Below, in pieces: positions 1 to 34,655 of a stretch of DNA of 34,655 nucleotides. How positions within the stretch are numbered: position 1 is the first letter of the stretch; each line of letters starts with the position of its first letter. The notes beneath the pieces were generated by a model. That model was not told where the DNA came from. It was given only the letters and a program-made list of their open reading frames with translations, and ran no database searches. Source of the stretch: Acidimicrobiaceae bacterium. Lineage in GTDB: Bacteria > Actinomycetota > Acidimicrobiia > Acidimicrobiales > RAAP-2. The position numbers and the translations under genes were made by a program. The stretch lies in the NCBI GenBank assembly GCA_025350565.1, contig JANXXO010000021.1, positions 1 to 34,655 on the forward strand, given 5' to 3'.

Positions 1-411
1 AAGAACTACGCACGCTGGGCGTCACGGTGGCGGTCGGCCACGAGGCGCGTCACGTGGAGGGCGCCCACGTGGTCCTATGGTCGCCGGCCGTGCCCGACGA
101 CAACGTCGAACTGGTGCGGGCTCGGCGCGATGGAGCGACGATGCTGACCAGGTCAATGATCCTCGCCGAACTGGCACAGCTGCGACCCGTCGTCTTGCCG
201 TGGGTGCCCGTGAGGCCAACGACGGGTCGCAGCTGTGCCAGTTCGGCGAGGATCATTGACCTGGTCAGCATCGTCGCTCCATCGCGCCGTGCCCGCACCA
301 GTTCGACGTTGTCGTCGGGCACGGCCGGCGACCATAGGACCACGTGGGCGCCCTCCACGTGACGCGCGTCGTGGCCGACCGCCACCGTGACGCCCAGCGT
401 GCGTAGTTCTT
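1..411. repeat. 193-bp inverted repeat (murC snap-back hairpin)
   Basis: Bases 1-193 are the reverse complement of 219-411, separated by a 25-base loop (194-218). Pairing follows the rule i + j = 412, and 191 of 193 pairs match. The mismatches are at 44/368 and 122/290. Both arms carry the same piece of murC, and both mismatches fall at third codon positions, one synonymous and one Glu/Asp. The minus-strand end ACGAC at the turn is complementary to GTCGT just upstream, which is what a strand folding back on itself would use as a primer. A hairpin this size inside an essential gene at the edge of the sequence is most simply an amplification or assembly chimera. Confidence 0.93.
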
Positions 412-547
412 CCAGCACGACCGACTCACGCAGGTCGCTGCCGCTCACCTTCGCCCCACTTTCGACGAGGAGGCGGGCCAGTCCGCTCATGCCCGCGCCA
501 GCCACGCCGACAATGTGCACGCGCGTCGTGGGTCCGGTCACCGTCAC
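194..547 (-). CDS. murC: UDP-N-acetylmuramate--L-alanine ligase, N-terminal fragment
   Basis: MurC adds L-alanine to UDP-MurNAc, the first amino-acid step of peptidoglycan precursor synthesis in the cytoplasm. The fragment has the MurC N-terminal Rossmann motif HIVGVAGAGMSG near residue 10 and runs to the ATP-binding loop GLTGTHGKTT near residue 115. The GTG start at 547 overlaps the murG stop as GTGA, giving the classic murG-murC coupling. Only about 118 codons of a protein normally near 460 residues are present, because the reading frame then runs into the inverted copy of itself at 193. The central ATPase and C-terminal domains are missing. The break is probably an artefact, so the real gene is likely intact in the organism. 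Confidence 0.9.
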
Positions 548-1662
548 GACGACCGCCCGAGCTTCAGTACCTCGGCGGCGATACGCGAGGCGCCGTCGCG
601 CCGACCGAGCGTGCCGGCCGCGCGACCCATGGACGCCAGCGTGGCCCCATCGAGCACGAAACCGAGCGCGGCGTCGAGCGTCGCTCCGGTGCAGTCGGCG
701 TCCACGACGAGACGCGCACCGCCCGCTTCGACGACCAACAGCGCGTTCCTGGTCTGGTGGTCCCCCGGAGCACCGGGGAGGGGCACGAGGATCGAAGGAA
801 TGGCGAGGATGGTGAGCTCGTTCAGGGTCATCGCGCCGGCGCGACAGATGGCCACGTCGCACAACGCCCAGTAGACGCTCATGTCGGCGAAGGCGAGGGT
901 GCGGTAATCGAGTCCGTCGGTCACTGGACGCTCTCGCACGACCGTCTCGTAGTCGCGGGTGCCGGTCACGTGGATGAGGGTGCGATCGCGACGAGTGGAC
1001 CAGCGACGCGCCAGTTCGAGCACGGCTCTATTCACTCGAGTCGAGCCGAGCGATCCCGTCATCACCACTACGACCGTACGGTCCTCGTCGATGGGCGGCA
1101 CCGCGGCTCTTCGGGCCCGACTGCGCCCCTCGGGCGAACGATCAATGGCGAGTACCTCGTCACGCACCGGTGCGCCGGTCACCACCGCGTGGGCACCGTC
1201 ACTGGGGAAGGCACAACACCGAGTGGCGGCGAAACGCGTGAGGACACGGTGGGCGAATCCCGGGGTGGCGTCCAGTTCGACCAGCACCAGTGGACATCGC
1301 CAGAGGACCGCGGCGAACGAGGCGGCGAACGAGGCGTAGCCCCCCACTGAGACGACGACCGATGGTCGCCACCGACCCACTTTCACGAAGGCAAAGAAGA
1401 GGGCCGCGACGAGTGAGCACAGCGCGCCAAGATTTTGGCCGACCGCGCGGGGGCGAAACGACCGGCGTAGACCGCGGCCCGGGAGCAACGTGAGTTCGAC
1501 GCCGCTCGACGCGAGCAGCGTTGCTTCTTGCCCGCGACGACTGCCGACGAAACGAAGCTGGTTCGCCGCGACGCCGTGGGCCATCAACTGATCGGCGACG
1601 GCCCGCATTGGATAGATGTGACCTCCGGTCCCACCCCCGGTGATGACGATGGGACCGACCAT
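544..1662 (-). CDS. murG: UDP-GlcNAc--lipid I N-acetylglucosaminyltransferase
   Basis: MurG transfers GlcNAc from UDP-GlcNAc to lipid I on the inner face of the membrane, making lipid II. The 372-residue length is normal for the family. The N-terminal glycine-rich loop GGGTGGHIYP lies at residues 9-18, and the C-terminal GT-B half has the donor-site stretch AGAMTLNEL followed by PLPGAPGDHQTRNA (usually PYPxAxxxHQxxNA). The ATG start shares its A with the ftsW stop (TGATG), and the stop overlaps the murC start. Arginine-rich stretches in the middle reflect GC-rich coding. The call is secure from motifs, length and position in the cluster. Confidence 0.96.
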   Translation of the reverse strand: MVGPIVITGGGTGGHIYPMRAVADQLMAHGVAANQLRFVGSRRGQEATLLASSGVELTLLPGRGLRRSFRPRAVGQNLGALCSLVAALFFAFVKVGRWRPSVVVSVGGYASFAASFAAVLWRCPLVLVELDATPGFAHRVLTRFAATRCCAFPSDGAHAVVTGAPVRDEVLAIDRSPEGRSRARRAAVPPIDEDRTVVVVMTGSLGSTRVNRAVLELARRWSTRRDRTLIHVTGTRDYETVVRERPVTDGLDYRTLAFADMSVYWALCDVAICRAGAMTLNELTILAIPSILVPLPGAPGDHQTRNALLVVEAGGARLVVDADCTGATLDAALGFVLDGATLASMGRAAGTLGRRDGASRIAAEVLKLGRSS

Positions 1663-3047
1663 CAGCGGCCCCGGCGTGGATCCCGGAGCGAGCGGGGAGG
1701 GCGAGTCGATGGTGCGCCGTCGCGCCCACGCTGAGACGCCCGTGACGAGCGCGCGGCGCGCTGGCGCGGTGGCGGGCGCGAGGTGGTGCTTCGCTCGAGC
1801 GTCTCGCGGAAGTTCGTGATGCGGTGTTGGCGAATCGTCACGTCACGCGAGTGACTGCGATCGTGGGCGACGTTGTACAAGAGGCCCACGGCGGCCAGTT
1901 CCGTGATGAGGGCCGTCCCACCGTAGGAGAAGAACGGCAACGGGATGCCGGTCACCGCCCACCAGCCGACCACCGACGCGATGTTGATGAGCGCTTCGAC
2001 GGCGATCCACGTCGTGATGCCCACCGCGATGAGTCGATAGACGGAGTTCGTGCACTGCTGGGCAATCCGGATGGCCGCGAAGAGGAAGGCGATGAAGAGC
2101 GAGATCACGAGCAAGGTGCCAATGAGACCGAGCTCTTCACCGATGATGGCGAAGATGAAGTCGGTGTGAGGATTGGGTAGCAGCCCCCACTTCTCGCGAC
2201 TGTGACCGAGACCGAGGCCCCCGACCCCACCGGCGCCGAGACCGATCCGCGACTGTTGGAGTTGGTAGCCCCCACCCAAGAGGTTCGTGTTGGGATGAAG
2301 AAACGAAAGGAACCGTCGCGCCGAATAGGGCTTGGAGGTCATGTAGACGACGAACACGCTCAGCACCAGCAGGGCGATGCGCACCAGCATCCTCTTGGCC
2401 AGTCCTCCGACCGCCAAGGTGGCGAACACGATGAGCACGACGACCGACGAAGTACCGAGATCGGGCTCAATGACGATGAGGCCACAGCCAATCGTGATCG
2501 GCAAGGTCCAAATCGCCAACTGACGCCAGTTGCCCAACTCGTCGTGATGTTGTTGCACCAACCACGCCACGAAGAGCACCGCGCAGAGCTTGAAGAGTTC
2601 AGAGGGCTGGAGAAAAATGACGTGGAGATTGAGCCAACGCTTCCCACCGTTCGTCGTCACACCAATGGCCTTCACGGCGAGGAGGAGCCCAATGCCACCC
2701 GCGATAATCAGCGGCGCGCACGAGAGCAGTCGATCGAGTCGCAGTCGCGCCATGACGTACAACGCGAAGACACCGAACAGGAGGTACACGATGTCGTGCA
2801 CCATGATCGACCACGTCGATCCACCGTTGGCCGCCGCCTGACCCTCACTGGCCGACGCCACGGCGATGGTGCCGAAGGTGACCAGTAGCGAGGTCACCAG
2901 CAACAGCACTCGCCCCGTCGCGACGCCACGCGGTAACGGTTGTAACAGTGCGCCGAGGCCCTCGCGCGCGCGCGGCGACTCCGCTCTGCGGGGTCGGGGG
3001 CGTTTCGGCGAGCGAGTCCGGCGTAGGTCTTTCGATCGAATCGCCAT
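1662..3047 (-). CDS. ftsW: SEDS peptidoglycan glycosyltransferase FtsW
   Basis: FtsW is the membrane SEDS polymerase that works with the septal penicillin-binding protein FtsI. The 461-residue protein has about ten hydrophobic segments. It carries SEDS signatures: GVGGLGLGHSREKWGLLPNPHTDFIFA, then an EELGLIG segment, and near the C-terminal end the IPLPFFSYGGTALI motif. A basic cytoplasmic N-terminus of about 45 residues precedes the first membrane segment, and a roughly 55-residue Arg/Ser/Pro-rich tail follows the last. The gene starts 2 bases after the mraY stop, where murD would normally intervene, and ends in a TGATG overlap with murG. RodA is the alternative family name, but the dcw position favours FtsW. 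Confidence 0.95.
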   Translation of the reverse strand: MAIRSKDLRRTRSPKRPRPRRAESPRAREGLGALLQPLPRGVATGRVLLLVTSLLVTFGTIAVASASEGQAAANGGSTWSIMVHDIVYLLFGVFALYVMARLRLDRLLSCAPLIIAGGIGLLLAVKAIGVTTNGGKRWLNLHVIFLQPSELFKLCAVLFVAWLVQQHHDELGNWRQLAIWTLPITIGCGLIVIEPDLGTSSVVVLIVFATLAVGGLAKRMLVRIALLVLSVFVVYMTSKPYSARRFLSFLHPNTNLLGGGYQLQQSRIGLGAGGVGGLGLGHSREKWGLLPNPHTDFIFAIIGEELGLIGTLLVISLFIAFLFAAIRIAQQCTNSVYRLIAVGITTWIAVEALINIASVVGWWAVTGIPLPFFSYGGTALITELAAVGLLYNVAHDRSHSRDVTIRQHRITNFRETLERSTTSRPPPRQRAARSSRASQRGRDGAPSTRPPRSLRDPRRGR

Positions 3048-3049
3048 CG

Positions 3050-4084
3050 TCAGACCACCTTGGCAATCCGCAGGAAGTCACCATAAAAAATTCCCAGACC
3101 GAGCATGGCGAGTAACCCCGCCACGATCCACAGGCGGACGAAAATTGTGGACTCGGGCCAGCCACGAAGTTCGAAATCGTGGTGGAACGGAGCCAGGCGG
3201 AAGATCCGGCGGCCGAACAATCGGAAACTGAGGACTTGGAGGATGACCGACGCCGTCTCAGCGACGAAGAGGCCGCCGATGATGGGCAACAAGAGGTCGA
3301 GGTTCATCAAGAGGCAGATGGCGCCGAGTCCCGTGCCAATGGCCAAGGATCCCGTGTCGCCCATAATGATGCGCGCCGGCGCCGCGTTCCACCACAAGAA
3401 TCCGAGACACCCTCCCACCAGACCAACCGCGACCAGACCCAGGTCGAGCGCCGAATGGAGGTGGTAGATACCGAAATGGCGGAACTGCCAGTAGCCAATG
3501 ATGGAGAGCACGCCAAAACAAAAGGTCGCCGATCCGGCGGCCAGCCCGTCGATACCGTCAGTCAAGTTCACGGCGTTGGACGCGGCGATGATGACGAAGA
3601 CGGCCAGAAAGATCCATCCCCCGGCCGCGAGGTTCCATCCCGGAAGGGAAAAACGGGTGAAGGACAGGTTGGTCGACGTGTGCACCCAGTCAATGGAGAG
3701 TACGGCGAAGGCGCCGGCGATGACCAACTGTCCCGCGAACTTGCCCCGTTTGTTGAGCCCGCGATTGCGGGCGTGGCGAACCCCGAGGTAGTCGTCAAAG
3801 AAACCAAGGAATCCCGACGCCACGATCACGCCGACCACGAGAATTCCTCCCCTAGTGAACACGATGGACGTGCCGAGGTGGCCCATGAAATAGCCCACCA
3901 CCGCCGAGATCACGATGATGACCCCACCCATGGTGGGGGTGCCAGCTTTTTCTTGGTGCGTTGCGGGTAGGACCTCGTGAATGTGTTGACCGAGCGAGCG
4001 ACTGGAGAGAAACCGTATCCATAGTGGCGTGAGCAACAGCGAGCACAAGAAACCAACTCCGCCCGACTCCATCAGACTTAACAC
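3050..4084 (-). CDS. mraY: phospho-N-acetylmuramoyl-pentapeptide transferase (MraY)
   Basis: MraY transfers phospho-MurNAc-pentapeptide to undecaprenyl phosphate, producing lipid I at the membrane. The 344-residue polytopic protein has FFDDY (Asp97, Asp98), NAVNLTDGIDG (about 170-180), the GDTGS loop at 242-246 and a late HHDFELRGWPE motif. The usual HHH there is HHD (301-303), so the third histidine is replaced by aspartate. The GTG start at 4084 is chosen because GAGGGGA sits 5 bases upstream; the next ATG (4072) is too far from it. The start overlaps the murE stop by 7 bases. murF, normally between murE and mraY, is missing. Confidence 0.96.
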   Translation of the reverse strand: MLSLMESGGVGFLCSLLLTPLWIRFLSSRSLGQHIHEVLPATHQEKAGTPTMGGVIIVISAVVGYFMGHLGTSIVFTRGGILVVGVIVASGFLGFFDDYLGVRHARNRGLNKRGKFAGQLVIAGAFAVLSIDWVHTSTNLSFTRFSLPGWNLAAGGWIFLAVFVIIAASNAVNLTDGIDGLAAGSATFCFGVLSIIGYWQFRHFGIYHLHSALDLGLVAVGLVGGCLGFLWWNAAPARIIMGDTGSLAIGTGLGAICLLMNLDLLLPIIGGLFVAETASVILQVLSFRLFGRRIFRLAPFHHDFELRGWPESTIFVRLWIVAGLLAMLGLGIFYGDFLRIAKVV

Positions 4085-5487
4085 GCTGGTCCCCTCAAGA
4101 GCTCCTGGGCGACGAGTCGATCGTCAAAGTCCAGGACCTCGCGGCCGATCGTTTGGGTCGTCTCGTGCCCCTTGCCGGCAATGACGACCACGTCACCGCG
4201 CACGGCCAGTTCGAGCGCGCGCGCAATGGCGCTGCCGCGATCGACGATGCGTTCGACCACGGCCGTCGCCACGACGCCGGCGATGACCGCGTCGATGATG
4301 GCGTCGGGAGATTCGGAACGGGGATTATCCGAGGTCACGATGGTGACGTCAGCCAGGGTGGAGACAACTTCGCCCATCTCGGGACGCTTGGCGCGGTCAC
4401 GGTCGCCCCCACAACCGAAGACCACGAGCATGCGCGACGACGGGACGAGCTGGCGTACGTCATGGAGTAGTCGGCGAAGACCTTCGGGCGTGTGCGCGTA
4501 GTCCACCACGACGGTGACGTCGGGTCCATTGAGCACGTCGAAACGCCCAGGAATGGCCGGTACATCACCCATCGCCGCAGCAATCGTGGCGTCGCCCACG
4601 CCGAGCACGCTCATCACCGTCATGGCGAGGAGCGCATTGTCGACGTTGTAATCGCCCACCAGCGCCGAGTTGATGAGGTGGCCGCGCCAAAAGAACGTTG
4701 AGCCCTTCAGCGAGGTCTCCACGTCGGAGGCGTCGGCTCGCGACACTGCGGTCAAGGGCAACGTGGTCATCTCGGCCAGGCGCGCCCCGAAGGGATCGTC
4801 GGTCCATACCACGGCGCGTTGGGCGTGCTCGGAGGTGAAGAGGCGCGCTTTGACTTGAAAGTACTCCTCCATGGTCGAGTGATAATCCAAGTGCTCGTGA
4901 CTGAGGTTCGTGAAGGCCGCCACCGCGAACGAAAGTCCGTCGACGCGACGCTGATCAAGGGCGTGACTGGAGACTTCTAAGGCGATCAACGACTCACTGA
5001 CGTTGGCGTCGAACTGGTTCACGAGGGACGCGAGGGAACGAAAGAGTTCGGGCGGCGCCGGCGTCGTGCGTTGGTTGGTGAGGGTGCCAATACTGCCCCC
5101 ATTCCAGCCCAGTGCGTTCGCGAGAGCGCTCAGAATGGTGGTGACGCTGGTTTTGCCGTTGGTGCCCGTGACCCCAACCAATCGGGCCTTCGATTCCGGG
5201 TGGCCCGTCACGGCAGCACTCGCGTGGGCGCACAGCGCCCCCAGCAGTGACGAGGGAACGAGGACGACCGGGGCGCCGACCGTCACCGGCGCACTCGCGA
5301 TGACGGCGACGGCACCGCGCGCGACGGCCTCGATGGCGAACTGCGCGCCGTGGGCCGACGCACCGGGCATGGCGAAGAACAGTGAGCCAGGTACGCATGC
5401 TCTCGAATCGAGGTCGACCTGACGAATTTCGATGCCGCCCGTTTGCACGTCGAGGGTGAGGTCATCCAAGATGTCGCCCAATTGCAT
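4078..5487 (-). CDS. murE: UDP-MurNAc-L-Ala-D-Glu--meso-diaminopimelate ligase
   Basis: MurE adds the third amino acid of the peptidoglycan stem peptide. The protein has 469 residues, with an N-terminal UDP-binding domain, the ATP loop GTNGKTS at 108-114, the lysine normally carbamylated in YFQVKARLF (Lys213), and a C-terminal domain with TSDNPRSE. The DNPR motif at 387-390 is the known signature for meso-diaminopimelate, as opposed to lysine-type enzymes, so the wall is predicted to be DAP-type. The start shares an A with the ftsI stop (TGATG). Downstream the gene runs directly into mraY with no room for murF. Confidence 0.96.
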   Translation of the reverse strand: MQLGDILDDLTLDVQTGGIEIRQVDLDSRACVPGSLFFAMPGASAHGAQFAIEAVARGAVAVIASAPVTVGAPVVLVPSSLLGALCAHASAAVTGHPESKARLVGVTGTNGKTSVTTILSALANALGWNGGSIGTLTNQRTTPAPPELFRSLASLVNQFDANVSESLIALEVSSHALDQRRVDGLSFAVAAFTNLSHEHLDYHSTMEEYFQVKARLFTSEHAQRAVVWTDDPFGARLAEMTTLPLTAVSRADASDVETSLKGSTFFWRGHLINSALVGDYNVDNALLAMTVMSVLGVGDATIAAAMGDVPAIPGRFDVLNGPDVTVVVDYAHTPEGLRRLLHDVRQLVPSSRMLVVFGCGGDRDRAKRPEMGEVVSTLADVTIVTSDNPRSESPDAIIDAVIAGVVATAVVERIVDRGSAIARALELAVRGDVVVIAGKGHETTQTIGREVLDFDDRLVAQELLRGPAC

Positions 5488-7325
5488 CAGGTCACGTCCG
5501 ACGAGATACTGGCGCCCGCGCCCTTCAAGGGCTTTTGGATGGTGCCGTTGGAGGGGATGTTGTAGTGGTGCAAGGCGTAGGACATGACCTCTTGAAAGAT
5601 GGGCGCCGCCACGGCCCCGCCAAAAATTGTGGTTCGGGGACGCTCAACGACCACGATCATCGACAGTACCGGGTCGTTGGCGGGAGCGAAGCCGACGAAA
5701 CTGGCGTTGTAATCGCCCACCAGGAGTTTGTCCTTGCCCGGATAGGGCATGGTCGCGGTGCCCGTCTTTCCGGCCACGCTGTAACCGGGGATGATCGCGT
5801 TCGTGCCCGTGCCGGCCAAGACGACCTGTTGCAGCATCTTCACCATGGTGGCGTCAACGACGGGCGAGATCACTTGGCGCGTCGCGCTGGGGGCCACTCC
5901 TTTGACGGTGCCGTTGGCGTAGACGTAGCCGCGAACGAGTTTTGGCTGGATGAAGACGCCGCCGTTGGCGATGGCGTTGTAGGCGTCGAGTACCTGGATG
6001 GGCGTGACCGCGTCAACCTGGCCAATGGGCAGCGCGACCTGGTCGCTCGCGTACCAACTCGTCGCGTCTACCAAGAGACCGGACGATTCGCCAGGGAAAT
6101 TCACGGCGGTCGTTGCCCCAAAACCCAATTCCTTCACTTGCGCGAGAAGACCTTTCTCGCCGACGCGGGTTCCAATCAGGTAGGTGCCGATGTTGGAGGA
6201 TGCGGCGAGCACTTGGGTCGCCGTGAGGTGTTCGAGGGGGTGCTGTTCAGCGTCGTGGAAATACCGTCCGCCGACCGTCACCGAACTCGGTACCGTAATC
6301 ACCGTCCGGGGGGTAATAAGTCCGGCCTGCAATGCGGCCGAGAAGGTCACGACCTTGAAGACCGAGCCCGGTTCGAAGGTCTGCGTGAAGGCCAGGTTGT
6401 TAATGGTCTGTTCCACGCCCGCGACACCGATACTTTGACCCCACGACGGAATCGGACCGAGTACGCCGGCCTTGGTCTTCGTGTTGACCAAGGAGGCGTC
6501 GGCAAAAATTTCGCCGGTCTTCACGTCCATGACGACCGCGACACCCGACAGTGCGCCGGTGGCGGCGAGTTGGCGCGCGAGGGCGCGCTCGGTGACGAAC
6601 TGGAGCGACGTATCCAGGGTCAGTTCGAGCCCCACGCCGGGCTTGGCGCGGCGCAACACGGTGGAGTACGAACTGGGAAGGCTCACTCCCGAGGTCGACA
6701 CGAACTCGCGCGTCACGCCCGATTGACCCGCCAGTCCGGTTTGGTACTGATACTCAAGTCCCGCCGAGCCCGCACCGGCCCCGTTGGTGCCGCCAATAAG
6801 CGACGTGGCAATCGGTCCGTTGGGATAGGTGCGCACCGACGAACTCTGGACGGTGATGCCGGGAAAGACCAGGGCGGAAAGTTGGCGGCCGGCCGTGAGA
6901 TTCAACTTGGCGTTGACGACGACGGCACCGTATTTCTCGGATAACAAGGGGATGAGCTTCGCCACAGGAACGTGCACCAGTTTCGTCATGGCTTTGGCTT
7001 CGGCGACGGGATGCTGAATCAACCAGTCGTCCGCGATCACGAGGGAGGTGGGCCGCGAAACGGCGAGGATCTGTCCGTGACGGTCGTAGATTCCTGCCCG
7101 AAGGGCGGTGGTGGTGAGATTCACGCGCACTTGACCCACCGAAAGCGCGGCGTAATGAGGATGATCAACGACTTGTAAGAAAAAGAGGCGAACGCCGAGG
7201 GCGACGAAGGCGGTCGCCAAGAGGGCGCGCAGCATGAGTAGACGACGCGGTCCGCTGGCCGTTCGCCGTACGGGGTGATGGAGGACTTGACTACGTGAAT
7301 GAGTCGAGGAGTAGTGGGTGGTCAC
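5487..7325 (-). CDS. ftsI: septal penicillin-binding protein (class B transpeptidase)
   Basis: FtsI cross-links peptidoglycan at the division septum together with FtsW. The 612-residue protein has a basic N-terminus, one membrane anchor at about 30-52, a pedestal domain starting with RAGIYDRHGQILA, and a transpeptidase domain. The three penicillin-binding motifs are intact: SVFK with the acylated Ser321 and Lys324, SSN at 376-378, and KTG at 520-522. No PASTA repeats follow the catalytic domain. The GTG start overlaps the ftsL-like stop (GTGA), and the stop overlaps murE. Confidence 0.96.
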   Translation of the reverse strand: MTTHYSSTHSRSQVLHHPVRRTASGPRRLLMLRALLATAFVALGVRLFFLQVVDHPHYAALSVGQVRVNLTTTALRAGIYDRHGQILAVSRPTSLVIADDWLIQHPVAEAKAMTKLVHVPVAKLIPLLSEKYGAVVVNAKLNLTAGRQLSALVFPGITVQSSSVRTYPNGPIATSLIGGTNGAGAGSAGLEYQYQTGLAGQSGVTREFVSTSGVSLPSSYSTVLRRAKPGVGLELTLDTSLQFVTERALARQLAATGALSGVAVVMDVKTGEIFADASLVNTKTKAGVLGPIPSWGQSIGVAGVEQTINNLAFTQTFEPGSVFKVVTFSAALQAGLITPRTVITVPSSVTVGGRYFHDAEQHPLEHLTATQVLAASSNIGTYLIGTRVGEKGLLAQVKELGFGATTAVNFPGESSGLLVDATSWYASDQVALPIGQVDAVTPIQVLDAYNAIANGGVFIQPKLVRGYVYANGTVKGVAPSATRQVISPVVDATMVKMLQQVVLAGTGTNAIIPGYSVAGKTGTATMPYPGKDKLLVGDYNASFVGFAPANDPVLSMIVVVERPRTTIFGGAVAAPIFQEVMSYALHHYNIPSNGTIQKPLKGAGASISSDVT

Positions 7326-7789
7326 CGATTCGCCCTTGACGTGACCGGTGCATAACCTAAGAACATCGGTAGCGGCAGAGGCTTGTCAAGTGGCGTAGAG
7401 AGGACTTGCGTCACCGCAACCGGGTACACCAGATGCAGTGCTCCGGCCTTGGTCGCAACTTGACTCGGCGCGGAAAGATCGGTCAACGATCCAACCTGTT
7501 CGGCGTAGGTGGACTGGGCCTGCAGCAGTTGATTTTGCAACGAGTGCAGTTGAACCTGGCGGTTGGCCACGACCATGCTGCCCATAATCGAAAGGGTCAA
7601 GGCGAACACGACGACGAAGGACGACTTACGCAGCGAGGACGTTCGGCGAAGGGTGGTGGTGACGGACGAACGGCGCGGCGCCACCGCTTCGTGCAACGGG
7701 CGACGACGAGTCTCGGGGCGAGCGGCGGGTCGGGTGCGAGGTCTCGGTGCACGAGGTTCGACGCGGCGAGGAATACTGACGACGCTCAC
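7322..7789 (-). CDS. ftsL: FtsL-like septum protein (single TM plus coiled coil)
   Basis: The 155-residue protein has a long Arg/Pro-rich cytoplasmic N-terminus (about 1-55), one membrane segment near 57-76 (FVVVFALTLSIMGSMVVA), then a short heptad-like stretch (QLHSLQNQLLQAQSTYAEQ) outside the membrane. This architecture, together with placement between rsmH and ftsI, is that of FtsL, which bridges FtsB/FtsQ and the FtsW-FtsI synthase. Sequence conservation in FtsL is always low, so the call rests on topology and position. Both ends are GTGA overlaps: GTG at 7789 with the rsmH stop, and its own stop with the ftsI GTG. Confidence 0.78.
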   Translation of the reverse strand: MSVVSIPRRVEPRAPRPRTRPAARPETRRRPLHEAVAPRRSSVTTTLRRTSSLRKSSFVVVFALTLSIMGSMVVANRQVQLHSLQNQLLQAQSTYAEQVGSLTDLSAPSQVATKAGALHLVYPVAVTQVLSTPLDKPLPLPMFLGYAPVTSRANR

Positions 7790-8727
7790 GGGGCCACCTT
7801 GCGGGCTACGCGCAGGCGGGCCGAGCGGGCTCGGGGATTCAGCGCAATCTCACCCGTCGTCGCGAGGCGTGCGCTGGCCTTCATGACCGTCACCCGAGGT
7901 ACCGCGCCACATACGCAGCCGAGCGCCGGTGGGCAGTGGCACCCTCCGGTCGACGCTTCATGGAGGACTGACTTCACGACACGGTCTTCGCCCGAATGAT
8001 ACGAGATCACCGCGAGCACTCCCCCTTGAGCTAACGCATCGAGAGCCGCGTCGAGTCCCTCCGCCAACTGATCCTCTTCGGCATTCACCACGATGCGCAG
8101 CGCTTGAAAGACTCGGGTGGCGACGTGCCCACGGCGACGAGCGGCCATGGGCACCGCGCGCTCGACCGCTTCGGTCAATTCGTTGGTCGTCTGCGGCTGG
8201 CGGTCGATCACTGACTTAGCGATGGATCCGGCGAACCGGTGCTCCCCGTTCTCGCGAAGGACTCGTACGAATTCGTGTCGGTCCACGTGTTCCAAGTACT
8301 GCGCGGCCGTCTCGCCCCTCGTCGGGTCCATGCGCATGTCCAACGGCGCATCGGCGCGAAAGGAAAATCCCCGGGTGGCGTCATCGAGTTGGTGCGACGA
8401 CACGCCGAGGTCCATGAGTACGCCCACGATGGGTTCACCGTCCACGAAGTCGGCATTGTCGATGAGCGCGGCGCTCAATTGGCCGAAGGTCGCGTCCACG
8501 ATGCGGACGCGACCCCCAAATGTTTCGAGGCGCCTCGCCGAGGCGGCTCGGGCATCGGGATCCCTGTCGATGCCAAGAATGCGTACCTGAGGTGCGACCC
8601 GAAGAATCGCGTGGGCGTGGCCACCTCCGCCCAAGGTGGCGTCCACGATGAGGCCAGCCGGCAGGCTGGCAAACAACTCGACGATCTCACTCGCGAGTAC
8701 TGGTACGTGGTAGTTGTCCTGGGCCAT
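7786..8727 (-). CDS. rsmH: 16S rRNA (cytosine(1402)-N(4))-methyltransferase
   Basis: RsmH (MraW) N4-methylates C1402 in the decoding site of 16S rRNA using S-adenosylmethionine. From the chosen ATG the protein begins MAQDNYHVPVL, matching the conserved HxPVL start of the family. The SAM loop VDATLGGGGHA follows, and VISYHSGEDR is the conserved late motif (usually SFHSLEDR; here the Leu is Gly). The length of 313 residues is typical. GAAAGG lies about 7 bases before this ATG. An in-frame ATG at 8844 sharing a base with the mraZ stop (TAATG) would add 39 residues with no family match. That longer start is less likely but cannot be excluded. Confidence 0.93.
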   Translation of the reverse strand: MAQDNYHVPVLASEIVELFASLPAGLIVDATLGGGGHAHAILRVAPQVRILGIDRDPDARAASARRLETFGGRVRIVDATFGQLSAALIDNADFVDGEPIVGVLMDLGVSSHQLDDATRGFSFRADAPLDMRMDPTRGETAAQYLEHVDRHEFVRVLRENGEHRFAGSIAKSVIDRQPQTTNELTEAVERAVPMAARRRGHVATRVFQALRIVVNAEEDQLAEGLDAALDALAQGGVLAVISYHSGEDRVVKSVLHEASTGGCHCPPALGCVCGAVPRVTVMKASARLATTGEIALNPRARSARLRVARKVAP

Positions 8728-8738
8728 CTGCAGCCTTT

Positions 8739-8795
8739 CAATCGTCAAGACGGAAGAGCAGGCGGAGGAGGATTCTCTACCCGTCTTGACGATTG
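8739..8795. repeat. perfect 15-bp inverted repeat between mraZ and rsmH
   Basis: CAATCGTCAAGACGG at 8739-8753 is exactly complementary to 8781-8795, with a 27-base spacer. The outer end is 11 bases before the rsmH ATG, so the folded RNA would place a stable stem immediately in front of the rsmH ribosome-binding site. It occupies the only sizeable gap (116 bases) in an otherwise overlapping operon. No T-run follows on the minus strand, so a simple intrinsic terminator is not indicated. A translation-gating stem, an attenuator or a protein-binding dyad are possible roles (inference). Confidence 0.75.
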
Positions 8796-8843
8796 CCAGG
8801 CTGCGCATGGTCCGCGGCCGATACTTGAGTTGCACTCCATTCA

Positions 8844-9263
8844 TTAGTCATTGCCCTGTTTAAAGATCTCTTCCGCCGAGTTGACCTGTTCCGCGTAGAT
8901 CGCGGGATTCCACAACTCGATGTGGTCGAGGGAACCAACGATCAGGACCTCGCCACTCAACTGTCCGAACTCTCGGATGGCGCCGGGCAGTGCGAAACGT
9001 CCCTGTTTGTCGAACTCGACGTCGGTGGAGTTCGCCGCCCAATAACGCGCTTGGCGGCGACCACTCGATCCCCCACTGCGACTTTGCTCCAGTCGTTCTT
9101 CGCTTTGTCGGGCGAATTCGCCCGGAGTCCATAGAGCGATACAGCCTTCGGAGTTGGGGCTGAGCGATCCACCACGTTCAAACTCCGGTCGGAACTTAGC
9201 GGGCAGGATCAGTCGACCTTTCGCGTCCAGCGAGTGCTGGTACTGGCCAACGAATCCGAGCAT
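8844..9263 (-). CDS. mraZ: transcriptional regulator MraZ
   Basis: MraZ is the DNA-binding regulator that heads the dcw cluster and controls its own promoter in the species studied. The 139-residue protein has two AbrB-like swapped-hairpin repeats, each with its signature: SLDAKGRLILPAKFR near residue 11 and FDKQGRFALPGAIREF near residue 85. The ATG at 9263 is chosen because GGAGG sits 7 bases upstream and it gives the family-typical start MLGFVGQYQHSLD. The next gene, rsmH, begins 116 bases downstream, unlike the overlaps in the rest of the cluster. Confidence 0.95.
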   Translation of the reverse strand: MLGFVGQYQHSLDAKGRLILPAKFRPEFERGGSLSPNSEGCIALWTPGEFARQSEERLEQSRSGGSSGRRQARYWAANSTDVEFDKQGRFALPGAIREFGQLSGEVLIVGSLDHIELWNPAIYAEQVNSAEEIFKQGND

Positions 9264-9410
9264 TGAAGTTCCTCCCACGGGTTCACCACTTCCCCCCATT
9301 TCGTGACACATTACACCACCTTTCCCCACATCGTCGCAAATCTGTACAATTTCGGGCCAACTGTGGACGTGATTCGGCGCGCGAGGTGAAGGGGCTGATG
9401 AAGGTCGGTG
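9264..9410 (-). promoter_or_regulatory. dcw leader with candidate MraZ boxes
   Basis: This 147-base gap precedes mraZ and should hold the dcw promoter. On the minus strand there are three TGGGR pentamers: 9328-9324 (TGGGG), 9298-9294 (TGGGG) and 9277-9273 (TGGGA). TGGGN direct repeats are the known MraZ recognition element in E. coli and mollicutes, though there they are about 10 bases apart, while here they are 30 and 21 apart. The last overlaps the ribosome-binding GGAGG. TACAGAT further upstream is a possible -10, but no good -35 was found. The leader's role is inferred mainly from position. Confidence 0.45.
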
Positions 9411-10073
9411 TTAGGCGTCGAGCGGGAGTGAACGGGACTGCCACGGCCCGCTTACTGACCCGAGCCGGTCTAGGAGCCGCGACCGGTTCAGCCCTCGAAC
9501 ACGTGGGCTGACGTAGGTGTCGAGTGCGGCCGCGAGGCCGTCGGGCACCTGGGCGAGGAAGGCCAGTGCCGCGCTGGGTGGTTCCATGGGCATCACCGTG
9601 GAGACGAAGATACCTTCGCGTACCCGCCACTGCGTGACGCCGACTGTCTTACGGCCCTCAATGAAGACCTCACCCGGTCCCCGACCGGCAAAGCAGACAA
9701 CGCGGTGTGCTGGATCGCCCTCGAGTGAACCTTCGTGCACCGAGACCGGGCCGTCGATGACGTCGCTCAAACTGTCGCGCCACCAACCACCAGCGCGCCG
9801 CGAACTCGTGTGGAGGTCACTCGACCAGCGATCATCGCTCGAAGGGATCCACCAATCAATCCAGAGGTCACCGGGTTGCAACACAACGAGTCCCCCTCCG
9901 CCGCGGCGTCGTCGAACGGTGACGTTTTCGAGCGCGGTGGGGTCCAACACGTCGAGGGTCTGACTGCTGCCCAGTACCAAGGTCGTACGAGCCAGACGCA
10001 ACGCAAACATGGTCGGCTCGAGCGACTGGCGGATGTGGTCGTAGTCGTAGAGTTCGTCGACGTCGCGGCTCAC
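9411..10073 (-). CDS. lipoate-protein ligase A family protein
   Basis: This belongs to the biotin/lipoate A/B protein ligase fold, in the form common in actinobacteria. The 220-residue protein has the RRxxGGGG loop (VTVRRRRGGGGLVVLQPGDLW) that binds the adenylate. The later stretch CFAGRGPGEVFIEGRKTVGVTQWR includes the conserved lysine of the GRKxxGxxQ motif expected at the active site. The substrate may be lipoate, octanoate or another acyl group and cannot be read from sequence. The GTG at 10073 overlaps the stop of the HNH gene (GTGA), so it is preferred over an ATG at 10130 that lies inside that gene. It is the last gene of a five-gene coupled chain. Confidence 0.78.
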   Translation of the reverse strand: MSRDVDELYDYDHIRQSLEPTMFALRLARTTLVLGSSQTLDVLDPTALENVTVRRRRGGGGLVVLQPGDLWIDWWIPSSDDRWSSDLHTSSRRAGGWWRDSLSDVIDGPVSVHEGSLEGDPAHRVVCFAGRGPGEVFIEGRKTVGVTQWRVREGIFVSTVMPMEPPSAALAFLAQVPDGLAAALDTYVSPRVRGLNRSRLLDRLGSVSGPWQSRSLPLDA

Positions 10074-10576
10074 GAGGCTCGCGGGAGATACGGCGCCCAG
10101 AGCGGGTCGGGATCGGGAAGGTGGCGCCATCGCCACCACGGACCATCGGGTACGCGAGGTTCGAAGTGCATCCGCCACCCAATCTCTTCGATGAGACGGT
10201 CTCCCTTTTGCATGTTGTGATGGCGACAGGCGGCGACCACGTTGGTCCATTCGTGTCGACCGCCGCGACTGCGCGGTACCACGTGATCAATCGTGTCGGC
10301 GTGCTCGAGGCAGTACGCGCAACGGTAACTGTCGCGCAACAGGAGTGATCGCCGCGTGAGGGGCGGGGTGCGAACCTTGGACGGAAGCTTCACCATGTCG
10401 TGGAGTCGAACGATCGCCGGTATCTCGACGATGACCGTGGCGGAGCGACAGAGGTTCGGGTGTTCGGGTGTCACGATGGGCTCGGCCCGTCCGGCGAGCA
10501 TTAGGATGACGGCCCTCCGCTCACTCACCAGTTGGAGCGGCTCGAAGGTCGCGTTGAGCAGCAACACTCGGCCCAT
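10070..10576 (-). CDS. HNH endonuclease-family protein
   Basis: The 168-residue protein begins MGRVLLLNATFEPLQLVSERRAV, the start usual for a widespread chromosomal HNH family. The nuclease core reads CAYCLEHADTIDHVVPRSRGGRHEWTNVVAACRHHN, with a CxxC zinc pair half, the catalytic-type DHV and the Asn/His of the motif. This type is found in ordinary chromosomal positions and is not by itself a sign of a mobile or defence element; its substrate is unknown. The ATG shares a base with the stop of the preceding small gene (TGATG), and the stop overlaps the lipoate-ligase-like start. Confidence 0.85.
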   Translation of the reverse strand: MGRVLLLNATFEPLQLVSERRAVILMLAGRAEPIVTPEHPNLCRSATVIVEIPAIVRLHDMVKLPSKVRTPPLTRRSLLLRDSYRCAYCLEHADTIDHVVPRSRGGRHEWTNVVAACRHHNMQKGDRLIEEIGWRMHFEPRVPDGPWWRWRHLPDPDPLWAPYLPRAS

Positions 10577-10827
10577 CAACGGCGCGCCGATGGCTGACGA
10601 AGAGCCCAGTTCGCCGCCTCGACCAGGTCGTGGGGCCTCGGTATCGCGCTCGAACCGTTCGCCGTCACCATTCGAAAGTGCCAATACTTGGCATCGGGCA
10701 GCGGCAGGAAGGGTCGCTGGCTCCACCATCCGGTACGGCGCATCCGCCATCCCACCCGCGCCAAGGTCAGTGCCCGCGAGGGATGACGCATGACGTGCCA
10801 CGCGAGTTCGCGCGACCACCCGTTCAC
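10576..10827 (-). CDS. small conserved W/R-rich protein, unknown function
   Basis: The 83-residue basic, tryptophan-rich protein contains WSRELAWHVMRHPSRA, then WRMRRTGWWSQRPFLPLPD and YWHFRMVTANG. This pattern recalls an uncharacterised family of small actinobacterial proteins; that is recognition from memory, not a search result. No membrane segment or catalytic motif is evident. The GTG start overlaps the ROK stop (GTGA) and the stop shares a base with the HNH ATG (TGATG). This two-sided coupling supports a real gene despite its size. It may act with the HNH protein or the ROK protein, but nothing in the sequence says how. Confidence 0.75.
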   Translation of the reverse strand: MNGWSRELAWHVMRHPSRALTLARVGWRMRRTGWWSQRPFLPLPDAKYWHFRMVTANGSSAIPRPHDLVEAANWALRQPSARR

Positions 10828-11699
10828 GTCGAGCCCCGCCACGCCACCAGGGCGGCGCCGAGGAGCGGTCCGTCGAGGCCGAGTCCCGACGGATGAATCT
10901 CTAACTTTTCGGAGTAGTGCAGCATCGCCATTGCGCGCGCCGACTTGGTGGCGACTTCGAAGAACGCGTCGCCAAAGCCGAGCGCCACCGAGCCCGCAAT
11001 GTAGCAATGATTGAAATCGAGCACCGACGCGAGCGTGCCCACGCCACGACCGACGAGCTCGGCCGTTCGCTGACGGGTTGCTTGATCGGCTTCACTGGCC
11101 GCGCGACCGGTGCGCGCTTCGATGGCTCGTCCAGAGGCTTCAGCTTCCAAACAGCCGTAGGCCCCGCATGAGCACAGGGCGCCGTCGGTGACGACGTTGA
11201 GATGACCAACGTGTCCGGCGTTCCCGGAGTCACCACTCAAGAGTTGACCGTCGATAACCAGTCCGCCGCCTACCCCGGTGGACACGACCATTGAAAGGTA
11301 CGAGCGTTCGCCCACGGCGGCGCCGAACGTGCCTTCGGCCAACGCGAGGGCTCGCGCATCGCCTTCGACGAAGGTCTCGACGCATAACGCGTCGCGCAGC
11401 GAGGAGCGAAGAGGAAAGTCTCGCCACGCGGGAATGTTGAGTGGCGACACTTCCTCGCCCTCACGCGACATCGGTCCGGCGCACCCTACGCCGAGAAGGG
11501 TGACCGACGCGTCGCGCATAACGCGCCGACATAAAGCGACGACGGCCCCAATTAAATCATCGTGGTACTCGGCGACGAGTATTCGCTCTCGCTCGATCAC
11601 CGAACCGTCCCGTTGCACCAGGGCGGCGTCGACCTTGGTCGCCCCGATGTCGAGTGCCAAACACGGGGGCGCGTTGTGCGCGACCCCGAGGGCGGTCAT
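10824..11699 (-). CDS. ROK-family sugar kinase (glucokinase-like)
   Basis: ROK proteins include ATP-dependent glucose, N-acetylmannosamine and related kinases, as well as repressors. The 291 residues start with the phosphate loop CLALDIGATKVDAALV and have no N-terminal helix-turn-helix, so a kinase is favoured over a repressor. STGVGGGLVIDGQLLSGDSGNAGHVGHLNV includes the sugar-contacting residues and the zinc-ligand histidine. CSCGAYGCLEAEASG is the ROK zinc motif. The specific sugar is unknown. The ATG at 11699 overlaps the DUF3040 stop as ATGA. Confidence 0.87.
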   Translation of the reverse strand: MTALGVAHNAPPCLALDIGATKVDAALVQRDGSVIERERILVAEYHDDLIGAVVALCRRVMRDASVTLLGVGCAGPMSREGEEVSPLNIPAWRDFPLRSSLRDALCVETFVEGDARALALAEGTFGAAVGERSYLSMVVSTGVGGGLVIDGQLLSGDSGNAGHVGHLNVVTDGALCSCGAYGCLEAEASGRAIEARTGRAASEADQATRQRTAELVGRGVGTLASVLDFNHCYIAGSVALGFGDAFFEVATKSARAMAMLHYSEKLEIHPSGLGLDGPLLGAALVAWRGST

Positions 11700-12082
11700 T
11701 CTCGAGTGCGGCGTTGACGCGACAACCAGTCGCGAAGCGAACTGGTACGGGGACCATAGTTCGCGCGGGAATCGTCACCTTGGCTAGGACGTGTGATGTC
11801 CCGCCACGATGCACGCCCCATGAGTCGAGCGTTGCGCTCGATGACGACGGCAGAAATGAACATAAGGGCCACGCCCACGAGTCCCAGTGGGACCGAACTC
11901 GAAAAGCAGAGGATCAAGATCACGAGCCCGGCCACGAAGCCGGCAATACCCCAACGAACACGCCGTCCTCCGTGGGAATACACGTTCGTTTCGCGAACGT
12001 TTTTCGCGAAACGGGGGTCCTGCTTCGAAAGCGAATCCTCAAGTTCTGCGAGGATGCGCTGCTCACGTTCTGATAGTGGCAT
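11696..12082 (-). CDS. DUF3040 membrane protein
   Basis: The 128-residue protein begins MPLSEREQRILAELEDSLSKQDPRFA, the hallmark N-terminus of DUF3040, a family of small actinobacterial membrane proteins of unknown function. Two hydrophobic segments follow (about 45-60 and 65-83), then a basic C-terminal tail. AGGGAG lies about 6 bases before the ATG. It is the first gene of the coupled chain reading through ROK, the small protein, HNH and the lipoate-ligase-like gene. Its promoter must lie in the 12083-12200 gap shared with the divergent phosphatase gene. Confidence 0.88.
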   Translation of the reverse strand: MPLSEREQRILAELEDSLSKQDPRFAKNVRETNVYSHGGRRVRWGIAGFVAGLVILILCFSSSVPLGLVGVALMFISAVVIERNARLMGRASWRDITRPSQGDDSRANYGPRTSSLRDWLSRQRRTRE

Positions 12083-12170
12083 CGCATCTCCCTTCGATTA
12101 ATCCTTGACCCATAGTACCTATTCCCCCCGAGAGTTCGCACGTCACTTTTCGTAGGAAAGAGGTAATAAA

Positions 12171-12224
12171 ATGCGCCACGTCGAAGGAGAACCATCGCCG
12201 ACCAGCCCGTTCGAGTGGCCGTGA
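12171..12224 (+). other. short leader ORF ahead of the phosphatase gene
   Basis: AAAGAGG followed 7 bases later by ATG at 12171 opens a 17-codon frame (MRHVEGEPSPTSPFEWP) ending in TGA at 12222-12224. That stop overlaps a GTG (12221) which is in frame with the phosphatase. It has the best translation-start signal in the region but is out of frame with the conserved protein. It could be a coupled leader peptide, or the true N-terminus separated from the rest by a single-base error in the sequence. The rest of the 12083-12214 gap holds no gene that I can see. Confidence 0.4.
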
Positions 12225-12697
12225 TCTGCACGGGCAACATCTGTCGCTCCCCCATGGCCGAAGTCGTACTCACCCGGTTGGTGTCCGAGGACCCGACGCT
12301 TCGAGGTCGTGTCGTCGTCACCAGTGCCGGTACCGCGAGGTGGCACGTGGGGAGCGAAATGGACCAGCGAGCCCGCGAGGCCCTGGACCGTGCCGGCTTC
12401 ACCAAGCCCGGCACGCCAGCGGCCTACGCCGACCGCCACTACTTGGACGGCCAGGACGTCGTGATCGCCATGACCCGTGAACACGTGCACGATGTCCAAC
12501 AGCGACTGACCAACGGCGGCACCGAGGTCATCTTGCTACGCAATCTCCTGGATCCGGGACAGAACCTCGATGTGGCCGACCCCTACTACGGCGACGCCCG
12601 GGAGTTCGACGAATGCCTAGAACTACTCAGGCGAGGGGGTCAGTGTTTGACATCGGTACTTCGTTTGCGACTGGATGCAGGCTCGTTCGAAGTTTGA
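12215..12697 (+). CDS. low-molecular-weight protein-tyrosine phosphatase
   Basis: The P-loop CTGNICRS gives the Cys(x)5Arg-Ser motif that forms the phosphocysteine intermediate, and DPYYG supplies the general-acid aspartate, as in bacterial Wzb/PtpA enzymes. From GTG 12215 the product is 160 residues. This start leaves only MAVI before the catalytic Cys, shorter than the usual first strand. The in-frame sequence upstream (QPVRVAVIC) looks like that strand, but it contains no ATG, GTG or TTG. AAGGAG precedes only an ATC codon at 12194. The last 70 bases overlap the convergent exporter gene. ArsC arsenate reductase shares the fold, but the DPYYG motif supports a phosphatase. Confidence 0.85.
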   Translation: MAVICTGNICRSPMAEVVLTRLVSEDPTLRGRVVVTSAGTARWHVGSEMDQRAREALDRAGFTKPGTPAAYADRHYLDGQDVVIAMTREHVHDVQQRLTNGGTEVILLRNLLDPGQNLDVADPYYGDAREFDECLELLRRGGQCLTSVLRLRLDAGSFEV

Positions 12698-14183
12698 CCT
12701 CGGGCAAGGTCAGGGAGAGGATGAGCGCGAGCACGCCAATGGGCACGGCGTAGCGGTAGATCGCGTCAATGGAACCGGTAATCGCGTGCAAGATGACCGA
12801 GAGTTCGTTCGCCGGCAAGAGGCGCAAATTCTTCGGCGTCCAGAGCCGGGGTGGCAACAGTGCGTGCACGGAGGGATTGGCCCGGAGCCCGGCGACCAGA
12901 TGGCGTGGTAGTTCGTTGACGTAGAAGGCGCCGAAGACCGCCGTGCCGAACGATCCGCCAATCGATCGAAAGAAGTTCGCCCCCGCCGTCGCGGCGCCGA
13001 GGTCCTCGTGTTGTACGGCGTTTTGCACCGCGGTGATGAGGACCTGCATCACCAACCCGAGACCGGTCCCAAGGATGAGCATGTAGATGGCCATGGTGAG
13101 TTCCGACGTGGCCACGCCGATGGTGCCCAAGAGTCCGATGCCGATGGTCATCACGGCCGTGCCGAGAATCGGGAAGGGTCGGTAGCGCCAACCCTTCGAG
13201 ACGAGTTGACCAGTGACGATGGACGCCGCGAACAGTCCGACCATCATCGGCAGGAGTCGCAGACCCGAGTTGGTCGGTGAAGCGCCACGAACGAGTTGGA
13301 AATAGACGGGCAAGTAGGTGAGCGCGCCGAACATAGCGAATCCGACGACGAAGCCGATCGCCGACGCTGACGAGAAGACCCGGTTGGCGAACAGTCGCGG
13401 CGCGAGGATCGGTTCACGAGATCGTCGTTCGATGATCACGAACGCCGCGGCGCCGGCCAGACCAACGAGGAGAAGGGCTACCGATTTCCACGAACTCCAG
13501 GCAAACGACGTGCCCCCGAGCGAGGTGAAGAGGATGAGGGCCGACGCCGAGATGGTCAAGGTGACGATCCCGGCGTAGTCGATGACATGTTGCACGCGAG
13601 CGCCGGCACCGGGCAGCGCGGCCGCAGTGACGATGAGCGCGACGATGCCGAAGGGGACATTGACGAAGAAGATCCAGCGCCACGACCAGTACTCGACGAT
13701 GAAACCGCCGAGTAACGGACCGAGGACCGTCGCCGCGCCGAAGGTCGCGCCGAAGAATCCGGCGTAGCGACCGCGGTCGCGCGGGGGGACGATGTCGGCA
13801 ATGACGGCCTGCGCGCCGACCATCAAGCCCCCACCGCCGAGACCTTGCACCGCGCGGTAAAGAATCAGCTCGATCATGCTGTGAGCGATGCCGCACAACA
13901 TGCTTCCCAGCAAGAAGATAACGATGGCGGCCTGAAAGTAGACCTTGCGGCCATGAAGGTCGCCGAGCTTGCCCCAGAGTGGTGTGCTCACCGTTGACGC
14001 GAGTAGGTAGGCCACGACGACCCAGCTCAAGTGATTCGCTCCGTGTAAATCACCAACGATCGTCGGAAGCGCGGTGGCGACAATGGTGCTGTCAAGGGCG
14101 GCGAGCAACATGCCCAGCATGAGCGCGCCGAAGACGAAGTACAGCTCGCGCTTGGGCATTGGAACGGCGAGTTCAGAGTCCAT
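12627..14183 (-). CDS. DHA2-family MFS drug exporter (EmrB/QacA type)
   Basis: The 518-residue membrane protein appears to have the 14 segments of the DHA2 family of proton-driven multidrug exporters. Segment 1 has the signature LDSTIVATALPTIVGDLHG, loop 2-3 has the MFS motif GKLGDLHGRK, and segment 5 has the antiporter motif region GPLLGGFIVEYWSWRWIFFVNVPFG. Substrates cannot be predicted from this. The ATG at 14183 has GGGAG upstream; an internal Met at residue 9 is an alternative. The gene is divergent from the nitronate monooxygenase gene, and no local regulator gene adjoins it. Confidence 0.92.
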   Translation of the reverse strand: MDSELAVPMPKRELYFVFGALMLGMLLAALDSTIVATALPTIVGDLHGANHLSWVVVAYLLASTVSTPLWGKLGDLHGRKVYFQAAIVIFLLGSMLCGIAHSMIELILYRAVQGLGGGGLMVGAQAVIADIVPPRDRGRYAGFFGATFGAATVLGPLLGGFIVEYWSWRWIFFVNVPFGIVALIVTAAALPGAGARVQHVIDYAGIVTLTISASALILFTSLGGTSFAWSSWKSVALLLVGLAGAAAFVIIERRSREPILAPRLFANRVFSSASAIGFVVGFAMFGALTYLPVYFQLVRGASPTNSGLRLLPMMVGLFAASIVTGQLVSKGWRYRPFPILGTAVMTIGIGLLGTIGVATSELTMAIYMLILGTGLGLVMQVLITAVQNAVQHEDLGAATAGANFFRSIGGSFGTAVFGAFYVNELPRHLVAGLRANPSVHALLPPRLWTPKNLRLLPANELSVILHAITGSIDAIYRYAVPIGVLALILSLTLPEVKLRTSLHPVANEVPMSNTDPLA

Positions 14184-14304
14184 GAAGTGATTGCTCCCGA
14201 AGTGGCAACGGTCGATGAACCACTCGCTGCTGGGGCAACCTTACTGGCCGTCGCCACTCTCCCTTCGTGACGAGGCCGTACACTTCGTAGCCAAAGGGGA
14301 CCTA

Positions 14305-15267
14305 ATGAAGACGCGACTTACGCAACTGCTCCAGGTGGAGCACCCGGTGATGCTGGCGGGCATGGGCGGTGTTGCCTACAGCGCGCTCACCGCCGCCGTC
14401 TCCAACGCCGGTGGCTACGGATGCCTCGGCGCGTCGACGATGTCCAGCGAACGATTGGCCACGGAGATCGCCGCGACGCGTGCCCTCACCGCGTTGCCTT
14501 TCGGCGTCGACCTGCTCACGGCATTTCCCGAGACTTTGCAACACAACGTCGAGCTGCTCATCGAAGGCGGGGCCAGCACCTTCGTGGCCGGACTGGGCGT
14601 GCCCAGTCACGTCGTTGAACTCTGTCACCTTCACGGAGTGCTGGTCATTTCTATGTGCGGCAAGGTGGAACACGCCAAGCGCGCCCTCGATGCCGGGTGC
14701 GACATCGTCGTGGCCCAGGGCACCGAGGCGGGCGGGCACACGGGCCCCGTCGCCACCTTGCCACTGGTTCCGCTCATCGTCGACGCTATGAACGGCGCGA
14801 TTCCCGTGGTGGCGGCGGGCGGCATCTTTGACGGTCGCGGACTGGCCGCGGCGCTCGCGTTGGGTGCGGACGGTGTATGGATCGGCACCCGATTCATCGC
14901 CACCCCCGAAGCGCGCGCACTCCAGGGTTACCGCGAAACGATTCTCGAGGCGAAGGAGGATGGCACCGTCGTGTCGCGCGCCTTCAGCGGCAAGACCATG
15001 CGGGTGCTGCGCAATGACACCACCGACCGTTACGAAGCAGACCCATCACTGTTGAAAAAGTTTCCCGAACAACTCGGCGTTGCCTTCAGCGACGGCACCT
15101 TTCACTTGGGCGGCGATGAGATGACACCGGGCGTTGATCCGCGCCGAGAGGGTTATCCCGCCGGTCAGGCCGTGGGCGCGATTGACGCGGTGATCCCGGC
15201 CGGTGACATCGTGCGCTCCATGGTCGATCAGGCCGAACGGATTCTTGCGGCACTCAGTTCGATGTAG
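14305..15267 (+). CDS. nitronate monooxygenase family flavoprotein
   Basis: This is a TIM-barrel FMN enzyme of the 2-nitropropane dioxygenase family, which oxidises alkyl nitronates such as propionate-3-nitronate. The 320-residue protein has VMLAGMGGVAYSALTAAVSNAGGYGCLG at the N-terminus, the signature AQGTEAGGHTG that carries the catalytic-type histidine and FMN phosphate contacts, and PVVAAGGIFDGRGLAAALALGADGVWIGTRF for phosphate binding. The FabK enoyl-ACP reductase belongs to the same superfamily and is a weaker alternative. GGGGA precedes the ATG at 14305 at normal spacing. The 121-base gap to the divergent exporter presumably holds both promoters. Confidence 0.87.
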   Translation: MKTRLTQLLQVEHPVMLAGMGGVAYSALTAAVSNAGGYGCLGASTMSSERLATEIAATRALTALPFGVDLLTAFPETLQHNVELLIEGGASTFVAGLGVPSHVVELCHLHGVLVISMCGKVEHAKRALDAGCDIVVAQGTEAGGHTGPVATLPLVPLIVDAMNGAIPVVAAGGIFDGRGLAAALALGADGVWIGTRFIATPEARALQGYRETILEAKEDGTVVSRAFSGKTMRVLRNDTTDRYEADPSLLKKFPEQLGVAFSDGTFHLGGDEMTPGVDPRREGYPAGQAVGAIDAVIPAGDIVRSMVDQAERILAALSSM

Positions 15268-15311
15268 TTCGTGGCGCGCTCGTCAAGGAGGCGCGGACAT
15301 ATTGTTTGACC

Positions 15312-15761
15312 ATGGTTGAACCCACCGGGCACGTTGACGACATCGTCTCAGCGGTACGTGGCGCCGCCAAGCGAGTCACGGTCGCCAAGCGGACCGTCGC
15401 CGACGTGCTGGTCGGCGCCACCGGACATCTCACGGCCGATGAGATCACCCAAGAAGTACAAAAACGCCAACCCGAGGTCAGCCCTTCAACGGTGTACCGA
15501 ATCTTGGAAGAGTTCGAAGCTCTCCAGTTGGTCGTGCACGCGCATCTCGACCAACACGCCGCGGTCTATCACCTCGCGGGGGCCGTGCACGGCCACCTCA
15601 CGTGCGAAATGTGCGGCGACACCATCGAGATTCCCGCTGCCCATTTCGACGCGCTGAGCAAAGACCTGCAAAAGACGTTTGGCTTCCTCTTGGATCGACA
15701 CCACGTTGCGGTGACGGGAACCTGCCACGACTGCCAACGACGTCGCCGATCCGCTCCTTAA
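15312..15761 (+). CDS. Fur-family transcriptional regulator
   Basis: Ferric-uptake-regulator family proteins are dimeric metal-sensing repressors. The 149-residue protein has the winged helix (HLTADEITQEVQ, then STVYRILEEFEALQLV) and a C-terminal metal-binding domain with HGHLTCEMCGDTIEIP and CHDC, giving the two CxxC pairs of the structural zinc site. Whether it senses iron, zinc, manganese or peroxide is unclear. The start is uncertain: AAGGAGG at 15285-15291 is 20 bases from this ATG and 14 from an in-frame TTG at 15306. The gene follows the nitronate monooxygenase and precedes the ABC exporter on the same strand. Confidence 0.9.
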   Translation: MVEPTGHVDDIVSAVRGAAKRVTVAKRTVADVLVGATGHLTADEITQEVQKRQPEVSPSTVYRILEEFEALQLVVHAHLDQHAAVYHLAGAVHGHLTCEMCGDTIEIPAAHFDALSKDLQKTFGFLLDRHHVAVTGTCHDCQRRRRSAP

Positions 15762-15840
15762 CTGATCGAGGATTTAACCGCTTCTTATCGTGGCCGCGGG
15801 ACCCTCCGACGCGGTTCACTAAAGTCGACTTCGACATCCC

Positions 15841-16764
15841 ATGATAAAAATCGACCATCTGACAAAGCGCTACACCTCCACGGTGGCCGTCGATGATCTG
15901 GACTTTGAAGTGCAGCCCGGCGTGGTGACGGGATTCCTCGGTCCGAATGGTTCGGGAAAATCGACGACCATGCGCATCATTTTGGGGCTGGACCTGCCTT
16001 CCAAGGGTCAGGCCACCATCAACGGCAAGCGCTACGCCGATCTGAAGTCGCCGCTACGCGAAGTAGGCGCCTTGCTCGACGCGAAGGCCGTCCATCCCGG
16101 TCGTACGGCGCGCAATCACTTGCGATCACTCGCCGCCTCGAACCAAATCAAGAAGTCACGAGTTGACGAAGTGTTGGAGTTCGTCGGTATCAGTTCGGTC
16201 GCTACGAAGAAGGTCGGCACCTTCTCGCTCGGCATGAGTCAGCGCCTAGGCATCGCCGGGGCGCTGCTGGGCGATCCGGGCGTCTTGCTCTTTGACGAGC
16301 CGGTCAATGGCCTCGACCCCGAAGGCATCCGGTGGATCCGCGACTTTTTCCGCACGTTGGCCAATGAAGGTCGCACCGTCTTCGTCAGTTCGCACCTGAT
16401 GAGTGAGATGGCCGTCAGCGCCGATCAAATCGTCGTCATTGGGCGTGGGCGATTCATCACCTCGGGTTCGGTTGACGACCTCACCAAGACGGCCGAAGGA
16501 TCGGTGCTGGTGCGAGGATCCGACCACGCTCTCTTGGCAACGGTCTTGGCCGCTCAGCACGGCCTCGTCCACGACAGCAACGACCTCGGCCTCACAGTGG
16601 GAGGGCTCACCTCCGATCAGATTGGAACGATCGCCTACGACGCCGGCATCACCTTGTTCGAACTGACGCCCCAGCGAGCTTCCCTCGAAGAGGTCTTCAT
16701 GGACCTCACGGCGGACTCGCTCGAATTTGGAGCGCGCGCGCCCACCCCCGGAGCCACCACGTGA
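15841..16764 (+). CDS. ABC exporter ATP-binding protein (BcrA-like)
   Basis: This ATPase subunit powers the membrane protein encoded next. The 307 residues contain Walker A GPNGSGKST (about 35-43), signature FSLGMSQRLGIA and Walker B LLFDEPVNGLDPEG, followed by the H-loop SSHLMSEM. The C-terminal extension of about 90 residues is typical of bacitracin/antibiotic-type ABC-2 exporters. The signature LGMSQ (usual LSGGQ) is the common form in this subfamily. The stop overlaps the permease GTG (GTGA), so the two are made together. The substrate is unknown. Confidence 0.93.
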   Translation: MIKIDHLTKRYTSTVAVDDLDFEVQPGVVTGFLGPNGSGKSTTMRIILGLDLPSKGQATINGKRYADLKSPLREVGALLDAKAVHPGRTARNHLRSLAASNQIKKSRVDEVLEFVGISSVATKKVGTFSLGMSQRLGIAGALLGDPGVLLFDEPVNGLDPEGIRWIRDFFRTLANEGRTVFVSSHLMSEMAVSADQIVVIGRGRFITSGSVDDLTKTAEGSVLVRGSDHALLATVLAAQHGLVHDSNDLGLTVGGLTSDQIGTIAYDAGITLFELTPQRASLEEVFMDLTADSLEFGARAPTPGATT

Positions 16765-17555
16765 GCGACGCATCGTTGGGCGCCTCCACGCGCGCCGAGT
16801 GGATCAAGTTTCGAACGGTTCGATCCTCGACCTGGGGTGTCATTACGACGGTCGTACTCATGATCGGGCTCGGCGCCTTGTTTGCGGTGCTGACCAGAAC
16901 CCACTGGAATCAACTGTCACCCCTGCGCGTAGCCACCTTCGATCCCGTGTCCAACAGCATGGGCGGCATTCTTCTGGCGCAGTTCGCGGTCGGGGTGATT
17001 GGTGCCATGTTCATCACCAGTGAGTTCACCTCGGGATCGATCCGCACCACCTTGAGTGCCGTCCCGAAGCGAGCGCGACTGTTGGCGAGCAAGATGGTGG
17101 TGCTGTTCGCCAGCATGGTGCTCGTGGGTGAGATCGTGTGCTTCAGCGCCTTTCTCATCGGACAGCGAATCTACGTCGGCGTGGTCCCTACCGCGTCCCT
17201 GGACAACACCACGGTCCTTCGTTCCGTCGTGCTGGCGGGCGTCTATCTCGCCCTGTTGACCCTTTTCGGTTTTGCCCTCGGCGTGATCTTTCGCCACAGC
17301 GCCACGACGATTTCGGTCTACGTGGGTCTCTTGCTCATCGCGCCCCTCATCATCTTCTTCCTGCCTCAGAGCTGGCAGAACGACATCCAGCGCTTCGAGC
17401 CTTCCTCACTCGGCGCCGCCATGGAGTCGCCGTTGGCGCAGAGCAACTCCTTCGGTGCCTGGAGTGCCACGCTGGTCTTGCTGCTGTACGTGGCCGGGTT
17501 GACCGCTGTGGCCTTCGCGCTCTTTCAGCGTCGTGACGCGGGAGCCAATTCGTAG
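16761..17555 (+). CDS. ABC-2 type permease
   Basis: The 264-residue membrane protein starts with a cytoplasmic ASTRAEWIKFRTVRSSTWGV element typical of ABC-2 exporter permeases. It has about six hydrophobic segments, with a first large outside loop around residues 48-70 (TRTHWNQLSPLRVATFDP). FTSGSIRTTLSAVPKRARLLASKMVV after segment 2 is the usual conserved coupling region. The GTG start overlaps the ATPase stop. It probably forms a dimer with two ATPase subunits; the exported compound cannot be deduced. Confidence 0.9.
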   Translation: MSDASLGASTRAEWIKFRTVRSSTWGVITTVVLMIGLGALFAVLTRTHWNQLSPLRVATFDPVSNSMGGILLAQFAVGVIGAMFITSEFTSGSIRTTLSAVPKRARLLASKMVVLFASMVLVGEIVCFSAFLIGQRIYVGVVPTASLDNTTVLRSVVLAGVYLALLTLFGFALGVIFRHSATTISVYVGLLLIAPLIIFFLPQSWQNDIQRFEPSSLGAAMESPLAQSNSFGAWSATLVLLLYVAGLTAVAFALFQRRDAGANS

Positions 17556-17572
17556 CGCGTAGTTTTGGCGCC

Positions 17573-18262
17573 ATGGATCTTCTTGAGGCTCTTCGCACGA
17601 CCGGATCGGTACGGCACTTCACCGATCAACCGGTCTCCGACCAACTCGTCTTTGAGGTACTCGATGACGCACGCTTCGCTCCTTCCGGTGGCAATCGGCA
17701 GGCCTGGAGCGTGATCGTCGTGCACGATCACGCGCGTCGCCACGAGGTGGGCGCGCTCTACCTCGACGCGTGGCACGACTACGTAGGTCACGTGCTCGCC
17801 GGACTAGTCCCGTTCTCGCCGTTAGCCAGCCAAACTGACCGCGACCTCGCCTCATCGAAACGTGACGAGGCGATCGGCCTCGTGCAGCCAGAGGGCTTTC
17901 CCGAAAACCTGGCCCACGTGCCCGCCCTGCTCGTGGTGTGTGCCAATCTTCGCTACCTGGCCGCCACCGATCGCGACCTTGGGCGTTATCAAATCGCCGG
18001 CGGTGCCTCCATCTACCCATTCGTGTGGAGCATCGTGTTAGCGGCGCGAGCGCGGGGACTGGGTGGCGTCATGACAACCGTCGCCACCCGCAAGGAAACC
18101 GAACTTCGCGCGGTGCTCGATCTGCCCGACCACGTTGTCGTGGCGGCCGTCGTCGCCCTGGGCTACCCCCAAACGGTTCACACGAAGTTGCGCCGAAACA
18201 GTGTGGCGGACTTTGCGACGGTCGACTCGTTCGACGGTCCGGCGTTTAGTGCTTCGAGCTAA
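17573..18262 (+). CDS. nitroreductase family protein
   Basis: This is an FMN-dependent NAD(P)H oxidoreductase-fold protein. The 229 residues open with LLEALRTTGSVRHFTDQPVSDQLVFEVLDDARFAPSGGNRQAW, whose Arg and Ser-Gly-Gly-Asn contacts bind the FMN phosphate and ring. GLGGVMTTVATRKE near the C-terminus is the second FMN-binding stretch, and VVAAVVALGYP is the usual closing motif. The substrate may be a nitroaromatic, quinone or other electron acceptor. It begins 17 bases after the permease stop, so co-transcription is likely. Its stop overlaps the stop of the convergent CoA-transferase gene by four bases (CTAA/TTAG). Confidence 0.87.
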   Translation: MDLLEALRTTGSVRHFTDQPVSDQLVFEVLDDARFAPSGGNRQAWSVIVVHDHARRHEVGALYLDAWHDYVGHVLAGLVPFSPLASQTDRDLASSKRDEAIGLVQPEGFPENLAHVPALLVVCANLRYLAATDRDLGRYQIAGGASIYPFVWSIVLAARARGLGGVMTTVATRKETELRAVLDLPDHVVVAAVVALGYPQTVHTKLRRNSVADFATVDSFDGPAFSASS

Positions 18263-19416
18263 CTGCCAAATATCTCGTCGGTGTCCTCGCCCATCCGACG
18301 AGGTCCACGCCGCAGGGGCGGCCGCACGCCGTCAATGAGCAGCGGCGTGCGCATGCTCAACACCTCGCCCGCCGGAGTCGACATCGTTCCCACAAAATCA
18401 CCTCGCGAAATCTGTTCTTGGGCGAAGGCACCCGCGACGTCGAGGATGGGCGCGAACGGCACGCCCGAATGGCGCAGCGCCACCACCCATTCGTCGGTGG
18501 TGCGTTGGCGAAAGATTTCGTTCAACCGCTCGCGCAAGGCGTCACGGTCGGCGACGCGCGCAGTGTTGACGTGCCACTCCGCGCGCGCATTCAGGGCCGC
18601 GTCCCCCAGGACCTCCACCAGTTTTGCGTACTGAGCGTCGGTGCCGACTGCTAGCAACATAAAGCCGTCGGCCGTGGTGACGGGGCCGTAGGGCGTGATA
18701 CTCGGATGGTCGTTGCCGAGGCGCGTGGGACTCACGCCGGTCGCCAAATAGCCTTGCGCTTGGTTGATGAGCGCACTCATGGTCGACTCCAAGAGGGGGG
18801 CCTCGAAATGGCGTCCGGTCCGACCAGTCGCTCTGGCGAAGAGGCCGGCGACCAAGGCGACCGCACCATAAAGGCCCGTGACGACGTCGGCGATCGGAGC
18901 ACCGGCCTTGGTCGGCGGACCGTTTGCTTCACCAGTCACGCCCATGAGACCCGAACGGGCTTGCGCTAACAGGTCAAAGGAAGGAAGGTCCGCGACCGGT
19001 CCCCCCGACGTGGCCGGCGTCACGCTCACCCACACGCAGTCGGGGTTGCGTTCGCGCAATCGGGCAATCCCGAGGGAGCGGTACTGACTGGGCAAATAGT
19101 TCTCGATCACCCCGTCGGCCTGGGCAACCAGTTCGCCAATTCGATCGAAATCCTTTGCGTCACGAAGATCGGCGACGACGTTTCGACGGTGGCGGTTGAC
19201 CGCCAAGTAGTAGGTGGCGTCGTCGCCAAATCGAGGTGGAGCCAGCGAACGTACCGGGTCGCCTCCGCGACCTTCAACTTTGATGACGTCGGCACCGAGG
19301 TCACCGGCGATCATTGCCGCCAGCGGTCCCGCAAGCACCCTCGAGAGGTCGAGGACTCGTACGCCCTCCAAGGGAAGACCGGTGCCGACATTGGTCCGAT
19401 CGAGGTCCCACTTCAT
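18259..19416 (-). CDS. class III CoA-transferase (CaiB/BaiF family)
   Basis: Family III enzymes move CoA between carboxylic acids such as formyl/oxalyl, carnitine/crotonobetaine or bile-acid pairs. The 385-residue protein begins LEGVRVLDLSRVLAGPLAAMIAGDLGADVIKVE, the family's hallmark N-terminal motif, with GDPVR soon after. APIADVVTGLYGAVALVAGLFAR carries the aspartate expected to form the acyl-CoA anhydride. The acid substrate is unknown. The ATG shares a base with the stop of the importer ATPase (TGATG), so it is produced with the ABC transporter. This suggests that the imported compound, or a product of it, is the acid activated here (inference). Confidence 0.93.
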   Translation of the reverse strand: MKWDLDRTNVGTGLPLEGVRVLDLSRVLAGPLAAMIAGDLGADVIKVEGRGGDPVRSLAPPRFGDDATYYLAVNRHRRNVVADLRDAKDFDRIGELVAQADGVIENYLPSQYRSLGIARLRERNPDCVWVSVTPATSGGPVADLPSFDLLAQARSGLMGVTGEANGPPTKAGAPIADVVTGLYGAVALVAGLFARATGRTGRHFEAPLLESTMSALINQAQGYLATGVSPTRLGNDHPSITPYGPVTTADGFMLLAVGTDAQYAKLVEVLGDAALNARAEWHVNTARVADRDALRERLNEIFRQRTTDEWVVALRHSGVPFAPILDVAGAFAQEQISRGDFVGTMSTPAGEVLSMRTPLLIDGVRPPLRRGPRRMGEDTDEIFGS

Positions 19417-20180
19417 CAGAGGACTTTGGACAAGAACAGTTTCAGTCGCGCCGACGACGGCGTCGAGAGGACCATCCGCGGGTCACCCGACTCCTCAATG
19501 ACGCCCCCATCGAGGAAGTACACCGAGTTGGCCACCTCGCGCGCGAAGTTCATTTCGTGGGTGACGATAATCATCGTCATGCCACTTTGCGCAAGGTCCC
19601 TCATCACGTCAAGCACCTCACCCACCAGTTCGGGATCGAGCGCCGACGTTGGTTCATCAAAGAGCATCAACTTCGGTTCCATGGCGAGTGCTCTCGCGAT
19701 CGCGACGCGCTGCTGTTGGCCGCCCGAGAGTTGACTCGGATAGTGCTTCTCTTTATCCGCGAGACCAACTCGGGCGAGCAACTCACGGGCCTTGGTCTTA
19801 GCCACGTCGTCATTGACCCCCTTCACCTTCACCTGACCGATGGTGATGTTCTGGAGCACCGTTAAATGTTGAAAGAGATTGAATCGCTGGAAGACCATGC
19901 CGATTTGCGAACGTTCGTGACAGATTCGCTTATCGGTGAGCTCGTAGAGTTTGGCGCCGCGCGACTCGTAGCCCACGAGCTCACCATCCACTCGAAGTTC
20001 GCCCTTGTCGTGCTTCTCAAGGTGGTTGATACAGCGAAGTAACGTGCTCTTGCCCGAACCGGACGGTCCGATGAGACAGGTCACCTCGCCGCGCGCCACG
20101 GAGAGATCGACCCCTTTGAGGACTTCGACGCCGACGTAGGACTTGTGCACGCCCACCGCCTCGACCATGGCCACGCTCAT
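19416..20180 (-). CDS. polar amino acid ABC importer, ATP-binding protein
   Basis: The 254-residue ATPase is of the GlnQ/HisP class. It has Walker A GPSGSGKST at 38-46, the Q-loop region GMVFQRFNLFQHLTVLQN, signature LSGGQQQRVAIARAL, Walker B LMLFDEPTSALDPE and the H-loop IIVTHEM. These exact sequences are characteristic of importers for glutamine, glutamate, histidine, arginine, cystine and related opine-like compounds. The ATG overlaps the permease stop (ATGA), and its stop shares a base with the CoA-transferase start. Confidence 0.95.
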   Translation of the reverse strand: MSVAMVEAVGVHKSYVGVEVLKGVDLSVARGEVTCLIGPSGSGKSTLLRCINHLEKHDKGELRVDGELVGYESRGAKLYELTDKRICHERSQIGMVFQRFNLFQHLTVLQNITIGQVKVKGVNDDVAKTKARELLARVGLADKEKHYPSQLSGGQQQRVAIARALAMEPKLMLFDEPTSALDPELVGEVLDVMRDLAQSGMTMIIVTHEMNFAREVANSVYFLDGGVIEESGDPRMVLSTPSSARLKLFLSKVL

Positions 20181-21181
20181 CGCGGTGCGTCCGCCCCGGC
20201 GAATCGCGCCGTGTGGAACTTTGACAGAATCCCCTCCAGGTCGTCACGAATGCGCTGGATAGGCGTGGGCGGAGGGTTGCGCAACGCCCCCTTGGCGTAG
20301 TGACGCTCCAGGTAGAACTGACCGATCGAAAGAATCGTGGTCACGATGAGATACCAAAGACTCGCCGTTATGAGAAGGTCAATGGTCTTGAAGTTCGCGG
20401 CGCTGATATTGCCCGCCGCACCTAAGAGTTCGAACACGCCCACGGCGCTCGCCAACGACGTGGTCTTTAGCATCGAGATGACTTCGTTGCCTGTCGGAGG
20501 CAAGATGACCCTCATCGCCTGGGGTAAGACGATCAGGCGTAGGGTCTGACCGCGCGTCATGCCAATGGAGATGGCCGCTTCCGTCTGTCCCTCGTCGATG
20601 GCCAAGAGACCGGCGCGAACGATCTCCGAGAAATAGGCACCCTCGTTAAGACCAAAGGCGATGCACGCGGAACCGAAGGCCGTAATGGTCGTGCCGATGT
20701 TCAGCACGAAAAAGGTCACGTGGGTGAACGGCACTCCCACGCTGACTGCTGGGTACAGGGCGTTGAACGCGAACCAGAACAAGAGCTGGACGAGCACGGG
20801 CGTGCCGCGAAAGAACCACGTGTACGTCCACGCCGTCGACGAGAGCAGACGACTCTGCGAACGGCGCATGATGGCAATGACGACGCCGATCACAATGCCC
20901 ATGGCCATGGCGATGATGGTCAGCTCCAACGTCCGCACGAGACCTTGGAGTATCTCGGACGAAGTGAAGTAACGAAACACCACGTCCCAGCCGAAACGCC
21001 ATTCGTGCTGGCAGGACCGCACTGCGTTGCTGGTCGAACAGGTGAGAGGCGTGAAGGACGGCCTGGAGAACAACGTCTGCACGAACATCACCAGCAGCAC
21101 CACGACCACGACCATGCCAACCCAACGACCGTAATGACGAACGGGGACGACCTTGGCTGCGTCGTCCCCGTTTATCGTCAT
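20177..21181 (-). CDS. polar amino acid ABC importer, permease
   Basis: The 334-residue protein has an extra N-terminal membrane segment (about 20-38) followed by an outside loop with two cysteines (TCSTSNAVRSCQHEW). The HisM/GlnP-type core follows, with FFRGTPVLVQLLFW and the ATPase-contact motif EAAISIGMTRGQTLRLIVLPQAMRVILPPTGNE. It forms the channel for the ATPase and binding protein encoded on either side. About 50 hydrophilic residues follow the last segment. The gene starts 21 bases after the binding-protein stop and overlaps the ATPase start by four bases. Confidence 0.95.
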   Translation of the reverse strand: MTINGDDAAKVVPVRHYGRWVGMVVVVVLLVMFVQTLFSRPSFTPLTCSTSNAVRSCQHEWRFGWDVVFRYFTSSEILQGLVRTLELTIIAMAMGIVIGVVIAIMRRSQSRLLSSTAWTYTWFFRGTPVLVQLLFWFAFNALYPAVSVGVPFTHVTFFVLNIGTTITAFGSACIAFGLNEGAYFSEIVRAGLLAIDEGQTEAAISIGMTRGQTLRLIVLPQAMRVILPPTGNEVISMLKTTSLASAVGVFELLGAAGNISAANFKTIDLLITASLWYLIVTTILSIGQFYLERHYAKGALRNPPPTPIQRIRDDLEGILSKFHTARFAGADAPR

Positions 21182-21202
21182 GGTGAAGTTGTACTACCGA
21201 AC

Positions 21203-22087
21203 TTAGGAAATGGCTCCGTTAAGGATAATTTTCCCCGATCCCAAGGCTCCGCCTCCGACACCCCACTTGGCCAAGATGGCGTGGTACGTGCCGTTGGCAA
21301 TCAGCGTCTTGAGGGCCGCTTGAATGGCCTTGGAGAGGCCCTTGCCCGATGCGGTCTTGTTGGTGGCGATGCCGTAGGGAGCGACCTGAATCGCACTACC
21401 GACGACCTTGAACACGCCGCTGGAGGTCGAGGCAATGAAGCCGGCGATCTGGCTGTCGACGAATCCGAACGTGGCGTGACCGGCCTGGACCGCGAGGTTC
21501 GCTTCCGTCTGAGTCGTGAATGACGTCACGGTCATTTTCTTGTTCGCCGGACACGTCTTTGCGGTGGTGTTCGCATCGCTCTCTTCGACCGTGCCGGTTT
21601 CGACCGCGACCGACTGGCCACAGAAGCTCTTGAGTCCCGTGAACTTCACCGTCGAGGCCTTCAGCGCGTACACGCCTTCGCCGGCCTGGAAGTAGTCCAC
21701 GAAATTGACGCTCTTTTCGCGCTGTTTGGTGTCGGTGAACGACGAGTTACCTACCGCGTAGCGGCCCGAGTCAATACCGCCGATGATGCTGTCGAAACTC
21801 ACGTTGTTTTCGTTGACCTTGAGTCCGAGTGTCGCGCCGATGGCCTTCATCAGGTCGACGTCGAAACCAATCATGGTCGTTCCCTTGATGGACTCATCCG
21901 GTGGATAGGTGGCGTCGGTGGCCACTTGGAGCGTCTTGCCCTTGTAGGAGGCGGGAACCAACGCGGCGTCGGCGGCGTTGCGCTTGCCCGTGATGGTGCC
22001 GGCGCTGGCCGTCACGCTGCCGGCGAGCACCAGTGCGGCGACACCGCCTACGGCCAGCATCTGGCGAACTCGAATAAAACGTTGCAT
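21203..22087 (-). CDS. polar amino acid ABC importer, substrate-binding protein
   Basis: The 294-residue protein has a Sec signal (basic MQRFIRVRQ, then hydrophobic MLAVGGVAALVLAGSVTASAG), followed by a periplasmic-binding-protein type 2 domain starting LQVATDATYPPDESIKG and GFDVDLMKAIGATLGLKV, as in family 3 solute receptors. GRYAVGNSSFTDTKQREKSVNFVDYFQAGEGVYALK is the usual ligand-site stretch. There is no lipobox cysteine, which is unusual for a single-membrane organism that needs to tether the protein. GGGGAG precedes the ATG at 22087. The 98-base gap to the upstream exporter gene may hold its promoter. Confidence 0.93.
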   Translation of the reverse strand: MQRFIRVRQMLAVGGVAALVLAGSVTASAGTITGKRNAADAALVPASYKGKTLQVATDATYPPDESIKGTTMIGFDVDLMKAIGATLGLKVNENNVSFDSIIGGIDSGRYAVGNSSFTDTKQREKSVNFVDYFQAGEGVYALKASTVKFTGLKSFCGQSVAVETGTVEESDANTTAKTCPANKKMTVTSFTTQTEANLAVQAGHATFGFVDSQIAGFIASTSSGVFKVVGSAIQVAPYGIATNKTASGKGLSKAIQAALKTLIANGTYHAILAKWGVGGGALGSGKIILNGAIS

Positions 22088-22185
22088 GAAAACTCCCCTA
22101 TTTACCCTTCGACGAACTCGACGTCTGGCCTCCATTGATACCAGAAAACAGCTGGGCATTTGGAGCACCCGTTCCCGGACAACCA

Positions 22186-23733
22186 TCAGCCAGGTACCAG
22201 CTGGTGCGCGCCTCGAGGGGTGTGCGCCGGAAGATACACGTACACGGCGATCGCCACCACGATGGCCGTCGATGCCGCAACCAGGCATCCACGGTGCAGA
22301 CCATTCATGAAGGCCGCGGTCACGCGCGCGTCCACCGACCCTTGGACCGCCAACGGAAGGTGCGCCACGGTGGCCCGCGCGGCCTGCATCGAAGCCTGGG
22401 CGGCGTGCAACTGCGCCACGGTGAGACCGTGGCCGAGGAACGGTCGGAGCGCCTGTTGAACGCCCGGACCGAAGAGCGACGCAAAGACCGAACCGATGAT
22501 CGCCACCCCCATGGTGCCGCCGAGCTCGCGAGTCGTTTCGTTGCCGGCGGCGCCCGCACCGATCTGCTCGGGCATCAAGGACTCCATGGTGGCGGCCACC
22601 GACGGCGCGTTGACGAGTGAAAATCCGGTCGCCAGCGTGAGCATCGATCCAAGAATTGGTCCGGTGTAGGCGGCGCCGGCCGCCAAGGTGGACATCCAAG
22701 TGAGCGCACCGGCGGTAATGGCGAGGCCCAAGGGCACCACGACGCGCGGTCCGAGGCGAAGGGCCGCGCTGGCCGCGAGTGGTGTCGTCACCATGACGGC
22801 GAACGCAAAGGGCAGTGTGTGCACCCCGGCCGACAACGCGGAGTAGCCCCGCACGAGCTGAAAGTACTGCGTGACGAGGAAGATGAAGCCAAAGAGACAA
22901 AAAAAGTTGGTCGCCATGGCTCCCGCGCTTGCCGAAAAGGTTCGGTTCATGAAGATCCGCACGTCGAGCAACGGACCACTTCGCGCGAGCTCGTAGCGTG
23001 CGAAGCCGGTGAGCAGCATCACCGTGGCGCCGAACATGACGAGGGTGGGCGACGAGCGCCAACCCCATGACGGACCTTCGATGATCGCCAAGGTGAGGGT
23101 CGTTATGCCCGCCGTACCAAAAATGAGACCCCCGTAATCAACGGGTAGACGTTGTGGACTCGTCGATTCGGGCACCACCACATTGACGGCCACGAGTCCC
23201 ACCATGGCGATCGGCACGTTGACCAAGAAAATCGACCCGTACCAGAAGTGAGTGATGAGCGCGCCTCCGGCGATTGGACCGAGCGCGATGGCCATCCCCG
23301 TGGTGGCGCCCCAAATCCCGAACGCTTTCGCGCGTCCTCTCGGGTCATTGAACACCACCGTCAAGATGGAGAGCGTGGCGGGGAAAATGAACGCCGCGGC
23401 GGCCCCCATGAGCGCACGGGCCGTTAATAGGGTCTGCACGTTATGCGAGAACGCCGCCAACAACGAGAAGAGGGCAAAACAGACGAGGGCTATCTGCAAT
23501 ACCCGCTTGCGCCCGAGACGGTCCGAGAGCCCACCACCGGCCAAGAGAAGTCCCGCGAACGGAAGCGAGTATCCGTCCACGATCCACTGCAACGAGGAGT
23601 TCGAGGCGTGCAAATCCTTCGACAGCGTCGGCAGAGCGACGTTCACGATCGTGTTATCTACCACCACGAGGAAGACCGCTATGCACAGAACGAAGAGCAC
23701 CAACCATCGGCGTTCACCCACAATCGTCGGCAC
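22186..23733 (-). CDS. DHA2-family MFS drug exporter
   Basis: The 515-residue membrane protein is a second 14-segment-type exporter. It has VVDNTIVNVALPTLSKDLHASNSSLQWIVDGYSLPFAGLLLAGGGLSDRLGRKR at the start and the antiporter region GPIAGGALITHFWYGSIFLVNVPIA. It resembles QacA/EmrB-like actinobacterial exporters and differs clearly from the protein at 12627-14183, so the two are not a recent duplication. The start is GTG at 23733 behind a GGGGGG stretch. A dyad-symmetric site lies 22 bases upstream. Confidence 0.92.
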   Translation of the reverse strand: MPTIVGERRWLVLFVLCIAVFLVVVDNTIVNVALPTLSKDLHASNSSLQWIVDGYSLPFAGLLLAGGGLSDRLGRKRVLQIALVCFALFSLLAAFSHNVQTLLTARALMGAAAAFIFPATLSILTVVFNDPRGRAKAFGIWGATTGMAIALGPIAGGALITHFWYGSIFLVNVPIAMVGLVAVNVVVPESTSPQRLPVDYGGLIFGTAGITTLTLAIIEGPSWGWRSSPTLVMFGATVMLLTGFARYELARSGPLLDVRIFMNRTFSASAGAMATNFFCLFGFIFLVTQYFQLVRGYSALSAGVHTLPFAFAVMVTTPLAASAALRLGPRVVVPLGLAITAGALTWMSTLAAGAAYTGPILGSMLTLATGFSLVNAPSVAATMESLMPEQIGAGAAGNETTRELGGTMGVAIIGSVFASLFGPGVQQALRPFLGHGLTVAQLHAAQASMQAARATVAHLPLAVQGSVDARVTAAFMNGLHRGCLVAASTAIVVAIAVYVYLPAHTPRGAHQLVPG

Positions 23734-23755
23734 ATACCCCCCACTATGGACTTCG

Positions 23756-23773
23756 TTGTATACTAGTTATCAA
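23756..23773. promoter_or_regulatory. candidate operator dyad upstream of MFS exporter
   Basis: TTGTATACTAGTTATCAA is an 18-base imperfect palindrome centred on CTAG. The outer TTG/CAA and the central ACTAGT are symmetric (12 of 18 positions), while the two flanking triplets are not. On the minus strand it overlaps a possible -10 (TATACA). The length and form resemble sites of MarR-, TetR- or PadR-type repressors that often control drug exporters (known of those families; assignment here is inference). It lies in the otherwise featureless 122-base gap between the exporter and the sulfatase gene. No regulator gene is adjacent. Confidence 0.4.
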
Positions 23774-23855
23774 ATCACTTCGGCACCGTCATTCGCCCTA
23801 GCCGAACACTGTCGACATTAATCAAGTGACGGCCAGCGCGCCGGGACTCGGATCG

Positions 23856-25322
23856 TTAAATCGAGGCCAACTCGTGGGGAGCGTCGAAACCGGCCGGCCA
23901 CCGACCCGGACGAGTGGGTCGTAACAACATGTCGGTGAGGTCCCGTCGCGAGTGTTCTTGGCGCCACACCAACTGCTCTTGCGCGGCGCGAAGCACGCGC
24001 TCGGGGTCACGACTCTCGGTGCGCCACGTTGGATCAAGGAGCAGGTCAAAGCATTTGAACGAACCATCGGCGAACTGGACGTAGCCCGTGTCATCAGTTA
24101 TGGATACGGCGAGATTAGCGAGCGAGAGCGAGCGATCCTGGGGCCAACGACCGGGCGCACCGCGAATCATGTAGGCGCGATAATCCCATTCGTAGTGCGC
24201 GGCGCGGCGCCAGGGCACCTTTTCTCCATTGAGCAACCCCGTCAGCGACCTACCATCGCATTGGGCGGGCTCGTCGAGACCCAGCGCATCGGCGAGGGTG
24301 GGCAGCAGGTCGACGTTCTCACTGAACTCATGGACGACGCGTCCTCCATTGGCCAACCGCGGGTCACGCCACAGGCCAATCACGTGATAGCTCTGAGGAA
24401 AGAAACCGAGTTTTTCCTTCAGACCATGGTCGCCCAGTTGGTCGCCGTGATCGGCCGTGATTACCACGAGGGTGTCGTCCCATTCGCCGCGATGCTCGAT
24501 GGCGTGAACCACTCGTCCAAGTTGATAGTCCACCTCACTGATCATTCCGTAGTACTGGGCACGTAGCGACCGCATCTCATGCGCGTCGGTAGGCGCGGCA
24601 CTGGCCTCCACTTGAAGTGCTGCCTCATGCACCCAGTGGCGCTCCTTTCCATCCACGGGAGCAATGGGGAGCTCGACGTCGTCGGGGTCGTACATCGTCG
24701 AGAATTCGCCAGCCGCGGCGTACGGGGGGTGTGGTCGAAGATAACTCAGGTGGGCGAACCAACCGCTTTCTTGTTTCTCCAACCACGTTTCGAAACGGGT
24801 GGTCAGAAAGCCGCTGAGCGAAAATTCGGCCGGTCGGTCTGGTTCTGAACGCAACGCGGACGACCACCCGCTCGGGACGTCATAACCGAGGGCGCGCAAG
24901 TAATGGATCCAGCCGGCCTGGCTCTCGGGGAGATAGAGGCCCACGGAGAAGCCGGGCAGCACGCCGTCGTAACTATCGAGACGCGGATCGTCCGGACCCG
25001 CCGCCGAATTCGGATCGAGGCCCTGATCCGTGTAGCCGAACAAGGTGGGATCGTAGCCGGCCCGTCGGGCCACGAAGGCGAGGTTGTCCAGTCCCGATGG
25101 CAAAGGGGTGCCGTTGGCGACGACGCGGTTGTTCATTTGGTACGTGCCGGTATACAACGCGGCGCGTCCCGGTGAGCACGGTGCGGCCTGCGAAAAGTGA
25201 CGCTCGAGACGTACGCCCTCGCCGGCGATTCGGTCAAGGGTCGGGGTGGCCACGAGCGGATGTCCGGCGGCCCCATAGGTGTCGCCGCGGAATTGGTCGA
25301 GCGTAATGAAGAGGACGTTCAC
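23856..25322 (-). CDS. sulfatase / phosphonate monoester hydrolase family enzyme
   Basis: This alkaline-phosphatase-superfamily hydrolase (488 residues) starts MNVLFITLDQFRGDTYG with the metal-binding aspartate. It has CSPGR at residues 49-53, fitting the C-x-P-x-R signal in which the cysteine is converted to formylglycine. Most relatives have Ser at the Gly position. VVITADHGDQLGDHGLKEK supplies further metal ligands. The overall look (YYGMISEVDYQLGRVV, DNLAFVARRAGY) is closer to phosphonate/phosphodiester hydrolases and choline-type sulfatases than to aryl sulfatases. No signal peptide is seen, so it is probably cytoplasmic. The GTG start overlaps the esterase stop (GTGA). The maturing FGE enzyme is not in the window. 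Confidence 0.88.
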   Translation of the reverse strand: MNVLFITLDQFRGDTYGAAGHPLVATPTLDRIAGEGVRLERHFSQAAPCSPGRAALYTGTYQMNNRVVANGTPLPSGLDNLAFVARRAGYDPTLFGYTDQGLDPNSAAGPDDPRLDSYDGVLPGFSVGLYLPESQAGWIHYLRALGYDVPSGWSSALRSEPDRPAEFSLSGFLTTRFETWLEKQESGWFAHLSYLRPHPPYAAAGEFSTMYDPDDVELPIAPVDGKERHWVHEAALQVEASAAPTDAHEMRSLRAQYYGMISEVDYQLGRVVHAIEHRGEWDDTLVVITADHGDQLGDHGLKEKLGFFPQSYHVIGLWRDPRLANGGRVVHEFSENVDLLPTLADALGLDEPAQCDGRSLTGLLNGEKVPWRRAAHYEWDYRAYMIRGAPGRWPQDRSLSLANLAVSITDDTGYVQFADGSFKCFDLLLDPTWRTESRDPERVLRAAQEQLVWRQEHSRRDLTDMLLRPTRPGRWPAGFDAPHELASI

Positions 25323-26269
25323 GACGATGCGTGTTCGACGTAACGGTGCATATGGACCGCGAGGTCATCGATGATAATGAGGGTCTCGGGCACGTTCGTG
25401 GGTAATCGCAAAAAACCGTGGATCATTCCCTCAGCCTCCAGCAACTCGACCGGAACGCCAAAGTGTTCGAGGAGTCCCGCGTAGGCCACGCCCTCATCGC
25501 GCAGCGGGTCACACTGCGCCACCACGACGATCGCGGGTGGCGCGCCGGTGAGGTCCTCGAACATCAGAGGACTCACGCGCGGATCAGTATGGTCGCGCCA
25601 TGGTCCGAGGTACAACTCGTAGTCGTAGCGCAAGTGCTCGACGTCCAGTACGTGACCCACACCGAACTTCCTCGCCGAATCGGTATAGAGCTCGGGCCCG
25701 AGGGTCGGATAGATAATCACTTGCGCGGCAATGGCGAGTCCTTCGTCCTTGGTCAGGGCGCAGGCCACGGTGATCAACGTGGCGCCCGCGGAGTCGCCCA
25801 TCACCATCAGTTGGGCGTCCGCACTATCAAATTCGGCCAGATGAGCAGCGACGTAGCGCAGGGTGTCGACGGCGTCATCAATGCCCGACGGGAATGGGTT
25901 CTCCGGCGCCAGTCGGTAATTCACGGCGAGAAAACGCATTCCGGTGTCGGCCGAGAGGCGTCGGCACAGTGCGTCGTGCGTGTCTAGGTCACCGACGACG
26001 AATCCTCCGCCGTGGAAATACACCACCAACGCCTTGCCCTCATCCTCGGGTGGCACGTACAGACGCGCACGGAGCGTTCGACCATCGAGGGCAAGGTCGA
26101 GGTCCCGCACCGACGCCACGGTGCTCACGTCGCCCCGGTGGGCCAACGCCACAGTGCGGTAGGCCGCGCGCCGTTCGTCAGCACTCAGCGAGGAGGGATG
26201 CACCGGCGGACTCTCGCGCACGGCGCGCACGTACGACTCCAGCGCTGGGTGGATCATTCCGAGCTCCAT
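25319..26269 (-). CDS. alpha/beta hydrolase, HSL-family esterase
   Basis: The 316-residue protein is of the hormone-sensitive-lipase type. It has oxyanion motif YFHGGGFVVGD, nucleophile motif GDSAG, aspartate in CDPLRDEG and histidine in MIHGF, completing the catalytic triad. LAVNYRLAPENPFPSGIDDA is the typical HSL stretch. Such enzymes cleave short- to medium-chain esters. No signal peptide is present. It is translationally coupled to the downstream sulfatase, so both may act on the same ester-containing substrate (inference). The gene starts 48 bases after the CHAD gene ends. Confidence 0.92.
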   Translation of the reverse strand: MELGMIHPALESYVRAVRESPPVHPSSLSADERRAAYRTVALAHRGDVSTVASVRDLDLALDGRTLRARLYVPPEDEGKALVVYFHGGGFVVGDLDTHDALCRRLSADTGMRFLAVNYRLAPENPFPSGIDDAVDTLRYVAAHLAEFDSADAQLMVMGDSAGATLITVACALTKDEGLAIAAQVIIYPTLGPELYTDSARKFGVGHVLDVEHLRYDYELYLGPWRDHTDPRVSPLMFEDLTGAPPAIVVVAQCDPLRDEGVAYAGLLEHFGVPVELLEAEGMIHGFLRLPTNVPETLIIIDDLAVHMHRYVEHASS

Positions 26270-26317
26270 GGGCCAAGACTACGCATCACCAACGTCGGCG
26301 ACGCTGCACCACCGGCT

Positions 26318-27322
26318 CTAGGGAATGAGGTCGCCCCAACTGCGCCACGCAAGATGCACGTCATCCACGGTGGCGCCCCAGTCGCGGCGCGCGACCTTGC
26401 GCTCTCGGTTGTGGAAGTCCTCGATGCCGCGAAGGGGGTACTTGAGGTCCGGTTCCGTGACGACGAGCGCGCGCAGCCACTGTCGCGTGGCAGCCTGATC
26501 ATGGACAATGCCCAACTTCTTTTGTGCCGTCTCGGCGGCCCTCGCGACGCGTAGAGCCGGCGCTTCAACCGTGCCCACGACTTCGCAGCCGCACTGAAGA
26601 CGTTTCAGTTCAATTCGCAGCTGATGCAGGTGGTCATTGTTTGGGTGGTCGCGAGCCTTGCGGTGCGCCTTTTTCACGTCGCGCCACGCGGGCGTCAGTA
26701 ATCTCGAAAGTTCACCGTGCTCGGGCCGACCCGTCGCTTCGAAGCAGATGGACCGCGTCAGCGTCGACACTTCATCGACCACGCAGGCGTAGCGCTTCGT
26801 CGACTTCTCCACGGCGCAACGGTCCTGCGCCTGCGTGACGAGTTGGTCCAGTCGCGCCGTCACGAAGGACCTGATTGCGGGGTCACCCATCAACCCCAAG
26901 GACGTAGAAATTGAAGTCCGCAGGACGTCGAGATCGCGCACCTCGCCGAGTACTCCCGCGTACCATGAGAGTTCACTTTGCAAGGGCGCCGACCAACCGG
27001 CCTCGAAGAGATCACCAAAAGTACGCAGCGTTGATCTGAGCCGTCGCAGACTAAGACGTGCTTGATGAATTCGACCGAGCGTCGAGTTCCGTCGTCGGGG
27101 CTCGCGTCGTGCCAAAGGGTACGTGATCGCGCGATGGCCGGCCTCGAGCCGCTTGACTGACTGTTCCTCCGAGAGATCGTTCAAGACAAAATTTCGAGCG
27201 AACTGATCGAACGCGTCCGTGAGAAGGAGCCGATACAGCGGTCCGGTGGGCCCCGGCGGGCCCCGAAGCGCACCGGAATCGGAGATGAGCGGTTGCCGCG
27301 GCACGACGACTTCGTTCGACAC
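26318..27322 (-). CDS. CHAD-domain protein
   Basis: CHAD domains are alpha-helical, rich in conserved His and basic residues, and are known to bind polyphosphate. The 334-residue protein shows the two expected half-repeats: IHQARLSLRRLRSTLRTF followed by WYAGVLGEVRDLDVLR, and LHQLRIELKRLQCGCEVVG later. No CYTH triphosphatase domain is attached. The GTG at 27322 is preferred because GGGGAG lies 6 bases before it; an in-frame GTG at 27394 would add 24 residues without a good site. The Pro/Gly stretch GPPGPTGP lies near the start. It follows the PEP-synthase-like gene by 101 bases on the same strand. Confidence 0.88.
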   Translation of the reverse strand: MSNEVVVPRQPLISDSGALRGPPGPTGPLYRLLLTDAFDQFARNFVLNDLSEEQSVKRLEAGHRAITYPLARREPRRRNSTLGRIHQARLSLRRLRSTLRTFGDLFEAGWSAPLQSELSWYAGVLGEVRDLDVLRTSISTSLGLMGDPAIRSFVTARLDQLVTQAQDRCAVEKSTKRYACVVDEVSTLTRSICFEATGRPEHGELSRLLTPAWRDVKKAHRKARDHPNNDHLHQLRIELKRLQCGCEVVGTVEAPALRVARAAETAQKKLGIVHDQAATRQWLRALVVTEPDLKYPLRGIEDFHNRERKVARRDWGATVDDVHLAWRSWGDLIP

Positions 27323-27423
27323 AACGCTCTCCCCGATGAAGCCGACACTCGCGACGCGGATTTGCGCTGCTCTTACTCCCTCGACGCGTCGCACGCCTCA
27401 GGGGGAGACTAATCAAAACCACA

Positions 27424-28419
27424 CTAGGACGACGCGTCGAGGTTCACTCCCTCGAGGGCGCTTCGAGTGGCCGCGAGTTCGCCGGGATTGACCGAGACGG
27501 AGGAAAGTCCCAATCGCATGAGCTGTTGGATGAACTGGGTGGAATTGGGCGGCACACCGATGAGGGAGGAAGCGATTCCGGCCTGTCTCGCGCCGGCAAT
27601 GATCCTCGCGATCGTGTCGAAGACTGCGGCGTCGGTCTCGTCGAACAATTCGTCGGCAACAATCGAATCGCGGTCGACGCCCAACACCAATTGGGTGAGG
27701 TTGGATAGGCCTATCGCTACGCCCGTCACACCCATTGAGGCATAGTCACGAAGTCGGAACGCGACCGACGGAACCTCGGCCAGGATCGACACGGGAAGCT
27801 CTTTCTCAACGGCGCTGTCGCCGATGAGGTCGAGACACGCTCGAAGTTCCCAGTTACTTCGGACGAACGGAACGGCGACGCGAAGATTCGGTGACTCGCG
27901 AAACACGCGAGCTACGGCGTCCAGCTCCAAACGGAAAACGTCGGGTTCACGCACGGCGCGAAAGCAGCCTCGCAAGCCGCTCGCGCAGCTCTCGCCGGCG
28001 ACTTCGAATCGATCAGCGCCTTCGAGCAGTGCGAACTCGTCGCTTCGCAGGTCGAGGAATCGGTAGAGGACGGGACGACCCGTGAACGCTCGCGTCACCG
28101 TGAAAATCGATTCAGTCAGCGCGTGCACGAACGCAGCCCGACCTCCCCGCTCGATCAAGAGTTTCGGATGAACTCCCGCGAGGGCATCGGTGACCATGAA
28201 TTCGGCCCGAAGCAGTCCCACGCCGTCAACGTCGAGTGCGGCGACCTCATCGGCGTGTTCGGCGAAGGCCAGAGTGACCATCAGCTTGGTAGGGCTTCGT
28301 TGCCGGTACACCTGGCCCCTCGCGGCACCGATTGCCGAGGTCTCGTCGGGGAGAAATGAGGCGAACTCGCGTGGACAAAGGGGTAGGGAATTCGTCACGA
28401 GTTCCACGAAGTCGTCCAT
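27424..28419 (-). CDS. stand-alone PEP-synthase C-terminal barrel, catalytic Cys missing
   Basis: The 331-residue protein matches only the last third of PEP synthase (the PEP/pyruvate TIM barrel). It retains GVGLLRAEFMV (66-76), VLYRFLDLRSDEF (117-129), GLRGCFRA (148-155), AEVP with metal-ligand Glu215, and LGVDRDS. The ATP-grasp and phosphohistidine domains are absent. The metal-site motif normally SND(L/M)TQ reads LSNLTQ, so the Asp is Asn240. The loop normally containing the proton-donating Cys (ICGQ) reads SLIGVPPN, and no cysteine occurs after residue 195. It is unlikely to perform the normal reaction. It may bind PEP, pyruvate or a partner. The start at 28419 lacks a strong ribosome site. 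The 152 bases upstream, up to the tRNA, show nothing recognisable. Confidence 0.85.
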   Translation of the reverse strand: MDDFVELVTNSLPLCPREFASFLPDETSAIGAARGQVYRQRSPTKLMVTLAFAEHADEVAALDVDGVGLLRAEFMVTDALAGVHPKLLIERGGRAAFVHALTESIFTVTRAFTGRPVLYRFLDLRSDEFALLEGADRFEVAGESCASGLRGCFRAVREPDVFRLELDAVARVFRESPNLRVAVPFVRSNWELRACLDLIGDSAVEKELPVSILAEVPSVAFRLRDYASMGVTGVAIGLSNLTQLVLGVDRDSIVADELFDETDAAVFDTIARIIAGARQAGIASSLIGVPPNSTQFIQQLMRLGLSSVSVNPGELAATRSALEGVNLDASS

Positions 28420-28571
28420 TCAAGTGAGTAAGCGCTCGCCGACAGTTTCGGCCCGGCCAGGAAAGTTCGCCTAGGGCCCAAGTGCTCTTTTCATGGAGGC
28501 GCGCAAATCGATTGCCTGGACTCGCGCGACCGACCCCCGCTGAGATCCGACGGGAGCTGCGAAGCCGCTAC

Positions 28572-28647
28572 TGGAGCGGACGACCGGGCTCGAACCGGCG
28601 ACCTCGACCTTGGCAAGGTCGCGCTCTACCAACTGAGCTACGTCCGC
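28572..28647 (-). tRNA. tRNA-Gly (anticodon GCC), CCA encoded
   Basis: Read on the minus strand, the gene folds as a complete cloverleaf. Acceptor GCGGACG pairs with CGTCCGC, the D arm contains AGCTCAGTTGGTAGAGC, and the anticodon stem CGACC/GGTCG encloses TTGCCAA with anticodon GCC. The T arm has the GTTCGAGC-type loop. The discriminator base is T, as usual for bacterial glycine tRNA, and a genomic CCA follows (28574-28572). It decodes GGC, a heavily used codon in GC-rich genomes. It lies between the WS/DGAT gene and the PEP-synthase-like gene on the same strand. Confidence 0.97.
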
Positions 28648-28657
28648 GTGGTCACCC

Positions 28658-28663
28658 ATATTA
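28658..28663 (-). promoter_or_regulatory. possible -10 of the tRNA-Gly promoter
   Basis: TAATAT on the minus strand ends 10 bases before the tRNA 5' end, a normal distance for a short leader. No convincing -35 lies 16-18 bases further upstream, so support is limited to the -10 match and the position in the 44-base gap. Confidence 0.3.
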
Positions 28664-28691
28664 GCCCATACGTTGTGGTCGCCACGCGTCG

Positions 28692-30125
28692 TTACGCCGA
28701 CTCGCCAGCGATGAGTAAGTTCGCTTCCTCTTCCACGTAGTCCCGTAGCGAGGCCAGATCAGGCAGAACCGATGCACTCGCGAGCAAGCCGAACTCCAAA
28801 TTCTCTTCGAAGCCGAGCACCGTGACGTTGAGGGAAAATGGTCCCAAAAGAGGCCCCACGGGTGCCGCCGAGACCACGCGGTGGCCGCTCAACCACAGCG
28901 GAATTGGCGGACCGGGCACCGACGAAACCATGAGATTGGCCGTAGGCGGAAGATGATCGAAGAGTTTGAAGGAGGACACGAGTCGAGCGCCCAGGGACAG
29001 CACAAAGGGACCGAGCATCTGCGGCATTTTCTGGAACATTTGCGCCCGACTCTGACGCTGCACGCCCACCGTCTTGGCTGAGTCCTTGGCAATCGCGCGA
29101 AGTCGTTCGTGAGGGTCGGCAATGTCGGCGTGCAGCGCCACCAACATGCCCGAAATCTGGTTGCCCATATTCGCCGCGTCGCTCTCGCGGCGAACGTTGA
29201 TGGGCACGAAGGCAATGAGGTCGTGTTGCAGCGCTTCGCCACGGTCGTGCAGGAGTCGACGCAATGCGCCGCTGGTCGATGCCATGACGAAATCGGTTAC
29301 CGAAGCGCCGTTGCTCTTGGCGGCGCGCTTGGCCTCAGCCAACGGAACTCTCGTTCGGTGATAGATCTTCTCCATCCCAGCCATTGCGTTCAACGAAGAA
29401 CGCCGGGCTTCAAAGATGGAGGGCTGCTCGGGCGTCGTACTCCTCCTCCCCCGAGCGAGTGCGACCATCACGGCGGTCCGGACGATCTCAAACAGGCGCC
29501 GCGCCCACGACGTCACCACTTCGAGCGCCAATGATGGTCGTTGCCCCAGTCGCCCGAGTGCGTCCCCGAGCAGCCCCAATGAGGTGGTCATCGGTTCGTC
29601 GAGGCCCGGGTCCGAGGGGATTGGTGCCGGTCGGCGAACTTCGGGTGAGATGTCGAAAAATCCAGCGAACGTCTCGGCGCCCGAAACGCCGTCAGCGAGC
29701 GAGTGGTGGACTTTCAGAACGAGCGCGATTGCGCCACCCGCCAGGCCTTCGATGTACAACAACTGCCACCGTGGACGCGTCGATACCAAGGTTCGCGAAA
29801 GGAACTCGGAGACCACATCGTCAAACTGGTCGGTTGAGCCGGGCGACGGAAGGGCCACACGCACCAGATGGCGGTCGACATCGAAGATGGGGTCGGGTAC
29901 GAAGGCCGGCCACGTGAGGTCGAGGGGCGAGCGAACGATTCGTTGCGTCAGCACCGGAATCTCGTGGAGCCGGTCGACGATATTGGTGCGGATCATCTCG
30001 TAGCGCTCGGTGGGATCCATCGCCTGGCCCGCCTCGAGCTCGATGACCGCCCCGATGTTCATGGCCGAACCTGGGATTTCGAGGAGCACGAACGCACTGT
30101 CCAGTGGGCCAAGGATTCTCTTCAT
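28692..30125 (-). CDS. WS/DGAT acyltransferase (wax ester / triacylglycerol synthase)
   Basis: These enzymes join acyl-CoA to fatty alcohols or diacylglycerol to make storage lipids. The 477-residue protein has the catalytic HHSLADG motif (140-146), an early LGPLDSAFVLLE typical of the family, FVPINVRRESDAANMGNQISGM, and the late NLMVSSVPGPPIPLWLSGHRV. Such genes are abundant in mycobacteria, rhodococci and related actinobacteria. Whether the enzyme makes wax, triacylglycerol or another ester is open. The ATG overlaps the dut stop (ATGA), an unusual partner. An acyl-CoA synthetase that could supply its substrate lies about 1 kb away on the opposite strand. Confidence 0.93.
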   Translation of the reverse strand: MKRILGPLDSAFVLLEIPGSAMNIGAVIELEAGQAMDPTERYEMIRTNIVDRLHEIPVLTQRIVRSPLDLTWPAFVPDPIFDVDRHLVRVALPSPGSTDQFDDVVSEFLSRTLVSTRPRWQLLYIEGLAGGAIALVLKVHHSLADGVSGAETFAGFFDISPEVRRPAPIPSDPGLDEPMTTSLGLLGDALGRLGQRPSLALEVVTSWARRLFEIVRTAVMVALARGRRSTTPEQPSIFEARRSSLNAMAGMEKIYHRTRVPLAEAKRAAKSNGASVTDFVMASTSGALRRLLHDRGEALQHDLIAFVPINVRRESDAANMGNQISGMLVALHADIADPHERLRAIAKDSAKTVGVQRQSRAQMFQKMPQMLGPFVLSLGARLVSSFKLFDHLPPTANLMVSSVPGPPIPLWLSGHRVVSAAPVGPLLGPFSLNVTVLGFEENLEFGLLASASVLPDLASLRDYVEEEANLLIAGESA

Positions 30126-30556
30126 CGTCCGGTGCTGCCGAAGCCCCCGGCGTCACGCGCGGCGCTCGGGAGTTCGTCGACGAGTTGGAAGTGCGCCGCC
30201 GCCACTGGGAGCACTACCAGCTGGGCAATTCGGTCGCCCTTCTTCACTTCGTAGTCGATGGTGGGGTCGAGGTTCACCAGCGCAATCATGACCTCACCGC
30301 GGTAGCCAGCGTCGATGAGACCCGGCGCATTGACGCAGGTCACCCCGTGTCGGGCCGCCAAACCGCTACGTGGCAGCACGAATCCTCCGTGACCCGCGGG
30401 TATGGCGACGGCGATGCCCGTCGCCACGAGTGCGCGGCCGCCGCCAGCGAGCAACGTGCACGACTCCACCGCCACGAGATCGCAGCCGGCGTCGCCCTCG
30501 TTCGCGTAGATTGGCACCACCGCGTCCGGGTTCAGCACCTTGATGAGGATTTCCAT
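30122..30556 (-). CDS. dut: dUTP diphosphatase
   Basis: dUTPase hydrolyses dUTP to dUMP and pyrophosphate, keeping uracil out of DNA and supplying thymidylate synthesis. The 144-residue trimeric-type enzyme carries all five motifs in order: DAGCDL (22-27), PRSGLA, GLIDAGYRGE with the catalytic Asp, GDRIAQLV, and the glycine-rich C-terminal GGFGSTG. Length is standard. It is divergent from orn across a 59-base gap and overlaps the WS/DGAT gene by four bases, so the two are made from one mRNA. Confidence 0.97.
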   Translation of the reverse strand: MEILIKVLNPDAVVPIYANEGDAGCDLVAVESCTLLAGGGRALVATGIAVAIPAGHGGFVLPRSGLAARHGVTCVNAPGLIDAGYRGEVMIALVNLDPTIDYEVKKGDRIAQLVVLPVAAAHFQLVDELPSAARDAGGFGSTGR

Positions 30557-30615
30557 AGAGGCGAGGCTATCGCCCCCCGATTCTCGCTCGCGGTGGGAGT
30601 AGGTAGTGTCAATCC

Positions 30616-31164
30616 GTGCTCGTGTGGATGGATTTGGAGATGACGGGACTCGAACCGACGCGTCACGTCATTGTCGAAATCGCCACCGTCGTCACCGATG
30701 ACTACCTCAACGTGGTCGCCGAAGGCCCCGATCTGGTAATCCACGCCTCGGACGCCGAGATGGCCGAGATGGGCGACTTCGTCACCGAGATGCACACGAA
30801 ATCCGGCCTGATTGCAGCGATCGCCTCGTCAAAGGTGACCGCGAAAGAAGCTGAAGACGCGACCTTGGATTTTCTGAAGCAACACATTCATGAGGCGCGC
30901 ACCATTCCACTCTGCGGCAACTCCATTGGCACCGACCGCCGATTTCTCCAGGAGTACATGCCCACTCTCGAGGAGTTTTTTCACTACCGCAACGTCGACG
31001 TGTCGACGTTGAAAGAGTTGACGCGCCGGTGGAATCCCGAGGTGCTGGCCGCCATGCCCGAGAAGGAGACGTCGCACCGCGCCCTCGACGACATCATGGA
31101 GTCGATCGCCGAACTCGCGCACTACCGCGACACCCTGTTCCCGCCAGCCAGCACCGCCAAGTAA
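30616..31164 (+). CDS. orn: oligoribonuclease
   Basis: Orn degrades short RNA oligomers, including pGpG from cyclic-di-GMP turnover, to mononucleotides. The 182-residue protein starts (GTG)LVWMDLEMTGLEPTRH with the DxE metal pair. It continues with GNSIGTDRRFL and ends with the HRALDDI exonuclease motif, the pattern of the DEDDh family. Spacing and length match E. coli Orn closely. The downstream acyl-CoA synthetase begins ten bases later, so they are probably co-transcribed. Confidence 0.97.
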   Translation: MLVWMDLEMTGLEPTRHVIVEIATVVTDDYLNVVAEGPDLVIHASDAEMAEMGDFVTEMHTKSGLIAAIASSKVTAKEAEDATLDFLKQHIHEARTIPLCGNSIGTDRRFLQEYMPTLEEFFHYRNVDVSTLKELTRRWNPEVLAAMPEKETSHRALDDIMESIAELAHYRDTLFPPASTAK

Positions 31165-31174
31165 TCTCGCCACG

Positions 31175-32950
31175 ATGAGCGACGCGCCACTCTCCCTCGC
31201 CGACGCGGACGCCCAGTTACTGGCGCCCGGTTCAATGTTCGAGACTGAACGAAAGTCGGTCGGTGGCATCGAGATGACGGTGTGGAAACACGCGCCCTCA
31301 TCCTTACGTCAGATTCTCGACCTCTCGCTCAATCACGCGTCGCGTGATTTCCTGGTGTACGAGGGCCAGCGCTTCACCTTCGAAGAGCACTATCGCCACG
31401 CCGCCACCTTGGCCGCGCGTCTGGTCGACGCGGGCGTCACCAAGGGCGACCGCGTGGCAATTGCCTCCAGGAATCTCCCCCAGTGGATTATCGCGTTTTG
31501 GGGAGCCGTCCTCACCGGTGCGGTCGTGGTGCCGATCAACGCCTGGTGGACGCCGGAAGAACTGGCGTACGGGCTGAGCGACTCGGGGACTTCGGTGCTC
31601 TTCGTGGACGAAGAGCGACTCGAACGTGTTCGTTCCCAACTGCACGTTCTGGGCGAACTGACCACGGTGGTCGTGATCAGCGAAGAGCCATCGCGACCGG
31701 CGCATTTGGGCGACCCCGATTCCGACTCCCGAGTGCGCATTGTCGATTTTGACGCCTTCGTCGGCGTGGTCAGCGACGATGCGACGCCACCTACCGTGGT
31801 CATCGAACCGGACGATGACGCCACGATGTTTTACACCTCGGGCACCACCGGTCGTCCCAAGGGCGCGGTGGGCACCCACCGCAACGCCATCACCAATTTG
31901 ATGAATCTTTTCTACGTGGGACAACGTGCGACGCTGCGCTTCGGCGTGGGCAATCTCGACGAGAAGGGTGAAAGCATTCCCAACGCCGGTCTACTGAGTG
32001 TCCCCCTCTTTCACGCGACCGGTTGTCTGGCGTCGATGATCACCAGTACGGCGGCCGGCGGGAAACTGGTCATGATGCACCACTTCGACGCCGGCAAGGC
32101 GCTGGGACTCATCGAATCAGAACGTCTCACGATGTTCGGCGGCGTGCCCACCATCGCCATGCAGATCCTCGACCATCCCGATTTCGCGAAGTTCGACACC
32201 TCGAGCGTGAAGTCGGTCTCCTACGGTGGCGCGCCCGCCCCACCGGACCTCGTGAAACGAATTCGTGCCGCCTTTCCTGGCGGTCAACCGGGCAACGGCT
32301 ACGGACTCACCGAGACCTCGGCCGCCGTCTGCTTGAACGGCGGTCCGGACTACGTCGAGAAGCCAGACAGTTGCGGCCCGGCGGTGCCGGTGGTGGAGAT
32401 CGCCATTGTGCCCGAGGCATTCGTGGGCGACGAACCGGCGCCCGATCGCCCGTCGGGTCCCGACGTGCTCGGCGAGCTCTGGGTCAAGGGGCCGAACGTG
32501 GTGCGTGGTTACTGGAACAAGCCCGAAGCCACGGCCAGTGCGTTCACCAAAGGTTGGCTCCACACCGGCGACATTGCGCGAATTGACGACGAGGGGTTCG
32601 TCTTCATCGTGGACCGGGCGAAGGACATGATCATTCGCGGCGGTGAGAACGTGTACTCGGTCATCGTGGAAGCGGCCATCTTTGGACACCCCGACGTCGC
32701 CGACTGTGCGGTCGTCGGACTACCCCATCCGACCATGGGCGAAGAAGTCGCCGCGGTCATCGTGTTGCGTCCAGGGCGCGTCGTGGAGGCCGAAGAGATT
32801 ATCCGGCACGTGGGCCGTCATCTTGCTCGCTTCGAAGTGCCGACGAAGATCTTCTTCCGGGCCCAACCGTTGCCCCGCAACCCGCAGGGAAAAGTCTTGA
32901 AGCGCGACCTTCGAACTTCGCTGGTCGAACAGCTGGAGCGACCGAACTAG
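31175..32950 (+). CDS. acyl-CoA synthetase (AMP-forming)
   Basis: This ANL-family enzyme activates a carboxylic acid, usually a fatty acid, to its CoA thioester through an acyl-adenylate. The 591-residue protein has the P-loop [10 protein letters not shown] (221-230), the adenylate motif [14 protein letters not shown], the hinge [31 protein letters not shown] and the C-terminal catalytic lysine in [12 protein letters not shown]. The first 40 residues before the domain are a little longer than usual. Chain-length preference cannot be read. It follows orn by ten bases, and its stop overlaps the convergent aldo-keto reductase stop. Confidence 0.94.
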
Positions 32951-33789
32951 TTTCCAAGCGACGCAATCGCCGTCACGGTCTCGTCGTCCAGGGCAATGTC
33001 TTTGGCGGCGCAGTTTTCTTCGAGGTGCGCCACTTTGGACGTGCCGGGGATGGGCAGCATCACCGCGGAGCGGTGCAGTAACCACGCGAGCGACAATTGA
33101 CCCACGGTGACGCCGTGTTTGGTCGCCAGCGTGTCGAGTGGTCCACCACTTCGCGCGAGGCTCCCGGCGGCCACCGGGTACCAAGGAATGAAGCCAATCC
33201 CCTCGTGTTCGCAGTAATCCAGCACGTCCTCGCTCTTGCGATTGGTCACGTTGAAGAGATTCTGTACCGTAGCGATGGGCACGATCTTGCGTGCCGCCAC
33301 GATCTCATCGACCGTGACTTCCGACAGTCCCACGGCGCGAACTTTTCCCTCGTCGAGAAGATCCTTCAAGAGCCCGAACTGATCTTCGGCGCGGACGTGG
33401 GGGTCGATGCGGTGCAACTGAAAGAGGTCCAGCGACTCTTGACCGAGGCGTCGAAGCGACATCTCACACTCTTGACGCAAATAATCGGGCTGGCCGCAGT
33501 TCGACCAGGCGTTGGGACCGGTGCGCACGAAGCCGGCCTTCGTCGCGATTTTTACGTCACCGTAGGGATGAAGTGCTTCGTTGATCAACTCTTCGGACAC
33601 GTAGGGTCCATAGGAGTCGGCCGTGTCGATGAGGTTGACGCCCAGGTCCACCGATCGTCGAAGAACGGCCAGGCACTGCTCGCGGTCTTTGGGATATCCC
33701 CAGATACCTTCGCCCGTAATGCGCATCGCGCCAAAACCAAGGCGTTGTACCGTCTGGTTCGAGTAGGTGAAGGTAGCTGGCCTGGACAT
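32947..33789 (-). CDS. aldo-keto reductase
   Basis: This NAD(P)H-dependent carbonyl reductase of the AKR superfamily is a TIM barrel. The 280-residue protein has the catalytic tetrad in context: Asp and Tyr in [12 protein letters not shown], Lys in IATKAGF and His in FQLHRID. Cofactor-binding [14 protein letters not shown] lies near the C-terminus. The N-terminal [19 protein letters not shown] resembles the YajO/Tas-type oxidoreductases of bacteria. The physiological substrate is unknown. It lies downstream of the peroxiredoxin, separated from it by a strong hairpin. Confidence 0.93.
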
Positions 33790-33825
33790 GAGACTCCTCT
33801 GAGTCCAGTCACTCTACGGGTACGC

Positions 33826-33859
33826 GACGAAGCGGCCACCAGTTGGTGGCCGCTTCGTC
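33826..33859 (-). terminator. 15-bp perfect hairpin between peroxiredoxin and aldo-keto reductase
   Basis: GACGAAGCGGCCACC (33826-33840) is exactly complementary to 33845-33859, leaving a 4-base loop. The stem is GC-rich and lies 12 bases past the peroxiredoxin stop, the right place to end that transcript. No T-run follows on the minus strand, as is common for actinobacterial hairpin terminators, so it may work without U-tract assistance, only partially, or as an mRNA 3'-end stabiliser. Confidence 0.75.
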
Positions 33860-33871
33860 AATGACTCGTAC

Positions 33872-34507
33872 TTATTTGTTGGGCTGAGGCGTGAAGCGCA
33901 GGTAGTCCTTCACCTTGCGGAAGCCCTTCGGAAACTTTTCTTTGGCGTCGTCGTCATTCACCGAGTTGGCGATGATGACGTCATCACCGTCCTTCCAGTT
34001 GACGGGCGTCGCAACGGGGAACTTCGCCGAGAGCTGCAAGGAATCGAGCACCCGCACAATTTCGTCCACGTTGCGACCGGTTGCGGCGGGATAGGTCAAC
34101 GTGAGCTTGACCTTCTTGGCCGGGTCGACGATGAAGACGCTGCGCACGGTCATAGTGTCATTGGCGTTCGGGTGAATCATGTCGTAAAGGTCGGCGACTT
34201 TGTGGCTCTCGTCACCGATTATGGGGAAGTTCAGTTCTGCGCCCTGGGTCTCGCCAATGTCGCTCTTCCAACGCTGGTGCGACTCGACGTCGTCGACCGA
34301 GACGGCGATCAGCTTGGTATTGCGCTGGTCGAAATCGGACTTGCGTGCGGCGAAGGCACCAAGTTCGGTGGTGCAGACGGGGGTGAAGTCCTTGGGATGC
34401 GAGAAGAGAATGCCCCAGCTGTCGCCGAGCCATTCGTGAAAGCTGATGGTTCCTTCGGTGGTCTCCGCCGTGAAGTCGGGGGCCTCGTCGCCGAGTCGGA
34501 TTGCCAT
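33872..34507 (-). CDS. 1-Cys peroxiredoxin (Prx6 type)
   Basis: This enzyme reduces hydrogen peroxide and organic peroxides. The 211-residue protein has the active-site stretch SHPKDFTPVCTTELG with the peroxidatic Cys45, the supporting Arg in VRSVFIVDP, and the long C-terminal domain (PVNWKDGDDVIIAN, then PKGFRKVKDYLRFT) specific to the Prx6 group. No second resolving cysteine occurs, so an external thiol is required. The ATG at 34507 is chosen because AAGGAG lies 7 bases upstream and it gives the family start MAIRLGDEAPDF. An ATG 21 bases further upstream is less likely. Confidence 0.96.
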   Translation of the reverse strand: MAIRLGDEAPDFTAETTEGTISFHEWLGDSWGILFSHPKDFTPVCTTELGAFAARKSDFDQRNTKLIAVSVDDVESHQRWKSDIGETQGAELNFPIIGDESHKVADLYDMIHPNANDTMTVRSVFIVDPAKKVKLTLTYPAATGRNVDEIVRVLDSLQLSAKFPVATPVNWKDGDDVIIANSVNDDDAKEKFPKGFRKVKDYLRFTPQPNK

Positions 34508-34580
34508 AGTTTTGCTCCTTGCCTGCAAAAAGTCAGTCCCTTGACTAACGATGCAAACCTTAGCGCCTGGCGTCTGATTG

Positions 34581-34610
34581 TTGCCAATACCTTGCGGAAT
34601 TGTAGATAAT
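34581..34610 (+). promoter_or_regulatory. possible promoter reading out of the window
   Basis: TTGCCA at 34581-34586 and GATAAT at 34605-34610 are spaced by 18 bases, a reasonable sigma-70-type pair pointing rightwards away from the peroxiredoxin gene. The 34508-34655 stretch contains no gene that I can see and should also hold the peroxiredoxin promoter on the other strand. Confidence 0.3.
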
Positions 34611-34655
34611 AGGAAAGTAAGTGGCCGGCCGGCTGTGAAACTGTTCGGATGACAG

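Follow-up and report, generated by a model that had tools for sequence, protein, structure and literature searches.

The open reading frame (ORF) at 27424..28419 on the minus strand is a PEP synthase by descent, as seen from its orthologous locus and barrel homology, and its position next to a CHAD gene is due to chance. It is a relic of gene loss, not half of a new two-gene system. In the reading we favor, with a probability of roughly 0.6, the PEP synthase has been truncated to a catalytically dead barrel that evolves under relaxed selection and is still translated under weak constraint. The window, i.e., the whole analyzed stretch of 34,655 nucleotides, is the entire contig C73 of genome G000, a 2.05-Mb draft of an Acidimicrobiaceae bacterium that is 93.8% complete in 98 contigs.

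Domain composition and predicted fold of the barrel ORF

The ORF starts with the ATG at 28419 and encodes 331 residues, with the barrel at residues 44-322. PEP-utilizers_C (PF02896, E 3.8e-38) is its sole Pfam domain. The Pfam search of the ORF gave no match to PPDK_N, the ATP-grasp domain, or to the phosphohistidine mobile domain with its T-C-H motif. NCBIfam PEP synthase models are covered by the ORF only over their C-terminal 40%, from model position 474 or 478. Both profile sets bear out the preliminary description of a barrel-only protein without the ATP and phosphohistidine domains. The ORF shares 52-62% identity with full-length relatives and matches the PEP synthases 9dae, 8a8e, and 2ols in the PDB.

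An AF2 model of the 331-residue protein has a mean pLDDT of 78.9, and its eight strands lie within residues 44-309. Residues 44-322 are predicted to form an eight-stranded barrel, and the best Foldseek matches of the model are the PEP synthase barrels of 9dae, 2ols, and 8a8e. Residues ~5-43 (28291..28407, minus strand) link the start to the barrel and are predicted to be disordered, with a pLDDT of ~26-32; the model also shows disorder over the first 39 residues. An assignment of this linker to the end of the swivel domain was rejected, as 45 of 500 shuffles scored as well. The GC content at the three codon positions of the ORF is 0.68/0.46/0.71, near the values of the CHAD gene.

The barrel is known to fold as a unit from the PEP-binding domain of enzyme I and isolated PEP synthase barrels in the PDB (2bg5, 2xz7, 8a8e, and 9dae; Foldseek TM 0.72-0.82). 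Unlike the remnant, these belong to active enzymes whose catalytic loops are intact.

Loss of active-site residues

Alignment with full-length relatives shows that R71 (in GLLRAEF), R120, R150, and E215 (in AEVPS) are kept in the barrel ORF. The metal/substrate loop GSNDLTQ is changed to GLSNLTQ by N239S and D240N (27700..27705, minus strand). The loop SLCGQAPS reads SLIG-VPP, combining C287I at the position of the catalytic Cys (27559..27561, minus strand) with a one-residue deletion. The NPMIG motif is also gone. The SND and CGQAPS loops are retained in the aligned full-length relatives of the same clade. That the altered residues are catalytic is taken from what is established for PEP synthase, pyruvate phosphate dikinase, and enzyme I.

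The alignment agrees with the earlier account, in which the substrate arginines and one metal ligand were kept, the metal Asp was replaced by Asn, and the Cys loop had no Cys; the catalytic impairment proposed there also holds on sequence grounds. Judged from these residues, the barrel is catalytically dead. The ORF lacks the ATP-grasp domain, the mobile domain, and the Cys and SND loop that mark PEP synthase as a functional enzyme. It shares with the PEP synthase (pyruvate, water dikinase; TIGR01418 / PRK06464) of its Acidimicrobiales clade the C-terminal barrel, the fold, the locus, the arginines, and the AEVPS Glu, but has only ~40% of the length and is without PPDK_N, the mobile domain, the catalytic Cys, the Asn-Asp pair, and NPMIG.

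Across 37 relatives, 127 barrel columns are invariant, and 34 of these are altered in the ORF. The alterations affect 22 of 58 columns in active-face motifs and 12 of 69 elsewhere (Fisher p 0.015, with hand-picked motif windows), a modest excess of losses on the active face.

No PPDK_N, PEP-utilizers mobile domain, or second barrel was found anywhere in the 93.8% complete draft of G000. The genome therefore offers no separate half with which the barrel could work.

The same locus in related genomes

Genomes of the genus share the gene order orn-dut-WS/DGAT-tRNA-Gly-X-CHAD-esterase-sulfatase, in which X varies. The synteny anchors in the window are an oligoribonuclease-like gene (orn, 30616..31164, plus strand), a dUTPase-like gene (dut, 30122..30556, minus strand), a WS/DGAT acyltransferase gene assigned by Pfam (28692..30125, minus strand), and tRNA-Gly(gcc) (28572..28647, minus strand), which lies directly upstream of the PEP synthase or its remnant. 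The anchors that follow CHAD are an alpha/beta-hydrolase (Abhydrolase_3) gene (25319..26269, minus strand) and a sulfatase gene (23856..25322, minus strand). The orn and dut genes were named by sequence inspection, and their orthologues occupy the same place. Two long minus-strand ORFs elsewhere in the window, 21203-23068 (solute-binding protein) and 22186-23733 (MFS transporter), overlap; the solute-binding domain spans only residues 380-603 of the 621-residue ORF, which puts the likely true start near 22150.

X is the barrel alone in the window. In G003, of the same genus, X is a full PEP synthase with PPDK_N, the mobile domain, and the barrel, followed by an acetyl-CoA hydrolase/transferase gene; this locus spans two contigs that break inside CHAD. 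The G003 enzyme looks active from its sequence. The preliminary description had named a full-length PEP synthase at this place in a close relative as evidence against its proposal, and G003 supplies one. G104 has tRNA-Gly followed by a full PEP synthase, with CoA-transferase-CHAD 9 kb downstream on the same strand. X is the CoA-transferase gene alone before CHAD in G106, which has no PEP synthase there. In G033, G067, G072, G073, and G077, CHAD directly follows tRNA-Gly and nothing recognizable occupies X. Trees of neighboring genes place the window among the genomes that lack the CoA-transferase gene (support 80, concatenated neighbors). A search for CoA-transferase remnants in the window gave no credible match.

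Four of the sister genomes (G067, G072, G073, and G077) carry another full-length PEP synthase elsewhere, 35-38% identical, and G121 has a partial match to it. This enzyme may have replaced the copy lost at the tRNA-Gly locus. The window genome and G033 lack both the full PEP synthase at the tRNA-Gly locus and the 35-38% identical copy.

The 14-nt segment TCGTGGAACTCGTG (28396..28409, minus strand) exactly matches the start-codon region of the G003 PEP synthase, a match length reached by none of 1000 shuffles. It suggests an internal deletion that probably left the original start codon in place. The N-terminal two thirds of the enzyme, with the ATP-grasp and phosphohistidine domains, are gone. 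The active-site loops of the barrel no longer contain the catalytic Cys or the metal Asp, and loss of the acetyl-CoA hydrolase/transferase gene has placed the remnant beside CHAD. The two genes are therefore adjacent as a result of deletions, which took away both the first two thirds of the enzyme and the CoA-transferase gene in between. The remnant has evolved fast, and weak purifying selection most likely still acts on the protein.

A truncation or CHAD junction created by misassembly or binning could be imagined in a fragmented, incomplete draft in which the window is a whole contig. This is extremely improbable, as the neighbors on either side are all in conserved order, the numerous substitutions and the codon deletion in the barrel are not what misassembly produces, and the missing half of the PEP synthase is not found in the genome.

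The CHAD gene and its relation to the barrel

The CHAD gene (26318..27322, minus strand) matches PF05235 with an E-value of 7.2e-35 and a score of 121.4 bits against a cut-off of 25.6. The longest ORF begins at 27394; comparison with relatives suggests that the GTG at 27322 is the real start. With this start, the same-strand gap of 101 bases between barrel and CHAD gene given in the preliminary description is correct. Polyphosphate binding by CHAD proteins is ascribed to basic residues that surround a central pore, and the basic motifs HQARLSLRRLRS and LHQLRIELKRLQ of the protein look kept in the sequence. Stand-alone CHAD proteins (PF05235) are polyphosphate-binding modules, and their genes are reported to be housed often in operons with polyphosphate enzymes (PMC6537752). 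The neighbor of the barrel resembles them by its profile match, but differs in its surroundings, where an esterase gene, a sulfatase gene, and the relic of PEP synthase take the place of the polyphosphate enzymes.

In a two-gene system of the kind suggested earlier, the dead barrel would serve as a PEP or pyruvate sensor and act with the CHAD protein on polyphosphate. Two intact ORFs 101 bases apart on one strand and the kept substrate arginines are in keeping with this idea, but the comparative data make it highly improbable. The preliminary description counted a lack of co-occurrence with CHAD as evidence against its proposal, and no stand-alone barrel lies beside CHAD in any of the 98 other genomes of the genus searched. 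The CHAD orthologue occurs without one in all ten other genomes where it was found. It is present at the same locus throughout one subclade of the genus and is kept in sister genomes with no PEP synthase left there. The ancestral-looking order has another gene between PEP synthase and CHAD, and the barrel has lost the PEP-contacting Asn and the metal Asp. A literature search returned no paper naming both 'phosphoenolpyruvate synthase' and 'CHAD domain', and none with both 'phosphoenolpyruvate synthase' and 'pseudoenzyme'. At most, this lineage-specific barrel may have a residual role that is not tied to CHAD, e.g., binding of PEP, pyruvate, or phosphate through the kept arginines.

Short PEP synthase frames in the genus and order

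Barrel matches in 397 genomes of the order mostly lie in long frames; each short frame inspected turned out to be a split gene, a contig end, or a decayed copy. As candidate stand-alone barrels, loci L004, L114, L115, and L027 of the genus were rejected as contig ends, and L053, L016/L122, and L119 were rejected since the upstream part is present in another frame. The stretches examined around the order-level loci L119-L122 contain no match to the CHAD protein of the window. L053 (JAOSJK010000012.1), L122 (G040:C99), and L119 (G417:C122) encode PEP synthase in two ORFs in different frames, which meet near the boundary between the mobile domain and the barrel. The barrel half keeps the Cys in all three, and a frameshift, a sequencing error, or a natural split are candidate explanations. 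L121, at ~4333-4938 (minus strand) of the 3.7-Mb single contig of G186, is an independent PEP synthase remnant, a 258-residue frame with the C-terminal part of the barrel. This half-barrel has an intact CGQAPS motif and keeps the Cys.

Probable selection on the remnant

With 0.88 amino acid changes per site, the branch of the window barrel is several-fold longer than the branches of relatives. Neither a stop nor a frameshift interrupts the ORF, although it has accumulated ~0.5 nonsynonymous changes per codon. Calibrated on six neighboring genes, the synonymous length of the branch is ~0.83 per codon, and up to ~1.35 when the path to the PEP-synthase-bearing clade is included by extrapolation from branch lengths. 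Neutral simulations produce ~3-6 stops in the 280 barrel codons when the ancestor shares 84-100% identity with the G003 protein; the number falls to 1.8-2.7 for the most distant of the ancestors tried.

Codon models with two phases were compared under both topologies. An enzyme-like phase followed by one with omega2 of 0.13-0.34 is better by 3.3-6.8 lnL than an enzyme-like phase followed by neutrality, and none of 60 neutral simulations attains the observed 2dlnL; these values come from a remnant present in one genome only, with no second strain found and synonymous sites near saturation. A single-omega branch model also rejects omega = 1 (2dlnL 116) but gives unrealistic synonymous lengths, and was replaced by the calibrated two-phase models. 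The count of changed invariant sites was dropped as a test of neutrality, as it is not discriminating: neutral decay following ordinary divergence would change roughly as many as the 34 of 127 observed.

The substantial alternative, with the lesser probability, is a plain pseudogene that has drifted neutrally since the deletion and has not yet acquired a stop, a frameshift, or a further deletion. It would fit the complete loss of the gene from sister genomes, the loss of catalysis, the long branch, and the number of changed invariant residues. Neutral drift should have left several stops and probably frameshifts in 331 codons, so the intact frame speaks for a translated barrel instead, as do the poorer fit of a neutral second phase and the kept GC structure by codon position. 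We therefore favor the translated barrel under weak constraint, and anything other than these two readings is quite improbable. The earlier view of a retained pseudoenzyme stands in its first part, as the barrel is dead by sequence; its retention is plausible, with moderate support from the codon models and the intact ORF. That selection has kept the dead barrel for a new role unconnected with CHAD, such as ligand binding or scaffolding as a stand-alone protein, in a genome now without PEP synthase or pyruvate phosphate dikinase, is less likely than not.

Implications for gene loss

Within one genus, the same tRNA-Gly locus presents a full gene, a truncated remnant, and a clean loss, which are steps in the disappearance of a gene of central metabolism. 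The locus also gives a warning that deletions can bring two intact ORFs side by side in one genome. Should the remnant prove constrained and expressed, it would offer a test case, though a small one, of the passage from enzyme to pseudoenzyme.
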